Assembly: GCF_014695395.1 (NCBI RefSeq)
Contig: NZ_JACJOF010000016.1
Span: 62,001-126,000, forward strand
Source: Nodosilinea sp. FACHB-131
GTDB lineage: Bacteria > Cyanobacteriota > Cyanobacteriia > Phormidesmidales > Phormidesmidaceae
Direction: 5' to 3'
DNA: 64,000 nucleotides
The notes beneath the pieces are model-generated. The model ran no database searches, was not told the origin of the DNA, and was given only the letters and a program-made list of their open reading frames with translations. Shown here in pieces: positions 1-64,000 of the stretch; within the stretch, counting starts at the first letter, position 1; every line of letters begins with the position of its first letter. Made by a program: the position numbers and the translations under genes.

Positions 1-624
1 CTCAATATGGCCAGGTAGCGCAAAGGTCAACCCTAAGCTGAGGGCCGTCACACCCAGCACCAGCGCCATAACAATAAACAGCACCAGCAGCAGCCCCGGC
101 AGGCTGGGCAACCCTGCACCGAGCACAGCGCTAAGGCCTAAAATTGCCGCCGTTTGCACCAGGCTCAGGGCGGCAATAAACAGTGCCGACGCCACCACAA
201 TGGAGTAGCGCGAGGCCAAAGGTGCCACCAAAAACCGGTTCAAAAAGCCAAACTCGCGGTCAAACATCACCGGTAGCCCGGCGTTGAGTGCCCCCCCAAA
301 GGCGGTGAACACAATGATACCCGCCCCCAAAAACTGGCCGTAGTTGCGACTTTCGCCAAACAGCCCAGCCGGTACGTTTTGAAACAGCGCCCCAAACAGC
401 ACCAGCCAAATCAGCGGCTGAATTACCCCGGCCACCAGGGTAGTCGGGCGACGCTGAAGCTGGATAAACAGTCGCCGGGTCATAGCTAGGGTCTCTTGCA
501 CAAAGGCTCCAGAGACCAGCCCTTGGGATTTGATCAGGTCAGCCTTCCAGGCTTTGAGGTCTGAATTTTCAAGGCTGGGGGCAGCCTCGCGCCGGGGGGA
601 TGGAGTGGGAATAGTGGTGCTCAT
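1..624 (-). CDS. ABC-2 type exporter permease (C-terminus outside window)
   Basis: Membrane subunit of a DrrB-like ABC exporter; the substrate cannot be read from sequence. The ATG at 624 opens a frame that stays open to base 1, so 208 residues are visible and the C-terminus lies off the window. A soluble N-terminus of about 60 residues is followed by hydrophobic segments near residues 68-90, 105-130, 145-168 and 175-205, the usual ABC-2 arrangement. It starts 9 bases after the stop of the ATPase gene, so the two are almost certainly one transcript and one complex in the inner membrane. Export of a lipid, pigment or polysaccharide precursor is possible but unproven. Confidence 0.85.
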   Translation of the reverse strand, partial: MSTTIPTPSPRREAAPSLENSDLKAWKADLIKSQGLVSGAFVQETLAMTRRLFIQLQRRPTTLVAGVIQPLIWLVLFGALFQNVPAGLFGESRNYGQFLGAGIIVFTAFGGALNAGLPVMFDREFGFLNRFLVAPLASRYSIVVASALFIAALSLVQTAAILGLSAVLGAGLPSLPGLLLVLFIVMALVLGVTALSLGLTFALPGHIE

Positions 625-633
625 GGTGTTATC

Positions 634-1659
634 CTAGCGTCCCTTCATGGCCTGTTTCTTTTCTTTCTTGAGGTCGCGCTGGCCTACGGCAGCCAGCTCC
701 GCATCCATCAGGGTGCGGCCTGTGGCGGCCAGGTACACATCGTCAAGGCTAGGGCGCGATTGGGCAATGCCAAACACAGGCAGATTAGCGGCTTTGAGCG
801 CCTGCTGTACCGTCAACAGCACGTCGGGCTGACGGTCAACTACTAGGTTGAGTGAATTTCCTTGGGCCGCGTTGACGATCACCTCGCGCACAAAGGGCAG
901 CTCAGCCAGCATGGTGCGGGCGTTGGCAGCCTCCTGGTCGGAGGTGAATTCGCGAATGCGCAGGGTGATGCGATCGCCCCCAATCTTGTCTTTCAAATCG
1001 CTAGGGGTGCCCGCCGAAATCACTCGGCCTCGGTCAATAATCGCCACCCGGTCAGCCAGGGCATCGACCTCTTCGAGGTAATGGCTGGTAATTAAAATCG
1101 TGGTGCCGGCTGCCCGCAGCTGTCGCAGAAAGCTCCACACCGCCGATCGCGTCTCAATATCGAGGCCAACCGTGGGCTCGTCAAGCACCAGCAGATCGGG
1201 CTGATGCAGCAGCCCTAGAGCTAAATCTAGGCGCTTTCTCAAGCCCCCAGAATAGTTGCCGGTCTTTTTGTCGGCCCAGTCACCCAGCTCTAGCAGGTCG
1301 ATCATCTGGTCGATGCGAGGGCCAGACACACTTTTAGGCATGTGGTAAATATCGGCTTGAAGCCGCAATAGCTCGCGTCCGGTGAGTACCTTGTCTAGAG
1401 CAACTTCCTGGGCGATGTAGCCAAGATATTGGCGCACTAGCCGAGGCTGCTCGACTACCGAAACCCCCATTACTTCAAGCGTGCCGCTGTCTGGGGTGGT
1501 CAGGGTGCAGAGGCAGCGAATGGTGGTAGTTTTGCCCGCTCCGTTGGGCCCTAGCAGGCCAAAAATTTCGCCAGGCTCAATGGTGAGCGACACATCGCGC
1601 ACTGCCTCTACCGCCCCGTAGGACTTCTTCAGGTTTTGAATTGTTACCGCCGCGGCCAT
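634..1659 (-). CDS. ABC-2 exporter ATP-binding protein (DrrA family)
   Basis: Cytoplasmic ATPase that powers the permease encoded just downstream. Walker A (GPNGAGKT) is at residues 37-44, the ABC signature reads YSGGLRKR near residue 138, and Walker B with the catalytic glutamate reads LLVLDEPT near 158; an H-loop histidine follows in ITSHYLEE. The C-terminal 100 residues resemble the regulatory extension of DrrA/CcmA-type subunits. I place the start at the ATG at 1659 (MAAAVTIQ); the frame extends to a TTG at 1677 but the added residues look non-coding. Substrate unknown. Confidence 0.9.
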   Translation of the reverse strand: MAAAVTIQNLKKSYGAVEAVRDVSLTIEPGEIFGLLGPNGAGKTTTIRCLCTLTTPDSGTLEVMGVSVVEQPRLVRQYLGYIAQEVALDKVLTGRELLRLQADIYHMPKSVSGPRIDQMIDLLELGDWADKKTGNYSGGLRKRLDLALGLLHQPDLLVLDEPTVGLDIETRSAVWSFLRQLRAAGTTILITSHYLEEVDALADRVAIIDRGRVISAGTPSDLKDKIGGDRITLRIREFTSDQEAANARTMLAELPFVREVIVNAAQGNSLNLVVDRQPDVLLTVQQALKAANLPVFGIAQSRPSLDDVYLAATGRTLMDAELAAVGQRDLKKEKKQAMKGR

Positions 1660-1899
1660 CTGTAGAGCTAACCCCAAACGTATTGGTTCCTACATTGGTT
1701 ATTCTACAGAACTCCTTTAAGCGAAGGGGGGCAGGATTTTGTTTCTAAATTAGGAATTTGGATTTCGCTTAGCAACCCACCTACCCCTTTACCCTCACAC
1801 AGTGAAGGGTCTGCCGTGACGACATATTGTTCCTATGGGGCCGCTGACGGATTACTAAGCCTGTCTAAAGAAATGCAGAAATTGCTCCACCCATTCCAC

Positions 1900-2880
1900 C
1901 TAAAACGGCAGCATACTCACCAGCGGCTTTAAGTGACCCGATAGACTGGCCACTAGGGCACGAGTCATCGGCCAGCTATCGACTACCATGCCAGCCGATA
2001 GCAGCATCATGTAGAGAATGGAGAACTTGAACAGTCCCTTAGCCAAGTCGCGATCGCCCGGTGCTTGCAGTAATGCCCAGGCCCGCTGAATGAACATGCC
2101 ACCTAGCACCAGGGCGATCGCCGCATACACTGCACCAGTCGCTCCTAAGGGAAACGTCATCATCAGCGTCAGGGGCACTAACACCAGGGTGTAGTACCAG
2201 ATCTGCTGCGCCGTGGCCTCGTCGCCTGCGATCACTGGCATCATCGGCACGTTGACCTTGGCGTATTCATCTTGAATGAGCATGGCCAGTCCCCAAAAGT
2301 GGGGTGGTGTCCAGATAAACACGATCGCAAAGAATAGCCATGCTGCCAGGGGTAGATCGCCTGTCACCGCTGCCCAGCCTACCAAGGGCGGAATCGCTCC
2401 AGCAGCGCCGCCAATGACGATATTTTGAGGGGAAGATCGCTTCAGCCAGAGGGTGTAGACCCCCACGTAAATGGCAATGCCCAGCATCGCCAACCCGGCG
2501 CTAAGCAGGTTGGCCACCCAGGCTTGTAGGCCAAAAGACAGCGCCGCCAGCACCCCAGCAAACACCAGCGCGTCGCGCACCTGAATGCGCCCGGAGGGAA
2601 TGGGACGGTGGCGAGTGCGCTCCATATCGAAGTCAATGTCGCGATCGTAGATGCAGTTGATGGTCTGGGCCGAAGCCGCCGCCAGGGTGCCGCTCAGCAG
2701 AGTCACCATTAGCAGTACGGGGTCGACCTCGCCCTGGCTCGCTACCCACATTGCCGCCGCCGTCTCAATCAGCAGCAGGGGAATAATCCGGGGCTTGGTC
2801 AGCTGCACATAGCTCTGCACAACGGCTCTAAACGTTTCGTGGTGCCGAGTGGGGGCATTCCATGTGGTGGTCTGATTCAT
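1900..2880 (-). CDS. ctaB: Protoheme IX farnesyltransferase (heme O synthase)
   Basis: Transfers the farnesyl group to heme B to make heme O, the first step from heme B to heme A for aa3-type cytochrome oxidase; an integral membrane UbiA-family prenyltransferase. The 326 residues hold about eight or nine hydrophobic helices. The family's first Asp-rich motif is clear at residues 75-92 ([15 protein letters not shown]), and a second conserved acidic loop ([13 protein letters not shown]) lies near residue 200. It is downstream of ctaA on the same strand, 90 bases away, matching the ctaA-ctaB pair of cyanobacteria. No oxidase subunit genes (ctaC/D/E) lie in the window. Confidence 0.95.
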
Positions 2881-2970
2881 GCAAAAAATCCTAAATGGTT
2901 TTAAAACCGTAGCTGTCAGCTCAACAGGCTCAAAGAAGCTGATATCAACCTCGTCATGACGGCAAACGTT

Positions 2971-4002
2971 TCAGACCTCGGCGGGAGAAACTGTGGGATT
3001 AGAGGGGGGTTCGGCGGCGCCCAGACGACCGTTCTCAGAGGGTGACTCTGGGCGATTCTGGGACAGATCGCTGCGCGCATCGCGCCAGGCTAGCACCGTA
3101 AAGCACACCAGGGTGCCCACCAGCGCTGCACCCAAGGTGTGGTGAGCTACCGTCAGCGGCTCAATCTGTAGCCGGAGTCGAAAGGTCGCAATGCCCATCA
3201 CTAGCTGGAGCACCAGCAGCACGCTAACCAGGCTGCCTAGCCGCCTTAAAGGATACGTTAGTGCCGGAGTGCGCCACACCGTCCAGGTGAGCGCCAGCAC
3301 CATGGCTGTGGTGGGCAAAATGCCCAGCAGATGGCTATTCATCACCTGACACAGCTCCTTGAGCCCTAGGCACTGGTGAGCCGCCCAGCGTGACCCTACC
3401 AGGCCCCCTAACAAGCATTGAGTGTAGACCACGGTCAGTGCTGCTAAGCCTATCCAGGGCAAACGACCCACGGTGCCAGTGCTGCGGTAGGGCAGCAGGC
3501 AGCAGGCAATCACTAACATGGCGCTAAAGAACAGCAGCGCTGTACCTAAGTGGGCAGTGACAATGTCGAAGCGCAGCAACTGAGTTACCGTCAACCCCCC
3601 AAGCGCTCCCTGCACACCAATCAGCGCCAGCGCTCCCACCGATGCCCAGGGCAGCCAGTTGGGCACCTGCCGCCGATACCACAGACTAAGGGCGACCAAC
3701 CACAGGGTGCTGAGACCAATTAGGGCGGCATCGAGCCGGTGGAACCACTCTAAGAACACCTGGAGGTTCATCTGCTGCTGAGGCACTAGTTGGCCGTAGC
3801 ACAAGGGCCAGTCGGGGCAGGCCAAGCCCGCATTCATTACTCGGGTAGCGCTGCCTACAGCCATGAGGGCGAGGGTGGCTATGGCAATCTTCCAGACCAG
3901 TCGACGAATGCGATCAACCGGGGTAGGAGCAGCATTGGTGTTGGGCCACAGCGCTTCACGGGCCGTAGCCGGGGATAATAACGAGGGGAAATTTGCGGCC
4001 AT
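2971..4002 (-). CDS. ctaA: Heme A synthase (COX15/CtaA family)
   Basis: Oxidises the methyl group of heme O to a formyl group, giving heme A. Eight hydrophobic segments with paired histidines are visible: EWFHRLD, VTAHLGT, MNSHLLG and VAHHTLG, the heme ligands of the two four-helix halves. Two cysteine pairs (CPDWPLC and CLGLKELC) lie in extracytoplasmic loops, as in type-2 CtaA. I choose the ATG at 4002 (MAANFPSL), which has GGAG about 8 bases upstream, over a TTG 21 bases further out. The C-terminal 40 residues are polar and low-complexity. Probably cotranscribed with ctaB. Confidence 0.93.
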   Translation of the reverse strand: MAANFPSLLSPATAREALWPNTNAAPTPVDRIRRLVWKIAIATLALMAVGSATRVMNAGLACPDWPLCYGQLVPQQQMNLQVFLEWFHRLDAALIGLSTLWLVALSLWYRRQVPNWLPWASVGALALIGVQGALGGLTVTQLLRFDIVTAHLGTALLFFSAMLVIACCLLPYRSTGTVGRLPWIGLAALTVVYTQCLLGGLVGSRWAAHQCLGLKELCQVMNSHLLGILPTTAMVLALTWTVWRTPALTYPLRRLGSLVSVLLVLQLVMGIATFRLRLQIEPLTVAHHTLGAALVGTLVCFTVLAWRDARSDLSQNRPESPSENGRLGAAEPPSNPTVSPAEV

Positions 4003-4519
4003 GCCATCTCCAGCGGTGAGCAATGTGGTCTAGGTCAGGCTTCGAACGGCAGTTAGGAAAGTTGCCCCAAATTGCCAAGCCAGACGAGACCTAGGAGCAA
4101 ATACTCAGGCGTATGATTACAGAACTAAATACATACCTTAGTCCTTATACCTGGGTTGTTACTTACCACTTTAGAGAGGTCAACCCTTGATTGGGCAAAG
4201 CTTTAGGGTTTTCTTTGGGATTCGCAGGCTGCTCTGGGCGGCTATATATAAAGCTGGGGTTGTGCCGTAGCAGGACACACAACGTAACTTATTGTTACCT
4301 TTGGCGATCGCGATCTAGGGCGATGTCAATGTGACGGTAGGTGTGGTGTGGGCGATCGCCGGTCTGAATGCCCGGCCCCGGCGCCAGGTAACACCCAAGT
4401 GGCACAATGGGATGGCTCTGCCGCTTGGCCGGATTAGCGCCAGTGAGCGAAACGTTCTTGGCCTAGGTGGCCAAGCAAACCGACTGCTCCATTTACCGAT
4501 CGCAACGAGTACTGTACCC
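4003..4519. other. Divergent intergenic region upstream of ctaA
   Basis: About 500 bases without a convincing gene between the divergent ctaA and the small gene at 4520. It is AT-rich near 4100-4150 and contains a TATATATAAA stretch near 4243-4252 that could hold a promoter, plus HIP1-like sites near 4306 and 4351. An open frame runs from 4331 into the gene at 4520, but its residues are rich in Arg/Pro/Gly and look non-coding. No riboswitch or known operator recognised. Confidence 0.5.
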
Positions 4520-4858
4520 ATGAGCGCCCTCCTCACCCTCAACCTGCCCCAGGGATCTGTTCGCTTTACCTTTTCGGTAGAAGCGGCCCAGTCTCTCAAG
4601 ACTTCCCTAGACGAGCTGATGACTACGCTGAAAAGCACCGCGGCCCAGGGGGGAGATGCCGGTCGTCGAACTCCCCAGTCGTCGATGGAATATCGCCACA
4701 GCGGAGAGGTGTTTCTGGAAGTGTTTTGCAATCCCAACATTTGGCCTAGCCCCTTTGCGGCTAAGGTGCTGCTAACCCTGCGGGACGATCGCATTCGCGT
4801 CACCACCGAGGCCGAGCTGTCGCAGATCTACGACGACGTCATTACTTATCTGGGCTAG
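4520..4858 (+). CDS. Conserved hypothetical protein, 112 aa
   Basis: A small soluble protein starting at the ATG at 4520 (MSALLTLNLPQG). The N-terminus alternates hydrophobic and polar residues (beta strand), an amphipathic helix follows (residues about 20-40, AQSLKTSLDELMTT), then a Gly/Ala/Arg loop and a second alpha/beta half ending in DDVITYLG. No catalytic motif, signal peptide or membrane segment is visible. An upstream extension to 4331 stays in frame but lacks typical coding character. It precedes two further plus-strand genes, with 175 bases to the next. I do not recognise a named family. Confidence 0.65.
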   Translation: MSALLTLNLPQGSVRFTFSVEAAQSLKTSLDELMTTLKSTAAQGGDAGRRTPQSSMEYRHSGEVFLEVFCNPNIWPSPFAAKVLLTLRDDRIRVTTEAELSQIYDDVITYLG

Positions 4859-5033
4859 GGACCATGGGTCGCCTCCCTATACCCCAGGTTGGATAGTAGC
4901 CTGAGATGCCACATCCTGCGGGAGAGGCACGATAGAATATGGGCGCTGGACCGCTGGAGCGGCATTGGCTGCGTTTAGAACGGTCTGCTCTGACCCTCAA
5001 ACGCTTGATTTGGAGTTTTTAAGGCAGCAAGCT

Positions 5034-5411
5034 ATGTACCCTGATGACCTGTCTCAAACCTTGCAGAAGGGAATTCGCGTTACCCTCGGGGCCACCGCAT
5101 CGTTAATTGAAGCCATACAGGACCCCGAAACCTCAAGCCAAAAATTTTCTGAACTGGGCGGCGACGTCAACCGCCTCGCTGAAGAGCTAGAAGTTAAAGG
5201 TGAGGTCACCGAGCGTGAGGCCCGGCAGTTTGTGGATGGGTTGCTCAGCCAGATGCCTAACCCCTTTGGTGGCTCTAGCTCGGCAGCCAGTGAGACCACA
5301 ATTACTACCGTGGCTAGCCCCGTGGTTGACACCGCTGTGCAGAGCGATCTAGAGGCCCTGACTCTAGAGCTAGCAGCAATTCGTCGCGAGATCGAGGCGC
5401 TCAAGAGCTAG
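5034..5411 (+). CDS. Phasin-like helical hypothetical protein, 125 aa
   Basis: A soluble, mostly helical protein. The N-terminal half (MYPDDLSQTLQKGIRV, then GATASLIEAIQD) resembles small cyanobacterial phasin/YlqC-like proteins. A middle acidic helix (NRLAEELEVKGEVTEREA) and a flexible Gly/Ser/Thr linker lead to a final coiled-coil-like segment (LEALTLELAAIRREIEALKS) with leucine/isoleucine heptad spacing. I chose the ATG at 5034; the frame continues to 4965 but those residues look untranslated. It lies 7 bases ahead of the next gene, so an operon is likely. Possible role in membrane or granule association; function unknown. Confidence 0.65.
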   Translation: MYPDDLSQTLQKGIRVTLGATASLIEAIQDPETSSQKFSELGGDVNRLAEELEVKGEVTEREARQFVDGLLSQMPNPFGGSSSAASETTITTVASPVVDTAVQSDLEALTLELAAIRREIEALKS

Positions 5412-5418
5412 GACAAGC

Positions 5419-6159
5419 ATGGTCGGTACTGCAACATCATCCCCGGAGGGCAAGGAAGCTGCGGCGATCGCAACTGACGCCGATCTGGCGATCGCCGAGC
5501 GCGAAATCTATTTCATCAGTGGTCTCGGTGCCGACTGGCGGGTGTTTCAGCGCTTGCAGCTAGAGGGCTATCGACCGGTGCACATTCTTTGGCAGCGCCC
5601 CGAGCGCCACGAGTCCATCGAGCAGTATGCCCAGCGGTTGCTGACTCAGGTCACGGTCGAAAACCCTATTTTTGTGGGGCTTTCCTTTGGCGGGCTGATG
5701 GCGATCGAAATGGCGAAGCTCTGCCACCCAGAGCAGGTGATTGTGATTTCTAGCGCAACTACTGGGGCACAAATTCCGGCTTACTTTAAGGTGTTTCGCT
5801 GGCTGCCGGTGCAGCTGGTGGTGCCCTTTAAACACCTGCTGTGGGCGGTGCACTGGCTTTTAGACTGGTTATTTGGCCTCAACAACCGCGATGACTGCTC
5901 ATTGTTCAGACAGGTTTTGGTTGATACCGATCCCTGTTTTCTCACCTGGGCCATCAAGCAGGTGATGGGCTGGCGGAATCAGGTGGTGCCTGAGCATTTA
6001 GTTCATATTCACGGCAGTAGCGATCGTGTCTTTCCCTTTGGCTACCGCAGTGCCGATGTGGTCGTGCCCAACGGTGGCCATCTGATGGTGCTCAACCGGG
6101 CCGAGGAACTGTCTCAACTGCTGATGGCGACGCTGGCAACTAACCCCGTGGAGCACTAG
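5419..6159 (+). CDS. Alpha/beta hydrolase
   Basis: Alpha/beta-hydrolase fold protein of 246 residues. The nucleophile elbow GLSFGG puts Ser at residue 89; the likely acid is the Asp in GSSDRVFPF (about 209) and the His is in NGGHLMVL (about 226), so the triad looks complete. The first 27 residues are Ala/Asp/Glu-rich and encoded partly by two HIP1 sites (near 5464 and 5489), so they may be a recent addition rather than fold. An AGGA sits about 9 bases before the ATG. It converges with and overlaps the next gene by 4 bases at the 3' ends. Substrate unknown. Confidence 0.8.
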   Translation: MVGTATSSPEGKEAAAIATDADLAIAEREIYFISGLGADWRVFQRLQLEGYRPVHILWQRPERHESIEQYAQRLLTQVTVENPIFVGLSFGGLMAIEMAKLCHPEQVIVISSATTGAQIPAYFKVFRWLPVQLVVPFKHLLWAVHWLLDWLFGLNNRDDCSLFRQVLVDTDPCFLTWAIKQVMGWRNQVVPEHLVHIHGSSDRVFPFGYRSADVVVPNGGHLMVLNRAEELSQLLMATLATNPVEH

Positions 6160-7022
6160 GGAATAGTGGAGCTGGGCTGAGTGGGTACAGAGGGTGTCTT
6201 GCGCACCTGGAGGGGTAGCTCCGGGAGTTTGAGCTGACCGAGGGCCGCTGCAAACTCCTGCTCATCTACGCCCAAGGGGGTGTTGGTGGCGGTGAGTTCG
6301 CGGTACTGCGGATCGGGCAGGAGGCGTAGCCAGGCGTGGGTGAGCTGGTGGGTCACGGTGTCAGCGGCGGCGGCCTCTAGCACCAGGGTTGGCAGCCAAA
6401 GTTGCCCCAGCCCCTGGTGCAGCAGTTCGCCGTTGATGGCGGCTGTGCGACGCTGAAAGAGCGTTTTGCAGGCGGCGGGGGACTGGTGCAGACAGCGGTG
6501 GCGATCGCGCAGCGCCTTGACCCAAGCGGCTTTGCCCAGCCATGGCAGCATCAGAGGCAGGGGTGACCAGGGGGCGACCAGCCAGCGATCGCGCTGCCAG
6601 CGGCCTCGTAACGTGCGATCGTTCACTCCCTCGGGAGCTAGCACCGTTAGGCTCTGCACCTGGTCGGGGTAGGTGAGGGCGTATTGGCCTGCCACCCAGG
6701 CCCCTAGCGAATGGCCCACCAGTCGAAAGCGATGAATGCGCAGGGCGCTCAGCCAGCTGTGCAATGCCTCTACCTGGAGGGCCACTGAGTAGGCTTTTCC
6801 CTCGTGCCACGACTCGCCAAAACCGAGCAGATCGGGGGCCAGGCAGTGGTATTGAGGCGCCAAGCACTGCATGGCCGGTAGCCACTGGGTGCCGTCTTGC
6901 CAAGACCCATGCAAGAAAATCACCGTTTCTGCCTGGGTTTTGCCGCCCTCGTGCCAAAACACGTTGCCGCTGGGGAGCTTCATGCGGCCAGTGCGAATGG
7001 GAATCTCAGCGGGTAACGGCAT
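6156..7022 (-). CDS. Alpha/beta hydrolase with no visible catalytic histidine
   Basis: Alpha/beta-hydrolase superfamily protein of about 288 residues from the ATG at 7022; a GTG at 7046 is an alternative. The oxyanion region (IFLHGSWQDG) and nucleophile elbow (GHSLGAW) are intact. The usual C-terminal histidine is not found: the segment that should carry it reads ATNTPLGVDEQEF, and no histidine occurs in the last 50 or so residues. The protein may use another residue, act non-catalytically, or have lost activity. The tail is Pro/Thr/Ser-rich. No signal peptide. Convergent with the hydrolase upstream on the plus strand. Confidence 0.8.
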   Translation of the reverse strand: MPLPAEIPIRTGRMKLPSGNVFWHEGGKTQAETVIFLHGSWQDGTQWLPAMQCLAPQYHCLAPDLLGFGESWHEGKAYSVALQVEALHSWLSALRIHRFRLVGHSLGAWVAGQYALTYPDQVQSLTVLAPEGVNDRTLRGRWQRDRWLVAPWSPLPLMLPWLGKAAWVKALRDRHRCLHQSPAACKTLFQRRTAAINGELLHQGLGQLWLPTLVLEAAAADTVTHQLTHAWLRLLPDPQYRELTATNTPLGVDEQEFAAALGQLKLPELPLQVRKTPSVPTQPSSTIP

Positions 7023-7103
7023 AGGGACTCGGTGGGTAGATGGCACTAGGGTAACCGGAAGGCAGCGCCCAGTCCGTCAGACCCAGCAAACTTACCCAAA
7101 AGC

Positions 7104-7559
7104 TTAGGCTAAAACCGTTTCTCCCTTAAAGAAATCTTGCAAATGCTGGCGGTGGTCGTGGGAGAGGCGATCCCACGGCAGCTCGTCAGGGCCAAAGGCG
7201 GAGGCCTCTAGAATTTCACGGGGATCAGCCGGATGGGGCTTGCCCGTCACCCGCACCGCCACGGTCACACACACCGAATGAAACCGGGGGTCGCGTCCCG
7301 GTTGAGAGTACACCCCGACTAGACGCTCTAGCCCCACAGTTTGGAGCCCGGCCTCTTCTTTCAGCTCGCGGGCAGCGGCGGTGATCACATCTTCACCCCA
7401 ATCGACAATGCCGCCAGGCAGGCTCCACAGGCCGTTGTCGCGGCGGCGCACCAGCACAATGGTGCCATTGGGCATCAGCGGAATGACGCAGGTACCGAGA
7501 ATGGGGCGGCGTAGCAGCAGCCCCAGCAGGGTACGTAAAATATGGGCAAAGTAGGCCAT
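7104..7559 (-). CDS. NUDIX hydrolase
   Basis: Hydrolyses a nucleoside diphosphate linked to another group; the substrate is not evident. The Nudix box is complete: GGIVDWGED followed by RELKEEAG, matching GX5EX7REUXEEXGU. The N-terminus (FAHILRTLLGLLLRRPILG) is hydrophobic and could be amphipathic. Length (151 residues) is normal for a single-domain enzyme. It starts 3 bases after the peroxiredoxin gene ends, on the same strand, so the two are probably cotranscribed, a sensible pairing of peroxide removal with clean-up of oxidised nucleotides. Confidence 0.88.
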   Translation of the reverse strand: MAYFAHILRTLLGLLLRRPILGTCVIPLMPNGTIVLVRRRDNGLWSLPGGIVDWGEDVITAAARELKEEAGLQTVGLERLVGVYSQPGRDPRFHSVCVTVAVRVTGKPHPADPREILEASAFGPDELPWDRLSHDHRQHLQDFFKGETVLA

Positions 7560-7562
7560 GGG

Positions 7563-8027
7563 CTAGAGGGTATCCAAGTCGGCTAGCACCTCGTCGGCAT
7601 GGGTTTCGGCTTTGACCTTGAGGTAGGTTTTCTCCAGGTTGCCGTCGGGGCCGATGATAAAGGTGCTGCGGGTAATACCCATATATTCTTTACCCATGAA
7701 CTTTTTCAGGCCATAAACGCCGTAGCGGCTGGCCACTTCGCCGCCCTCGTCCACCAGCAGCGGAAAGGGCAGGTTGAACTTGTCGATAAATTTGCTGTGG
7801 GATTTGGCGTCGTCAGTACTTACCCCCAGCACAATGGCATCCTTGCCTTGGTAGTCGGCGTAGCGATCGCGGAACCCACAGGCTTCTTTGGTGCAGCCGG
7901 GAGTGTTGTCGCGGGGGTAAAAGTACAGCACCACTCGCTGACCCTTGAGGTCGGCCAGGCTATAGGTCTTGCCGGTAGCATCAGGCAGGCTAAAGTCGGG
8001 AGCGGGGTCGCCAGCGGAAAGGGTCAT
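7563..8027 (-). CDS. Peroxiredoxin, BCP/PrxQ type
   Basis: Thiol peroxidase that reduces hydrogen peroxide and organic peroxides using thioredoxin. From the ATG at 8027 (MTLSAGDPAPDF) the protein has 154 residues. The peroxidatic Cys45 is in TPGCTKEAC and the resolving Cys50 lies five residues on, the arrangement of atypical two-cysteine PrxQ enzymes. The conserved Thr42, Pro43 and a downstream Arg (GITRSTFII) are present. An upstream ATG at 8069 would add 14 residues that do not match the family. No transit or signal sequence. Upstream partner of the NUDIX gene. Confidence 0.93.
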   Translation of the reverse strand: MTLSAGDPAPDFSLPDATGKTYSLADLKGQRVVLYFYPRDNTPGCTKEACGFRDRYADYQGKDAIVLGVSTDDAKSHSKFIDKFNLPFPLLVDEGGEVASRYGVYGLKKFMGKEYMGITRSTFIIGPDGNLEKTYLKVKAETHADEVLADLDTL

Positions 8028-8130
8028 GGTCGGTATTGCGAATGAAGGAACGGTTGTGCCATCGCCCATTGTATAGCGGTGGTTGGCTGCCAGGGGTTTG
8101 CAGCCGACTCAAAAGAACTGCCTACGAGAA

Positions 8131-8910
8131 TTACTCAGCTTGCCGATGGGTGTGAAACACGGAGGCTTGGGCGGTCGGCATCAGCATGACATCGCTGATG
8201 TTGACGTGGGCGGGGCGAGTAACGGCAAACACAATGACGTCGGCCACATCGTCGCCGGTCAGAGGGGTCATGCCTTGGTAAACACCCTGGGCGCGATCGC
8301 GATCGCCGCCAAAGCGCACCAGGCTAAACTCGGTTTCGACCAAGCCTGGGTCAATGTTGGTGACCCGCACCGACGTGCCCAGCAGGTCGAGCTTGAGGCC
8401 CTCCGATAGAGATCGAACAGCGGCCTTTGTGGCGCAGTAGACGCTGCCGCCGGGGTAGGTCTGCCGCCCGGCGATCGAGCCCACATTCACCACGTGGCCA
8501 TGCCCTCGCGCCACCATGCCCGGCACCACCGCCCGCGTCACGTAGAGCAATCCTTTGATGTTGGTATCAATCATGGCTTCCCAGTCGTCTAGGGGCGCTT
8601 CGTACTGCTTGTCGAGTCCTCGGCTGAGCCCAGCATTGTTGATCAAAACGTCGATCGCCTGCCACGCCTCTGGTAATTCTGCGATCGCTCCACTGACGGC
8701 CTCCGGCTGGCGCACATCTAGCACCACCGTCAGTACCTCACTGGAGTGCTGCTGCTGAAGCTCTGCGGCTAATGTCTGTAGGGGTTCCTGGCGACGGGCG
8801 GCCAAAATTAGCCTCGCTCCAGCGGCTGCAAGTTGACGGGCGCAGGCGGCCCCAATGCCACTGCTAGCGCCGGTAATCAGGACGGTTTTGTTAGCGATCG
8901 AGGTGGCCAT
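8131..8910 (-). CDS. Short-chain dehydrogenase/reductase
   Basis: Classical SDR oxidoreductase of 259 residues. The Rossmann motif TGASSGIG is at residues 13-20, the NNAG motif near 91-94, catalytic Ser near 145, and the active pair Tyr158 and Lys162 in YCATKAA. The basic ARR after beta-2 (residues 38-40) suggests NADP(H). Overall it is closest to the YdfG/serine 3-dehydrogenase group, acting on 3-hydroxy acids or related small alcohols, but the exact substrate cannot be read. Single gene, flanked by about 220 bases of non-coding sequence upstream. Confidence 0.87.
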   Translation of the reverse strand: MATSIANKTVLITGASSGIGAACARQLAAAGARLILAARRQEPLQTLAAELQQQHSSEVLTVVLDVRQPEAVSGAIAELPEAWQAIDVLINNAGLSRGLDKQYEAPLDDWEAMIDTNIKGLLYVTRAVVPGMVARGHGHVVNVGSIAGRQTYPGGSVYCATKAAVRSLSEGLKLDLLGTSVRVTNIDPGLVETEFSLVRFGGDRDRAQGVYQGMTPLTGDDVADVIVFAVTRPAHVNISDVMLMPTAQASVFHTHRQAE

Positions 8911-9175
8911 AGCAGAGAAAAATTAAATACTGATTGTTCAGATGTTGCGGCGACAACCCAAGATAAAACAAGGTATCTTGCCCTGCACAAAGTCTAGGGT
9001 TGCGTAGGACTCCGCTATCGCGCCAGGGTAACGCATCAAGCTGTCGCAGTGCAGTAGTGCCTGTGCGATCGCCTCAAAGACCATGCTGTAGACGAAAATA
9101 CTGCATGTCTGCTGCTTCTCAAGGACGCAGGCCTCGCGCTCCCGCGTGGGTAGTAGCTTCTTAGCGAAAAATTGC

Positions 9176-9592
9176 TTAAGGAGCCGTCTCTGGCTCTGGA
9201 TTCTTCACACTGGCGTCGATTTCATCGAGAGTTTGCAGCACCAGTCGCTTGGCCTGCAACTCCCAGCCCAGCTTTTGCACCTGAAAGGCCACGTAGAACC
9301 CTACGCCCGTGGCAATAAAATCTAGAGGTTGCTGTCCTGAAATACCCAGCAGCAGCCCCAGTCCGCCAATGCCCCAAAAGGGCAGGGCCACTGTCTGGCG
9401 GTTTTCTTCAATCAGCTTGGCGACAAAGTTGTTGGGAATGCTCGCCGCCACCTCCTCCCGCACGACCTGCTGCTGGGGGTAGGGCACAGCAAAGCTAAAC
9501 TTGCGGCGCAGCTTCTCAATCTTGCGGGCATCGGTGCTGTACTCTGTCAGCTCGTCTTCTGCCATCCGAATGAGCTGCTCAGCTTGGGTCAT
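9176..9592 (-). CDS. Hypothetical protein with two membrane segments
   Basis: A 138-residue protein with a basic/acidic soluble N-terminal half (coiled-coil-like, residues 1-65) and two hydrophobic segments at about 70-87 (WGIGGLGLLLGIS) and 92-108 (FIATGVGFYVAF), forming a hairpin, then a helical C-terminus ending in Pro/Glu. The layout fits a small anchored protein with both ends in the cytoplasm. No catalytic motif is seen and I do not recognise the family. It stands alone, 130 bases downstream of the transporter cluster start region on the other side. Confidence 0.6.
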   Translation of the reverse strand: MTQAEQLIRMAEDELTEYSTDARKIEKLRRKFSFAVPYPQQQVVREEVAASIPNNFVAKLIEENRQTVALPFWGIGGLGLLLGISGQQPLDFIATGVGFYVAFQVQKLGWELQAKRLVLQTLDEIDASVKNPEPETAP

Positions 9593-9720
9593 GGAAAATA
9601 TCTCAGGCTAGGTACAAGGGCGGCCAGGGTTGAAGACAAACGTCTTAGGGTCGCCGGTTTTTATTATCCCACTGCAATGATCCTGCGAATACTTTGGTCC
9701 TCAGATGAGAAGTCAGGCCG

Positions 9721-10668
9721 CTAATCGCTCTGTCCTAGGGCCCCCGGAGCGCCGGTCAGGGTGCGCTTAGGTGAGCATGTGGCAACCATGATCAGCAGGG
9801 TCAGAATGTATGGGGCGGCGTTGAACAGGTAATAGTACGAGTCAATGCCCACTGACTGGAACGCGGGCCCTAGCGCCTGGGCTCCGCCAAACAGCAGTGA
9901 GGCCCATAGACACTGCCACGGCTGCCAGCGCGCAAAAATAACCAGGGCCACCGCCATCAACCCTTGGCCGCTGGAGATGCGCTCGGTCCAGACGCCAGGG
10001 TAAAACAGCGATAGACTGGCCCCGCCAATGCCCGCCAAGAAGCTGCCCGCCACAATGCTGGCCATGCGCACCCAAAAAATCGAAATTCCCATGGCCAAGG
10101 CAGCATCGGGGCTGTCGCCTACGGCCCGCACGTAGAGACCCCAGCGGGTCGATTTGAAAAACCAGCTCATCAACGGTACGATCGCCACCCCCAGCAGAAA
10201 CAGCGGGCTGATTTGCAGCGCCGACTGCACCTGGGATAGGCTGCTCCAGCCGCCAGCCGCCAGCGTTGGCAACTGGGGAGCCTGGGGCTGAATGAAGGGC
10301 TTGCCCAAAAAGTTGGCCAGTCCGCCACCAAAGATAATCATGGCGATGCCCACCGCCACATCGTTGACCCGGGGCTGCTGCGCCAGCCAGCCGTGGATTG
10401 TCCCCAGTCCCATGCCCGCGGCCCCTGCCGTCAGCACTCCTAGCCAAGGCGCTAGGGTGGGGCCAACAATGCCTGAACTCAGGTAGGAGACGGCGTAGGC
10501 GCTCATTGCTCCCATCAGCAGGGTGCCCTCTAGACCAAGGTTGATTTTGCCGCTTTTCTCCGTTAGGCACTCACCCAAACTGACCAGCAGAAAGGGCACG
10601 CTGCCCCGCAGGGTACCGGCCAAGATGCCCAGGGGCACGCCCCACCAGCCCAGTGCTTCCGTTGCCAT
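9721..10668 (-). CDS. BMP-type ABC importer permease 2 (YufQ/NupQ-like)
   Basis: Inner-membrane permease of 315 residues with about eight to ten hydrophobic helices; the family motif EKSGKINLGLEGTLLMGA near residues 36-54 is characteristic of the BPD_transp_2 permeases that import purine nucleosides or related compounds. It lies 119 bases downstream of its sister permease, and the gap holds a C-rich low-complexity stretch. Together with the binding protein upstream it forms a BMP-family importer. No ATPase gene is present in the cluster. Confidence 0.88.
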   Translation of the reverse strand: MATEALGWWGVPLGILAGTLRGSVPFLLVSLGECLTEKSGKINLGLEGTLLMGAMSAYAVSYLSSGIVGPTLAPWLGVLTAGAAGMGLGTIHGWLAQQPRVNDVAVGIAMIIFGGGLANFLGKPFIQPQAPQLPTLAAGGWSSLSQVQSALQISPLFLLGVAIVPLMSWFFKSTRWGLYVRAVGDSPDAALAMGISIFWVRMASIVAGSFLAGIGGASLSLFYPGVWTERISSGQGLMAVALVIFARWQPWQCLWASLLFGGAQALGPAFQSVGIDSYYYLFNAAPYILTLLIMVATCSPKRTLTGAPGALGQSD

Positions 10669-10739
10669 TGCTTCCCCTCACGTGTTGATAATTCGGCCTA
10701 TTCGGCAAGCTTCCTGCTGCGCATCCCGTAGGTGCTGAG

Positions 10740-10796
10740 TGCCTAACCCATCCACCCGCCTACCCGCCTACCCATCCACCCATCCATCTACCCAGC
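10740..10796. repeat. C-rich low-complexity tract between permease genes
   Basis: A run of near-repeats of ACCCATCC/ACCCGCCT. Its complement is the same kind of GGATGGGT sequence seen at 63930-63960 and resembles the purine-rich fillers found in several other gaps of this window. Confidence 0.6.
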
Positions 10797-11873
10797 CACA
10801 GCTGCACCTTCAGCTTGGATCTCGCGCTCCTGAAACACCTTAAAGCGCCCGTAGAGCGATTCGCTGTAGAGCACACAGAGAAAAACAATGCCTTGAAAAA
10901 CCATCACGGTAGCGTCGGGCAGGTTGTGCGATCGCTGCAAAATGCCACCGCTGGCCAAAATGCCTCCCAGCAGCACCGACACCAGCACCGTAGCCAGAGG
11001 GTTGTGGCGGGCTACGAAGGCGACCAAAATTCCGGCGTAGCCGTAGTTCGACACAATCGATTCATTCAACCGCTTCTGTACGGCGGCGACTTCTACCATG
11101 CCCGCTAGCCCGGCGCAGGAGCCGGCTAAGAAACACACTGCCAGGGTGAGCTTGCCCACCGGCAGCCCGGCAATGCGGGCGGCGCGCACATTGCCCCCGG
11201 CGGTACGGGCGGCAAAGCCAAAGGTGGTGCGCTGCATCAAAATGTAGGCCAGAGCCGAAGCCACCAGACCGTAGACCAACCCCCAGTGCACCCGGGTGTC
11301 AGGCAGATTGCCCAGCCAGGCGGCTGGGGCAATTTCAAAGCTGGAGGGCTTGCTGACAAAGGCGGGGTCGCGCAGGGGGCCTTGCACCAGGTGGTTCATG
11401 AGGGCGATCGCAACGTAGTTCAGCAGCAGGCTGCTGATGGTTTCGTTCACCCCCCGGTAGTGGCGCAGGGCTCCTGCCACCACTATCCATAGGCCCCCAG
11501 CCACGAGGCTACCCAGGGCCATAGCCAGCAGCACCAGTTCGCCAGGCAAACTCGACCCCAGGGCCAGACCCACCAGCACCGCCGCTAGGCCCCCCACCAC
11601 CAGCGCCCCTTCGTTGCCAATAATCACCAGCCCCAGTCGGGCCGGTAGAGCCGTGCACAGGGCCGTCAGCATCAGCGGTGAAGCGCGCAGCAGCGTGTTT
11701 TGCCAGGCGCTCCAGCTGCCAAAGGCGGCTCGATAGATGGAGGCATACACCGCTAGGGGGTTGGCTCCAACCAGGGCACAAAATACCCCGAAGATTATTA
11801 GGGCAGACAGCACTGCCCCCATGGGCAGCGCCACTGATTCAAGGGATCGCCGCCAGGTTGTTGTCAACGCCAT
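10788..11873 (-). CDS. BMP-type ABC importer permease 1 (YufP/NupP-like)
   Basis: Inner-membrane permease of 361 residues, BPD_transp_2 family, first permease of the importer. About ten hydrophobic helices are visible; the conserved central stretch reads IGNEGALVVGG (near 86-96), and RGVNETISSLLLNYVA near 140-155 is typical of the YufP/NupP subgroup. It begins 9 bases after the stop of the binding-protein gene, so the genes are cotranscribed. The C-terminal end overlaps a low-complexity stretch that continues into the intergenic gap. Confidence 0.88.
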   Translation of the reverse strand: MALTTTWRRSLESVALPMGAVLSALIIFGVFCALVGANPLAVYASIYRAAFGSWSAWQNTLLRASPLMLTALCTALPARLGLVIIGNEGALVVGGLAAVLVGLALGSSLPGELVLLAMALGSLVAGGLWIVVAGALRHYRGVNETISSLLLNYVAIALMNHLVQGPLRDPAFVSKPSSFEIAPAAWLGNLPDTRVHWGLVYGLVASALAYILMQRTTFGFAARTAGGNVRAARIAGLPVGKLTLAVCFLAGSCAGLAGMVEVAAVQKRLNESIVSNYGYAGILVAFVARHNPLATVLVSVLLGGILASGGILQRSHNLPDATVMVFQGIVFLCVLYSESLYGRFKVFQEREIQAEGAAVAG

Positions 11874-11882
11874 GGTGATGTC

Positions 11883-13076
11883 CTAGCTAATGGACCCGAT
11901 GACACCTTCGACAAAGTAATCCATTTTCTCAAGCTCGACATTGTCGGTTTTGAGCTGCTGGTCGACGGGCAAAATTTCGCTCCCGGTGTTGGTCTTGAGC
12001 GGCCCCTGGTAGATCACGATCTCGCCAGATTTGATGCCAGCGATGGCGGCATCGCCAGCGGCCTTGGCCTCGTCACTGACAGCCGGACCGTAGGCCGACA
12101 GCTTGCAGAAGCTATCGGCTAGCCCGCCCCGCAAAACGTGGGGAATGTCGCCAGCCATGAGGGTTTTCCCGGCCATGAAGTCCTTGCCCAGGGCGGTGTA
12201 AATGCTGGACCAGTCCCATTCGGCTCCGGTGAGGTAGCCCTTAGGGGCCAGGGGGCTCTGGTCGGCGTGGTAGCCCGAGGTCATCACCCCGCGCCGTTCG
12301 GCGGTTTCCATCACCACCTTGGGGCTATCGACGTGGCAGGTGATCACTTCAATGCCCTGGTCGGCCATGCTGTTGGTGGCCTCGGCCTCTTTCACCGGCA
12401 CCGACCAGTCGCCGGTAAAGATCACCTGGGTGGTGGCGGCTGGGTTGACCGACCTGGCCCCTAGAGTAAAGCTGTTGACGTTGCGCAGCAGCTGCGGAAT
12501 GGGCTTAGCCGCCACAAACCCCAGCTTGCCGGCTGGGCTCATCTGGGCCGCTACCACCCCGGCCACGTACTGGGCTTCGTCGATGTAGCCAAAGTAGCTA
12601 CAGATATTTTTGGGGTGCACGCCCTCCTGGTAGAGCCCCCCGGCGTGGAAAAACTGCACGTCGGGAAACTCTTCCGCCATGGCGAGAATGTGGGGGTCAA
12701 AGTAGCCAAAGGAGGTGGGGAACAGCGCCTTGACCCCATCGATTTCGATCATGCTGCGCATGGCTTCGGCCACCGCGGTGGTTTCGGGCACGCTGGCCTC
12801 TTCCACTAGGCGAATGCCGGGCACGTTGGCGACCATGGCTGCGGCCCCTTGGGCATGGGCCTGGTTGTAGCCAAAGTCATCCTTCGGCCCGACGTAGATG
12901 AAGCCCACGACCAGTTCTTCTGGGGCAGATCCATCGGTGGCCGCGCTGCCCTCGGTGCCAGGCGACTGGGCGCAGCCGGTGCTCAACTTGGCCGTCAGCC
13001 CAAAGGCGGAGGAGGCCAGCAGCCCCCGCACCACCTGCCGTCGCGATAGGCGAAAAGAACGGTTGCGATCGCTCAT
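11883..13076 (-). CDS. BMP family ABC transporter substrate-binding protein
   Basis: Periplasmic binding protein of 397 residues, family of Bacillus YufN and Treponema PnrA, which bind purine nucleosides. The N-terminus carries twin arginines (SRRQVVRGLLASSAFG) followed by a cysteine in STGCAQ, so it is probably Tat-exported and perhaps lipid-anchored, although the lipobox is weak. The mature domain begins VGFIYVGPKDDFGYNQAH, a hallmark of the family (ligand-binding Asp and Asn), and has an EVITCHVDSP motif. First gene of the importer operon. In several cyanobacterial genomes related proteins are annotated as purine-binding. Confidence 0.9.
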   Translation of the reverse strand: MSDRNRSFRLSRRQVVRGLLASSAFGLTAKLSTGCAQSPGTEGSAATDGSAPEELVVGFIYVGPKDDFGYNQAHAQGAAAMVANVPGIRLVEEASVPETTAVAEAMRSMIEIDGVKALFPTSFGYFDPHILAMAEEFPDVQFFHAGGLYQEGVHPKNICSYFGYIDEAQYVAGVVAAQMSPAGKLGFVAAKPIPQLLRNVNSFTLGARSVNPAATTQVIFTGDWSVPVKEAEATNSMADQGIEVITCHVDSPKVVMETAERRGVMTSGYHADQSPLAPKGYLTGAEWDWSSIYTALGKDFMAGKTLMAGDIPHVLRGGLADSFCKLSAYGPAVSDEAKAAGDAAIAGIKSGEIVIYQGPLKTNTGSEILPVDQQLKTDNVELEKMDYFVEGVIGSIS

Positions 13077-13300
13077 TGTGGAACTCTCTCCTGTACAGGG
13101 GCAAACAATAACAGTGTCAGACTCACAGCTCTGGTTACGAACCGAACCGCCTGTGAGATCGCCTCGATTCGTGAACGGCTGCCCTTAGCTTTTACACCAT
13201 CATCTAAGAATTGGTAAAAGCTTCTGAAGTAGTTGTAGCAAAAACCACACTTCGCCGGGTTCTTCGCCACTATCTAAAGATAGAGATTGGCTAAAGCAAA

Positions 13301-13326
13301 GCCCCAAAGTTAAGCGACTTTGGGGC
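13301..13326 (-). terminator. Hairpin after the nucleotidyltransferase gene
   Basis: A perfect 10-base inverted repeat, GCCCCAAAGT / ACTTTGGGGC, with a 6-base loop; on the minus strand it is followed by TTTGCTTT. It lies 35 bases beyond the stop of the gene at 13361, a position expected for an intrinsic terminator. Confidence 0.7.
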
Positions 13327-13360
13327 AAAGGGTGATTGGCTTAGGCTTGAGTTGAGCGCT

Positions 13361-14527
13361 CTAAATGTGCTGCTCTAGCAGCTCGGCGATCGCCCGGTGC
13401 TCCACAGGCGGCACCAACGGAAACTCTTGACGGGTATCGGTAATCAGCCAGTCGAGGGCAGCTGCCTTCATGTCGATGGAAGCGCCGGTTTTATCCACGC
13501 AGTAGCGACCAAACACTAGCTTGTCCACCAAGCGCACTCCGGGGCCAATGCGCGAATATTCAAAGATCACGCTCTTGTCGACGATCGCCCCGCTGCAGAT
13601 TGAGCAGTTGTTGCCAATGGCGCTGGGACCAATGATGGTGGCTCCATCCTCAATGTGGGTCATGCCGCCGATGTAGACCGGCCCTTCGATGTTGACTTTA
13701 TCCCAGTTGGCCTTAACGTTGAGACCCACATAGACGCCAGGGCGAATCTCTTGACCGGGAACGTCTACCAAATTGACCACGCCGGTGAGCACGTCTTGAA
13801 TGGCGCGCCAGTAGTCAGGCACCTTGCCAATGTCGACCCACTCAAACTCCATGGGAATGCCGTAGAAGGGGGCATTGTTGGCCACCAGCTTAGGCAGCAG
13901 GTCGCCGCCAATATCAAACGACACGCCAGAGGGAATGTAGTCAAACACCTGCGGCTCGAAGATGTAGATGCCGGTGTTGATCTCGGTGCTGAGGGCCTCT
14001 TCGACGGAGGGCTTTTCCTGGAATGACTTGACTCGCCCTTCGGAGTCGGTGACTACGACCCCATAGCTGGGCACCTGCTTGAGGGGCACAGTCTTGGTAA
14101 TAATCGTGGCGATGGAGCCCTTCTCGCGGTGGCGGCGCACGGCCTCGGTAAGGTCGAGGTCGATCAGCGCATCGCCGCAGAGCACCACAAAGGTGTCGTC
14201 AAAAAAGGGTGAAAAGTCCTGAATCTTACGCATGCCCCCAGCCGAACCGATTGCGTCACCCACCAGTTCGCCATTTTCTTCGATGCGGCCCTCAAAGGAG
14301 TAGGCCAGCTCAACCCCAAAGCGCTGCCCGTCGCGGAAGTAGCCCTCAATCTCGTTGGCCAGGTGGCTGACGTTTACCATAATCTGGTCGAACCCGTGCT
14401 GGCGCAGCAGCTCCAGCAAGAACTCCATCACCGGTTTCTGCATGATCGGAATCATGGGCTTGGGAATGGTGTAGGTGATGGGCCGTACGCGGGTGCCTTT
14501 ACCGGCAGCCAAGATCATGGCTTTCAT
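13361..14527 (-). CDS. Sugar-1-phosphate nucleotidyltransferase, probably mannose-1-phosphate guanylyltransferase
   Basis: Makes an NDP-sugar from a sugar 1-phosphate and NTP for polysaccharide or glycoprotein synthesis. The N-terminal catalytic domain has the signature AAGKGTRVRPITYTIPKPM at residues 7-25 and the metal-binding Asp in LCGDALIDLDL near 115. The C-terminal third has hexapeptide (left-handed beta-helix) repeats, e.g. GPVYIGGMTHIEDGATIIG. At 388 residues it is longer than GlmU-less minimal enzymes and fits bacterial GMP-mannose pyrophosphorylase-like proteins. The NTP and sugar cannot be settled from sequence; glucose-1-phosphate is the alternative. Monocistronic by spacing. Confidence 0.85.
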   Translation of the reverse strand: MKAMILAAGKGTRVRPITYTIPKPMIPIMQKPVMEFLLELLRQHGFDQIMVNVSHLANEIEGYFRDGQRFGVELAYSFEGRIEENGELVGDAIGSAGGMRKIQDFSPFFDDTFVVLCGDALIDLDLTEAVRRHREKGSIATIITKTVPLKQVPSYGVVVTDSEGRVKSFQEKPSVEEALSTEINTGIYIFEPQVFDYIPSGVSFDIGGDLLPKLVANNAPFYGIPMEFEWVDIGKVPDYWRAIQDVLTGVVNLVDVPGQEIRPGVYVGLNVKANWDKVNIEGPVYIGGMTHIEDGATIIGPSAIGNNCSICSGAIVDKSVIFEYSRIGPGVRLVDKLVFGRYCVDKTGASIDMKAAALDWLITDTRQEFPLVPPVEHRAIAELLEQHI

Positions 14528-14770
14528 ATGAATAGGATCCTTAGATTTATGGGGTTATGATCTGTAGAGTAGTTTTGCTAGTTCAGGCTGTAGCCGCCTA
14601 CCCAGAAAAAGCTGGAAACAACGTCAACCTAGGGCGATCGCACTTGGTCATGCTAACAGCGCCTAAAACCAGAGCACTGGTAACCCATCGACCTTCAACG
14701 AGTCCTTACACTTTCTTTAAAATAGCCCGGCAGCCCTCGAAACGGTAATCTTCCTGAGGACCTGTCCGTC

Positions 14771-15637
14771 TTAGTCAGGCAGAATAAAGGCCGGCAGTTC
14801 GGCCTCTGCTGCGGTGAGAGGGGCGCGATTGAGATTTCTAACCCGTAAATCGCCGTAGAACTGATCCTGGCCGAGCTCTACCTTGGACTGGGCCGAGAGA
14901 AATAGCAGCCCCCAAAACACCCCTACCTTTTCGTGGACGGCGGCGGCGTGGGGCGTTTCAAAGTCGTGGGCGTCTTCGAGATCGGCGGGCTTAAACTGGG
15001 GCCAATGCTCTAGCAACAGTTCAAAGTCAATCCACAGAGTGTCTTCGCCCAGCTCGTCCCAGTACCGATCGAGGAAGGCTTCGAGGGCGGCGGCAATTTC
15101 AGAGAGGTTTTCCTGGTGGGCCAGCTGGGCAATGGCGCGCACGGCTTGGCGCTGGGGTTGGGGTCGGGCTCGCCGGGCTCGCAGGCGTGGGGCGTGATCG
15201 GCCATCACCGTGGCCATGGTTTCGAGCTGCTGAATCAGCTCCTGGAGCGTGACCTGCCGCCGCTGGGGAATGGGGGCGACGGCGCGACGGTGCAGGTGCC
15301 GCTCCAGGTTGCGGGGCAGGGGCACCAGGTCAGGAATGTCCTCTTCCCACACCTCTTCGGGGTTGGCTTCGGCCTCGGCTTCGGCTTCGGCCCGCACCAT
15401 GGTGTCGGCCTTGAGCAGCACCAGCATGGAGGCGTAGAGAAACCCCTGGCCCGACTCAGATAGGTTGGCTTCGTAGGGAGTGCGGCCCTGGCTGGCCAAG
15501 GTTTCGGCCTGGCTCTTGAGCAGCGACAGAAAGCGATCGATGACGTCGATTACTTTGACATCCCACGGGTCGATTTCGCCCTGATCGGCCAGGTCGATGA
15601 GAAATGCGATCGCAGTTTGAGCCAGGGACGATGACAT
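14771..15637 (-). CDS. scpA: Segregation and condensation protein A
   Basis: Kleisin subunit that bridges the SMC heads of the chromosome-condensing complex with ScpB. Residues 1-95 form the N-terminal SMC-neck-binding helices (LIDLADQGEIDPWDVKVIDV is the family's most conserved stretch), the middle is an Arg/Glu-rich linker, and the C-terminal winged-helix part (LFLSAQSKVELGQDQFYGDL) binds the SMC cap. A run of six alternating Ala-Glu residues near 100-110 comes from a GCCTCGG-type repeat at 15361-15390. Length (288) is a little above the family average because of the linker. ScpB and SMC are not in the window. Confidence 0.9.
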   Translation of the reverse strand: MSSSLAQTAIAFLIDLADQGEIDPWDVKVIDVIDRFLSLLKSQAETLASQGRTPYEANLSESGQGFLYASMLVLLKADTMVRAEAEAEAEANPEEVWEEDIPDLVPLPRNLERHLHRRAVAPIPQRRQVTLQELIQQLETMATVMADHAPRLRARRARPQPQRQAVRAIAQLAHQENLSEIAAALEAFLDRYWDELGEDTLWIDFELLLEHWPQFKPADLEDAHDFETPHAAAVHEKVGVFWGLLFLSAQSKVELGQDQFYGDLRVRNLNRAPLTAAEAELPAFILPD

Positions 15638-15722
15638 AGATCGGGCGGTGCAAAAGCTTAGAGATCGCTAGACAGCCCCTGCTGTCTGAGGCGCCGTGAC
15701 GCGGCTATCGGCCCATGATAGC

Positions 15723-15968
15723 TCAAAGGCCCGTTTTACCTAACGACTCTATCACCGCATTGATTAGCGCTGGTCCCCAGATTGTCGCCATTACCCCGCA
15801 CCCAATGATCACGAAACCGGCCTTAGCGATTTGCATTGAATCAAGGCTGAGTGGAGAGCCGTAAGAGAGCGGCAGCGCAACTAGCACAGCGCCTAGGGCA
15901 GCACCCCCGGCAAACCGCAAGGCCCACCTGAGGGGTGAGTGCTGAGTAAGGTCACTATTCTCGGGCAC
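15723..15968 (-). CDS. Small hypothetical membrane protein, 81 aa
   Basis: Starts at a GTG at 15968. After a 15-residue polar N-terminus come two hydrophobic segments, about residues 20-37 (GGAALGAVLVALPLSYG) and 47-68 (AGFVIIGCGVMATIWG), so probably a two-helix hairpin in the inner or thylakoid membrane. No recognisable family. It precedes the LapA gene on the same strand by roughly 100 bases and may be independent. Small size and absence of motif leave the call uncertain. Confidence 0.5.
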   Translation of the reverse strand: MPENSDLTQHSPLRWALRFAGGAALGAVLVALPLSYGSPLSLDSMQIAKAGFVIIGCGVMATIWGPALINAVIESLGKTGL

Positions 15969-16066
15969 TATGACGTCTTCTTGAACTCAATATTCGTCCA
16001 TCAGCCAGATCATAACAACTGAGGTTGATGGCGATCTAGCTCACACGTCCAGCTCGCTGGTTGCAA

Positions 16067-16414
16067 TTAAGCGACCGCTTCTCCATCTTCGACCTGGGCG
16101 GCGGGCAGCAGCAGGCTCTGTTCTTCGAGCTTGACCTGGTAGCGCTGCACATCCTGCTCCAGTTCCTGAATGCGAACTTCTCGCTGCTGCACCTGCTTTC
16201 CAAAAGACATATAGCCCTGCACCTGTGCCCAGACGCTAAATACCCAGGCAAACACTGCCCCAATGCCCATCGCCATAATTAGCTCGACGCACAGCGGGGC
16301 TTCCACATCCAGGCCAGGGGCAATGTGAATTAGCACCCGTTCAGTGTTCTCAATGCCAAATAGCACCAGGGCTAGGGCAATTACAAAGATAACGACGAAA
16401 TTTATCTGCCTCAT
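16067..16414 (-). CDS. LapA/DUF1049 family inner-membrane protein
   Basis: A small envelope protein with two hydrophobic helices (about residues 4-24 and 42-62) followed by a coiled coil of about 40 residues (QVQQREVRIQELEQDVQR) reaching into the cytoplasm. E. coli LapA is an assembly partner in lipopolysaccharide control; in cyanobacteria the role of the family is not settled. Start at the ATG at 16414 (MRQINFVVIF); an upstream ATG at 16441 adds nine polar residues before the first helix. Confidence 0.8.
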   Translation of the reverse strand: MRQINFVVIFVIALALVLFGIENTERVLIHIAPGLDVEAPLCVELIMAMGIGAVFAWVFSVWAQVQGYMSFGKQVQQREVRIQELEQDVQRYQVKLEEQSLLLPAAQVEDGEAVA

Positions 16415-16604
16415 GGCTCTGGGCCTCCCATCGCTAGTCAAATTCGCTAGGTCTATTTAACCAGGCAAGCTTTGTTTTTGGGTAAAGGTTTTTAGGAAAT
16501 GAGAGGTGAGTAACGTTAAGAGCTGAGGAAGATGGGGAAGGTGAGGGAGTTTGGTGCTGTTGGCGTAGAGGCTTTACCAGTCGAAGCAGAGGGTGGGGAA
16601 GTGC

Positions 16605-17402
16605 TTAGGGGTTGGGGAACCTGGGTTTAAAGATGCGGTAGCGGAGGCCGTAGCCTGCCAGCATTAGGGCTACGATGCCGAGGGTGCCGATCGCGATCGC
16701 ATTGGGCAGCCAGAAGGTGGCATCAATGGTTGTAATTTCGCCAGGTTCGAGGGGCCAGGTAGCTCCGGTAGCATCCTGCTTGGTGGGGGGAGTGGCGGTG
16801 GGCAAAAGTTGGAGGCCCCAGGGCACTTGCAGCCGAAAGCGCAGGTCTGCCCAAGGGGCCGGCGCAGCCGAATCGTCTCCGTTCGGGGGGAGCTGACGCA
16901 AGTCGAGGGCGTAGGTGAGGTGGGTGCGGCTGGCCAGCAGCCAGTTGGTTTGATCGATGTCTAGGGCAAAGGGAACTGGTTCCCAGCCGGGCAGTTGTAG
17001 GTAGGTAGGGCCGTCGGCGAGGGACGCTTCGGCAAGGACAGATTCAATCGCTGGGGCAGCGGTAGCAGCAAAAAGCTGCTGAAAGCGATCGCCCAAGTCG
17101 GCGGCGGTACCAAAGGGCACAGTGAGGGTAACGGTTTGCGAGCTTTGGCTGAGCTGGCCGCCGAGGGGGCGTGATCGCACCTTCAGTTCCTCTAGCCAGG
17201 GTTCGAGGGTGGGTTGGGCCAGGGCAGCACCGCGATCGCTTAAATTAATCGTCTGCGAAATCTGGCCGTGGCTCTGGTGGTCAAAGCGCAGGGTGAGGTC
17301 GTAGCGCAGGCAGCCGCTGAGCAGCAGGGGCAGCAGCAGCAGCAGCGTTTCCCGGAGGGGTCGCTGCGCGAATCGCTTCAGAATAATTTGAATAGGTTGC
17401 AT
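16605..17402 (-). CDS. DUF3153 domain lipoprotein
   Basis: A cyanobacterial envelope protein of about 265 residues from the ATG at 17402 (an ATG at 17429 is possible). The signal ends in a lipobox, LLLSGC, and is preceded by a leucine-rich core. The extracytoplasmic part is beta-rich (RYDLTLRFDHQSHG, PFGTAADLGDRF), and a hydrophobic segment near the C-terminus (AIGTLGIVALMLAGYGL) ends in a basic RYRIFKPR tail. So the protein is anchored at both ends, lipid at the N-terminus and helix at the C-terminus. No enzymatic motif; function unknown. Confidence 0.75.
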   Translation of the reverse strand: MQPIQIILKRFAQRPLRETLLLLLPLLLSGCLRYDLTLRFDHQSHGQISQTINLSDRGAALAQPTLEPWLEELKVRSRPLGGQLSQSSQTVTLTVPFGTAADLGDRFQQLFAATAAPAIESVLAEASLADGPTYLQLPGWEPVPFALDIDQTNWLLASRTHLTYALDLRQLPPNGDDSAAPAPWADLRFRLQVPWGLQLLPTATPPTKQDATGATWPLEPGEITTIDATFWLPNAIAIGTLGIVALMLAGYGLRYRIFKPRFPNP

Positions 17403-17530
17403 TAGCCTTCCGGTGAGCCCCAGTGCCATGTACCAAAATCACTCAAAATCAATCTTTGTGTCCAGTTTCGCAGCTCTGGCCAAAGCTATACCATTAGAGC
17501 CATAGATTCAACGGTAGCCGGTGGTGTTGT

Positions 17531-20338
17531 ATGAATGACCTTCCCCCAACCTCTACGACCGCCTGGCATACGGTTGATGTTGAGCAGGCTTTGAGCCAGT
17601 TAGACAGCAACGACGATACTGGCCTCACGGCTCAAGCGGTGCTCGATCGCCGTAACCAGTACGGCCCCAATGAGCTAGAAGAAGTTGGGGGCCGTCCCTC
17701 CTGGCGCATCTTACTCGACCAGTTCACCAACATCATGCTGCTGATGCTGATTGCGGTGGCGGTGGTGTCGGGGGTGCTGTCCTATAGAGAGCAAGAATTT
17801 CCCAAAGATGCGATCGCGATTTTTGCGATCGTCATTCTCAATGGTGTGCTGGGCTACCTGCAAGAGAGCCGGGCCGAGAAAGCCCTGGCTGCCCTCAAGC
17901 AGATGGCGTCGCCCAGTGTGCGGGTGCAGCGCGACGGTCGCCTGCAAGAAGTGCCTTCTCAAGACCTGGTGCCCGGCGACATTATGCTGCTGGAGGCGGG
18001 CGATCAGGTGGCTGCCGACGGTCGCCTGCTAGAGGCCAGCAACCTGCAGCTGCGCGAGTCAGCCCTGACCGGTGAAGCCCAAGGGGTCAACAAACAGGCC
18101 ACCCGCACCCTGCCTGCTGACACGGGCCTAGCCGATCGCAAGAACCTGGTGTTTCAGGGCACGGAGGTAGTGCAGGGCCGGGGTCGTGTGTTGGTGACCG
18201 GCATCGGCATGAAAACCGAGCTGGGCCGCATTGCCGCCATGCTGCAAGGGGTTGAAACCGAGCCCACTCCGCTACAGCAGCGCATGACCCAGCTGGGCAA
18301 CGTACTGGTTAGTGGGTCGCTGACCCTGGTCGCTATCGTAGTGGGCGCTGGCGTGTTTTTTGGCGGCTGGGGAGCCTTTGAACGTCTGCTGGAGGTGGCC
18401 CTGAGTATGGCTGTAGCGGTGGTGCCCGAAGGCCTACCGGCGGTGATTACCGTCACCCTGGCGATTGGCACCCAGCGCATGGTGCGCCGTCAGGCTCTGA
18501 TTCGTCGTTTGCCCGCAGTCGAAACCCTGGGCTCTGTCACCACGATTTGCTCTGATAAAACCGGCACCCTAACCCAAAACAAAATGGTGGTGCAGCGGGT
18601 GCACACCCTCTCCCAATCGTTGCAAATTACTGGGGATGGCTACGCTCCTGAAGGTGAGTTTGTCAGCGAGGGGCAGCCCCTGGACCCTCGCCAGGTAACT
18701 GACGTGGGTCTGCTGCTGGTGGACGGTCTGCTGTGCAACGATTCTGTGCTGCAAAAAGAAGCGGGCGACTGGGCGATCATGGGCGACCCTACTGAGGGAG
18801 CCCTAGTGGTGATGGCGGCTAAAAGCGGCCTCGATCGCCATCGCCTGGGCCACGAATTGCAGCGGGTTGTAGAGTTTCCCTTTTCCTCAGAGCGCAAGCG
18901 CATGAGCGTGGTGTTTAGCGGTGTGGACGCCCTCGCCATCGATCTGGCGCTGCCCAAGGCCCTGGCCAATGCCCCTTACCTAATGCTCGCTAAGGGGTCA
19001 CCGGAGATGCTGCTCGAATGCTGCACCAGCGGTTTGAAGGGGGTCGAGCAGTTTGAGCTAGATCAGGAGACGCGATCGCGCATTCTAGACACCAGCGCTG
19101 AGATGGCCGCTCAGGGGCTGCGGGTGCTGGGCTTTGCCTATCGCCCCATTACCACCGTGCCCGATGAGGGCGACCCCGATCTGGCTGAGCGAGACTTGGT
19201 GTGGCTCGGCCTGGTGGGGATGATCGATGCCCTACGGCCCGAGGTGCGGGTGGCGGTGCAGCGCTGTCGGGCCGCTGGCATTCGCCCGATGATGATTACC
19301 GGCGACCACCAGCTGACCGCCATGGCGATCGCCCAAGACCTCGGCATTGCCGAGGCCGATGCTGATGCTCGTTCCCTTAGCGGCGCTGAGCTAGAGGCCA
19401 TGAGCCAGGCCGAGCTAGAGGCTGTGGTCAAAGAGGTGAACATTTATGCCCGAGTTTCCCCCGAGCACAAACTCCGCATTGTCAAAGCTCTGCAAAAAGA
19501 TCACCAGATTGTCGCCATGACCGGCGACGGCGTCAACGATGCCCCCGCCCTCAAACAGGCCGAGATCGGCATCGCCATGGGCATCACCGGCACCGACGTG
19601 AGCAAAGAGGCCAGCGACATGGTGCTGCTCGACGACAACTTTGCCACCATTGTCGCCGCCACCGAAGAGGGCCGGGTGGTCTACACCAACATTCGCCGCT
19701 TTGTGAAATACATTCTCGGCTCCAACATTGGCGAACTGCTCACCATTGCCCTCTCGCCACTGCTGCTGCCGATTTTAGATGTGCCCCTCAGTCCGCTGCA
19801 AATTTTGTGGATGAACCTGGTCACCGATGGTTTCCCGGCGCTGGCCCTAGCGGTGGAACCGGCCGAACCCGACGTGATGGAGCAGCCACCCCACGACCCC
19901 CAGGAGGGCATTTTTGCTCGTGGATTGGGGGCCTATATGCTTCGCATTGGCGTAGTGTTTGCCGTTATCTCAGTGTCAATGATGGTGTGGGCTTACCATT
20001 GGTCTCAGCAGGGCGGCGACCCCGAGCGCTGGAAGACGATGGTGTTTACTACCCTCTGTTTGGCTCAAATGGGCCATGCGATCGCCGTGCGCTCTGGCAG
20101 TCGTCTGACGGTAGAAATGTCGCCCTGGTCAAACCCCTTTGTGTTGGCGGCTGTGCTTCTCACTTGCGTGCTCCAGCTCATGCTGATCTACGTCGAGCCG
20201 CTGCGAAATTTCTTTGGCACCCACCTACTCAGCCCCTTCGAATTACTAATCTGCTTTGGCTTTAGCACCCTGCTATTTGTCTGGGTCGAAGCCGAAAAAA
20301 TCTACCGCCGCATCCGAGGCAAGGTCGTGAGAGATTAA
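17531..20338 (+). CDS. Cation-translocating P-type ATPase, calcium type
   Basis: Pumps a divalent cation, most likely Ca2+ (PacL/PMR1-like), out across the plasma membrane at the cost of ATP. The 935 residues include the actuator TGEA motif, PEGLP in helix M4, the phosphorylation site CSDKTGTLT near residues 337-345, the nucleotide-binding KGSPE, and the hinge [14 protein letters not shown]. Helix M6 reads [17 protein letters not shown] with the Asn and Asp that bind Ca2+ in the P2 ATPases. About ten hydrophobic helices; the N-terminus is short. Start is the ATG at 17531. Single gene; Mn2+ is the main alternative substrate. Confidence 0.93.
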
Positions 20339-20705
20339 TCCACAATCCAATCTAGCCCTAAATCCAAGAGCCTCCAAGCATAAAAAACGTGCTGCGTGTC
20401 GATGATATTAATGCACTTGGGAATAATTTGAGATCAGCGGTTGATCGAAGGTTAGGCAGCGTTCCCTTAAGGAACGCCACGTGCATTTCTGCCATAGCAA
20501 CATCCTTGACGACCAGAAATCTTCGGATATAAGCCTTTTCGACCTTGAGTTTGAATGATGTCAGCGCAATGACCTCCCAACCTCAAATGTATAATCTTAT
20601 TTGGCAGATCTGATACTTGATCTATAGTTAAGTCGTCTCAACACTGGGGAACACTGAAGCAAGTTCACACGCTGACTTCAACTCAGAATTCTCAGAAAAT
20701 AGCTT
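20339..20705. other. AT-rich intergenic region before the T5orf172 gene
   Basis: No convincing gene. It holds a hairpin GCGTTCC-cttaa-GGAACGC near 20458-20476. On the minus strand, an open stretch of about 70 codons spans roughly 20360-20575 but has no recognisable product and is probably a remnant or chance frame. Base composition is noticeably more AT-rich than the flanking P-ATPase gene. Confidence 0.4.
20590..20595 (+). promoter_or_regulatory. Possible -10 element
   Basis: TATAAT exactly matches the sigma-70 -10 consensus and lies about 110 bases before the T5orf172 gene; no good -35 is seen 17 bases upstream, so this is a weak call. Confidence 0.3.
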
Positions 20706-21407
20706 ATGCGATTCAGTAGTGATGATATTTGGCATGACATTCCAGAAGTTGACATTTCTGATGAAGAACTCATAGATTTTATCGACGACGGCTCTATTTT
20801 CCGAGTTTGTCTTGAAGATTTTATCTACGCTTGGAAAGGATTCCCGTCAATGCATCCATCAAAGAAGCGTGAGCGACTCAGCAGCATTTTTAACGTTGAT
20901 TATTTTGAGGAATATACCGTTCTTACTGATGTTGTCAGTCTTAAAAAACTACTAAATACAGATTTCTACGAGCCATCTCCTGCCAATGGAAGCGGATTCA
21001 TTTATATTTATACTTTTGAAGATAATGTTTTAGCAGGTCTGTATGAACCAGGTTTGCTCTGGTGGCGAACTAAACGTTATGAAGCAAAGTTGAAGATAGG
21101 CCGAACAGAACAGAACGTCCTTCGCAGAATTGATCAGCAACTTGACCGTAAGACGGGGATTTGTGAACCTCCAATTCTGCTTGCAGTCTTTTGGACACAA
21201 TGGGTAGTATCTTGTGAACATGAAATTCACCAAGAACTTGCAGGCAAGAGGTTATCTGACAAGACGGGTAAACCTGCTAAAGGCGGTGTCGAGTGGTTCA
21301 AAGCTACCCCTACCCTAACGTTACCTGTTGTCCTGAAGTGGGTCGAGCATTTTAGTCGTTTATCTCCTCCTGTAGCTGTCGATCCGCTAATTCAATCGGC
21401 GGTCTAA
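20706..21407 (+). CDS. T5orf172/GIY-YIG-like nuclease domain protein
   Basis: A 233-residue protein whose C-terminal two thirds match the T5orf172 branch of GIY-YIG nucleases: GFIYIYTFED (the GIY/YIG-like strand), LKIGRTEQNVLRRI with the conserved Gly-Arg, the CEHEIHQELAGKRL helix with its Glu and Glu, and GVEWFKAT near the end. The first 90 residues are acidic (DISDEELIDFIDDG) and unrecognised. It is markedly more AT-rich than its neighbours and adjoins a decayed phosphatase remnant, which suggests transfer. Possible DNA nuclease or regulator in phage/defence genes; actual role unknown. Confidence 0.75.
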   Translation: MRFSSDDIWHDIPEVDISDEELIDFIDDGSIFRVCLEDFIYAWKGFPSMHPSKKRERLSSIFNVDYFEEYTVLTDVVSLKKLLNTDFYEPSPANGSGFIYIYTFEDNVLAGLYEPGLLWWRTKRYEAKLKIGRTEQNVLRRIDQQLDRKTGICEPPILLAVFWTQWVVSCEHEIHQELAGKRLSDKTGKPAKGGVEWFKATPTLTLPVVLKWVEHFSRLSPPVAVDPLIQSAV

Positions 21408-21838
21408 CAACTGCACTGTACCGGACCTTCGAACATGAGGGTTGATAATTAAGAGTTGTCTGATTTCGGTAATTGCGAACGTCACCTGGCTTTGCCTTAA
21501 ATTACCAGCATCTTGCCTTGTAGACCTGTTGGGGTTTCGTACCATAGCGGTGCAGCAAGGTCGGTACTAGGTCATAGAGTTGCACCCCTTTCAACACCTC
21601 CCTTCTTTGGGAACCTTTGGCTCGTAGAAAATCATCCTTCCTAGGGGTGCATGGTTAGCGTTGTCGGGGCCGGTGTCGTTTTCGTGTAGAGGCTGTTAAT
21701 GCCCACGCTGCCGACCGATCGCCAGACCAGATCGTCAAAGTACACAATCAAATCTGGCGCACGGTCCCGCATCTTCAAAGAGGGCAAGGGAGGCTCACTC
21801 GAGTATCTTCACCATAGGGAATGCCTACAACAATGGAG
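21408..21838. other. Intergenic region containing the phosphatase remnant
   Basis: The first 90 bases hold no gene. The remainder is mostly the frameshifted phosphatase remnant described separately; the last 70 bases before ureB carry no frame I can assign, but SIVVGIPYGEDTRVSL on the minus strand may be another piece of it. The expected ureC gene is absent here. Confidence 0.6.
21497..21769 (-). pseudogene. Remnant of a nucleotide pyrophosphatase/type I phosphodiesterase-like (alkaline phosphatase superfamily) gene
   Basis: Reading the minus strand, codons from 21769 give RDRAPDLIVYFDDLVWRSVG, then the frame shifts to ENDTGPDNANHAPLGR and IFYEPKVPKEGR, shifts again to LKGVQLYDLVPTLLHRYG, and a last shift gives LQGKMLVI followed by a stop at 21497. 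These are the C-terminal signatures (PDLIVYFDD, TGPDNANHA, LQLYDVAPTLL) of a cyanobacterial alkaline-phosphatase-superfamily protein. At least three frameshifts and a missing N-terminus make it non-functional. It lies between the T5orf172 gene and ureB, so this patch has been rearranged. Confidence 0.75.
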
Positions 21839-22144
21839 CTACAGTGCCCCTTCGACTTGAGCGTTGAAGCCGTACACTCGCCGCTCCCCCGCTAACGGCA
21901 CCAAAGTTACATCGCGCTCGTCGCCCGGCTCAAACCGCACCGCAGTCCCCGCTGGTATATCCAGCCGCATCCCCCGTGTCTGGTTGCGCTCAAAGCTCAG
22001 CGCCGCATTCACCTCAAAAAAGTGAAAGTGAGAGCCGACCTGGATGGGGCGGTCGCCCGTATTGGCCACCGCCAGCGTCACAGTGGCTTTACCCGCGTTT
22101 AGCTCGATCTCACCCTCGGCGGGCAGCAGTTCTCCGGGGATCAT
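21839..22144 (-). CDS. ureB: Urease subunit beta
   Basis: Structural beta subunit of the nickel urease (urea to ammonia and carbon dioxide), 101 residues, the normal length for a separate UreB. Conserved stretches are [17 protein letters not shown] at the N-terminus and [20 protein letters not shown] near residues 42-60, followed by the [18 protein letters not shown] core. It begins with ATG overlapping the TGA stop of the S41 peptidase gene (ATGA), so translation is coupled. ureC does not follow; the next sequence is a phosphatase remnant. Confidence 0.95.
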
Positions 22145-23199
22145 GACGGGCCTCCTAGGTTGGCAATTAAATCTTGGCGCTTTTGCTGGAGCGATCGCTC
22201 AACTCTGGGTAAGGTTTCCTCCAGCTCGCGGCGGGCCACGCCCTCGGGTCCAGCCTCCAGCAGGTGGTTGAGGGCCATCAGGTGGGCCGTATCGAGGGCC
22301 GTCTCCGCCGGCACCTTAACGGTGGGGATCACCCCTGTACCATCCCAATTTTTGCCGGTGGTGGGGTTGATCGCCTGGCCCGTGGGCATAAATACCCAGA
22401 AATGGTCGTGCAGGCGAAAGCCACGCCCCGGATTGGCTCCACCGCGCGTGGTTTCACCTACCACGGCCCCGCGCTTCAGCACTTGCAGGTTGTAGGCAAA
22501 CTCCTCCGCCGCTGAGAAGGTCTCAGGGCTGGTGAGGGCAAAGACGGGCTTGTCGAGGTAGCGCTGCCCCGGCACGTAGGGCACCGTCCACCACTGGTGG
22601 GTTTCGTCGGTCTCACTCCAGTACAGGTCGTTGAGATGAACGGGGGGGTGGGCGGGGAGTAGGTAGCTGCACAGTAGCGCCACCGTGGCCGGAGAGCCCC
22701 CCTGGTTGTGGCGCAGGTCGAAGATTAGGGCGTCGGTATGAGCCACTAGGGTCATGGCGGCAGCTAGGGTATCGCCGGCAAACTCCGGCGGCTCAAAGCT
22801 AAACAGCTGAATGTAGCCCACATTGCCCGGCAGGCGCTCAACTTTGTTTAAGTCAAAATTGCGGCGGCGACTGGCCTGGTACTGGCGCTCGATCTCGGCG
22901 GGGTCGGGCGCGGTGTCCGACTCCAGGTGGGGCAGGGGGGCGGGGCTAAAATGCAGGCACAGGTTGCGATCGCCGCTCATCTGCTGAAGCTGAGCCGTTA
23001 GCGTATCGGCCAGCTGCTGCCCGCCGGTCAAGTCGCCGTAACCCCCTGCCTCTAAGCGCTGCTCAAGGTCGTTCTGAATTTTTTCCGCCACCTCGGGAAA
23101 TACGTAGGCATCGAGCTGGGTGACCAGGGCTCCCAGCACCGCCTCGATCGCCTCAGCATCTAGCACAATATCCCCTGGGTTAGAGCCAGAAACAGCCAT
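22141..23199 (-). CDS. S41 family peptidase inside the urease operon
   Basis: A 352-residue S41 (tail-specific/IRBP-like) peptidase. A helical N-terminal domain (residues 1-125, with [11 protein letters not shown]) is followed by the catalytic core: [50 protein letters not shown] with the probable nucleophile Ser and its Glu, and [13 protein letters not shown]. There is no PDZ domain, signal peptide or membrane segment, so the protein should stay in the cytoplasm. It starts 8 bases after ureA ends and its stop overlaps the ureB start by 4 bases, so it is translationally coupled to two urease subunits. A role in processing or regulating a urease partner is inference. Confidence 0.88.
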
Positions 23200-23207
23200 G
23201 GATTGCC

Positions 23208-23510
23208 CTACCGAATGGGTTCGTGAACAGTAACTAGCTTGGTGCCATCGGGGAAGGTAGCCTCCACCTGCACGTCGTGAATCATCTCCGCCACTCCATC
23301 CATGACCTCGGCTCGGCTGAGCAGAGTGGTGCCGTAGCTCATCAGGTCGGCCACAGTGCGCCCATCGCGCGCCCCCTCTAAAATGGCCGCAGAAATGTAG
23401 GCAACGGCCTCGGGATGGTTGAGCTTCAGCCCACGGTCTTTACGGCGCTCCGCCACCAGGGCAGCGGTAAAAATTAGCAGCTTGTCTTTTTCCTGGGGGG
23501 TCAGTTGCAT
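23208..23510 (-). CDS. ureA: Urease subunit gamma
   Basis: The 100-residue gamma subunit of nickel urease. The family's conserved [12 protein letters not shown] start, [15 protein letters not shown] (residues 27-41), [15 protein letters not shown] and the C-terminal [18 protein letters not shown] are all present. First gene of the operon ureA-S41 peptidase-ureB. About 225 bases of mostly non-coding sequence separate it from the divergent pgl, room for a divergent promoter region; I found no clean NtcA box (GTAN8TAC) there, although nitrogen control is common for cyanobacterial urease genes. Confidence 0.96.
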
Positions 23511-23736
23511 GGGGCAAGAGGCGATCGCAGGGTACAGAGCTAACCGTAAGCTTTCAAGGTTTTGGGCGGCTTGTCAACCAAGGCCTTCACCTGATTGAGT
23601 TCTGGCTTCAAAATTAAAGCTTAAGCCATCGGCGCCAGGGTAATAACTACGTTAGTCTGCTGGTGAGAAACAATCAAAACGTTCTAACATCTAGCCCCCA
23701 AGACCCGCTAGAACCCTTATTTGGTAACCCCTGCCT

Positions 23737-24492
23737 ATGACCGCGCCGCAGCTTGAGATCTTGTCCGACAAGCCTGCCCTGGTGCAGCGGGCCTTGGCCC
23801 TGGTGGTCGAGGCCATCCACAGCGCCGTAGCCGACCACGATTACTGCACCCTGGCCCTAGCGGGTGGCAGCACCCCCAAGCCCCTCTACAGCGGCCTGGC
23901 CGAGCAAGACTTGCCCTGGGAAAAACTCTACATTTTTTGGGGCGACGAGCGCTACGTGCCCCTCGACCACCCCGATAGCAACGGAGGCATGGCCAAGGCC
24001 GCCTGGCTCGACCGGGTACCTATTCCGCCCGATCACATTCTCTATGCCCCTACCCTAGAGGGGGATCCAGCCGTGTCGGCCCGCCAGTACGAGGCGATGG
24101 TCAAGTCGATTTTTGGCGGGCTCCAAGGCCTCGGCCCTGATCAGGTGCCCCGCTTTGACCTCATTTTGTTGGGTATGGGCGATGACGGCCACACGGCCTC
24201 CCTCTTTCCCCACACCGAGGCGTTGGGGGTCAACGATCGCCTGATTACTGTGGGCCAAAAGGGCAGCGACCCTCGCCTCACCTTTACAGCCCCGCTAATT
24301 AACCACAGCCACCGGGTCATGTTTTTGGTGGCCGGGTCCGACAAGCAAGCTGCCCTAAGTCAAGTCTTTGCCGCCGATGGCGATGACGCGGCCTATCCCT
24401 CCCGGATGGTGCGCCCCCAGGGAGAACTGCGCTGGCTGCTCGATCGCTCGGCGGTGGGCGACCTCGACCTGGCAGCGACGGTCCCTAATTAA
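23737..24492 (+). CDS. pgl: 6-phosphogluconolactonase
   Basis: Hydrolyses 6-phosphogluconolactone to 6-phosphogluconate, the second step of the oxidative pentose phosphate pathway. The 251 residues show LALAGGSTPKPLYSGL near residues 45-60, the WGDERYVPLDHPDSNGGMA stretch near 80-100 with catalytic residues, and LILLGMGDDGHTASLFP near 140. This is the DevB/Pgl family rather than the YbhE beta-propeller. Start ATG at 23737. Transcribed away from ureA; no Zwf or OpcA in the window. Confidence 0.93.
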   Translation: MTAPQLEILSDKPALVQRALALVVEAIHSAVADHDYCTLALAGGSTPKPLYSGLAEQDLPWEKLYIFWGDERYVPLDHPDSNGGMAKAAWLDRVPIPPDHILYAPTLEGDPAVSARQYEAMVKSIFGGLQGLGPDQVPRFDLILLGMGDDGHTASLFPHTEALGVNDRLITVGQKGSDPRLTFTAPLINHSHRVMFLVAGSDKQAALSQVFAADGDDAAYPSRMVRPQGELRWLLDRSAVGDLDLAATVPN

Positions 24493-24677
24493 AGCTTTCA
24501 ACCAGGGGTTTCACTCCTCTCTGAATTGCTGCGGCGCTGAACTATTATCTAAGCAGGCTGCTCGACAGTCCTGGAGATAAATGGCGCCTGCCGACCGTCA
24601 GCGGCTGAGAATCCTAAAATGGGGGTTGGGCTTCGTCAGACTCTTCTATGATTAGACACTACAGGGATCGTTTTTGA

Positions 24678-25124
24678 TTGAGTAATGTGATTACCCTCTC
24701 GCTGCTCCATCCTCTCCACAAAACTCCAGTGCAGAGCTGGTCTTTTGATCAAGAATCGGTGATTCGCATTGGTCGATCGACCGATAACAACGTGGTTCTA
24801 TACAGCGCTGTGGTCTCTCGCCACCACGTTGAAATTCACCGCACCGACAATGGCTGGGCGGTGAAAAGCATCGGTACCAACGGTACCTATCTCGACGGTC
24901 GTCGCATTACCGAAGTCCCCGTAGAAGACGGCATTGTGATTCGTCTGGCGCGATCAGGGCCCAACATTCAAATTCATATGTCTGAGGAAAAGCGCGATCC
25001 CCTCAAGGAATTGCTGAGCCGTCGCCGCACCGAAGATATGAAAGACCACGACCACGGCACCCAGAGCGAGCCCCACGACGAAGAACGCGCTCTGCCCCAC
25101 CAGACCACCGTCATCAATCAGTAG
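24678..25124 (+). CDS. FHA domain protein
   Basis: A 148-residue phosphothreonine-binding adaptor. Start is a TTG at 24678 (MSNVITLSLLHP). The forkhead-associated fold is clear at residues 25-100: VIRIGRSTDNNVVL (conserved Gly-Arg), VSRHHVEIH (Ser-Arg-His-His that contacts the phosphopeptide), and SIGTNGTYLDGRRI (Asn). The last 45 residues are charged and disordered (DHDHGTQSEPHDEER), not part of the fold. It would bind a Ser/Thr-kinase-phosphorylated partner, unidentified here. It ends in a strong shared terminator. Confidence 0.88.
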   Translation: MSNVITLSLLHPLHKTPVQSWSFDQESVIRIGRSTDNNVVLYSAVVSRHHVEIHRTDNGWAVKSIGTNGTYLDGRRITEVPVEDGIVIRLARSGPNIQIHMSEEKRDPLKELLSRRRTEDMKDHDHGTQSEPHDEERALPHQTTVINQ

Positions 25125-25153
25125 AAGCTCCTACCAATTTAGGAATGCAATTA

Positions 25154-25193
25154 CAAAGGCGGGGGGCGGTCAACTGACCGCCCCCCGCCTTTG
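25154..25193. terminator. Bidirectional hairpin terminator between FHA gene and metK
   Basis: A perfect 19-base inverted repeat, arms CAAAGGCGGGGGGCGGTCA and its complement, separated by only AC. It lies midway between the convergent ends of the FHA gene (25124) and metK (25218). The arms are extremely G/C-rich, so the hairpin is very stable, and Ts follow on the plus strand. Confidence 0.85.
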
Positions 25194-25217
25194 TGTTCTA
25201 CCCGCTTGAGCCGCGCT

Positions 25218-26372
25218 CTAAAGAGCGGTCTTGAGCAGGTCAGCTCTGTCAGTTTTTTCCCAGGTGAAGTCGGGCAGCTCGCGGCCAAAGTGCCCGTAGG
25301 CAGCCGTCTGCTGGTAAATCGGGCGGCGCAGATCGAGCATGTCGATTAGGCCCTGGGGACGGAGGTCAAAGTGTTTGCGCACCAGCTCCGCGATCGCCCC
25401 GTCAGAAATCTTGCCCGTGCCAAAGGTGTTGATTGAGATCGAGGTGGGCTGAGCCACGCCGATAGCGTAGGAGACCTGAATTTCGCAGCGCTCGGCCAGA
25501 CCTGCCGCCACAATATTCTTGGCCACGTAGCGCCCAGCATAGGCCGCCGAGCGATCGACCTTGGTGGGATCTTTGCCCGAGAATGCGCCGCCGCCGTGGC
25601 GAGCCATGCCGCCGTAGGTATCAACAATAATTTTGCGCCCGGTAAGGCCGCAGTCGCCGACAGGGCCGCCAATGATGAACTGCCCTGTGGGGTTGATGTG
25701 ATATTGAGTATCGGCGTGGAGCCAGCCGTTGGGCAGCACCGGCTTGATGATTTCTTCCATCACCGCTTCGCGGATGTCGGCTTGAGAAATATCGGGGTCG
25801 TGTTGGGTAGAGAGCACCACCGCTTCCACGGCTACCGGCTTCAAATGCTCGTAGCGCAGGGTAATTTGGCTCTTGGCATCGGGGCGTAGCCAGGGCAGCA
25901 CGCCGTGCTTACGCAGGTAGGCCTGCCGCTCTACCAGCCGGTGGGCGTAGTAGATGGGGGCGGGCATCAGGGTATCTGTTTCGTTGGTGGCGTAGCCAAA
26001 CATCAACCCCTGGTCACCTGCGCCCAGGTCTTTGTCACTAGCTACATCGACGCCCATGGCAATGTCAGAAGACTGTTTGCCAATGGCGTTAAGCACCGCG
26101 CAGGAGGCCCCATCAAAGCCCACATTGGAGCTGTCGTAGCCAATGGCCAAAATCACATTGCGGACAATGTCTTCTAAATCAACGTATGTATTAGTGCGCA
26201 CTTCCCCAGCTATGACGGCCATGCCGGTTTTGACCAAGGTTTCGACCGCTACTCGGGCATGCAGGTCTTCTTTGAGAATGGCATCTAAAACGGCGTCGGA
26301 GATCTGGTCGGCCATCTTGTCGGGATGGCCTTCAGACACCGACTCAGAGGTGAAAATACTGTACTCGCTCAT
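25218..26372 (-). CDS. metK: S-adenosylmethionine synthetase of the proteobacterial type
   Basis: Makes SAM from methionine and ATP. The 384 residues match the E. coli enzyme in length and wording: [20 protein letters not shown] at the start (HPDK at residues 16-19), [17 protein letters not shown] near 115-130, and [19 protein letters not shown] near 258-276. Cyanobacterial MetK usually starts FTSESVTEGHPDKICDQ and runs about 415-425 residues with several insertions; those are missing here. So this looks like a horizontally acquired or replacement gene. No SAM riboswitch was recognised upstream. sufE precedes it on the same strand by 145 bases. Confidence 0.95.
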
Positions 26373-26517
26373 GGAATTAGGCCCAACCAGTGGCAGAAGG
26401 AATGCAGGCAGAATTCAACCGAGGCTGAATCGCATTCCAAAGTTTACCAAAGTTTGACGGAGTGCCGGAGCAATAGACCGTCTAGCCCCGGTGTAGCCAC
26501 CGCTGTTTAGGCTATGT

Positions 26518-26964
26518 TCAGCTCAACAGTGCCCCCGGTGCCGCCCCATCGTGCAGTCCTCGAGCTTTTTGCTGCATGGTCTTAAAAATGTTGTAGAAGC
26601 CGTTGGCCCGCGACGGTGTGAGGCTGACATCGAGCTGAGTGTCTTTAATGAAGTCGGGGGTGAGGGTGACAATTTCGTCGGGGGTAAGACCGTTGAGGGC
26701 TTTGATCAGCAGAGCCACTAGCCCTTTGGTGATCTGAGCGTCGGAGTCGGCCTGATAAACCACTTTGCCGTCAATTAAATCAGCTACTACAAACACCTGA
26801 GAGACACAGCCCGGCACCTTGTTTTCCGGGGTTTTGTACTCCTCGGGCAGGGGGTCAAGTTTCTTGGCAAACCACAGCAGCTGCTCGTAGCGACGCTTAG
26901 GGTCAGCGGCCTTTTGAAAGCGGGCCACAATTTTTTCAATAGACTCGGGGCGATCGGCGGGCAT
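26518..26964 (-). CDS. sufE: SufE family cysteine desulfurase activator
   Basis: Accepts sulfur from a cysteine desulfurase (SufS) for Fe-S cluster assembly. The 148 residues carry the family signature around the active-site cysteine, KVPGCVSQVFV (Cys near residue 53), and conserved EQLLWFAKKLDPLPE at the N-terminal side. The C-terminus (SRANGFYNIFKTMQQKA) is typical. Single-domain form. No other suf genes nearby. Confidence 0.9.
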   Translation of the reverse strand: MPADRPESIEKIVARFQKAADPKRRYEQLLWFAKKLDPLPEEYKTPENKVPGCVSQVFVVADLIDGKVVYQADSDAQITKGLVALLIKALNGLTPDEIVTLTPDFIKDTQLDVSLTPSRANGFYNIFKTMQQKARGLHDGAAPGALLS

Positions 26965-26999
26965 GGGGTGGGTAGGGTAACGACCTCCTAGTAGTCTAC

Positions 27000-27120
27000 C
27001 AAGCGGTGTCAGGGGATGAGGGAGATAGGGGAATGGATGAATTCAAAATTGAGAATTCAAAATTTTGAACTTTGAATCTTGCACTCCCCCTTCCTCACAC
27101 CTCACCTTCCTCATCCCCCT
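27000..27120. repeat. Purine/pyrimidine-rich intergenic filler
   Basis: Contains AATTCAAAATTGAGAATTCAAAATTTTGAA-like A/T repeats, broken here by position: TTCAAAATT units at about 27040-27070, then C/T-rich CCTTCCTCACACCTCACCTTCCTC. Similar purine or pyrimidine tracts occur at 16500, 38500, 40690, 49520, 57260 and 63920. Confidence 0.6.
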
Positions 27121-27126
27121 ATCTTT

Positions 27127-27390
27127 CTACCCTTTCCCATCCCCATCCTTGCCGCTGACAAAGCGATGGGCAACGGTTTCGGGCTGAATGGCGGAAAGAA
27201 TGGTATGGCCTGAGTCAGTGATAATGACGGCACGGGTGCGGCGACCGTAGGTGGCGTCGACTAGCTGCCCACGCTCGCGAGCGTCGGAGATAATGCGCTT
27301 AATGGGGGCAGACTCGGGGCTAACAATGGCAATTACCCGATTGGCCGATACGATATTGCCAAAGCCAATATTGATGAGCTTAATGTCCAT
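27127..27390 (-). CDS. RemA/DUF370 family protein
   Basis: An 87-residue member of the DUF370 (RemA/YlzA) family, DNA-binding regulators of extracellular matrix genes in Bacillus. The family's hallmark stretch [19 protein letters not shown] covers residues 7-25, then [36 protein letters not shown], almost entirely conserved; the final 15 residues are a charged, disordered tail. In cyanobacteria the function is not established. Divergent from rqcH; start ATG at 27390. Confidence 0.85.
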
Positions 27391-27708
27391 AATATATAGA
27401 AGGGCGATAACGGGAGGTGCTGGTGCTAACGCCAGGGTTAACCCCCAACTGGCCAGAAAACCCGGGACTTTTTGGCACTATGCTCTACATTTGAGCCCAG
27501 ATGACTTATTGCCATACTAACGAATCCGTTTGGTGCTGAGGGTGAATATCGGGCGAAATTTCAGATTTTTGGCGTTTTCGTTCCCTGGGCTACATCGCTC
27601 GACCTAAGGGCGGCCCAATCGGGTCTTCTTAGCCCTTTTTTGGGTTTCCCCAGCTAACTTAGCCTTGGGATGCCTTGCTCACCCTGTCTCAGCCTGGAGG
27701 ATTGTCCT
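27391..27708. other. Divergent region between the RemA-like gene and rqcH
   Basis: About 318 bases with no gene. It holds a C/A-rich stretch and one hairpin-with-T-run described separately. GGAGG at 27696-27700 is the ribosome binding site for the GTG start at 27709. Confidence 0.6.
27605..27641 (+). terminator. Possible leader terminator ahead of rqcH
   Basis: An imperfect stem, AAGGGC pairing with GCCCTT, with an inner CCC-aatc-GGG, followed by TTTT on the plus strand. As no plus-strand gene lies immediately upstream, it would be in the rqcH leader; the stem is short and the call is tentative. Confidence 0.35.
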
Positions 27709-29463
27709 GTGCAGCCGGTTGACTTTACTACTCTGATGGCCCTGTGCCAGAGCCTCGAGGCCGACTGGGTGCCTGCCCGCTGCGAGACAGTGGTGCAAAT
27801 TGACACGACTACCCTGGCGCTGGCGCTCAGAACCCTCGATCGCCGTAGCTGGCTGACGATTTCGTGGCACCCCCAGGCAGCGCGGCTGCACCTAGGCGAT
27901 GCGCCGCCCAAGGGGCAGGATACGTTTACGTTTAGCCAGCAGTTGAAGCACCAGATTAGCCAGCTGGCGTTGGTGGCGATCGCCCCTGTTGCCCCCTGGG
28001 AGCGTGCGATCGACTTGCAGTTTGGCCCTCGGCCCGGCGATCCGCCCCAGTGGCACCTGTACGTTGAAATCATGGGCAAGTACAGCAACGTGATTCTGGC
28101 CAACGCCCAAAATCAAATTGTCACGGCTGCTCACCAGGTAAGCGATCAGCAGTCGCGGGTGCGACCCATTCAAACCGGCGACACCTACGTGCTGCCGCCA
28201 GCCATCATGAATACGCTGCCTAGCCTCAAGGAATCCCAAGTCTCTTGGCAGGATCGGGTGACGCTGGTGCCCACGACGCTTAAAAAAATGCTGATGCAGA
28301 GCTATGGGGGCTTGAGTTCGTCGCTGGTGCGATCGCTCCTCTCCGCCGCCAGCTTAACCTCCGACCAAGCCGCCGGAAGCCTGACCCAAAGCGACTGGGA
28401 TCGCCTGTATGAGGTTTGGCAGCGCTGGCTGGTCTGTCTTGAGAAGGGCGAGTTTCACCCTGGCTGGGCCGAGGGCGGCTACACCGTGCTCGATTGGGAA
28501 GGGGTAGCTCCGGTGGCGGATGTGCATACATTGCTAAATGAATACTATGGTCGCGAGATTGCCCTACAGCAGTTCGATCGCCTCAAAAACCAGATTCAGC
28601 AGCGGCTCAAGGGTGTGCTCGACAAGCTACGGCTTAAGGCCAACACCTTTGGGCAGCGCCTCGATCAATCGGCCCAGGCCGACCAGTACCGCCAGCAGGC
28701 CGATTTGCTGATGACCTACAGCCACCAGTGGCAACCGGGTATGACCCAGCTCACAGTAGAAGACTTTGACACCGGAGCACCCGTCACCCTCGCCATTGAC
28801 CCCGACAAAACGGCGATTCAGCAGGCCCAGCGCTTCTACAAACAACATCAAAAACTGAAGCGGGCCAAAGATGCGGTGGCCCCCCTGCTGGCCGAGGTGC
28901 AGGGCGAACTGGCCTACCTAGAGCAGGTGGAGGCGGCCCTAACCCAGCTCGCTACCTATGACGAACCGGCGGATTTGGAGGCGTTGATCGATATTCGCAA
29001 TGAGCTAGTTCAGCAGGGCTACATGGCCTCGCCTGACTACCGGCCAACTGAGCGCAGGGCCAACGATGAAGGCTTCCGTCGTCTACAGACCCCCGACGGC
29101 CTGCCGGTGCTAGTCGGCCGCAACAACCGCCAAAACGATCTGCTGATCTCAACGGTGGCCACCGACTACGATCTCTGGTTTCACACCCAGGAAATTCCTG
29201 GTAGCCACGTGCTGCTGCGGCTGGGGGCCGGGCAAGCGCCCAGCGATCGCGACTTGGCCTACGTCGCTGACTTAACCGCCTACTTTAGTCGCGCTCGCCA
29301 GGCCGATCAGGTGCCGGTGATCTATACCCAGCCTCGCCACGTCTACAAGCCCAAGGGCGCACGCCCCGGCATGGTGATCTACAAGCACGAAACGGTGATT
29401 TGGGGCCAGCCTCGCCGGGTCGAGCAGCAGCAAACTAAACCGCTAGAACCTGTAGAGGCTTAG
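27709..29463 (+). CDS. rqcH: Ribosome quality-control protein RqcH/Rqc2 (NFACT family)
   Basis: Binds stalled 50S-peptidyl-tRNA complexes and directs addition of a C-terminal alanine tail. From the GTG at 27709 (MQPVDFTTLMALC) with GGAGG 8 bases upstream, the protein has 584 residues. The NFACT-N domain covers about 1-200, a helix-hairpin-helix and coiled coil the middle (QQFDRLKNQIQQRLKGVLD; RFYKQHQKLKRAKDAV), and the NFACT-R domain the C-terminal third with the family motif DLWFHTQEIPGSHVLLRLG near 500-518. The usual annotation of a start at 27670 would prepend 13 unlikely residues. Formerly called fibronectin-binding protein A-like. Confidence 0.93.
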   Translation: MQPVDFTTLMALCQSLEADWVPARCETVVQIDTTTLALALRTLDRRSWLTISWHPQAARLHLGDAPPKGQDTFTFSQQLKHQISQLALVAIAPVAPWERAIDLQFGPRPGDPPQWHLYVEIMGKYSNVILANAQNQIVTAAHQVSDQQSRVRPIQTGDTYVLPPAIMNTLPSLKESQVSWQDRVTLVPTTLKKMLMQSYGGLSSSLVRSLLSAASLTSDQAAGSLTQSDWDRLYEVWQRWLVCLEKGEFHPGWAEGGYTVLDWEGVAPVADVHTLLNEYYGREIALQQFDRLKNQIQQRLKGVLDKLRLKANTFGQRLDQSAQADQYRQQADLLMTYSHQWQPGMTQLTVEDFDTGAPVTLAIDPDKTAIQQAQRFYKQHQKLKRAKDAVAPLLAEVQGELAYLEQVEAALTQLATYDEPADLEALIDIRNELVQQGYMASPDYRPTERRANDEGFRRLQTPDGLPVLVGRNNRQNDLLISTVATDYDLWFHTQEIPGSHVLLRLGAGQAPSDRDLAYVADLTAYFSRARQADQVPVIYTQPRHVYKPKGARPGMVIYKHETVIWGQPRRVEQQQTKPLEPVEA

Positions 29464-29519
29464 CGAGTCTTGCTTATCATTACTTGTTTAGAAATGGATA
29501 TTTGAGGGTTTACGGATAC

Positions 29520-30704
29520 CTACATCAGCGGCGGCACCGTCAACCCTTTCAGCGTCTTGGCGGCCGCCGTTAGCCCCTTACCCTGTACCAGCACCACGAA
29601 ATTCCCCAGGCCCATGGGGTTGATCAGCTGGTGAAGTTTGTCGCGTCGTTGGATGGCGAGGTTGACGGTGGCGGGGTCGCTGGCCTGAATTTGGCCGAGG
29701 GCAGCGAGGCGATCGCCCAAGCCCAGCGCCATCAAAAACATGCCCTGCTGCGTTGCCCCCAGGGTTTCTAAGCCGCAGTGTTCCCCCTGTCGCTCCAATG
29801 CCGTGAAGTTGACATGGGCGGTAATGTCTTGGTGGCCGAGGTGACTGTAGGGGTTGTCGTGGTGGGCGTGTTGGTAGTAGCACTGGAGCGTGCCCTGGGC
29901 GCGGGCGCGGCTGTAGTAGCGGCTGGCGGGGTAGCCGTAGTCAACGGTGAGCACATAGCCCCGATGCAGCTTGGCAGCGACGGTTTTCATCCAATCAAGC
30001 GCGGCGAGATGAACCTCGGTGCGGTAATCAGGGGCATATTGGGGATCGGCTAGGTCGATGCCGACAAAGGCAAAGTAGTCGGCTAAACGCGAGGTCGATG
30101 GAGCATCCAAGACTTCTACTACAGGGGCGTTTGGGCCGTCGGCTAGAGTGATGTAGACTTCTTTCAATCCCAATTCTGTCATCACGATCTGGTGCACGGG
30201 CAGGGCATCGACCAGTTCGTTAGTGAAAAAACAGCCGGTGATGCTGTCGTCAGGAATGTCTTCTAGATTCAGCCAGGTAACGCGTCCAGCCCAAGGCGAC
30301 AGGCGCTGCTCCTGGGCGGCTCGCAGTCGGTCAGACTTCTCAACAATTTGATAGCTCAGGGCGGCAAAGCAGTCGGGAAAATGGTTTTGCAAGGCACCTA
30401 GCGCATCGGCGGCGATTAGCCCTTGGCCTGCCCCCATTTCCACCAGCGAGAAGGGATTGGGGCGGCCCAAATGCTCCCACATTTCGGCAAACTGATTGGC
30501 CAACAGTTCGCCAAAGTCGTGGCCTAGGTGGGCCGAGGTAACGAAGTCGCCTTCAAACCCAAGGATGGCGTCTTTGCTAGTGTAGTAGCCGCCCTGGGGA
30601 TGGTAGAGAGCTAGCTCCATAAATTCGGCAAAGGAGATGCGCTGGTGGGGCGACTGGCGAATGCGATCGCACAGCACCTGGTACAAATCTGGGTTGTGGG
30701 GCAT
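29520..30704 (-). CDS. MidA/NDUFAF7-like class I SAM-dependent methyltransferase
   Basis: A 394-residue protein of the DUF185/MidA family; the eukaryotic relative NDUFAF7 methylates an arginine of complex I. The N-terminal pocket contains FAEFMELALYHPQGGYY, FVTSAHLGHDFGELLANQF and the SAM-binding VEMGAGQGLIAADAL near residues 93-107. A GCFFTNELVDALPVHQI segment and a VDYGY motif further on are typical. Cyanobacteria possess NDH-1, so a complex-I-like substrate is possible. It overlaps no neighbour; 3 bases separate it from the thioredoxin-domain gene, so the two are cotranscribed. Confidence 0.87.
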   Translation of the reverse strand: MPHNPDLYQVLCDRIRQSPHQRISFAEFMELALYHPQGGYYTSKDAILGFEGDFVTSAHLGHDFGELLANQFAEMWEHLGRPNPFSLVEMGAGQGLIAADALGALQNHFPDCFAALSYQIVEKSDRLRAAQEQRLSPWAGRVTWLNLEDIPDDSITGCFFTNELVDALPVHQIVMTELGLKEVYITLADGPNAPVVEVLDAPSTSRLADYFAFVGIDLADPQYAPDYRTEVHLAALDWMKTVAAKLHRGYVLTVDYGYPASRYYSRARAQGTLQCYYQHAHHDNPYSHLGHQDITAHVNFTALERQGEHCGLETLGATQQGMFLMALGLGDRLAALGQIQASDPATVNLAIQRRDKLHQLINPMGLGNFVVLVQGKGLTAAAKTLKGLTVPPLM

Positions 30705-30707
30705 AGG

Positions 30708-32762
30708 TTAGCGGGGCCGGAGGGTTTGTAACTGCTGCCGTAGTTTATCCACAGAATCTGCCACGGCTAAACAGGTGGTGCCTCGGCACACCATGCCCAC
30801 CGCATCAGCGGACAGATCATTGGAAACGGTGAAAACAGTCGTTGGCCAATAGTCTGCCGCTAATTTAGGAATAATGTCTGCTACAGCTTTAACCACAGTG
30901 CCGTTGCGAAACCAGTTAAGGCCCGCCAGCAAACTGGGGCAGGCGCGAGGAATTTGCTCTAGGACGGTGCCAAAGGCCTGTAAGGTGCGATCGGCGCGGT
31001 CCAAATAGTTAAGATTGTCGGTGAGCAGAGATAGACGCACGAGGTTAGCAACGGCTACCCCATTCGCCGCCGGGGTCGCGCTGTCTTGGTAAGGACGCTC
31101 CTGCACCAGCAAATCTTCGCCAGCGGCGGTGCTGAAATAGCCTCCCTGATCAGCGCTCCACAGTAAATGGTCGAACTCTTGCTGGGTTGAAATCGCCAGC
31201 GTCAACCAGTCGGTGTCGGTCTTGGAGCCGGGTGTGGCCAAGCTGGCCTGATGCAGGTCGAGAAACGCCTTGATCAGCAGGGCATAGTCTTCCGATTGGG
31301 CCTGCACCCGGGGCACGCCGTCGTAACCCAAGCGGTGCAGCTGACTGCCAATCCACTGGTGCTGGCGAATGTGCTCGGCGGCAGTGGTAGCGGTGGCCAG
31401 ATAATCGAGGTTCTGCAACACCGTTGCTGCCCGTGCCAGGCCAGAAATCATCAGGCTGTTCCACGCCACAATCAGCTTGGTGTCGGTGACGGGGGGAATG
31501 CGCCTTGGCCAGGTCTGGGTCTTAGCCGCCTGGTTATCGATCGCTGGGGGAAAAGTCTCTAACTCAGCCGCCGGGGTGCCGTAGCGCAGGGTGAAAAGCT
31601 GATCGAGGGCCGATTCGACCTCGCTGGAGAGGGGGCCAAGGTCAAATCTTTGCAGCACGATTTGCCCCTCAAAGTTGCCCTGGGGAGTCACCGCAAAAGC
31701 ATTCGCCAACGCGTTCAACTGGTCAGCGGTCAGTGCCGATTCCAAAGTCTTGTAGGGCCAGGCGTAGAATGCGCCTTCCTCTGGCTCGATGTCGTTGGGG
31801 GTGACAAAGCTGTCGGCATCCTGAGCGGCATAGAAATAACCGTCTGGGGCGGTCATTTCACGCAAGAGCCAGGTGTGGGTAAGGGCGATCGCCCGCTCAA
31901 AGGCCGGTTCTCGCTGCCCGCTAGCCCACAGGTCAGCCAGATACTCCACAATCATGCCGTTATCGTAGAGCATCTTCTCAAAGTGCGGCACCGTCCAGCT
32001 CGGGTCGACGGTGTAGCGGTGAAAGCCGCCGCCTACGTGATCATAGATGCCGCCCAGGGCCATGTCTTGTCCTCGCTGGCCGCAGAGGTGCGCCACATCC
32101 AGCTCCAGATCAAACCGCAGCCCACCCAGCACCGCTGCCGCGTAGGGAATCATGGGAAAGCAGGTGCCCTGGCCTGAGGGGATAAGAATTTTGGCGTTGG
32201 TCGTTAATCCTGCATAGAGCACATCTGCCGATGGAATTGCCGGAGTTTCTGGCAGCTGCGCGCCCTGGTGCAGATTGCCCATCACCGCCTCGGTGATCTC
32301 GGCTAAGCGAGCTTTTTCGGTGTCGTAGAACTGGCGCAGGGTCGTGAGCACCTGCAAAAAACCAGGTCGCCCGTACTTCTGCTCTAGCGGAAAATAAGTG
32401 CCTCCATAGAACGGTACCCGCGTTTCAGGGTGCAGCATTACGTTCAATGGCCAGCCCCCCTGGCCGGTCAGCATTTGCAGCACCTGCATGTAGATGCTGT
32501 CGATATCGGGCCGCTCTTCGCGATCGACCTTGATGGGGATAAAGTTGGCGTTCATATAGGATGCGATCGCCTCATCCGAGAACGCTTCCCCCTCCATCAC
32601 CGTGCACCAGTGGCAGCTGGAATAGCCAATGGAGAGAAAAATTGGCTTGTCATCGGCTCTCGCCCGCTCCAAGGCCTCATCACACCAGGGCCACCAATCG
32701 ACCGGGTTTTCGGCATGCTTCCGCAGATACAGACTGGGCGAATCTGCCAGACGATTAGTCAT
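30708..32762 (-). CDS. Thioredoxin-domain protein, DUF255/YyaL family
   Basis: A 684-residue protein of the family containing human SPATA20. The N-terminal DUF255 thioredoxin-like domain carries the cysteine motif SSCHWCTVMEGEAF at about residues 47-60. The rest is an (alpha/alpha)6 barrel resembling a glycoside hydrolase or cellobiose epimerase, with repeats such as PHFEKMLYDNGMIVEYLADL and AARTATVLQNL-like helices. No signal peptide. Function is unproven. First gene of a pair with the MidA-like methyltransferase. Confidence 0.87.
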   Translation of the reverse strand: MTNRLADSPSLYLRKHAENPVDWWPWCDEALERARADDKPIFLSIGYSSCHWCTVMEGEAFSDEAIASYMNANFIPIKVDREERPDIDSIYMQVLQMLTGQGGWPLNVMLHPETRVPFYGGTYFPLEQKYGRPGFLQVLTTLRQFYDTEKARLAEITEAVMGNLHQGAQLPETPAIPSADVLYAGLTTNAKILIPSGQGTCFPMIPYAAAVLGGLRFDLELDVAHLCGQRGQDMALGGIYDHVGGGFHRYTVDPSWTVPHFEKMLYDNGMIVEYLADLWASGQREPAFERAIALTHTWLLREMTAPDGYFYAAQDADSFVTPNDIEPEEGAFYAWPYKTLESALTADQLNALANAFAVTPQGNFEGQIVLQRFDLGPLSSEVESALDQLFTLRYGTPAAELETFPPAIDNQAAKTQTWPRRIPPVTDTKLIVAWNSLMISGLARAATVLQNLDYLATATTAAEHIRQHQWIGSQLHRLGYDGVPRVQAQSEDYALLIKAFLDLHQASLATPGSKTDTDWLTLAISTQQEFDHLLWSADQGGYFSTAAGEDLLVQERPYQDSATPAANGVAVANLVRLSLLTDNLNYLDRADRTLQAFGTVLEQIPRACPSLLAGLNWFRNGTVVKAVADIIPKLAADYWPTTVFTVSNDLSADAVGMVCRGTTCLAVADSVDKLRQQLQTLRPR

Positions 32763-32925
32763 AAAATTGAGTGGATGGGGGCTTGATCAAGCTAACACGT
32801 GAAAGTTGGGGGTGCGGGGCAAATTCTAAGATTTGGCACGCACAGGATAGAAAAAGCCAGCAATGTTCTAAGCGCTGGTGCTGAAAGCGTTCAAAATTTT
32901 TTGAGATTCAGGTTGAGACAAACCG

Positions 32926-33171
32926 CTAGGCAACCTCTTCCAACACAGGAACATACTTCGTCTCATAGTTCTCAATTAAGGCACCAATGACGTCCATCAT
33001 TGAAGCAAGCGGATGTTCTTCATCTTCGCCCACTTGATCGATAAGCCTGTCTAGCAAGGCTACCAATTGCTCGTATTGTTCATCAGTATGGGGGACAAAT
33101 ACAGTGTTGGCTACGGGTTGCCAAGCGGCAATAGTTTGATCGAGATTAATGCTCTGAATCATTCTTTCCAT
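32926..33171 (-). CDS. HigA-like antitoxin, short form lacking the HTH
   Basis: An 81-residue protein whose middle (DEQYEQLVALLDRLIDQVGE, then HPLASMMDVIGALIENYE) matches the N-terminal toxin-binding half of COG5499-type HigA antitoxins. It ends at VPVLEEVA, before the helix-turn-helix found in the 135-residue relative at 54387. The sequence immediately beyond the stop does not continue the domain, so this is a short version rather than one obvious frameshift. It overlaps the 3' end of the HigB remnant by 13 bases. Start ATG at 33171. Confidence 0.7.
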   Translation of the reverse strand: MERMIQSINLDQTIAAWQPVANTVFVPHTDEQYEQLVALLDRLIDQVGEDEEHPLASMMDVIGALIENYETKYVPVLEEVA

Positions 33172-33447
33172 CTCCCTTCGTCATATTCTGCGTGGGTCAA
33201 TATAGCCCGGATGTAGACTTTGCTTCGATTGTAGTGAATAGCTGCAACAAGCCGAGCTTTGTTGCCTCCAATATTGAAGACAGTTAATTTTCCAACTTGA
33301 TCGGCAGACGGAATGAGCCGCCGAAGTTCAGCAAAATTGGCAAAAGTTATTCTCTTTGATGATCCTGTACCACTGAGCAAGAGCAGTGCGTGTATTCGGA
33401 TGCAGTGCGGCAAACTCATTGAGCCGCTTACGCGTGATCACATGCAT
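33159..33447 (-). pseudogene. higB: HigB toxin gene broken by a one-base frameshift
   Basis: From the ATG at 33447 the frame gives MHVITRKRLNEFAALHPNTR, then TALAQWYRIIKENNF, and stops after four more codons. One base must be removed within the AAAA at 33342-33345 (TTTT on the coding strand) to continue in the family's FANFAELRRLIPSADQVGKL, LTVFNIGGNKARLVAAI and ILTHAEYDEGRW. Those are the HigB (RelE-like mRNA interferase) signatures. So the toxin is inactive as read, unless the site slips during translation or the extra base is a sequencing error. Its partner antitoxin follows at 32926. Confidence 0.8.
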
Positions 33448-33539
33448 ACCAAGTTATTTGCGTCTCCTTCTAACGAGGATTGTTTCTACTATGACATTTG
33501 CGGCAAGGTAGAGGCTATGGCGTAACGAATGCTTTGCCT

Positions 33540-34250
33540 ATGCAGATTCAGTTTCCAGAGAGCTGGCCGACGACGCCTGCTGAGGCGATCGCCCTTCAGC
33601 AAACCCTCGCGCCCCAAATCGTCCTTCAAGACCGCATCCCCAAACCGATTCGCTACGTTGCCGGGGTGGATGCGGGGTTTGAGGATGAGGGCGAAACGAC
33701 CCGCGCTGCTGTGGTGGTGCTGTCGTTCCCCGACTTGACCCCGGTGGACGAGGTGCTGGTGCGGCAGCCTACCGTCTTTCCCTACGTGCCGGGGTTGCTG
33801 TCGTTTCGAGAAGTGCCTGCGGTGCTGGCGGCACTGGCGCAGCTCAAAACCGAACCGGATGTAATTCTCTGCGATGGCCAGGGGATCGCGCATCCTCGGC
33901 GGTTAGGCATTGCGTCGCATTTGGGGTTGTTGTGCGATCGCCCCACCATTGGCGTGGCCAAGTCGCGCTTGGTAGGCACCCACGTTGAGGTGCCGCCCGA
34001 CAAAGGAATTTGGGTACCGCTGATGGATCGGGGCGATCGCATTGGAGCCGTGCTGCGCAACCGCGCCAATACCAAACCGCTGTACATTTCCCCCGGTCAC
34101 TACACAACGCTAGAAACGGCCATCGACCTGGTGTTGCGATGCAGCACGAAATACCGCCTGCCCGAAACTACCCGCTACGCCGATCGCCTGGCGTCCTCCG
34201 GTACGGCGCGATCGGCGTTAGGGGAAGCGCAGCAGGGTCGATTGTTTTAG
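33540..34250 (+). CDS. nfi: Endonuclease V
   Basis: Nicks DNA (or RNA) near deoxyinosine produced by adenine deamination. From the ATG at 33540 (MQIQFPESWPTTP) there are 236 residues. The catalytic AGVDAGF Asp is near residue 43; the base-recognition loop FPYVPGLLSFREVP near 80-94; the second catalytic site LCDGQGIAHPRRLGIASHLG near 110-130; and VAKSRLVG near 140. All active-site acids are present. The frame extends to 33498 but those residues are unsupported. It overlaps no gene and stands apart from the decayed TA locus upstream. Confidence 0.92.
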   Translation: MQIQFPESWPTTPAEAIALQQTLAPQIVLQDRIPKPIRYVAGVDAGFEDEGETTRAAVVVLSFPDLTPVDEVLVRQPTVFPYVPGLLSFREVPAVLAALAQLKTEPDVILCDGQGIAHPRRLGIASHLGLLCDRPTIGVAKSRLVGTHVEVPPDKGIWVPLMDRGDRIGAVLRNRANTKPLYISPGHYTTLETAIDLVLRCSTKYRLPETTRYADRLASSGTARSALGEAQQGRLF

Positions 34251-34282
34251 CGAGGGCAGCACCTAGGGGTGAATGGTACTAA

Positions 34283-35212
34283 CTATCGTCCCAGACGACT
34301 TAGCAGCTTTCCTGCTTTACGCCTAAGGGTTTTTATTGGAGATGGGGCGACGGAGGGCACTTCTGCTGGGCGGCTGTCGGGGTCGCGTAGGTAGCGGTAG
34401 TGAGCCCAAATATCCCAGTAGGGGCAGCCGGGTTGAATACGGTAGCCTGCCCAGTGCAGATAGTCGAGGGGCTTGTTTACGTTTGGATCACTCAGCGTCA
34501 TGCCCTCTTGAACAAAGTGGGGACTGCCCGCCCAGTTGCCGGGGCCGCCGCCGGGCTGGCGTACTAGGTTAAACCGTCGCGCCATGCGCTTGAGAATCAG
34601 GTAGTTAATGATCGGCTGGTCGGAGGTTTTTTCGGAGAAGTCGAAATAGTCGGGATGGGCGGCGCATTCGGCAAAGGTGTCGTAGAGGTCTTGCTCGCTG
34701 ACCAGCCCCTTCTTAGAACCCCAAAAGCCGCAGTTAAACATATCCTCTAGCTCGGCGGGGGTAAAAACACCCTGCTCAACAATAGCGGGGGCGAACACGT
34801 TGCGAATGCCGCCTCGGTGCTGGTAGTCGTAGCTGATAAAGTCGTGGTTGTCGAGGGCGTCGAGGACTTTGGCGATCGCGCTAAACACCACCACATCGGT
34901 ATCGATGTAGAGGAAGCGATCGAAGGGGCCAAACCAACAGGCCTGCTTGCGAAACTGGTTGGGTCGCGCAAAGAACCCCTCGCCAAAGATGCCGTGCAAA
35001 TTTTCTGACAACCTCTGAATGAACGCCAGGTCGGGATAGACCTCAACCCCATAGTCCCGGCCCAGCACCTCGGCCACCTGGTGGTAGTCGTCGTTGTAGG
35101 GAATCAGCATGACGGGGATGCTGGGGTCATGGGCGCGAATGCTGTTGAGGCAGGCGATCGCGTGGTCGAGCACTTTGTCGTTGGCTGTAATGTAAATGCC
35201 GCGCGGGGTCAT
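34283..35212 (-). CDS. GT-A fold glycosyltransferase-like protein, paralog 1
   Basis: A 309-residue cytoplasmic protein resembling GT8/GT2-type transferases; proteins of this kind occur as tandem paralogs in cyanobacteria (comparable to Nostoc Npun_R2821/R2823). The N-terminus is GIYITANDKVLDHAIACLNS, the metal/nucleotide-binding DxD is in FLYIDTDVVVF near residue 103, and a conserved FNCGFWGSKKG follows. The C-terminal helix is basic. It probably transfers a sugar in exopolysaccharide or glycolipid synthesis; donor and acceptor are unknown. Only 8 bases separate it from the paralog upstream. Confidence 0.75.
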   Translation of the reverse strand: MTPRGIYITANDKVLDHAIACLNSIRAHDPSIPVMLIPYNDDYHQVAEVLGRDYGVEVYPDLAFIQRLSENLHGIFGEGFFARPNQFRKQACWFGPFDRFLYIDTDVVVFSAIAKVLDALDNHDFISYDYQHRGGIRNVFAPAIVEQGVFTPAELEDMFNCGFWGSKKGLVSEQDLYDTFAECAAHPDYFDFSEKTSDQPIINYLILKRMARRFNLVRQPGGGPGNWAGSPHFVQEGMTLSDPNVNKPLDYLHWAGYRIQPGCPYWDIWAHYRYLRDPDSRPAEVPSVAPSPIKTLRRKAGKLLSRLGR

Positions 35213-35220
35213 AGCAATCC

Positions 35221-36210
35221 TCAGGGGAGCAACTGGGCCAGGGGTTTAAGGTACCGTCGCCAGCCTTGGGGCTTGGCTGTCACTAGTTTGCCCGTTAGCG
35301 TTGGGCGATTCTCAGAATCGTGCAGATAGCGGTAGTGCAAAAACACATCGCGATAGGGAAGGTCAACGTTCTCGCCGTTGCAGAGACGGGCAAACAGCTG
35401 GGATGACAGGCCGATGTAGTGCAGATACAGCAGCGGCACGCCTTTGTCATAGACGCGGTGATTCTCAGTGGTGAAGTGTTGAGAGGTGACAGAATTACCG
35501 GTGCGTTGAGCGGTTGGCAGGGTCAGCGCCAGGTTGCAGGAGTTGGCTCTGCGCCGCATGACCAGGTAGTTGAGAATGGTTTGGTCTGGGGCCATGGGGT
35601 ACAGCACCGCTGCTTCTCCAGCCTTCAGCCAATCCAAAATGTCCTGGCCGTGATCAAGATCAAACAACCCTCGGCGACTGGCGTAGAAGCCCGAGCAAAA
35701 TGCCTGCCGCTGCAACTGCTCCGCTGAAAACAGCTGCTCCATCCATCCAGAGTTCAGGTCGTACACATGACTGAGGTCTTTGTGCTGAAAGTCGTAGGTG
35801 ACCCAGTCGTGTTCGTCCAGCGCGTTGAACACTGGGGATGGCTCGCTGAGCAGTAGGGTATCAGCATCCATATAAATGAAGCGATCGAAGGGGCCGTCAA
35901 AGGCGCAGAATCGGCGATGGGTGCCCATGCGGTGTACACCAGCGCTGCCGATCGCATCCCACTGCTGCCGAGCGGTGGGATGGGTGGCCCAGATTTGCTC
36001 TACCCAGGCATCCCATCGCTGAATGGAGGCGGTGTCGTCGTAGAGGGTGAGGTGGGGGCGCGATCGCACCAGGTCCCGAAGCCGAGCCACTTGGTCGTCG
36101 TAGGGGTAAATGCACACCGGCATCCCTGGGGCAGAGACTTCGATGCTGTTGATTAAAGCGACGATTTGGTCGTAGACGCGATCGTTGCCGAGAGTGCAAA
36201 TGCCGTCCAT
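35221..36210 (-). CDS. GT-A fold glycosyltransferase-like protein, paralog 2
   Basis: A 329-residue paralog of the downstream gene with the same layout: GICTLGNDRVYDQIVALINS at the N-terminus, a DAD in FIYMDADTLLL near residue 114, and the parallel FCSGFYASRRG. It precedes paralog 1 directly, indicating tandem duplication, although the sequences have diverged substantially. Function as for paralog 1, unproven. Confidence 0.75.
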   Translation of the reverse strand: MDGICTLGNDRVYDQIVALINSIEVSAPGMPVCIYPYDDQVARLRDLVRSRPHLTLYDDTASIQRWDAWVEQIWATHPTARQQWDAIGSAGVHRMGTHRRFCAFDGPFDRFIYMDADTLLLSEPSPVFNALDEHDWVTYDFQHKDLSHVYDLNSGWMEQLFSAEQLQRQAFCSGFYASRRGLFDLDHGQDILDWLKAGEAAVLYPMAPDQTILNYLVMRRRANSCNLALTLPTAQRTGNSVTSQHFTTENHRVYDKGVPLLYLHYIGLSSQLFARLCNGENVDLPYRDVFLHYRYLHDSENRPTLTGKLVTAKPQGWRRYLKPLAQLLP

Positions 36211-36225
36211 TCAAGTTACCTCAAT

Positions 36226-36242
36226 GGTGGGCAGTGCCCACC
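36226..36242. repeat. Short interspersed palindrome GGTGGGCAGTGCCCACC
   Basis: Eight-base arms around one central G, in the gap between two glycosyltransferase genes. Near-identical GTGGGCAATGCCCAC elements recur in many cyanobacterial genomes. Confidence 0.55.
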
Positions 36243-36303
36243 CTACTTTCTAAATACTTCCCTATCTCCCTTCTCTTCCTCATCTCCTCACTCGTCCACT
36301 CCC

Positions 36304-37287
36304 CTACCCCTCACTCCCTACCCATTCCGACAGCCAGTTCATCAGGTTCAGCTTGTGGAGGATCACCTGGCGGGCTTCGGCGATCGCATCCCTCGCTTCT
36401 TGCCAAGCATCAGGGCTCGCTGTCACCTCACGAATGTACTCAATGCCCTTCTCATCGAGGCTGGGCAGGCGCAAAAAACTGCCGGGGGGCAGCAGCTTAT
36501 CCGCTGCGCCGCCGCCGTAGTAGATAGGCAGACACCAGGCCAGCAGGGCATCCCAGAGCTTTTCGCTGGCGTACCAGTCGTTGTCGGCGTAGTTCTCGAT
36601 CGCCAGGTTGTAGGTGTAGGGGGCCATGCCCGACCATTTGTTGCTGAGTTCCCCCGCCGTGCGGGTGCCGGGGGGCAGTCCACGACCGTAGACTTCTACG
36701 GGCACGCCGCTCTCCTGAAGGGCTTGCAAGAAGGCGAGGCGCTGGCGGTGGCTCTCGGTACGGTTGATGCCGGAGGTAATCCAGCTGCAGGGGCTGTGCT
36801 TCTCGGGGGGCGGCGCTTCGTTCAGCTCGCGGAAGGAGACATTCACGTACCAGATGGCAGGCATGTAGGCCGGAGTAGGGGCCGCGTTGTCGGGGCCAAA
36901 GACGTAGCCGCAGTAGTCGCGGGCGTAGGCGTAGTTGAGCAGGTTTTGCGATCGCACCTCCGGCAAAGGCGGCTCGCGCAGCAAGAATGCAGTGCGTTCC
37001 TTTGGCACCTGGCTAAACTGTGGCGGTAGCTGGCCTTGGCCTTCTACAGCGGCGGGCTTGGCAAAGGGCAACGCGTTGAGCAACCGCTGCGACTTTGACT
37101 GGGGTTTAGGGGCCAACCGCTCGTGAAAGTTGAACTGATACAGCAGCAGGTAGTCTGGATTTGGGTGCTGCGATTGCAGCTGCATGTTGCCCCACGCCCC
37201 AAAGGGCTCGGGCGTCTGCTTCCACAGCCAGTCGCACTGAGTGAGGCCACCGTAGCTCGATAGCATGCCGACAATGGGACGGGTCAT
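36304..37287 (-). CDS. Family 10 glycosyltransferase (fucosyltransferase-like)
   Basis: A 327-residue GT10-type enzyme, which transfers fucose or a related sugar from a GDP donor. The C-terminal donor-binding motif is clear: TYNLAIENYADNDWYASEKLWDALLAWCLPIYYGG is the family's signature and is split here as YNLAIENYADNDWY, then EKLWDALLAWCLPIYYGG. The N-terminal half (GTRTAGELSNKWSGM and earlier) is more variable. No membrane anchor. Its start overlaps the preceding GT4 gene by 4 bases, so these enzymes are cotranscribed. Confidence 0.88.
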   Translation of the reverse strand: MTRPIVGMLSSYGGLTQCDWLWKQTPEPFGAWGNMQLQSQHPNPDYLLLYQFNFHERLAPKPQSKSQRLLNALPFAKPAAVEGQGQLPPQFSQVPKERTAFLLREPPLPEVRSQNLLNYAYARDYCGYVFGPDNAAPTPAYMPAIWYVNVSFRELNEAPPPEKHSPCSWITSGINRTESHRQRLAFLQALQESGVPVEVYGRGLPPGTRTAGELSNKWSGMAPYTYNLAIENYADNDWYASEKLWDALLAWCLPIYYGGGAADKLLPPGSFLRLPSLDEKGIEYIREVTASPDAWQEARDAIAEARQVILHKLNLMNWLSEWVGSEG

Positions 37288-38486
37288 GGGTTTTCTCCCG
37301 ACAGTTGGGGGTGGTATCGGGCTTCTACATGGGACAAAATTTCCTCAATGCGGGCTTCCCAGGAATAGGGTTGAAGGATGGCTATGTTCGGAGCGAACCC
37401 CTCAGCCGGGCGGGGACAGTCGGCTAGTACCTGCCTCAGGCTATCTGCAAACGCCAGGGGTTGGTTGGGGTCGCACCAGGCGGCAATCTGTGCGGCCAAG
37501 GGCCAGTCTTCGAGCGATGGAATGCGGGTGGCCACCACCGGAGTGCCTGAGGCGAGGTAGTCGAATAGTTTGAGGGGCGAGGTAAACGTGGCAGCCTTGC
37601 CCAGCAGGTGGGGATGGGCTAGGGCATCGGCGGCTTGCAGCAGGTGGGCCAGGTCGTGCTGAGCTAAGAATCCAAGCACATCCACATTTTTTAAGTCTAG
37701 GTCGGCGATGCGATCGCGGTAGTGCTGCTGCTGCTCAACGGGGCCACCAGCCAACGCAAATTTTACCTGGGGAAACTGGGGGGCAATTTCCAGCAACAAA
37801 TCGACGCCCTTGAACTCGTGTAGCGCTCCGGCGTAGACGACGAGCTGGGTGAAGGGTGGAGGCAGGAGGCGATCGCGCCACTCCTGCGCCGCCCCTGGAT
37901 GCCGCGTCAAAAACTGCGTATTAAACCCGTTGGGCACCGTAATCACTTTTTTTTCGGGCACCCCGTTGCGCACAATGCTTTCTCTCACCGTGTCGATGAC
38001 GGTGACTACAGCTTGCAGTAGGGGATGGGTCGCCATCTCAGGCTCGAAGGGTTTTTCGGTGTGGTGATGGCACTCAAACACCACTGGCACCCCCTGCTTT
38101 AGGGCAGCTTTGGCAAAATTCCAGTCGCGGGTGTGGACGAGGGCGGTGCGGGCAGCCAGGTGCCGGGGCCAGTAGTATTTGCATGCTACAGTGCTGGCGT
38201 TGGTGAGCTTGTGCTTAACCCGGTCGATGGGCCAAGGCATGGCCAGGGGGAGCAGTTCTAGCCGGTTTTGAATGTTGAAAAATCGGGCAAAGGCGTCATC
38301 CAATGGCTGGGGCTGTGGGTTGACCCAGCGCCAGGGTTGCCAGGCTGTGGCGCTGCGATCGAGAAAGGCGAGTTGAGTGGGGTAGCCCAGGTTGGCGGCA
38401 GCGTTGGCGCACTGCACCGTTTGAATCAGGTGGGCCGCTGGCTGGGGTAGGGTGTCGCGAATGAAGAAGAGGTAGGGACGGGGCAT
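37284..38486 (-). CDS. Family 4 glycosyltransferase
   Basis: A 400-residue retaining glycosyltransferase of the GT-B fold. The donor-binding half contains LVVYAGALHEFKGVDLLL, EIAPQFPQVKFALAGG, LGFLAQHDLAHLLQAADALAHP and KLFDYLASGTPVVATRIP, the usual GT4 motifs (E-x7-E region near residue 290). The N-terminus is variable and binds the acceptor. No signal peptide. Preceded by a low-complexity gap and followed, with a 4-base overlap, by the GT10 gene. Confidence 0.88.
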   Translation of the reverse strand: MPRPYLFFIRDTLPQPAAHLIQTVQCANAAANLGYPTQLAFLDRSATAWQPWRWVNPQPQPLDDAFARFFNIQNRLELLPLAMPWPIDRVKHKLTNASTVACKYYWPRHLAARTALVHTRDWNFAKAALKQGVPVVFECHHHTEKPFEPEMATHPLLQAVVTVIDTVRESIVRNGVPEKKVITVPNGFNTQFLTRHPGAAQEWRDRLLPPPFTQLVVYAGALHEFKGVDLLLEIAPQFPQVKFALAGGPVEQQQHYRDRIADLDLKNVDVLGFLAQHDLAHLLQAADALAHPHLLGKAATFTSPLKLFDYLASGTPVVATRIPSLEDWPLAAQIAAWCDPNQPLAFADSLRQVLADCPRPAEGFAPNIAILQPYSWEARIEEILSHVEARYHPQLSGENP

Positions 38487-38537
38487 AGGTGGGGAGTGAG
38501 GGGGGTGGAGAAGATGAGGAGATAGGGAGGAAAGCGG
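38487..38537. repeat. Purine-rich intergenic filler
   Basis: G/A-rich near-repeats (GGGGAGTGAGGGGGGTGGAGAAGATGAGG); the C-terminal tail of the ABC exporter gene reads through related sequence. Confidence 0.55.
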
Positions 38538-40673
38538 TTAGGGGTGGGTAGCGGTGGGGGTGAGGCTCTGGTGGTGGAGCGGCGGGAGGGAGGGAGGGTG
38601 AGGCTCTGGTGGTGAAACGGAGGGAGGGATTGGATCGTTGGAAGACGCAGACCGCTTTTCGACGGTTTCTAAGGTAGGGAGCAGATTGAGGGCGGCGCGA
38701 TAGGCTTCTTGGACGAGTTCTTCGGCTTCGGGGCCGTCTTCGACTAAGCCGTCAGCCAACAGCTGGAGGGAGCCGAGCACAATATTCAGCCCAGTGCGGA
38801 GATCGTAGGAGGCGGCGTTGCTAATGGCTGGAGGGATGGGGCAGGAGCCGGTTTCCTGGGCGAACTGCACGGTGTAGAGGTAGGTGTAGCGGCCATGTTT
38901 TTGCAGCAGTTCTTCGTGGGTGCCCAGCTCGACGACGCGGCCCTGATCGAGCACGGCAATCTGGTCAGCTTTGCGAATGGTGGAGAGGCGGTGGGCGATG
39001 ACTAAGGTGGTGCGATCGCGGCTCAGATCCTCCAGGGCTTCCTGCACCAATTGCTCTGATACGGTATCTAAGGCGCTGGTGGCTTCATCGAGGATCAAAA
39101 TCGGCGGATTTTGCAGCAGGGCGCGGGCGATGGCGATGCGCTGCCGCTGACCGCCCGAGAGCATGACACCGCGATCGCCCACCACGGTGTCAAAGCCCTG
39201 GGGTAGCTGGCTGATAAATTCGTAGGCATTGGCCCGCTGGGCTGCCTGCACCACTTCATCGTCGGTGGCCGCCGGCTGGGCGTAGGCGATGTTATCGCGC
39301 ACGGTGGTGTTAAATAAAAACGTGTCTTGGCTAACAATGCCCATGGCCCGACGCAGGCTGCCCAGGTCAAACTCGCGCAGATCGACCCCATCAATAGCGA
39401 TGCGGCCCGCTACCGGATCATAGAAACGAGGCAGCAGATCGGCCAGGGTAGACTTGCCGGCGCCGGAGGCCCCTACCAGAGCCAGGGTGGTGCCCTTGGG
39501 CAGCGAGAGGGTGATATCGTGCAGCGACCAATCTTTGGCAGTGGGATATTTAAAAGCGATGCCTTCGAAGGTAATGCCCTGGCTGAAGGCCTTGAGGGGG
39601 CGAGCATCTTGAGGAGATGCTGCGCCAACGCCCTGGGCCATGAAGGGTTTATTGTCGCGGCGCAAAAAGTCGTAGACCAGGTCAACGCTGGCGGCACTGT
39701 TGGCCAGCTGGCTGCGGGCCGAGTTGAGCTGCCCCACAAACTGAATTACCCGCGACAGCACAAACAAAAAGGTCAGCAGCAGGGTGGCCGAGGCCGCCGA
39801 GCCGCTGCCCAGCCAAAACTGACTGATGAGAATAATCGCCACCAGGGCCAAGATGCTGAGAATTTCGTTCAGCGGACCAATGATGGCGGTGTTCATCTGC
39901 GATCGCAGGGCGGCCTGCTCGCGCTGCTCGATCAGGGCTTCGACCTGGGCAAACTCTGCTGCTTCGTTAGCGGTAGCTTTCACCAAGCGCATGCCGTTGA
40001 GCATTTCTAAGGTACGCACCGAATAGTCCTTGGAAGCCTCTGCCAAGGACTTGCCATACTCGCGAGCACGGGTGATCACGTAGCGGTTAAGCAGCAGCAC
40101 CCCGACCATCAGCACCACCGCCGCCACGGTCAGCGCCCCCGAAATCGACAGCAGCACCACCGTAAAAAACAAAATATTCAGCGACGCCCGCAGCAGGTTG
40201 ATCACCGCGTTGATGGAGGTCACCGCCCGGCCAATCTGGTCATTCAGCCGCTGGATAATATCTCCAGTACGCATCGTGTTGTGGTAGTCGATATCGACGC
40301 TGAGCAGCAGGTCGAGCCCGTCTCGGCGCAGATCACAGGTGAGGCGGCGGCTGAGCCCTTCGCTGGTGACGCTGCTGAGGTAGTTGGCCAGGTTTTTGAG
40401 CAGAATGGTCAACACAATAAAGCTCAGCATGAGCACCGCTCGTCCCGGACCAGGGATGCCCAAAACGGGCTCCAGCAGTCGCTCTAGCAGGGGAGGGAGG
40501 GCGATCGCCCCAGCACTACTGGACCCGGTGCCCAACAGCTCAAACACCGCTGGCACAATCAGCGTCGTGCCCACCCCGTTAAACACCGCCCCCGAAAAGC
40601 CCAGCCCGATGGCGGCCAGAATGCGCCAGGGATAGCGTTTTGCATGGTTGAAGAGCAGCTTTTGGGCGGACAT
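38538..40673 (-). CDS. ABC exporter with a C-terminal extension
   Basis: A homodimer-type ABC exporter (MsbA-like) of about 711 residues from the ATG at 40673 (MSAQKLLFNHAKRYPW). Six transmembrane helices occupy roughly the first 320 residues; Walker A (GASGAGKST), signature (LSGGQRQRIAIARALL) and Walker B (ILILDEATSALD) follow. After the ATPase a further ~80 residues include a segment (ASYDLRTGLNIVLGSLQLL) resembling the histidine-kinase dimerisation helix with Tyr in place of His, then a Pro/His tail read from filler repeats. A frame running to 40760 would add 29 residues of translated repeat, so it is not the start. Probably exports a glycan or glycolipid for the surrounding transferases. 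Confidence 0.88.
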   Translation of the reverse strand: MSAQKLLFNHAKRYPWRILAAIGLGFSGAVFNGVGTTLIVPAVFELLGTGSSSAGAIALPPLLERLLEPVLGIPGPGRAVLMLSFIVLTILLKNLANYLSSVTSEGLSRRLTCDLRRDGLDLLLSVDIDYHNTMRTGDIIQRLNDQIGRAVTSINAVINLLRASLNILFFTVVLLSISGALTVAAVVLMVGVLLLNRYVITRAREYGKSLAEASKDYSVRTLEMLNGMRLVKATANEAAEFAQVEALIEQREQAALRSQMNTAIIGPLNEILSILALVAIILISQFWLGSGSAASATLLLTFLFVLSRVIQFVGQLNSARSQLANSAASVDLVYDFLRRDNKPFMAQGVGAASPQDARPLKAFSQGITFEGIAFKYPTAKDWSLHDITLSLPKGTTLALVGASGAGKSTLADLLPRFYDPVAGRIAIDGVDLREFDLGSLRRAMGIVSQDTFLFNTTVRDNIAYAQPAATDDEVVQAAQRANAYEFISQLPQGFDTVVGDRGVMLSGGQRQRIAIARALLQNPPILILDEATSALDTVSEQLVQEALEDLSRDRTTLVIAHRLSTIRKADQIAVLDQGRVVELGTHEELLQKHGRYTYLYTVQFAQETGSCPIPPAISNAASYDLRTGLNIVLGSLQLLADGLVEDGPEAEELVQEAYRAALNLLPTLETVEKRSASSNDPIPPSVSPPEPHPPSLPPLHHQSLTPTATHP

Positions 40674-40760
40674 AGGGAGTGGGTGCGTAGGGGAGTGGGG
40701 AGTGGATGTGTAGAGGGGTGGGGAGTAGGGGGTAGGGGGTGTACAGGGTGCAGTCGGCAA
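40674..40760. repeat. Purine-rich intergenic filler
   Basis: GGGTGCGTAGGGGAGTGGGGAGTGGATGTGTAGAGGGGTGGGGAGTAGGGGGTAGGGGG, a run of overlapping GGGGAGTRG near-repeats; its translation produces the spurious Pro/Ser/Thr-rich N-terminal extension of the exporter. Confidence 0.6.
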
Positions 40761-42053
40761 TTAGGGTGGGTTGGTATGCCCCAGGATGTTGTGCCGCTGA
40801 TGCCCCTTGGCGAAGACGTTCTGCTGAATGGCCTGGTGTAGGCCCGCGCCCATGGCGGCCATGCTGTAGTGGGTGAGGCAGCGATCGCGCGCCCGCCTCC
40901 CTAGCTCAAGGGCATGGTCGTAGTTGGCAAAAATAGTGGTAATCTGAGCCGCTAGCTGGGCTGGGGCATCGGCATCGGCCATATACCCACAGCCGCCAAG
41001 AATCTCGGGAATGTCGCCCACCCGCGTGGCTAAAATTGGTTTTGCCATCGCCATACCATCTGTCAGCTTCAGCGGAAACTGGGCCTGAGCGGCGGGGGTC
41101 TGGCGCTGGGGCACGACAATGACGTGGGCGGCGGCGATCACCCTGGGCATCTCACCATAGGGCTGCTTGCCCAGGTGAATAATGTGCTGGGGCCAGCGAT
41201 CGCGCAGGGTGCGATCGTAGTCGTCGTAGGGGCTGCCGCCAACAATCACCAGCTTCAGATCGGGCTGATTCAGCAGATCCATGGCCGTCAGCAGATCCTC
41301 TACACCTTTGTAAGGGCGAGGTGCGCCGGGAAACATCAGCACTCGGTAGTTGGCCAGATTGTAGGCAGCGCGACTGGCGGCGGGGGAATAGCGATCGGGG
41401 TCAAACAGCTCGGTATCTTTGCCATTGGGGATGATAGTGCCGCCAAAGCGCCGCTGCAAAAATCCGTTGTGGGTAGTTACCAAGTCGGCCTGAGCAACCC
41501 AACGTTCTAGCCACTGCAAGTAGAGGGGATGGTCGGGGTTTCGCAGAGCGCCGTTAGACTTCAATAGGTCCCGCGCTAGCTGCCGGGCAGAGAGCCGGTA
41601 GCGGTAGCTGTCTCCCCCATGCCAGCTCAGCTCCCAGTCGTCAATGTCGAGAATGACGGGGCGACGATGGCGCAAACGATGGGCCATCGCCAGGCCAAAG
41701 CTGCTGGGCTTGAGCTTGTAGGCGTAGATGATATCGCCGCTGAGGTGCCGAAATAATTCGCCTACCGCCTTTGGCCCTGGGTAGGGCGAGGAGATAGCAA
41801 CGGTATGCAGGGGGATTGCGGTGTCGGACCGTTCTGAAGGCGGGATTTGGCGATCGCCCTCGGTCGAAAACCCCACGATTTCTGCTGAATAGCCCATGCC
41901 TTGCAGCGCTTGCCCCAGCAAAAAGGGTCGCACGGCGCTGCCCCAGCGTCCAGCGCCCCGACTGGATAAATCACTGACTAAAATTGAAATTTTTGGTCGT
42001 GCCCCCCCAGCGATGGAAGGCTCAGCGGTAGGTTTGGGACGGTGGTCGAGCAT
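40761..42053 (-). CDS. Family 4 glycosyltransferase
   Basis: A 430-residue GT4 enzyme, the first gene of the glycan cluster by transcription. The N-terminus (KISILVSDLSSRGAGRWG) forms the acceptor half; donor-side motifs include MFPGAPRPYKGVEDLLTAM, LVIVGGSPYDDYD, IHLGKQPYGEMPRVIAAAHVIVVPQR and GMAMAKPILATRVGDIPEIL. No signal peptide. It is separated from the ABC exporter only by the filler repeat, so the two likely share a transcript. Confidence 0.88.
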   Translation of the reverse strand: MLDHRPKPTAEPSIAGGARPKISILVSDLSSRGAGRWGSAVRPFLLGQALQGMGYSAEIVGFSTEGDRQIPPSERSDTAIPLHTVAISSPYPGPKAVGELFRHLSGDIIYAYKLKPSSFGLAMAHRLRHRRPVILDIDDWELSWHGGDSYRYRLSARQLARDLLKSNGALRNPDHPLYLQWLERWVAQADLVTTHNGFLQRRFGGTIIPNGKDTELFDPDRYSPAASRAAYNLANYRVLMFPGAPRPYKGVEDLLTAMDLLNQPDLKLVIVGGSPYDDYDRTLRDRWPQHIIHLGKQPYGEMPRVIAAAHVIVVPQRQTPAAQAQFPLKLTDGMAMAKPILATRVGDIPEILGGCGYMADADAPAQLAAQITTIFANYDHALELGRRARDRCLTHYSMAAMGAGLHQAIQQNVFAKGHQRHNILGHTNPP

Positions 42054-42298
42054 GGTCTACGGAGCCAAACGGGCCAGCGGCTAGGGAGTATCTATAGCGC
42101 TGGCCAGGTAGCTGAGGACTAGAGAAGCTGACAACGCCGAAATCTAGGACGTTATATTGGCTCGTCACGCCACTCGGGGCGGGTTGGCTTCGCTGGTCAT
42201 CACCAGGAGGCGATGGCTATACCTGGAACGGAAACGCACTCCTATAGCTTGCCCACCTGCGCTGCTGACCTTAAGGTTGACCGATGCGATTGCCGTGC

Positions 42299-44941
42299 TT
42301 AGCCAATTTCCTCGTTAACGGGGAAGCGATTCATCAGGTCTTTGGCGTCGCGAGCGGCGGTGCGCAGACTGTCGCTGATGTAGGGCACGTGGGGGATCTG
42401 CGACAGCACGTCGAGGGTGCGCCGCAGAATGCGAACGATGTCGCCCTCATCGAGGCTGGTGTTGCTGCATAGGGTGACCCAGTCGACTTGCAGGGCCCAC
42501 TGCTCGACCAAGCCCACCAGGTCGTACTCTAACCAGATGGGGGCAGTGATGTGGCGGCGGTGCTGCTGCTGGTAAAGCTGGCGGCGCAGGTTGTGCAGCC
42601 CGCCCAGCGCTTCTTCCACGGTACCGGAGAGTTTATAGCGGCACCAGCTATCGGGGCGCGAATTTTCGGTGACTAAAGCGGCAAAAGCGGCGGCTAGCTG
42701 AGCAGCATCGAGGTGGTCAAACTCGCCCGACTCTAGGGCCAGGGCCAACCACAGCTCGTTGTCGCCGCGAATGGCGGCGGCCATTTCGCCCAGCTTGGTG
42801 GGGTGGTTGTCTTCAAGCCCGCCGAAGTGCTTCAGCACCTCCATGATGTGGAGAAATTCTTGCCAGTAGCGGCCGGTGTACTGGGAGAGTTTTTGCCGGC
42901 GATCGCGCCATTCCTCCTCCAGATCGCGCAGCCGCTTTTGGCGCTTGAGCAGCCCCTTGGCGTTTTCCCACCGGCTAGCGGGGTGGTTGGCCAGGGTGTG
43001 CTCGACCTCGCGCATGCGATCGAGCTGGTCTTGCACCTCGGGAGCCAGCATTTCGAGGGTAGGCGGCGTGGCCATGGTGGCGGCGATCGCAGCGGTGTAG
43101 TCGTCACCCCGACGGCGCTGGCCCGGACTGGGGGCAAGATCGCTCGGCGGGGCTAGGGTGTCGACCGACTGCAGGCGGGGAATATCGGCGTGCAGGCCCA
43201 CCACATCGGCGGCGGTGACCATGCACCACTGATTGGTTTTGGTCAGGCACACCAGGTAAGGAAACTGGCCCGAGCCCTGCACCTTGGTGACCAGCACGGC
43301 GGGCACCGGCTCGCTGACGGGAATGTGCTTGCCCTTGAGGGAGAGCAGCGTACCGGCGATCGCAAAGGGTACCATCTTGGCCACATCGTCGGCCAGTACC
43401 TGGGCCGCCTGCTGCTGCAGCGTTTTCAGCAGTCGTCGTTCTTCTTTAAGACGCTCTTTGAGTTTGGCGTATTCGGCCAGTAGCCCCTCGTCGAAGGCGG
43501 CGAGCTGGGCCTGCTGATGGGCGATCGCCCCCTCTAGGCGATCAATTTCCTGCTGCTGGGGCACCAGGTGCAGGGTGGCCAGATATTGGCCAAAGCTGCG
43601 CTCGATTAGGTCCTTCGCCTCATCCAGCGAGTGGGTTTGCAGCAGGTTAAGCACCATGCCGTAGCCGGGGGTAAACTGGCTGACCAGCGGATCGGCCCCA
43701 GAAGTAGCCAGGTGCACCGCCTCCCGCGAGCCTTCAAAGGGACTTTCGACAGTGACCACATGGCCCTGAAGATCCATGCCGCGCCGCCCCGCCCGCCCCG
43801 CCATCTGCAAAAACTCTGAGGAGGTGAGCAGGCGGTGGCCGCTGTCGGTGCGCTTCGACAGACTGGCTATCACGGTGGTGCGGGCGGGCATGTTGATGCC
43901 AGCGGCCAGGGTTTCGGTGGCAAACACCACCTTGATCAGCCCCGCCTGAAACAGTTCTTCGACCAACCCTTTCCACAGGGGCAAAATGCCGGCGTGGTGG
44001 GCGGCAATGCCCCGATACAGCGGCCCCACCTGACCAGCCCGTCCGGCATCGGGGTTGTGGCCAAGAAAGGTATCAATGCGGACCTTGAGTTCCTGCGCTT
44101 CCTCGTCCGTGACCAGCGACAGGTGGCTGACCTCATCCACCGCTTTGTCGCAGCCCCGACGGCTAAAAATAAAGTAGATGGCAGGCAGCATATCCCGCTC
44201 TTGCAGCTGACCCACCACGAAGGGCAGGCTCACCCGGCCACTGCCCCGTTTGCCTGGCTGGCGCTGGGGAGCCCGCTGCTTTTTGAGCTGGGGGTTCATG
44301 GCCTTTTGGGACGCATCCAGCAACGGTACGAGTCGCTTGCCGGTGCAGTAGTGAAACTGTAGCGGCACTGGACGAAAGTCAGAATAAATCAGCTCGGTGG
44401 GGCCGTGGACTTTTTGTAGCCAATCGGTGAGCTGGCCGCTATTCTCAACCGTGGCGGAGAGGGCCAAGAGCTGAATTTCGGGTGGGCAGTAGATGATTGA
44501 CTCTTCCCAAACGGTGCCGCGCTGGCGATCGTTCATGTAGTGGCACTCGTCGAGCACGACGGCTTCTACTTGTTGCAGCGTGGTACCCGTTTCGCCAATG
44601 CGGGTGCCGTAGAGCATGTTGCGAAAGATTTCAGTGGTCATCACCACGATCGGGGCGTCGCGATTGATGGAAAGATCGCCCGTTAGCAAACCAACCTTTT
44701 CGTAGCCAAACTGGTCGCGAAAATCGCGCAGCTTTTGGTTAGAGAGTGCTTTAAGGGGAGTAGTGTAAAACACCCGCTTGCCGTGGTCTAAAGCACGGTA
44801 AATGGCATATTCGCCAATCAGGGTTTTGCCGGAGCCAGTGGGGGCGCACACCACCACAGACTTATCGGCATCGAGCGCCGCCGCCGCCTGGTACTGAAAA
44901 TCGTCGAGGGGAAAGGGAAATAATTTGGCGAGGTCTAGCAC
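42299..44941 (-). CDS. Ski2-like DEAD/DEAH-box helicase
   Basis: An 880-residue superfamily 2 RNA/DNA helicase of the Ski2/Mtr4 group. Q/Walker A reads APTGSGKT near residue 34, motif II DECHYMND near 146, motif III LSATVENSGQL near 175, and motif VI QMAGRAGRRG near 380. The last part contains a DSHCT-type helical domain (EALGGLHNLRRQLYQQ and the LSQIPHVPYISDSLR tail). It most likely unwinds RNA for turnover or ribosome work. The start is a GTG at 44941; the region upstream has no in-frame ATG. Cyanobacteria carry a conserved homolog. Confidence 0.9.
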   Translation of the reverse strand: MLDLAKLFPFPLDDFQYQAAAALDADKSVVVCAPTGSGKTLIGEYAIYRALDHGKRVFYTTPLKALSNQKLRDFRDQFGYEKVGLLTGDLSINRDAPIVVMTTEIFRNMLYGTRIGETGTTLQQVEAVVLDECHYMNDRQRGTVWEESIIYCPPEIQLLALSATVENSGQLTDWLQKVHGPTELIYSDFRPVPLQFHYCTGKRLVPLLDASQKAMNPQLKKQRAPQRQPGKRGSGRVSLPFVVGQLQERDMLPAIYFIFSRRGCDKAVDEVSHLSLVTDEEAQELKVRIDTFLGHNPDAGRAGQVGPLYRGIAAHHAGILPLWKGLVEELFQAGLIKVVFATETLAAGINMPARTTVIASLSKRTDSGHRLLTSSEFLQMAGRAGRRGMDLQGHVVTVESPFEGSREAVHLATSGADPLVSQFTPGYGMVLNLLQTHSLDEAKDLIERSFGQYLATLHLVPQQQEIDRLEGAIAHQQAQLAAFDEGLLAEYAKLKERLKEERRLLKTLQQQAAQVLADDVAKMVPFAIAGTLLSLKGKHIPVSEPVPAVLVTKVQGSGQFPYLVCLTKTNQWCMVTAADVVGLHADIPRLQSVDTLAPPSDLAPSPGQRRRGDDYTAAIAATMATPPTLEMLAPEVQDQLDRMREVEHTLANHPASRWENAKGLLKRQKRLRDLEEEWRDRRQKLSQYTGRYWQEFLHIMEVLKHFGGLEDNHPTKLGEMAAAIRGDNELWLALALESGEFDHLDAAQLAAAFAALVTENSRPDSWCRYKLSGTVEEALGGLHNLRRQLYQQQHRRHITAPIWLEYDLVGLVEQWALQVDWVTLCSNTSLDEGDIVRILRRTLDVLSQIPHVPYISDSLRTAARDAKDLMNRFPVNEEIG

Positions 44942-45517
44942 GCGGTTGGCATCTATGGTAAGGGAATCACTATTCTAGTGTGCCAAGAGATTGACAAAAC
45001 GGATTGCCATACCGGCTTAAACTTAGCGGCTTTCTAGACAAAAAATAAGGCAATTCTTACGGCTATTCTCAATACATTAAAGCCAGATTGGTCAATGTTT
45101 AAGCCGCAGTTTGGGGGATCGCGGAAGTGCTTTTACAGGTCCTAGGACTCATCGCTATGGGTCTAGGCCTGCACCGCTTAGCCTAAGTTTTGCTAGGGGC
45201 GATCGCCCTAGACACCTGCTTTTAGCAGAGGTTCCTCGCTGGTTCGATGCTGTTAATGGGGCTGTTGAAACTGCTGCTGTCCACGGGCTGATTAGCTATC
45301 TGGGCTGAGTCACTGGGAGAGCGATCGCCCCCCAGGCCGGTCTTTGACCATCGCTTGCCTTAACCTCCGCGGTCAGCAAAACCTCACAAAACCTTTACCC
45401 AAGCACCCTGCTCTACCCCAAATTTTGGCAGGATTTTGACCCAAAACGGCTGAAAATCCAGACTGGTCAGGCAAGCTGGCTTGACTCAACCGTTACCGAG
45501 CCCGTTATTGAGGAGGA
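44942..45517. other. Intergenic region with a possible decayed small ORF
   Basis: About 575 bases. Near 45118-45180 a hydrophobic open stretch (LLQVLGLIAMGLGLHRLA) is followed by a stop, then in a second frame VLLGAIALDTCF; these could be remnants of a small membrane protein, but I cannot name it. A plus-strand frame of 65 codons at 45111 has poor coding character. Near the end, GAGGAGGAG provides the ribosome binding site of the next gene. HIP1 sites at about 45197 and 45321. Confidence 0.4.
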
Positions 45518-45976
45518 GTGATGATGAAACTGAATGTAGCCCTATTGTCTGCGGCGGTGGTGAGTGCTATGGCATCTCAAGCTCAGGCCCAGCAAGTCCC
45601 CGACTACTATGTGGGTGCTGGTGTGCGCGCCGGTTTTAATGACGACACATCTTTTGTCATCGACTCTAAAGCCAAAGCTGTCGAGTTGGGCGATCGCACC
45701 ACGCTCTCGGTGCGTCCCTCCCTGGTCTTTGACAGCAGCACCGAACTGCGGCTGCCCATCTCCGTAGACTACGCCCTCGACCAGGCTCTTTACCCCTACG
45801 CCGGAGCTGGAGTCGCCTACAATGCTGACGGTCGCTCTGCCATTGACCCAATGATTACCGCCGGGCTCGACTGGGGTATCACTCGCAGTGTGGTCGTCGA
45901 CATCAACGGCAGCATCCTGTTTAAGCCTGGCGCTACTGACACTGAGATCACGGCCACGGTTAACTATGCCTTCTAA
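45518..45976 (+). CDS. Small outer-membrane beta-barrel-like protein
   Basis: A 152-residue exported protein. A signal peptide (MMKLNVALLSAAVVSAMASQAQA) cleaves near residue 24, followed by AQQVPDYYVGAGVRAGF. The mature part alternates hydrophobic and polar residues as antiparallel strands (YYVGAGVRAGF; LSVRPSLVF; ISVDYALDQ; ITAGLDWGITRSVVVDING) and ends in aromatic NYAF, the outer-membrane barrel signature. So it is a small porin-like or OmpA-like barrel. GAGGAGGAG lies 7 bases upstream of the ATG. Its 3' end is tandemly duplicated just downstream. Confidence 0.7.
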   Translation: MMMKLNVALLSAAVVSAMASQAQAQQVPDYYVGAGVRAGFNDDTSFVIDSKAKAVELGDRTTLSVRPSLVFDSSTELRLPISVDYALDQALYPYAGAGVAYNADGRSAIDPMITAGLDWGITRSVVVDINGSILFKPGATDTEITATVNYAF

Positions 45977-46226
45977 AGATCGCTAGTAGGGGGGCAAGGT
46001 TTAGGGTTTAAGGTTTAAGGTGCAGGGCCGAACCTTGAACCCTGTACCTAAAACCCTAAACCTCGTCTATGGCAGCGTCCTGTTTAAGCCTGACGATACT
46101 GACACTGAGATCACAGCCACGGTTAACTATGCCTTCTAAAGATCGCTAGGAGGGATGCAAGGTATAGGGTTTAAGGTGCAGGATCGAACCTTGAACCCTA
46201 TACCTAAAACCCTGAACCCCGTCTAT
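45908..46226. repeat. Tandem duplication of the 3' end of the barrel gene
   Basis: The segment 45908-46070 (163 bases) is repeated as 46071-46226 (156 bases) with a few substitutions. Copy 2 encodes GSVLFKPDDTDTEITATVNY and the stop, but has no start, so only the first copy belongs to the gene. Copy 1 has an extra 7-base unit in the AAGGTTT repeat. The difference fixes which bases were gained or lost. Confidence 0.85.
45996..46063. repeat. Imperfect inverted repeat inside the duplicated unit
   Basis: The arm AGGTTTAGGGTTTAAGG... pairs with CCCTGTACCTAAAACCCTAAACCT, forming a long hairpin, with a 7-base unit unmatched. The same arms recur in the second copy. AGGTTTAGGG/CCTAAACC units are probably a dispersed cyanobacterial repeat; whether other copies exist in the genome is unknown. 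Confidence 0.6.
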
Positions 46227-46231
46227 CCCTC

Positions 46232-46663
46232 TTAACTGACTGCCATCTCCGGCTCTACCGCTTTGCGGTGCCCTTCGGAGGTGCCCAGCTGAATCAGCTC
46301 GACTTTGTAGCCGTCGGGGTCTTGCACAAAGGCGATCACGGTCGAGCCGTGCTTCATGGGGCCAGGCTCGCGCACTACCTGACCGCCCTGGGCTTTGATG
46401 CGATCGCATGTCCCGTAGATATCGTCTACGCCCAAAGCAATGTGGCCATAGGCGGTGCCCAGGTCATAGGACTCTACGCCCCAGTTGTAGGTCAGCTCTA
46501 GCACGGTGTTGTCAGCCTCGTCGCCGTAGCCCACAAAGGCTAGGGTAAACTCGCCGCTAGGGTAATCTTTTTTGCGCAGCAGCTGCATACCCAGCACATC
46601 GCAGTAAAACTTGAGAGAACGATCCAAGTCGCCGACCCGCAGCATGGTGTGTAGTAGTCGCAT
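46232..46663 (-). CDS. gloA: Lactoylglutathione lyase (glyoxalase I)
   Basis: Isomerises the hemithioacetal of methylglyoxal and glutathione to S-lactoylglutathione. From the ATG at 46663 ([16 protein letters not shown]) the protein matches the E. coli enzyme: metal ligands are His5, the Glu in VLELTYNWG (about 56), the His in YGHIALGV (about 74) and the Glu in KVELIQ (about 122). The Ni-type short form lacks the eukaryotic loop. An ATG 42 bases further upstream adds residues with no counterpart. No glyoxalase II nearby. Confidence 0.93.
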
Positions 46664-46725
46664 GGTGAGTTCGCTGTCGTAATTGATCTTTATCATTATG
46701 ACCACGACACCTACTGGCGTGGTGG

Positions 46726-47646
46726 CTACTCCTCGGGCGCAGGTTTAGCCCGCAGGTTGCCTAGGGCTTGGGATAGCTCCATCGGAAACAAAATCACCGT
46801 ATTCGACGGACTAGCCCCTAGGCCATCAATGCTTTGCAGGGTCCGTAGCTCAAGGGCGATGGGGTTAGCCTCCATAATTTGGGCGGCGGCGGCTAGACTT
46901 TGGGCGGCGAGGCGATCGCCATCCGCCTTCGTAATTGTCGCCCGCTTTTCTCGCTCCGCTGAGGCCTGGCGCGACATCATCCGCTTCAGATCCTCCGGCA
47001 GCTCAATATCTTGTAGGCGAATGGAGTCGATGTGCATCCCCCACTCCTGCACCTGAGCCTCCACGATCGCCCCAATTTGAGTTTGAATCTGCTCTCGCTC
47101 CGACAGCAGGTCATCGAGCGAAAGGCCACCCACCACATCTCGCAGCGCCGCCTGGGCATACTGCGACACCGCAAAGCGAAAGTCCTGAATTGAAATGACT
47201 GCCCTTTGGGCATCGCTCACTTGAAAAAACAGAGCGCTATCGATTTCAGCGGGCACATTGTCGCGGGTAATCACCTTCTGGCGCGGAATGTTAATCACCA
47301 AGGTGCGGGTGTCGATAAACTGCACCGACTCCAGCACCGGCACAACGTACAGCAACCCTGGCCCCCGCACGTCCTGAATTTTGCCCAGCTGCAAAATGAC
47401 CCCCCGCTCCCACTCAGCAGCTACCCGTACCCCGCTCACCACCACACCCCACAGCACCGCGACAATCGCTCCAGCCGTGAGCCCCACTGTGCGCTGGCGC
47501 ACGGGTAGCCCAAAGAAGAGCAGGGCAAACAAAACCGCCACGGGCACCAAAAATAACACCTGACGCACCCCTCGCCCCAGGGAGACGTGGCCTTCGCTCG
47601 GTTTGGCATAGACCCGGCTGGGGCCGTCAATAGAAGAGTCGCTCAT
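46726..47646 (-). CDS. Slipin (SPFH/band 7 protein)
   Basis: A membrane-anchored SPFH protein of about 306 residues from the ATG at 47646. Two adjacent hydrophobic segments (residues about 25-44 and 55-75) form a hairpin; the band-7 domain begins [18 protein letters not shown] and continues through [34 protein letters not shown] and [19 protein letters not shown]. The C-terminal coiled coil ([16 protein letters not shown]) mediates oligomers. Such proteins organise membrane microdomains; a separate NfeD protease partner is not seen here. Confidence 0.88.
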
Positions 47647-47882
47647 GGCATTCCGGCTGGAGGATGATGACCAGATTAGCCAAAGAGCAGAGGGACATAA
47701 TGGTTGCATCACAATTTTGGTGGCAACCGTAATATTTGGTTATGGCACTTTCTCCCATAACCTGGCCTACTGAACGCCCCAGCTCTGTGTGGCATTTCAT
47801 TGGGCAAGGTGTCGCTGGATTGCGGCACCTCTATGGATTAAATCAACCCAGAGCATTGGTTTCCCAACTTGACCAGCCTAGG

Positions 47883-49523
47883 TTAACGCCGCCGCTCAGA
47901 GGTCGTAAGCAGGCTAGCGGTACAGTCTAGTTCTCCAGTGCAGACCGGCTCAGGGAACGAAAAATGCTCGAGCACCTGGGGATGAATTTCGCCAAATTCT
48001 CCCACTGGCTGACCCTGGATCAACACCGTAGCCGCCCGTCCGGGGAGATAGTAGGGGGCATGGCAGACAGCTAACTCATAGCTCAGCCCTAGGGCTTTAA
48101 GCATGGTCTGCATGTAGGCTTTGGCGGTAGTAAACGAGGCGCGGGCATCTAGACTGGCGAAGCTCCAGTGCTGGCTTTCGTCAGGGATGTCTGCCGTCTT
48201 GAACCGCAGCACTTCCCCAGTTTCATAGATGTTGATAGGTTTGGGTGCGTTAATGTTGCGGGCTAGAATATCTAGCAACCCCGCTTGTAGGGTGGTGCGA
48301 GTGGCGCTAAATGTGCGGCTTTTGGCGTTGCCAGCCTGCACATAGGGCGCCCCAAACAGATCGAGAATTTCGGGGTCGGTGAGCACAAAACTCTTCACTT
48401 CCATTAGTCCCATGCGTTGGGCTAGATCGCTCACCTTAAATACGGCTTGGCGTAGGGCATCAGCTTCCCCTAGATGAAATTTGACGGCTAGGGGTTCGGC
48501 CTGGAGGGTGCCAATGCCGATCGCCACCAGTAAATCCCCTGCTAGATCGACCTGGCTAAAGATATCGGTGCGATAGGTAGGCACATGCACCACATCGGTG
48601 CCACTCACCTCTAGGTCCATGCGGGAGAGCACTTGACCCAGGCCGCTCTTAGGAATAGCGGTGCCCATAATTTCGTTGAGATACTTGGCCGAAAACTGCA
48701 CGGGGCGGCGATCTAGGCTTGGGGTGGTGAGAATACCCTGGGGAGTGGCAATCTCCACAGTTTGCACCTCAGCTCCGGTATCTAAAAAGTTGTGGGTCAG
48801 AATATTGGCGGTCTCTAGCACCGTCTGAGCCAGAATGCCGGTGACGTCGATGAACAGATTGCGGGTGTTAGCATCCACTTCTCCTACCCCCGCTGCGTTA
48901 ATGATGGGCGGCATGGAAAGTACAGTACCGCCGGCATCGCGCAGCACCAGGGCATAGTCATTTCCTGGCAGGGTATGGCCATAAGTTTTACCCGCAGGGT
49001 GCTCGCGCAGAATCTGCTGGGCAGTCATGGGTTGGGTGCTGTGTAGGGGCACAAAGGTCAGCTGGTCTAGCGATTCTGCTGCGTAGGTTAAGTCGCCACT
49101 AATTTTGTCGAGGTCATAGACACCGATCGCAATTTTCTTGCGCTGGCGACCAAAGGTTTGGGTCACCTTCTCCTGAAACTGCACCAGCACCTCTAACCCG
49201 CCGCCTTGCAGATCAGCTCCCCGCACAACTAAAGCAGCAATGTGGGGCCGCAGGGGCAATACCTCAGGCTGGACGGTGACCCGGCGACCCGAAGCAAGCA
49301 GCTGCTCGGGGACAGTACGGGGTAGGCCGTTATAGATGTTGATGGCGCGGGTAAACCCTTCTGCCGCTAGCAGATCGGGCCGCTCAGCGGTGACTTCGAC
49401 CTCTAGGGTTTGGTCGCCCAGGGTGGCATCTAGGCCGTAGTCAAAGGCCTGCTGGGCTAGCTGCTGAGGGGTGGTGGTCGTCAGCCGTTGCAGGTAGGTG
49501 AGGGGAAAGGTGACGGTGGGCAT
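47883..49523 (-). CDS. pheT: Phenylalanyl-tRNA synthetase beta subunit of archaeal/eukaryotic type
   Basis: The 546-residue protein matches the archaeal/eukaryotic PheT branch rather than the ~800-residue bacterial one: it starts MPTVTFPLTYLQRL, has AIGVYDLDKISGDLTYAAES (compare eukaryotic GTHDLDTLSGPFTY), VLSMPPIINAAGVG, and DVTGILAQTVLETANIL. B3/B4, B5 and the catalytic-like core are present; the bacterial EMAP-II (tRNA-binding) N-terminal domain and the C-terminal FDX-ACB anticodon domain are absent. The alpha subunit (pheS) is not in the window, so it must be elsewhere or missing. Whether the host also keeps a bacterial PheT cannot be seen. Confidence 0.85.
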   Translation of the reverse strand: MPTVTFPLTYLQRLTTTTPQQLAQQAFDYGLDATLGDQTLEVEVTAERPDLLAAEGFTRAINIYNGLPRTVPEQLLASGRRVTVQPEVLPLRPHIAALVVRGADLQGGGLEVLVQFQEKVTQTFGRQRKKIAIGVYDLDKISGDLTYAAESLDQLTFVPLHSTQPMTAQQILREHPAGKTYGHTLPGNDYALVLRDAGGTVLSMPPIINAAGVGEVDANTRNLFIDVTGILAQTVLETANILTHNFLDTGAEVQTVEIATPQGILTTPSLDRRPVQFSAKYLNEIMGTAIPKSGLGQVLSRMDLEVSGTDVVHVPTYRTDIFSQVDLAGDLLVAIGIGTLQAEPLAVKFHLGEADALRQAVFKVSDLAQRMGLMEVKSFVLTDPEILDLFGAPYVQAGNAKSRTFSATRTTLQAGLLDILARNINAPKPINIYETGEVLRFKTADIPDESQHWSFASLDARASFTTAKAYMQTMLKALGLSYELAVCHAPYYLPGRAATVLIQGQPVGEFGEIHPQVLEHFSFPEPVCTGELDCTASLLTTSERRR

Positions 49524-49621
49524 GGGGGAGATGGAGAGGGTGAGGAGATGGGGCGGGTGGGGGAGATGAGTGAGTTGATCCTCCCATAGGTTATGGGGAG
49601 TTAGGTACAGATGGGCGCAAA

Positions 49622-49670
49622 AACCATCCTGCCCATAGGCTTCTTAAAGAAGCCTATGGGCAGGATGGTT
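49622..49670 (-). terminator. Perfect 49-base palindromic terminator after dps
   Basis: Two 24-base arms (from AACCATCCTGCCCATAGG to its complement) around a single A, followed on the minus strand by TTTTT. It lies 98 bases past the dps stop in the transcription direction. The perfect length is unusual for a terminator, and a plus-strand frame of 42 codons starts inside it (rejected below). Confidence 0.75.
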
Positions 49671-49767
49671 AACAAGTCTAAATTGAACTCGCCGCTAGAA
49701 TTACCAGAGCAAGCTCAAGAATCCACGGCTAAACTACTCGAAGCAGTTAGTGCTGTAATGAAGCAGC

Positions 49768-50301
49768 CTATGCCAGGTTGCTAGTAGCTAGCTCTTGGTC
49801 ACGGGTGCCGCTCGATTCAAATGCTTCGCCATCCAGGAAGGAGCGCAGCATCCAAGCCATTTCTTCATGCGCTTCCATCAGGCCGGTCAGAAAGTCTGAG
49901 GTGCCCTCGTCATGGAACTCTTCGGAAGTCTGGTCAACGAACCCGCGCAGGTTGCGAATGATCTGCTCATGATCGTTGACCAAGCGCTTGACCATTTCTT
50001 GAGCAGAGGGCAGATCGCCAGGGTGCTCTTTCAGAGAAGCATTTCTGAGAAATCCTTCGGCGGTGCCCAGGGGGTAGCCGTTGAGCTGGCGCACCCGCTC
50101 GGCAACGGCATCGATGCTAACGGTGAGGGCTTCGTAATGCTCTTTCCACAGTTCGTGGAGGGTGCGGAATTGAGGGCCAACTACATCCCAGTGGTATTTT
50201 TTGGTTTTGATCAGCAGCAGATAAGCGTCGGCCAGAACTTTATTGAGAATTTCGGTTACACCCTGGCGTTCTTGTTCGGAAAGGCCAATGTTGATGCTCA
50301 T
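49768..50301 (-). CDS. dps: Dps-family ferritin-like DNA-protection protein
   Basis: A 177-residue Dps, a dodecameric ferroxidase that stores iron and shields DNA. The dinuclear site ligands are His37 (KYHWDVVGP), His49 (TLHELW), Asp64 and Glu68 (SIDAVAERV), in the correct order and spacing. The C-terminal tail (EAFESSGTRDQELATSNLA) extends beyond the core. Start ATG at 50301. The strong terminator at 49622-49670 follows. Confidence 0.93.
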   Translation of the reverse strand: MSINIGLSEQERQGVTEILNKVLADAYLLLIKTKKYHWDVVGPQFRTLHELWKEHYEALTVSIDAVAERVRQLNGYPLGTAEGFLRNASLKEHPGDLPSAQEMVKRLVNDHEQIIRNLRGFVDQTSEEFHDEGTSDFLTGLMEAHEEMAWMLRSFLDGEAFESSGTRDQELATSNLA

Positions 50302-50506
50302 AGTTATTGTCTCTTCGGAGTCCGTTCTCCTTTATCTAACCGCAGCGGCCCAATAGTCTCATCTGCCTAATGCGGGACATTGTGGCTCAAAAGTCCCTAA
50401 CCTGGGAATGTTTTGGGGCGATAAGTCTTTCGTAGGTTAGATGTGGGAGGCGGGTGACAGGCCTAGGTTGGAAGTCGAACGATCGCCGTTTAGAGACATT
50501 TTTGCT

Positions 50507-50764
50507 ATGGCTAGCTCATCTCCGCTGACGGGAGTCATTCTAGTGGACTGCGCCAAGGCGAATGCCAGTGAAGGGCTGGCGATCGCCACTGAGCGCTGTG
50601 GCTACGGCAATGACACCGCCCAGTTTCAAGCGGCGCTAAAGGCGGCCTGTGGCGACATGAATGTTGCGATCGATGGCCTCTCAGATTTAGTGGATAACAA
50701 GCCAACGGTGCTGATACCAGAACCTGGCGAGGTCGTTGCGCCCGATTCTCCCAGCGAACTGTAG
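50507..50764 (+). CDS. Small hypothetical protein, 85 aa
   Basis: From the ATG at 50507 (MASSSPLTGVILVDCAKANA) the protein has a Cys-containing alpha-helix (GLAIATERCGYGND, FQAALKAACGDMNVAIDGL) and a C-terminal Pro/Glu tail. No signal, membrane segment or catalytic motif. The frame extends 22 residues upstream with poor support. Not recognised. It is divergent from dps and precedes no operon partner; the following AAA gene is convergent. Confidence 0.5.
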   Translation: MASSSPLTGVILVDCAKANASEGLAIATERCGYGNDTAQFQAALKAACGDMNVAIDGLSDLVDNKPTVLIPEPGEVVAPDSPSEL

Positions 50765-50793
50765 CGGTGGCGTGATCCACCTATTACCCGACG

Positions 50794-52281
50794 CTACGCT
50801 TTTTTAGATTTGGTTTGCTGCGATAGCTTTTTAGGGCCAGGCTTGGGCGATCGCGCTGCGTTTGCCGTGGGCAGCTTTAGGCCCGGATGGTGCAGAGCCA
50901 GGCTCTGGTGCAGCCCCTCGACCGTCAGCACTGGGGGATCAGCTTGCTGGGCTATGGCGACGGCAGTCTGGGCCAGGGTAACAATTTCACCGCCGGTTAG
51001 CGGCAGCTGCTGAGCAATCTGGGGCCACCGCAGGGTGCGTTCTTTTTTGACGCCCGTGGGAATGGCCCGCTTCCACAGCAGCTCGCGGGCGGCGGCATCG
51101 GGTCGGGGGAACTCGATCACTCCAGTCATAGCCTGTCGCCAGGAGGGTTTGATGCTTTGCAGGTAGGGGCTGGCCAAGAGCGTCAAACCTGGCTGGCGAC
51201 GGCGCTGAATGCCCCAGGACTGCACCAGAGCCGCCTCAATGGTAGGGTTGCGACCAAACCAGTGGGGCGCATTTTTGAGCAGCAGCACGCAGGGCGGCAG
51301 GTGGGCCAGGTCTTCGAGCTCGGGAATGTTGCCCTCTTCGTCGGGGGCGATCGCCGCCAGGTCAACCATCACCAGCAGCAGCTCTAGCTCGGCGGCTAGC
51401 ACCTTGGCAGCGAGGGTTTTGCCGGTGCCGTTGGGGCCCGCCAGCAGCACCATAGTGCCGTCGGTAGCGCGGGTGGCGGCGGCCACGGTTCTGAGCTGGG
51501 CCAGCTGAGGGTCGGGCAGCACTAGGCTATTCCAACTTTCGGCCGGAACTTCTGACGCTTCCTCCGCTTCTAGGGCAGGAGCCACAGCCCAGGCATCGAG
51601 GGTGGCGGGGTCGGGTTCTTCGGAGAGCAGGTAGGTGGTGAGATCTTCGGTCAGGCGCAGGTGGCGGCTGAGCAGGGTGGTGTCTTCGGCGTTGAGCCAC
51701 TCCACCAAACCCAGGTTTGACAGGCGACTGTTGGGGGCAATCAGGGGGCGCGATCGCCGCCATTCCTGGTCATTTCTACACAGCAGCCGCAGGCACAGGT
51801 CGACTGTGGGCAAGTCCCAGTCAGACTCGTCGTGCTGGTAGTGTAGGTAGCTGTAGAGCCGCCCAAACCGCTGGTTGACCTCGGGGGCCAAGGCCAGCAG
51901 CAGCACGTTTTTTTCAAACATAGTGAGCTGGAGGCGATCGCGCAGCTGGGGCAGGGCCAGCACCACCCCCTGGCGCTGGCTGGCCAAAATGCGGGCCTCG
52001 AGCTGCTGGGCGTAGCTACCGCTGGGGCGCTGGGTCTTGGGCGGGCGGGCGTTGTCGTAGTTGGGCTGGCCGTTGAGGCTAATAATGCCCTTCCACCAGT
52101 GGCGAGTGACCCGGTCTTCGCCGGAGAGGGCAAAGTCGTCCAGCTCTTGCAGCTCGCGCTTTTGGCGCGATACGGCCACCATCAGCAGGCGATCGAGCCA
52201 GGCCAGTTCGGTTTTTAAGTAAGCCCAGTTGTCGGTAAACGGAGTCATTCTCTCGAAATTGGACCCCTCAGGGTTGGACAT
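50794..52281 (-). CDS. AAA-family ATPase with degenerate Walker B
   Basis: A protein of about 495 residues, starting at the ATG at 52281 or 52248 (MTPFTDNWAYLKTE). It resembles the AAA proteins of cyanobacteria and contractile-injection-system clusters: the N-terminal helical domain, a middle of about 280 residues, then Walker A GPNGTGKTLAAKVLAAEL near residue 290. Where Walker B should have hhhhDE the sequence reads CVLLLKNAPHWFG, and the sensor-1 region (LTLLASPYL) and following arginines (PSWRQAMTGV) are altered too, so it can probably bind but not hydrolyse ATP. The start overlaps the VOC gene's stop by 14 bases. Its function is unknown. Confidence 0.75.
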   Translation of the reverse strand: MSNPEGSNFERMTPFTDNWAYLKTELAWLDRLLMVAVSRQKRELQELDDFALSGEDRVTRHWWKGIISLNGQPNYDNARPPKTQRPSGSYAQQLEARILASQRQGVVLALPQLRDRLQLTMFEKNVLLLALAPEVNQRFGRLYSYLHYQHDESDWDLPTVDLCLRLLCRNDQEWRRSRPLIAPNSRLSNLGLVEWLNAEDTTLLSRHLRLTEDLTTYLLSEEPDPATLDAWAVAPALEAEEASEVPAESWNSLVLPDPQLAQLRTVAAATRATDGTMVLLAGPNGTGKTLAAKVLAAELELLLVMVDLAAIAPDEEGNIPELEDLAHLPPCVLLLKNAPHWFGRNPTIEAALVQSWGIQRRRQPGLTLLASPYLQSIKPSWRQAMTGVIEFPRPDAAARELLWKRAIPTGVKKERTLRWPQIAQQLPLTGGEIVTLAQTAVAIAQQADPPVLTVEGLHQSLALHHPGLKLPTANAARSPKPGPKKLSQQTKSKKA

Positions 52282-52699
52282 AGCCCAGCACTCGAATAAA
52301 TTCCAAAGGCAGCCCGTCGGCATCGGCGAGAAAGGCCACCTCATAGACGCGATCGCCGATGATTTGCTGCTGGGGTTCCAGCAGCACCTTGGGCATCGCC
52401 GCCGCCGATCGCTCAAACCGCTGGCGCAGCTCCTCTAGCCACAAGGGCAGGCTAGAGGTCGCCTCAGTGAGATCAAAGGATAGATGATAATAGCCAGTGT
52501 AGTGCTCATCACTAAAGGCATCGGCGGCGGGGCGCGGCTCCGGCACCTGGATCAGCTCAATGCGGCCCCCCAAGCCCTCCATCCAGCAGGCCAGGGTAAT
52601 GCCAGCGGTAAAGCGTTCGTGGACGGTAAACCCCAGGGCTTCGTAGAAGGCGATCGCGCGGTGAATATCCTGGGTGCGAATTGACGCGTGGTGGAGCAT
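52268..52699 (-). CDS. VOC (glyoxalase/bleomycin-resistance) superfamily protein
   Basis: A 143-residue VOC protein with the metal-binding fold: LHHASIRTQDIHRAIAFYEALGF at the N-terminus (His as first ligand, split at motif boundaries), IELIQVPEP near residue 50, YYHLSFDL near 73, and DADGLPLEFIRVLG near 133. It is related to lactoylglutathione lyase but the set of ligands does not establish the reaction. It precedes and overlaps the AAA gene, suggesting cotranscription. Confidence 0.82.
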   Translation of the reverse strand: MLHHASIRTQDIHRAIAFYEALGFTVHERFTAGITLACWMEGLGGRIELIQVPEPRPAADAFSDEHYTGYYHLSFDLTEATSSLPLWLEELRQRFERSAAAMPKVLLEPQQQIIGDRVYEVAFLADADGLPLEFIRVLGYVQP

Positions 52700-52720
52700 C
52701 GGGCGGGCGGCTCAAAAGAG

Positions 52721-53284
52721 CTACTCAAAGAGACGGAAATAGGGATAGCGCACCGGCACGCCGGGCTCTTTTTCAAGGCTAAAGTTGATCACCGCCCAGC
52801 GAGAATCGACCTCGGCGGGGGGGCTAAACTCTACCGGCAGGCCGTAGAGCTTGGGCGCAGTAGAGGTTTCTGCCTGCCCGCGCCAGGGGTTGTTGCGCTC
52901 TAGATAGGAATTGACCAGCTCTTGGTAGCGCTCGGCGATAATCACCCGCGTGGCCCGGTAGCCTTGGGTGTAGAGGCGATCGAGGGCCTCGTGAATCTCA
53001 AAGCGAATGCCGTCGGGGTGGGTGTGCTGGCGATACCATTCGCCCTCCCACTGACGCCAGTGCCGACCCGACTGGAGGTGCACCAGCTCCTTGGAGTCGG
53101 GGTTGGCCTCAAAGGCTCCGTGGCGAGTGCACAGATACGTGTCAGTCAGCGTCAAGGCCGGAATTGTTTGACGGCAGTGAGGGCACTGGATTTCTGGCCC
53201 ATAGATGGGGTACTGCAAGGCGGAGTTGACCATTGGGCTGAGACCAGACGTGTCCTCTTGAGGGCGAGAAACAGATAGGGGCAT
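52721..53284 (-). CDS. TIGR02652-like cyanobacterial protein
   Basis: A 187-residue conserved protein, by memory a member of the cyanobacterial TIGR02652 family. It has an N-terminal cysteine set (CPHCRQTIPALTLTDTYLC) resembling a zinc site, then LQSGRHWRQWEGEWYRQ and the very conserved THPDGIRFEIHEALDRLY and GYRATRVIIAERYQELV. No signal peptide. Function unknown. First gene of the short minus-strand group TIGR02652 / VOC / AAA; 21 bases separate it from the VOC gene. Confidence 0.72.
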   Translation of the reverse strand: MPLSVSRPQEDTSGLSPMVNSALQYPIYGPEIQCPHCRQTIPALTLTDTYLCTRHGAFEANPDSKELVHLQSGRHWRQWEGEWYRQHTHPDGIRFEIHEALDRLYTQGYRATRVIIAERYQELVNSYLERNNPWRGQAETSTAPKLYGLPVEFSPPAEVDSRWAVINFSLEKEPGVPVRYPYFRLFE

Positions 53285-53395
53285 GGGCTATAGCCGTATT
53301 ATACCTGTGGGAACTCGGCTGTCTCCGTAGCCGGGGCATCCCATTGCCTGAAACCGCCGATTTTTTTGAGAATTTCCCTGGAGACTCTTCTGGCT

Positions 53396-53923
53396 ATGGC
53401 CTCTTCCCCTAGCTCTCTCTGGCCCCGACCCGACCTGTCTCAGGCGGCGTTTGTGGCCCCTAACGCCACGGTGATGGGCCAAATCACACTCCATGCAGGC
53501 TGCAACATCTGGTACGGTGCCGTGCTACGCGGCGATGTCGAACGCATTGAAGTCGGTGCCTACAGCAACGTGCAGGATGGCGCAATTCTCCATGGTGACC
53601 CCGGTCAGCCGACGGTGCTCGAAGACTATGTCACTGTCGGTCACCGCGCCGTTATCCACAGCGCCCACATTGAGCGGGGCTGCCTGATCGGCATTGGGGC
53701 GATTGTGCTGGACGGGGTGCGGGTGGGCACCGGCAGCATTATTGGAGCTGGTGCTGTGGTAACTAAGGATGTGCCGAAGCGATCGCTCGTTATAGGCGTT
53801 CCCGGTAAAGTGGTGCGCCAGATCTCCGATCAGCAGGCTCTAGAACTTCTAGAGCACGCCCAGAAATATCACCAACTCGCCTTGGCCCACGCCGGACGCA
53901 GCAATGACCTAGGGTTTGTTTGA
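53396..53923 (+). CDS. Gamma carbonic anhydrase-family protein
   Basis: A left-handed beta-helix protein of 175 residues from the ATG at 53396. The three metal-binding histidines are at 66 (AILHGDPG), 83 (TVGHRAV) and 88 (IHSAHI), with the right H-x4-H spacing, and catalytic Arg45, Asp47 and Gln60 are in place. The C-terminus is an alpha helix (QQALELLEHAQKYHQLAL). Such proteins include CcmM-like and complex-I gamma carbonic anhydrases; activity cannot be assumed. A TTG at 53366 would add ten residues with no support. Confidence 0.88.
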   Translation: MASSPSSLWPRPDLSQAAFVAPNATVMGQITLHAGCNIWYGAVLRGDVERIEVGAYSNVQDGAILHGDPGQPTVLEDYVTVGHRAVIHSAHIERGCLIGIGAIVLDGVRVGTGSIIGAGAVVTKDVPKRSLVIGVPGKVVRQISDQQALELLEHAQKYHQLALAHAGRSNDLGFV

Positions 53924-53999
53924 ACATTGCATATCCAAACCGCTAGGCCAGCATTAAACTTCGCAGTTTGCTAAGATTCAGAGTAACTTACCTAAGCTC

Positions 54000-54302
54000 A
54001 TGCACATCATTACTCGTGCTCGTCTGGTAGCGTTTTGGGAGAACCATCCTGACTCAAAAACCAGCCTACTGCTTTGGTATAAGCTGACGTTTACAGCCAG
54101 ATGGCAAAACTTGGCTGAAGTGCGCAGCGTATTTCCGACTGCCGACTCAGTTGGCAACCTGACCGTTTTCAATATAGGCGGCAATAAATATCGCCTGATC
54201 ACGTTGATTGACTATACCTACCAAAAAGTGTTTATCCGCAACGTTCTTACCCATGCCGAGTATGACAAGAACAACTGGAAGAAAGACAACTGGTATGAGT
54301 GA
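54000..54302 (+). CDS. higB: HigB-type toxin, intact
   Basis: A 100-residue RelE-superfamily mRNA interferase: MHIITRARLVAFWENHPDSK, WQNLAEVRSVFPTADSVGNL, LTVFNIGGNKYRLITLI and VLTHAEYDKNNW. It is the uninterrupted version of the broken gene at 33159-33447. It would cut mRNA on ribosomes unless its antitoxin binds it. The higA gene follows after 84 bases, the toxin-first order that defines HigBA. Confidence 0.9.
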   Translation: MHIITRARLVAFWENHPDSKTSLLLWYKLTFTARWQNLAEVRSVFPTADSVGNLTVFNIGGNKYRLITLIDYTYQKVFIRNVLTHAEYDKNNWKKDNWYE

Positions 54303-54386
54303 TCTAACAGGCCAGTTCAGAGCACGACGTGGGCAAAGAACAATTTGCTGGAAAATTAGCGATCGCAAGCAGTAGAGGAATTTACC

Positions 54387-54794
54387 ATGTTTGCCACTGA
54401 GCCAGAAAGCTACCTTCAACTCTTGCAGAAGTTTCCGCCCCGACCGATCAGGTCAGAGGAACAGTTTCTAGCCGTACAAAATGTAATCGACAGCTTGGTA
54501 GATGCTGAAGAGATAACGTTAGAGAAGCAAGACTATCTCAATGTTCTAGGTATGCTTGTCCATGAATACGAAGAGCAGCATGCGTCAGTGCCAGACCTAA
54601 GTGGCATCGACCTACTGCGTGCACTGATGGATGAGTTTAAGCTCAAGCAGAAAGATCTGGTCCCCATCTTCAAAACCGAGTCCATTGTCTCGGCCATTCT
54701 CAACGGCCAACGCAATTTTACCGTTGAGCACATTGAAAAGTTGGCTGATTTTTTCCACATTTCACCCGCTGCATTCTTTCCTCGAGCATTGTGA
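54387..54794 (+). CDS. higA: HigA antitoxin with HTH domain
   Basis: A 135-residue COG5499-type antitoxin. Residues 1-75 form the toxin-binding acidic part (EEQFLAVQNVIDSLVDAEEI, YLNVLGMLVHEYEEQH); residues 80-132 are the HTH (LKQKDLVPIFKTESIVSAIL then FTVEHIEKLADFFHIS). It neutralises HigB and should repress the operon by binding upstream DNA. Its stop overlaps the start of the TPR gene by four bases (GTGATGA), so the three are cotranscribed. Confidence 0.88.
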   Translation: MFATEPESYLQLLQKFPPRPIRSEEQFLAVQNVIDSLVDAEEITLEKQDYLNVLGMLVHEYEEQHASVPDLSGIDLLRALMDEFKLKQKDLVPIFKTESIVSAILNGQRNFTVEHIEKLADFFHISPAAFFPRAL

Positions 54795-55609
54795 TGAATT
54801 TGGTTTTTCGGCCTTTAGTAATAGCTCTGCTCTGCCTGCTGTGTGTCACGGGTTGGAACCTGCCTGCCCGAGCGCAATCCACCCCAGCAGACCTTTCTCC
54901 CCAGGTGGTGCAGGAGATTTCTGACCTACGCCAAAAGGCTTTTACCGCCTCCCAAAAGGGTCAGTTCACCGAGGCCGAAACCTACTGGAGCCAGCTGATC
55001 GACTACCTGCCCAACGAGGCCGCCCTGTGGAGCAACCGGGGCAACGTGCGGGTGAGCCAAAACAAGCTGGCTGAAGCGCTGGAGGACTACAACCAGGCGG
55101 TGACTCTGGCCCCAGAGCAGCCCGACCCTTACCTCAACCGGGGCGCGGCTTTAGAAGGCTTGGGGCGGTGGGGGGATGCGATCGCCGACTACAGCCAAGT
55201 GCTGGCTCTTAACCCCAACGATGCCGCCGCCTACAACAACCGGGGCAACGCCCAGGCCGGTTTGGGCAATTGGGAAATAGCTCTGGCTGACTATCAAAAA
55301 GCCGTCGATCTCGACCCCAAATTTGCCTTTGCTCGGGTCAACGCTGCCCTAGCCGAATACCAACTGGGTAACGCCGAAGAAGCTATTCGCCAGTTCCGCA
55401 GCCTCACCCGCCGCTACCCCAACTTTGCCGACGCCCGCGCTGCCCTCACCGCCGCCCTCTGGGGCCAGGGCCAAAGCGGCGAAGCCGAAAGCAACTGGGT
55501 CGCTGTCATGGGCCTCGATCACCGCTACAGAGATTTAGACTGGGTCAGCACCGTGCGCCGCTGGCCTCCAGCTATGGTCGCCGCCTTAGAAAAATTTCTG
55601 CATCTGTAG
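54791..55609 (+). CDS. Exported tetratricopeptide-repeat protein
   Basis: A 272-residue TPR protein. A signal peptide of about 28 residues (LVIALLCLLCVTGWNLPARA) directs it to the periplasm or lumen; the mature part has about four TPR units with the consensus A/W-NRGN-x-G-x-A-x-DY-x-A (for example SNRGNVRVSQNKLAEALEDY and NNRGNAQAGLGNWEIALADY). The C-terminal 65 residues are less regular. It begins inside the higA stop codon, an odd coupling for an envelope protein. The partner bound is unknown. Confidence 0.85.
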   Translation: MMNLVFRPLVIALLCLLCVTGWNLPARAQSTPADLSPQVVQEISDLRQKAFTASQKGQFTEAETYWSQLIDYLPNEAALWSNRGNVRVSQNKLAEALEDYNQAVTLAPEQPDPYLNRGAALEGLGRWGDAIADYSQVLALNPNDAAAYNNRGNAQAGLGNWEIALADYQKAVDLDPKFAFARVNAALAEYQLGNAEEAIRQFRSLTRRYPNFADARAALTAALWGQGQSGEAESNWVAVMGLDHRYRDLDWVSTVRRWPPAMVAALEKFLHL

Positions 55610-55761
55610 CTTGCAATCAGTACAGTTTGCCGTCGGTTTTTTGCCATGTCCCTGCCCGAAGAATTGTAGAGGGTTTGGCAAATTTCTAAGGGCTATTGGC
55701 TAGGCGATCGCGGCTCTCACCCCTGACCAGACTGGATAACTAGTCCACCAGCTTGGCAACG

Positions 55762-55789
55762 TTGACGATCAAAAAACTTGTGATACTCT
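55762..55789 (+). promoter_or_regulatory. Possible sigma-70-like promoter of the TetR operon
   Basis: TTGACG at 55762 and TACTCT at 55784 are separated by 16 bases, and the start codon follows 31 bases later. The spacing is suitable, and the operator described next covers the expected start site. Confidence 0.45.
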
Positions 55790-55799
55790 AAAAAATAAC

Positions 55800-55807
55800 G
55801 AGCGCTC
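55800..55807. promoter_or_regulatory. Possible TetR operator GAGCGCTC
   Basis: A palindromic GAGCGCTC, within the extended near-palindrome ACGAGCGCTCAGT, lies 13 bases before the TetR start codon and at the probable transcription start, so autorepression is plausible. The site is short and was not compared with other operators. Confidence 0.4.
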
Positions 55808-55819
55808 AGTCAAAAAAGA

Positions 55820-56404
55820 ATGCCGAAGGTTGTCGATCACGACGAGTATCGCAAAGAGCTTTTGGGTCAGTGCTTTGACCTGTTTGCCGACCATGGCTAC
55901 GCTAGCCTGACCACTCGGCAGATTGCCAAAGCGCTAGGCGTTTCCACCGGCACGCTGTACTACTACTTCCCCAGTAAGGAAGATCTGTTTATGCAGCTGA
56001 TCGAAGAGCTGACCACCCAAGATTTGCTGCGGGCCACCGCTCAGATTCAAGGACTTAGCACTTTGAGAGAGCGCATTTTGGCCCTAGGCGATTTTTTAGA
56101 AGCCAACGAAGACGACTTCATCAAGCAGACTTTGCTGATGATGGATTTTTACCAGCAGGCGGGGGTGGGGCAGTCGCGGGTGAATGAGGCGGTGCAGCGG
56201 GTCTCGGTGCGATCGCGCGATGAAATCATGACCGCCCTCCAGCTCGACAATCCCCTGATAGCCACTCACATCCTCTGTCTAATTGACGGACTGATCTCAG
56301 AGCGCATGGTGGACCCAGCAATGGTGTCCTACCGTCAGCAGGCTGAGCTTTTGGCTGACTTACTCACCGCCTACCTAGAGAAATTTCCTGGAGGAAGGCA
56401 ATGA
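55820..56404 (+). CDS. TetR family transcriptional regulator
   Basis: A 194-residue one-component repressor. The HTH is at residues 28-55 (SLTTRQIAKALGVSTGTLYYYF, then PSKEDLF), followed by the ligand-binding helical domain (LIEELTTQDLLRATAQIQ, and IATHILCLIDGLISERM). The ligand is unknown. It is the first gene of a three-gene set with a 75-residue protein and a GNAT acetyltransferase, with 4-base overlaps at each junction, so it probably controls both. Confidence 0.9.
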   Translation: MPKVVDHDEYRKELLGQCFDLFADHGYASLTTRQIAKALGVSTGTLYYYFPSKEDLFMQLIEELTTQDLLRATAQIQGLSTLRERILALGDFLEANEDDFIKQTLLMMDFYQQAGVGQSRVNEAVQRVSVRSRDEIMTALQLDNPLIATHILCLIDGLISERMVDPAMVSYRQQAELLADLLTAYLEKFPGGRQ

Positions 56405-56628
56405 CCCTGCGTTCGCTCTGGGTGTGGCTGCGCTATGGTCGCCGCCAAATTTATCCTTGGCTGGTGCTGACGTGGGCGGGGTGGCAGTGGCTGCTGCTGT
56501 GCGGGGTTGAGCGCGAGAGTCCGGGACAGGCGCTAAAGCGCCAACGCGCCGCCATTCGCTGGATGTCCACCCTGGTAAAAATTGACGGCGTTAAATTGAC
56601 CGCGCTTCTCAACGATCTAATCTGGTGA
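56401..56628 (+). CDS. Small hypothetical protein, 75 aa, between TetR and GNAT
   Basis: A 75-residue protein overlapping both neighbours by 4 bases (ATGA and TGA/GTG junctions). It is basic and Trp-rich (LWVWLRYGRRQIYPWLVLTWAGWQW), with one hydrophobic segment at about residues 18-36, then a basic helix (GQALKRQRAAIRWMSTLVKI). The amphipathic, cationic character suggests a membrane-associated peptide, but I recognise no family. Its tight coupling to a TetR and an acetyltransferase points to a shared function. Confidence 0.6.
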   Translation: MTLRSLWVWLRYGRRQIYPWLVLTWAGWQWLLLCGVERESPGQALKRQRAAIRWMSTLVKIDGVKLTALLNDLIW

Positions 56629-57251
56629 ACCCCATGGAAACCCTGGCCCTAACCACTCTGCAACCCACCCAGTTCGATGGAGCTACCGAGCTTCTGATAG
56701 CAGCTTTCGCCGACGACCCGCTGCTGCGCTACCTGGTACCTGCCGATGTGTGCGATCGCCAGACGGTGATGGCCTACCTATTTCGCATGCTGCTGATCTG
56801 CGGCGCTGGGGGCGGGCACAGCTATTGTCTAAGTGATGGCCAGACTCTTAAAGGGGTAGTGATTTGGATGCCGCCAGAGCAGACAGTCGATCTCATCGAC
56901 CTGCTGCGGGCAGGGCTATACGAGCTGCCCTTTCGCTTGCCCCTACAGTATTTGCCCCGCTGGCAAGCGGCCCTAGCCCTCGATCAATATCGCCACCAAG
57001 CCATGCCTCAGCCCCACTGGTATTTGATGTTGCTGGCGGTTAGCCCCAACTCTCAGCGCCAGGGCGTTGGCCATCAGCTCATGCAGCCAGGCCTAGCTGA
57101 GAGTACTCGTACCCATTGCCCCTGCTACGTTGAAACCTCGACCGAGGGCGCGGTGCGCTTTTACCAGCGCCACGGCTTTGAAATCGTTAAGACTGGCCCC
57201 TTCGCCGAGCAAGCGCCGCCATTTTGGACGCTACAGCGACGGAGCGGGTGA
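56625..57251 (+). CDS. GNAT family N-acetyltransferase
   Basis: A 208-residue (or 205 from the ATG at 56634) acetyltransferase. The acetyl-CoA binding motif A reads LAVSPNSQRQGVGHQLMQ near residues 135-152, with the Q/R-x-x-G-x-G pattern, and the following beta-5/alpha-4 part reads CYVETSTEGAVRFYQRHGF. Related GNAT proteins acetylate amines, antibiotics or protein N-termini; the substrate is not evident. Encoded in one overlapping operon with TetR, which suggests a resistance-like or detoxification cassette. Confidence 0.85.
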   Translation: MNPMETLALTTLQPTQFDGATELLIAAFADDPLLRYLVPADVCDRQTVMAYLFRMLLICGAGGGHSYCLSDGQTLKGVVIWMPPEQTVDLIDLLRAGLYELPFRLPLQYLPRWQAALALDQYRHQAMPQPHWYLMLLAVSPNSQRQGVGHQLMQPGLAESTRTHCPCYVETSTEGAVRFYQRHGFEIVKTGPFAEQAPPFWTLQRRSG

Positions 57252-57410
57252 GAGAGAGGCAAGAGATAGGGAAGATGGAGGAGGTGAGGGATCAAGAAAA
57301 GCAGTGTCAGGCTACCGCCTTCCTCACCTTCCTCACCCTCCCCACCTTCCTCACGCAAAAGCGCCACCCAAAGGCAGCGCTCAGGAGAAGTCATGACCAA
57401 CGCTGAACGG
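57252..57410. repeat. Purine-rich intergenic filler
   Basis: GAGAGAGGCAAGAGATAGGGAAGATGGAGGAGGTGAGGG followed by CCTTCCTCACCTTCCTCACCCTCCCCACC, the same sort of tract as at 27000 and 16500. No gene can be assigned. Confidence 0.6.
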
Positions 57411-57422
57411 TTCGCCTAAAAC

Positions 57423-57950
57423 CTACTGAGGCAGATTTAGAAAGCGTTCGGCAAACTTCACCACGGTGCCCAGGTCGGTAGAGTTGGGAGTGCCAGAATC
57501 GAGGAATGTTTTGAGCAACGGGTTGCCGCTGCTGACTGCGCCGGGTTTGGCGGCTCCCATGCTCAGCAGCCCAATTACCACGGGCAACAGCTTGGGCAGC
57601 ATGCCTTGAATCATGCCCGCATTGAGACCACTCCTTTGGGCCACAGCCTCGATTAGCTGTTGCTGCATCTGAGGCGGCATGGCGGCGGCGAGTGCCGCTG
57701 CGCCACCTGCTCCGGACAATTTGCCGAGCATGCCTTCGAGCTGCCCGGTCCCCATGGTGGCAGCCTGCTCTTTGAGAGTGGGTTGTAGAGCGTTCCCCAG
57801 GGCGTTGAGAATGCCCCCCATTTGGTCGGTGTTCATGCCCTGACTTCCGGCGAGCTGCTGCACCGAGGTCATCACCGAGCTGAGCTGATCGATGCTGCCC
57901 TGTTGGTTGGGGTTATTGATGGAGCTGAGAACATCAAAAAACAGAGACAT
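57423..57950 (-). CDS. DUF937 family protein
   Basis: A 175-residue protein starting at the ATG at 57950 (MSLFFDVLSSINN). The DUF937 pattern of Gly/Gln/Met-rich helices is clear: GSIDQLSSVMTSVQQLAG, NTDQMGGILNALGNALQ, and PKLLPVVIGLLSMGAA. No signal peptide or enzymatic motif. YidB of E. coli belongs to the same family; function unknown. It is immediately downstream of the PstS/DUF4912 fusion gene on the same strand, 54 bases away. Confidence 0.78.
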   Translation of the reverse strand: MSLFFDVLSSINNPNQQGSIDQLSSVMTSVQQLAGSQGMNTDQMGGILNALGNALQPTLKEQAATMGTGQLEGMLGKLSGAGGAAALAAAMPPQMQQQLIEAVAQRSGLNAGMIQGMLPKLLPVVIGLLSMGAAKPGAVSSGNPLLKTFLDSGTPNSTDLGTVVKFAERFLNLPQ

Positions 57951-58004
57951 GGTCGTTCCTTCTAATGAGTTGCGATTAGAGAGAGGTAATGCCGGGATCA
58001 CAGT

Positions 58005-60461
58005 CTAGGTAGGCACGCGCACGGGGAGCGATCGCACCAGCCGCAGCCACTGACCGCTGTCGGTGAGGTAGCCCAATTCGGCCACGTAGTCGCGATCGGC
58101 GGTCCAGATCGATACGTGGTGTTCTTGGTCACTGTCCGCCAAAATGTATTCCTGGGTGGCGTGGGGGGGCTGGCTGTCAAGTTCTACGTTGGTGACATCG
58201 TGAATGCGCAGGGCCATAACTCGACCGCCTTCTTGCCGTAGGGCCTCTTTGTGGGCTGAGGCAGCTTCCCAGTAGGCGTAGGCGGAGGTGGAACTGCGGG
58301 GCACCAGAACAATTTTGCTCTCGGCCCCCATGTCGGTGCGTCGACCAACGCCAACGGCGGTCTCTCGCCCTGGGGTGGTGACATCAGCAGTGCGGCTCCC
58401 CAAGCTGGCACCTAGCCCGGCGGCAGTGACTCCACCGGCTAGGCCGGGGAGGGCTGTCTCTGCGATCGCACTCTCTCTGTGTTCGGTCTGTAGGTCGTCG
58501 CTCAGACCAGCGGCCCCGCCGAGGGGACTATCGAGGGTGGTGCCAGGGAAGGCTGCGGCTTCAGTCGACGGGCAGGCGGGTACGCGCACTGGTTCGGACT
58601 TAGCCAGAGCTTGCCACTGGTAGTTGCTGTCTACATAGCCCACCTCGACCAGGTAGTCGCGATCGTCGATAGCAATGGGCAACTGCAGATTGCCCTGGGC
58701 CACCAGCTCGGCATTAAACTCTTGCAGGCTGTTGAGGCGGTTGCCGTGGCCGGGCAGCTCGGTGACATCGTACAGCCGAGCCTTGAGGCTGCGAGAGCCA
58801 GCCTTGAGATCGTCCACGGTTGAGGCGGGTAGTTCCCAGTAGGCGTCGGCCGTTCTGCAATCGCGCGGGGTGAGAATGGCCCGGGCTGGGGCAGCGGTTT
58901 CTGGCGGGCGGGCGATCGCAGCTGCGCCTACCCCTAGAGCACCCAAACCAGCCGCCGCTGTCACGCCTGCCCCTGCAGCATTGGGGGTGACGCTGCAGGG
59001 GCAGGCCGGTACGCGCACGTGAGCCGATCGAGCCAAGGCATGCCAGGCGTTATCGGGGCCTAGGTAACCCAGTTCGACTAGATAGTCGCGGTCGTCGACG
59101 GCCACAGGCAGGTGGCGATCGCCCACAGCGACGGTGTCGCAGTCAAACGGGTAGGTGTTGTGGGGTGACTGTCGGTCGACATCGGCAATATCGGTGACAT
59201 CGTGGAGCTTGAGCGCCAGGGAGCAATTCTGCTGGCGAAGCGCCTCGACTTCGCCCTCGGGTAGTTCCCAGTAGGCGTAGGCGTCGCGGCAGGTGCGCGG
59301 GGTGAGAATGATACGGCGATCGGCGGCGGCCGCTAGAGGAGCCGCTAAAGGTGCTGCCACCGGCGCACTATCCTTGAGCAGCCACCAGAGTAGGCCACCT
59401 AGGACGGGCAGCGCCAGCAGCCAGGGCCACCAGGGCAGACCCCGTGCCGGAGCTGAGGCGGGAGGAACGGGGTCGGTTTCTTCGAGGGTTGTTTCTGGGG
59501 TCGCTTCGGCAGTGGGGTCGGTTTCTACCTCAGGGGTACCCGCACCCGCGATCGCCGCATCTTGAGCTCCTTCAATCAGCGCTTCGCTGGCAGGGCTGAT
59601 GGCAAACCCGAGGAAGGCGAGGGCCGCTGGGCTGGCCGTTTCGGGATTGTAAACGTAGGAAAGAGGCTGGGAGAAGGGGTAGCGCTCGTCGTCTGGCAGA
59701 GTATCGTGCATGGGCACAATTTTCACCGCCGGATTGTTCAGCGCCTGTTCGGCAACGACATAGCTAATACTGTTCTCGTCGAGATTCTCGGCGATGGCCG
59801 CAGCGCTGGCCTCTAACAACACGGTTGCCCCAGGGGCCGACTCAAAAACCCCGCTCTCAAATACCGGATAGTTGCGAAAGGCCTGGCGGGTATCGCTGTT
59901 GCCAGGTTGGTCGACCAGCACGATGGGGGCATCCTGGCCGCCGACCTCAGACCAGTTGGTAATTTCGCCGCGAAAGATTTGGGCAAATTGCTCAATAGTT
60001 AGACTGCCGGCAAAGGGGTTGCTAGGGCTGACTAGAACGGCGATTTTTGGGCGCGAAACCGGCACTTCTCGCAGCCCGGCGCTGACTTCTTGCTCGGTGA
60101 GGCTGCGACCGATGGCGGCGAGGTCAACGTCGCCATCAATTAGGGCTTGTAGGGCGTTGTTGGCGCTGTCATATTCAACGACTACATCGGCATCGCTGTA
60201 CTCACTGGAGAAGCGCGATCGCAGCGTCTCATTCACCAGACGCATGGCCTCTGAACTCTCAATGGTTAACTTGCTGTTCCGCTCTAACGAGGTGGGAATT
60301 TCAACGCCCTCCAGGGGGTCAGCGGTCTGGGCCCAAAGCCCACCATCTCGATCGAGTGCGACGGTAGCGACAATCAGTAGGGGTGCTGCGGTCATCCAAA
60401 GCAGCGATCGCCCCTCCGCTGTAATAGCGCTTTGAGCATTAGCACTGTGGCGTTTGAACAT
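58005..60461 (-). CDS. PstS-like binding domain fused to three DUF4912 domains
   Basis: A protein of about 818 residues from the ATG at 60461 (a TTG 24 bases upstream is possible). After an N-terminal hydrophobic segment comes a PstS/ABC phosphate-binding-like domain (about residues 55-305, with LTIESSEAMRLVNETL, NTVDLAAIGRSLTEQEV-like phosphate loop, TNWSEVGGQDAP, QPGNSDTRQAF), then a Pro/Glu/Thr linker, a transmembrane helix (PWWPWLLALPVLGGLLWWLL) near 345, and three DUF4912 domains. Each of the latter has the ILTPR..AYAYWEL start and ends in VRVP. So the binding domain would lie in the periplasm and the DUF4912 repeats in the cytoplasm. No ABC permease is adjacent. Confidence 0.88.
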   Translation of the reverse strand: MFKRHSANAQSAITAEGRSLLWMTAAPLLIVATVALDRDGGLWAQTADPLEGVEIPTSLERNSKLTIESSEAMRLVNETLRSRFSSEYSDADVVVEYDSANNALQALIDGDVDLAAIGRSLTEQEVSAGLREVPVSRPKIAVLVSPSNPFAGSLTIEQFAQIFRGEITNWSEVGGQDAPIVLVDQPGNSDTRQAFRNYPVFESGVFESAPGATVLLEASAAAIAENLDENSISYVVAEQALNNPAVKIVPMHDTLPDDERYPFSQPLSYVYNPETASPAALAFLGFAISPASEALIEGAQDAAIAGAGTPEVETDPTAEATPETTLEETDPVPPASAPARGLPWWPWLLALPVLGGLLWWLLKDSAPVAAPLAAPLAAAADRRIILTPRTCRDAYAYWELPEGEVEALRQQNCSLALKLHDVTDIADVDRQSPHNTYPFDCDTVAVGDRHLPVAVDDRDYLVELGYLGPDNAWHALARSAHVRVPACPCSVTPNAAGAGVTAAAGLGALGVGAAAIARPPETAAPARAILTPRDCRTADAYWELPASTVDDLKAGSRSLKARLYDVTELPGHGNRLNSLQEFNAELVAQGNLQLPIAIDDRDYLVEVGYVDSNYQWQALAKSEPVRVPACPSTEAAAFPGTTLDSPLGGAAGLSDDLQTEHRESAIAETALPGLAGGVTAAGLGASLGSRTADVTTPGRETAVGVGRRTDMGAESKIVLVPRSSTSAYAYWEAASAHKEALRQEGGRVMALRIHDVTNVELDSQPPHATQEYILADSDQEHHVSIWTADRDYVAELGYLTDSGQWLRLVRSLPVRVPT

Positions 60462-60856
60462 AAGCAGGCACCAGAATATTCCCAATTTAAACAGAGAGGA
60501 TTGCTAAACCTCTAGAACATGAATTCTAGGTTGTTAAAGACACTACAGCCCAACTGACTGGGCAAAATTTAAACCCGAGTTAAGCTGCTTCAAAAAGCTT
60601 CTATAAAGCTAGAGAATTGCTTCCTTGATGGTCAAAACTTTGTGACCGGCTAGCCTCCTTTGTCTGTCATCACCCCAGGGTTAATTAAAAGACAGGCGAT
60701 CTCAAATAGCTTATAAGTTTGCCCGCTAAACTCAGTCATTTTTGACCTCAGGAGCTTAGATCACAAACATAAGAAATTCATAAATGTTCCTGGGCAGGGC
60801 AACCGCGCTAGAGTTGACTGCTTTTACAGATAGATTTCTCACGCTAGCAACACTGG
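60462..60856. other. Intergenic region upstream of the PstS/DUF4912 gene
   Basis: About 395 bases with no gene. A hairpin CTAGAA-CATGAA-TTCTAG lies near 60512-60529. AT-rich stretches near 60680-60790 may hold a promoter. I looked for Pho boxes (CTTAACCT repeats) because the product has a PstS-like domain, but saw none convincing. Confidence 0.5.
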
Positions 60857-61702
60857 CTAGATGCGGTCTACATCAAAGGTGTTGCACTGGTTGATATCAC
60901 CTGTTTCAACACCGCGATAAAACCATTCGGCCCGTTGCTCCGACGACCCATGGGTAAACGAGTCGGGGGTAACGTAGCCCTGGGACTCCATTTGCAGGCG
61001 ATCGTCGCCGATTTGGCTGGCGGCGTTAAGGGCTTCTTCAATGTCACCTTCCTCTAAAATTTCCCGCGACCTCTGCGTCCGGTTGGCCCACACCCCCGCG
61101 AAACAGTCGGCCTGTAACTCTAGCCGCACCGACAGCTCGTTGGCCTGGGTCTCGCTCGCTTGCTGCTGGGCGCGCTGCACCTGGCTAGACACCCCCAGCA
61201 GGTTTTGTACGTGGTGCCCCACTTCGTGGGCAATCACATAGGCCTGGGCAAAATCGCCTGGGGCTCCGAGACGCACCTGCAAGTCGCGAAAGAAGCTGGT
61301 GTCGAGATACACCTTTTGGTCGGCCGGGCAGTAAAACGGCCCCATAGCCGCTTGCCCCGTGCCGCAGGCAGACTGCGTAGCCCCAGAGTAAAGCACTAGG
61401 CCGGGTTCTTGGTAGGCGGCCCCAAACTCAGACTGAAAGATGCTGTGCCAGGTGTCTTCGGTTTCGCCCAGCACGGCTGCCACAAAATCGGCGGCGCGAT
61501 CGCTCTCCTCTGAGGTGGGCTGGGGAGCACTGTCGTAGGGGTTCTCTCCTCCCTGCTCGAACACCACCGATGGGTCGCCGCCCAACAGTGCCACCACCAG
61601 TGCCAGCAGAATTGACCCCAGCCCCCCTATGGCAGCGCCGCCACCGGGCATGCCTCGGCGATCGTCAATATTGATGCTGCGCCGACTCGATTGCCACTTC
61701 AT
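60857..61702 (-). CDS. Neutral zinc metallopeptidase, KPN_02809/YpfJ family
   Basis: A 281-residue membrane-bound peptidase. The N-terminus is basic (MKWQSSRRSINIDDRRG) and followed by one hydrophobic helix (AAIGGLGSILLALVVALLGG). The extracytoplasmic part contains the zinc motif AHEVGHHVQNLLG near residue 155 (HExxH plus a Glu further on), CYS pairs and the conserved GVWANRTQRSREILEEGDIEEAL. The C-terminus ends GVETGDINQCNTFDVDRI. Substrate unknown. Single gene. Confidence 0.88.
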   Translation of the reverse strand: MKWQSSRRSINIDDRRGMPGGGAAIGGLGSILLALVVALLGGDPSVVFEQGGENPYDSAPQPTSEESDRAADFVAAVLGETEDTWHSIFQSEFGAAYQEPGLVLYSGATQSACGTGQAAMGPFYCPADQKVYLDTSFFRDLQVRLGAPGDFAQAYVIAHEVGHHVQNLLGVSSQVQRAQQQASETQANELSVRLELQADCFAGVWANRTQRSREILEEGDIEEALNAASQIGDDRLQMESQGYVTPDSFTHGSSEQRAEWFYRGVETGDINQCNTFDVDRI

Positions 61703-62034
61703 CGATTCACCTCGTTTTGCTAGGCACTGGTAGCTATGCCTTAGAGTACCGAATTACAACGTCTGTTTCGTTGTCAATGTTGTGGCTGTGGGTTTCTGTC
61801 AGTGTTGGACGGAATCCCTGCGCAAAATTTATACCTTGAGGTCTACCTGTGGGGAGAGGTGCAGGCGCGAGCATTGTAAATAAACTTGTATTTCGGCTGG
61901 TGATAGCTGAACCCTTAGATGACTCAACTCCATAAGCAAACCCCAGCTCTCAAGAGAGAGCTGGGGCGAATTGGTCGTTCCATTCATGGTCGTTGACGGT
62001 CACCATAAGATTTAAAGATAAGAAAGTCATAAGA
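61703..62034. other. Intergenic region between metallopeptidase and rimM
   Basis: About 332 bases, no gene found. The hairpin at 61941-61966 lies here; its role is given separately. The rest shows no frame or known RNA. Confidence 0.6.
61941..61966 (-). terminator. Hairpin after rimM
   Basis: An 11-base perfect inverted repeat, CCCCAGCTCTC-aaga-GAGAGCTGGGG; on the minus strand it is followed by TTTGCTTATGG. It is about 70 bases beyond the rimM stop, so it probably ends the avtA-rimM transcript. Confidence 0.65.
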
Positions 62035-62619
62035 CTATGGGTCTAAAAGCCCTGCTGGAGGGTCGATTTCAAGGTATTTCTCAGCTAGATTGACCACCGG
62101 TACGATGGCGGTGACAAAGGGCACCAACACCTTACGGGGTTTAGCGGGCTGCGAGTTCTTTTCAGCAGCGGGATAGTAAGTAACTTCTAAGAGGTCGTTG
62201 CCGGCGGCAAAGATGTCAGTAACGGTGCCGATTTCATCGCCCGTAGCCTGCACGATCACCCGTAGCCCTACCAGGTCGGCTACATAAAATTCGTCGTCAT
62301 CAAGCTGGGGGCGATCGCCCGTTGGTACCAGCAGCACCGCATCCCGCAGCGCTTCGGCCTCATCGCGGCTGTTGACCCCCGCAATCTGCACCACATACAG
62401 CCCCTTGCCATCGATATGACGCCCGCGCACTAGCTCTACGGTCTCCGGCGTGAGGCTGCGCGGGCGCTTGAGCCAGCGTTCTCCCGGTTCTAAAAATCGC
62501 TCTGGGAAATCGCTGCTGGGATAGACGCGCATTTCACCTTTCACGCCCTGGGGCGCAACAATGCGGCCAATCTCAACCCAATCTTCGGAAGTCGCTGCAT
62601 TAGGCGTAGGAGAAGCCAT
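62035..62619 (-). CDS. rimM: Ribosome maturation factor RimM
   Basis: Assists 30S subunit maturation by binding ribosomal protein S19. The 194 residues comprise the N-terminal RimM domain ([52 protein letters not shown]) and the C-terminal PRC-barrel ([55 protein letters not shown] split at boundaries). The start ATG overlaps the avtA stop (TAATG), so they are translationally coupled. Confidence 0.93.
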
Positions 62620-63914
62620 TAGGCAGTTACCGCCACGGGGCTAGGCTGGGCTTGATAGACCTCGCTTACGAGAGCCCCCAGGCGGGTAGCGGCCTCCGCT
62701 AAATCTTCGCGGCTGGCAGTCAGGCTAATGCGCACACACTGGCGGGTGTGGGGCCAATCTTCGCGCAGACCTGGAAAGAAGGGATTACCCGGTACCACAA
62801 TTACCCCCCGCTGCTTGAGCTGGTCGTACAGGTTTTGGTCAGTAATCGGCAGCTGATCAAACCACAGCCAGGCAAAAATTGCCCCTTCACCGTTGTGCAG
62901 GTACCAGGGCAGGTCGTTGGGCATGGCCTGGTCTAGAGCCGCTGCGAGCACCGCAAATTTGTCTTGGTAGTAGGGGCGAATCACCTGCTCGGCTAGACGG
63001 GCCAGCTCGCCGGAGGCAATGGCTCGAGCGGCGATCGCCTGCCCGTAGCGCGACGAGTGAATGCAAAAATTCGTCTGAAAACACTCCAGCACGTTGATAA
63101 TTGCCGGATCGCCGATCGCTACCCCCAACCGCTCACCCGGCAGCCCGGCCTTCGACAGACTCATGCAGTGGAGAATATTGTCTCCAAACACCGGCTCCAT
63201 GTCAGTAAAATTGAGCGCTGGGTAGGGGGGCGCGTAGGCCGAATCGACCAGCACCGGCACGTCGTGGGTCGCGGCCAAGCTGGCGATGTGCCGCACATCC
63301 TCACCACTCAAGACATTGCCCGTAGGGTTGCAGGGGCGCGAAAACAGCACAAACCCGGTGTCGGCGGTAATGCTGAGCTGGCTAAAGTCGGGCCGGTAGC
63401 GGAAGCGGTGAGCTGCCTCATCTACATCAATCGTGGGCCGGTAGGCACGTACCGCCTCGGGCACCAGCGAAATGCCGCCGTAGCCGGTGTAGTCGGGGCT
63501 GAGGGGCAGCACAATGTCTTTCATGCGCCCAGTGGTGTGGTAGCCGCCAAACGCGTTGGCCGCCAAAAAGTAAAGCGCCTGGCTGCCGGGGGTGATGAGA
63601 ATGTGGCGATCGCTCAACTCCAGCCCGTAGCGCTGGTTAAAGTCATTCTTGATGGCCTCAATCAAAGGCTCATAGCCCTGACTGGTGCCGTAGCGACACA
63701 CCACATTGCCATACTCTGGACTGGCCAACAGCTCCTGAGTGCAGTCGCGCCAAAGCTGCTCAATCTCGGGCAAAATCACTGGGTTGCCGGCGCTGAGATT
63801 GATGAAATGCTGGCCCTCACCCGCACGCAGCGTCTCGATAATGTCTTTCATAATGGCGCGCACGCCGGTGAGGTGAGACATTTCCTCGCCAAAGCGGGTG
63901 AGTTTAGGGGTCAT
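62619..63914 (-). CDS. avtA: Valine-pyruvate transaminase
   Basis: Class I/II aminotransferase of 431 residues making valine (or alanine) from 2-oxoisovalerate and pyruvate. The family's unusual N-terminus reads [21 protein letters not shown], the PLP-binding region includes [17 protein letters not shown] and [14 protein letters not shown], and the PLP lysine is in [14 protein letters not shown] near residue 250. The C-terminal [18 protein letters not shown] is conserved. It precedes rimM in an overlapping pair. The pairing with rimM is common enough to be plausible but not functional. Confidence 0.9.
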
Positions 63915-64000
63915 AGGGAGTGAGGGGTGAGAGGTGGATGGGTGAGGGGTGGATGGGTGCCCTGGGTGTAGTTCGTTCTACTGCTCTACTAAAGATAGTG
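63915..64000. repeat. G-rich low-complexity region at the window edge
   Basis: Repeated GTGAGGGGTGGATGGGTG units (about 63930-63960), matching the complement of the 10740-10796 tract, upstream of avtA. Any gene beyond 64000 cannot be seen. Confidence 0.55.

Follow-up and report, generated by a model that had tools for sequence, protein, structure and literature searches.

Archaeal-type phenylalanyl-tRNA synthetase (PheRS) has been described inside bacteria: according to the available part of PMC3191353, the archaeal enzyme replaced the bacterial one in the spirochaetes Borrelia, Treponema and Spirochaeta. Duplicated aaRSs are common, and cyanobacteria with two synthetases for one amino acid are also on record; the excerpt of PMC4787780 at hand describes the Anabaena ThrRS pair T1/T2, whose second enzyme works under zinc deficiency, and dates the origin of the cyanobacterial ThrRS copies early, ahead of the diversification of the phylum. 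The residues N410, Y412 and F438 of the human Phe pocket correspond to F258, F260 and V286 of the bacterial enzyme, and N217 has been named as an editing residue (PMC3275996). As far as the accessible text of PMC9976931 goes, position 20 of tRNA-Phe is U20 in bacteria, archaea have G20 together with C13-G22, and the archaeal and eukaryotic PheRSs use G20 as an identity element. Among open-access titles and abstract openings, we found no report of an archaeal-type PheRS in cyanobacteria or of a bacterium with both types, and the word 'phenylalanyl' is absent from the available portion of a review of duplicated aaRSs (PMC9437257).

Here we analysed a 64,000-nucleotide stretch of contig NZ_JACJOF010000016.1 from the cyanobacterium Nodosilinea sp. 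FACHB-131 (the window), which carries a pheT gene of the archaeal/eukaryotic type. The family is already known; the co-residence of both PheRS types is the new part. Judging from sequence, we estimate at roughly 80% the probability that this ORF encodes the beta subunit of a complete, active second PheRS of archaeal type, kept beside the native bacterial enzyme.

The beta subunit and its fold

The pheT gene occupies positions 47883..49523 of the minus strand, starts with ATG and encodes 546 aa followed by a stop. The coordinates, the length, the MPTVTFPL start and the stretches YDLDKISGDLTYAAES and VLSMPPIIN, reported in an earlier note on this DNA, were all verified in the window; that note gave no strand, and the plus-strand reading of 47883-49523 contains many stops. 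The product matched the NCBIfam model TIGR00471 (pheT_arch) with 337.6 bits against a cut-off of 282.65 (E 1.2e-100), the alignment covering model positions 1-548 of 551. Its match to TIGR00472 (pheT_bact) reached 121.3 bits, far below the cut-off of 402.65, and covered model positions 404-692 only. The closest PDB sequences were human and Pyrococcus horikoshii PheRS beta.

Pfam located the B5 domain at 48516..48701 (minus; PF03484, E 2.1e-11) and the catalytic-like module (CLM, B6/B7), the intersubunit core, at 47925..48464 (minus; PF17759, E 9.7e-34), both above cut-off. The B3/4 editing domain at 48804..49187 (minus) was assigned from a PF03483 match of 23.8 bits, below the curated cut-off of 29.3, together with a residue check, and the match to the B1 domain was likewise below cut-off. 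Congruently with the earlier note, which held that the EMAP-II-like N-terminal and the C-terminal anticodon domains are missing, neither PF01588 (tRNA_bind) nor PF03147 (FDX-ACB) matched at E <= 0.001. Both were detected by Pfam in the bacterial PheT native to this genome, a full-length protein of 812 aa on another contig (C5) that scores 766.3 bits with TIGR00472 and displays the tRNA_bind, B3/4, B5, CLM and FDX-ACB domains. The two PheT proteins share 30% identity over residues 307-536.

We also compared an AlphaFold2 model of the protein, built with 29 cyanobacterial sequences, against known structures using the VIA structure search and Foldseek. The model has a mean pLDDT of 74.2, with low confidence in part of the CLM and most of residues 343-442 below 50. 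Its closest fold was P. horikoshii PheRS-beta (2cxi), with Z 39.1 and an rmsd of 2.0 Å over 334 residues; human PheRS beta gave Z 36.1 with an rmsd of 16.1 over 475 residues, and the best bacterial PheT chain among the matches listed gave Z 17.0 with an rmsd of 18.7 over 419. LRRC47, CtdA, SepRS and PylRS, which stand below the PheRS chains, were rejected as identifications, for they have domains in common with the model but not its identity. The ORF is not a bacterial-class PheT: it falls short of the ~800 aa size and of the TIGR00472 cut-off, and it has neither tRNA_bind nor FDX-ACB. The full-length TIGR00471 match and the closest fold bear out the assignment to the archaeal/eukaryotic type made in the earlier note, and neither of the two observations that it had set against this assignment, a bacterial fold or a full-length alignment with bacterial PheT, was obtained.

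A matching alpha subunit beside the native enzyme

The FACHB-131 genome (6.16 Mb in 45 contigs, completeness 100, contamination 2.62) encodes two PheS-type proteins, one bacterial and one archaeal-type, the latter on contig C20. The absence of an adjacent alpha subunit, pointed out in the earlier note, therefore holds within the window but not for the rest of the genome. Since the archaeal-type PheS, the bacterial PheS and the bacterial PheT are all present, as a genome search proposed in that note revealed, the genome holds two complete PheRSs. The bacterial pheS and pheT have not been lost, as they would be in a replacement of the spirochaete kind.

Counted from its conserved start MLDLLQ, the archaeal-type PheS is 481 aa long. 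It matched NF003210 with 411.4 bits (cut-off 350) over model positions 4-486, a span that includes the N-terminal extension with winged-helix domains ahead of the catalytic core, and its closest PDB match was human FARSA. The predicted PheS model is confident in its N-terminal part only. In the VIA structure search human FARSA came first, with Z 9.7 but an rmsd of 19.6 over 235 residues, a match that is weak alone. MarR-type winged-helix proteins (Z 8.0 and less) were set aside as having domains in common rather than the same identity.

Congruently with a working synthetase, the class II residues (motif 2 R and E, FHQxE and motif 3 R) were found in 32 of 32 archaeal-type PheS proteins, and the protein does not look like an aaRS-like paralogue with lost catalysis. 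The Phe pocket of the FACHB-131 protein consists of N408, Y410 and F436, and Asn/Tyr/Phe are present in all 32; by eye, the bacterial PheS of the same genome has F/F. Regarding editing, the equivalents of N217 and T236 are kept in 33/33 archaeal-type PheT proteins and those of S211 and D234 in 32/33, and the L202 equivalent is also kept in FACHB-131 PheT, as judged by eye in alignments. Apart from N217, these are what we take to be the P. horikoshii editing positions, and the comparison is with the P. horikoshii letters only. The editing set of the native bacterial PheT (T, N, H, E) is intact in 21/21. The most diverged PheT, that of G041 (L061 7695-9434), has C in place of S and E in place of D at the editing site, and its proofreading may differ.

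ARAGORN found one tRNA-Phe(GAA) among 41 tRNAs in the genome, with 150 of 212 candidates scored. Within these 150 candidates we found no dedicated second tRNA-Phe, a scan that a poor match might escape. As only one tRNA-Phe was found, both PheRSs would use the same molecule. Numbered by hand, it has U20, C13-G22 and A73; as it lacks G20, charging by the archaeal-type enzyme could be weak.

Distribution, gene linkage and origin

In a set of 57 genomes of relatives, the archaeal-type PheT is present in 30: all 26 of the genus (Nodosilinea and allies), each at E <= 1e-40, three others of the family (G029, G030 and G032) and one of another family (G041). The archaeal-type PheS accompanies it in 29 of the 30 and occurs in none of the 27 PheT-negative genomes; it was not seen in G003, which is 86% complete, and is partial in G024. 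The native enzyme is found alongside, with bacterial pheS in 30/30 of these genomes and bacterial pheT in 28/30, the exceptions being the fragmented assemblies G005 and G029. These bacterial-pair counts refer to the set of 57 and not to G437, G448, G465, G547, G570 or G585, apart from what was seen of PheS in G437 and G448. Listed contamination is 2 to 6 in all 26 genus genomes (G000-G025), compared with 0 or 1 in 20 of the 23 genomes of other families in the set; marker genes present twice, for instance through a second PheRS, might contribute to this figure.

Wider samples outlined a patchy distribution. Across the order, the archaeal-type PheT was detected at E <= 1e-40 in 31 of 63 genomes (26 of the genus and five others), which represent 5 of 14 genera; in 29 of these genomes the match exceeds the cut-off. 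Both PheT and alpha are present in G437 and G448. The order-level sample around G041 contained G041 alone. The class sample comprised 388 genomes from 159 genera, and 34 of these genomes, from 9 genera, have the archaeal-type PheS; this added G465 (family f3) and G547, G570 and G585 (family f24). The single positive among 386 genomes of the phylum sample was FACHB-131 itself. In some analyses the genes of G005, G016, G021, G024, G029 and G448 are partial, and G003 was omitted where PheS was needed.

Five other cyanobacterial loci (SIO4C1, Prado106 [G570], CSU_1_4 [G585], G547 and G465) have pheS immediately upstream of pheT in the same orientation, with a gap of ~10 bases in CSU_1_4 and G547. 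In G012, G015 and G032 a single contig carries both genes at a large distance from each other; in FACHB-131 (C20 for pheS, C8 for pheT) and G041 they lie on separate contigs. Because the genes adjoin in five loci, an operon was probably acquired and split later, and the simplest history would be one in which the splitting occurred more than once. In Leptolyngbya sp. SIO4C1 (G030), a Trm1-type tRNA methyltransferase ORF (L058 4026-5132) stands directly upstream of pheS-pheT on the same strand. We rejected Trm1 as a specific partner, given that 39 of the 57 genomes have it, including 12 of the 27 that lack archaeal-type PheT.

The trees of the archaeal-type proteins resemble that of the bacterial PheT. 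In 21 genomes the cophenetic correlation with the bacterial PheT tree was 0.953 for archaeal-type PheT (9 of 18 splits in common) and 0.983 for archaeal-type PheS (8 of 18), against at most 2 common splits in 500 label shuffles, although these are quick LG+G4 trees in which half of the splits differ. It appears that the two PheRSs have coexisted from a time preceding the divergence of at least two cyanobacterial families, that of G041 and that of FACHB-131. A quick concatenated tree of 34 rows, some of them partial, grouped f24 at 99 and Nodosilinea at 99. G465 (f3), whose pheS-pheT pair (L226) is adjoining, fell inside the f1 clade at 98, a placement that hints at one transfer between cyanobacteria but is unsure because the rows marked as long branches include G465, G030 and G041.

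The first option of the earlier note, a transferred synthetase, is most probably right. The N-terminal part of the archaeal-type PheT is 33.8% identical to P. horikoshii and 31.3% to human, the only two references used. All seven cyanobacterial proteins tried were closer to P. horikoshii than to human by alignment score; by percent identity, the G041 protein has 26.8 with human and 24.7 with P. horikoshii. A contig scan for related loci returned 25, titled cyanobacterial, and because its patterns were drawn from cyanobacterial sequences this result is silent on archaea and spirochaetes. With tblastn, eight phage records matched PheT, none at 80% query coverage, and one scan of viral contigs yielded no relative. 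Among 27 plasmid records, the single one at 80% coverage was the 2.1-Mb Fusobacterium NZ_CP084075.1 (L151), with 21.6% identity. This weak full-length match is labelled as a plasmid, but by its size NZ_CP084075.1 is probably a chromosome.

Why two enzymes may be kept, and comparison with known systems

The reading that we favor, a complete second PheRS of archaeal type, would have the following course. A cyanobacterial ancestor would have gained an archaeal-type pheS-pheT pair, most likely as a single operon; in the Nodosilinea lineage its two genes would subsequently have become separated by long distances, with the native bacterial PheRS retained. The alpha subunit (481 aa) would supply the class II catalytic site and the N-terminal winged-helix domains for tRNA binding, and the beta subunit would supply the structural core and a B3/4 site hydrolysing Tyr-tRNA(Phe). 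Together they would form an (alpha beta)2 enzyme that may charge the same tRNA-Phe as the bacterial one. The pair could have been kept because it differs from the native enzyme in its Phe pocket, its editing and the way it reads the anticodon; a different pocket and editing site may be useful where the bacterial enzyme is inadequate, that is, under stress or in the presence of a Phe analogue or an inhibitor. Discrimination against meta-tyrosine (m-Tyr), inhibitor escape and redundancy are candidate advantages between which the evidence does not separate.

We also entertain, at odds of clearly less than even, a broader picture in which several cyanobacterial lineages run a two-PheRS economy. 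The enzymes, which stem from different domains of life and would differ in Phe pocket, proofreading site and anticodon reader, would compete for, or alternate on, one tRNA-Phe. The archaeal-type PheRS would come into play when a particular condition calls for it, for instance a natural PheRS inhibitor or a Phe analogue, making it an ancient and stable inter-domain bypass of an essential step.

As for the particular advantage, the second enzyme might be a conditional isozyme whose pocket binds m-Tyr less and which keeps Phe-tRNA accurate when photosynthetic oxidative stress raises m-Tyr, a proposal that we consider rather unlikely. Human cytosolic PheRS has a roughly tenfold lower affinity for m-Tyr than bacterial or mitochondrial PheRS (PMC3275996), and the human pocket residues are all kept in the archaeal-type PheS; the same work points the opposite way in that bacterial PheRS hydrolyses m-Tyr-tRNA and human PheRS cannot. 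The enzyme is, moreover, absent from most sampled cyanobacteria. In favor of the proposal, the upstream neighbor of pheT is dps, a ferritin-like gene at 49768..50301 (minus; PF00210), which is directly beside pheT in 14 of 30 other loci and 4-5 kb away in two more; in the remaining 14 it is absent from the stretch examined, some loci ending close to pheT. Between the two genes, however, lies a terminator-like hairpin with a T run and a 20-pair stem (49624..49668, minus), and visual inspection of upstream alignments shows a hairpin like it in several close relatives. Because of this hairpin, which is probably the end of dps, so that pheT would have its own start site, we give the dps neighborhood little weight. 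A sigma-70 scan of 49480-49800 detected no promoter-like site, and no motif common to the pheS and pheT upstream regions was seen by eye in alignments of 20 genomes each. Inspection of the pheS surroundings by eye, with no family library, recognized sensor-kinase-like ORFs and no oxidative-stress gene.

Three other ORFs of the window drew our attention. One at 58005-60485 (minus) combines a phosphate-binding-protein-like domain (PF12849) with three DUF4912 stretches, a combination that looks unusual; another, at 50794-52416 (minus), joins an AAA ATPase to a winged-helix variant domain (PF22977) and resembles the anti-phage ATPase IteA weakly, with 30 bits against 510, below cut-off. The third, at 20706-21407 (plus), encodes a T5orf172/MUG113 domain protein.

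By analogy with other duplicated aaRSs, which can differ in antibiotic susceptibility according to the available part of PMC4787780, the archaeal-type PheRS may withstand a natural inhibitor or Phe analogue to which the bacterial one is sensitive. The two PheS proteins do differ in the pocket (N/Y/F against bacterial F/F), but no biosynthetic cluster or resistance gene was recognized among the ORFs around pheT or pheS, inspected by eye and in part with a family library, and such a bypass seems doubtful to us.

The pair could instead be redundant and nearly neutral, acquired long ago and serving as a backup of the native enzyme with no special role, in keeping with its patchy presence in 9 of 159 genera of the class sample and, within the order, in only 5 of 14 genera as against 31 of 63 genomes. 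Its retention in 26 of 26 genus genomes argues against this, as does selection: the archaeal-type pheS and pheT are under strong purifying selection, with median NG86 dN/dS values of 0.116 for PheS (335 of 496 pairs) and 0.118 for PheT (260 of 528 pairs), both for dS between 0.05 and 1.5. Resolved by region in 16 close genomes, the ratio was 0.086-0.11 in the PheT domains, and PheS had 0.154 at its N-terminus and 0.036 in its catalytic module. The rates are also near that of the bacterial PheT, with mean pairwise distances of 0.69 and 0.52 for the archaeal-type proteins and 0.49 for bacterial PheT; plain redundancy has the probabilities against it.

The other option of the earlier note, an orphan beta subunit repurposed away from aminoacylation, fits the lack of an adjoining alpha within the window but is highly improbable and largely refuted by co-occurrence, as the archaeal-type alpha is present in 29 of 30 PheT-positive genomes and adjoins pheT in five other loci, and the catalytic and editing residues are intact.

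A second PheRS, then, poses the testable question of why a cell would hold two versions of an essential enzyme from different domains of life, and opens those of tRNA identity (U20 versus G20), m-Tyr discrimination and inhibitor escape. Relatives carrying the pair include Nodosilinea nodulosa PCC 7104 (G009) and Leptolyngbya sp. PCC 6406 (G032). A naturally occurring archaeal-type PheRS, if it works on a bacterial tRNA, could serve genetic-code engineering.

Compared with the archaeal/eukaryotic PheRSs (2cxi; human FARSA/FARSB, 3l4g), the putative second enzyme of FACHB-131 has the same domain plan of both subunits, the same pocket and editing residues and the same N-terminal fold of beta, with ~34% identity between its PheT and the P. 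horikoshii PheRS-beta reference fragment; it differs in that its bacterial host has retained the bacterial PheRS as well and in that the tRNA-Phe to be used has U20. The native PheRS of the same genome is expected to perform an identical reaction on an identical tRNA-Phe, but its PheT differs in its 812 aa, its tRNA_bind and FDX-ACB domains and its T/N/H/E editing set. Like the Anabaena ThrRS pair T1/T2, as the available part of its report presents it, we have a cyanobacterium with two enzymes per amino acid, although the ThrRS duplication is not attributed to an archaeal-type enzyme. The spirochaete PheRS, compared by its partial description only, likewise brings both archaeal-type subunits into a bacterium; there it is a replacement, whereas Nodosilinea holds both enzymes.
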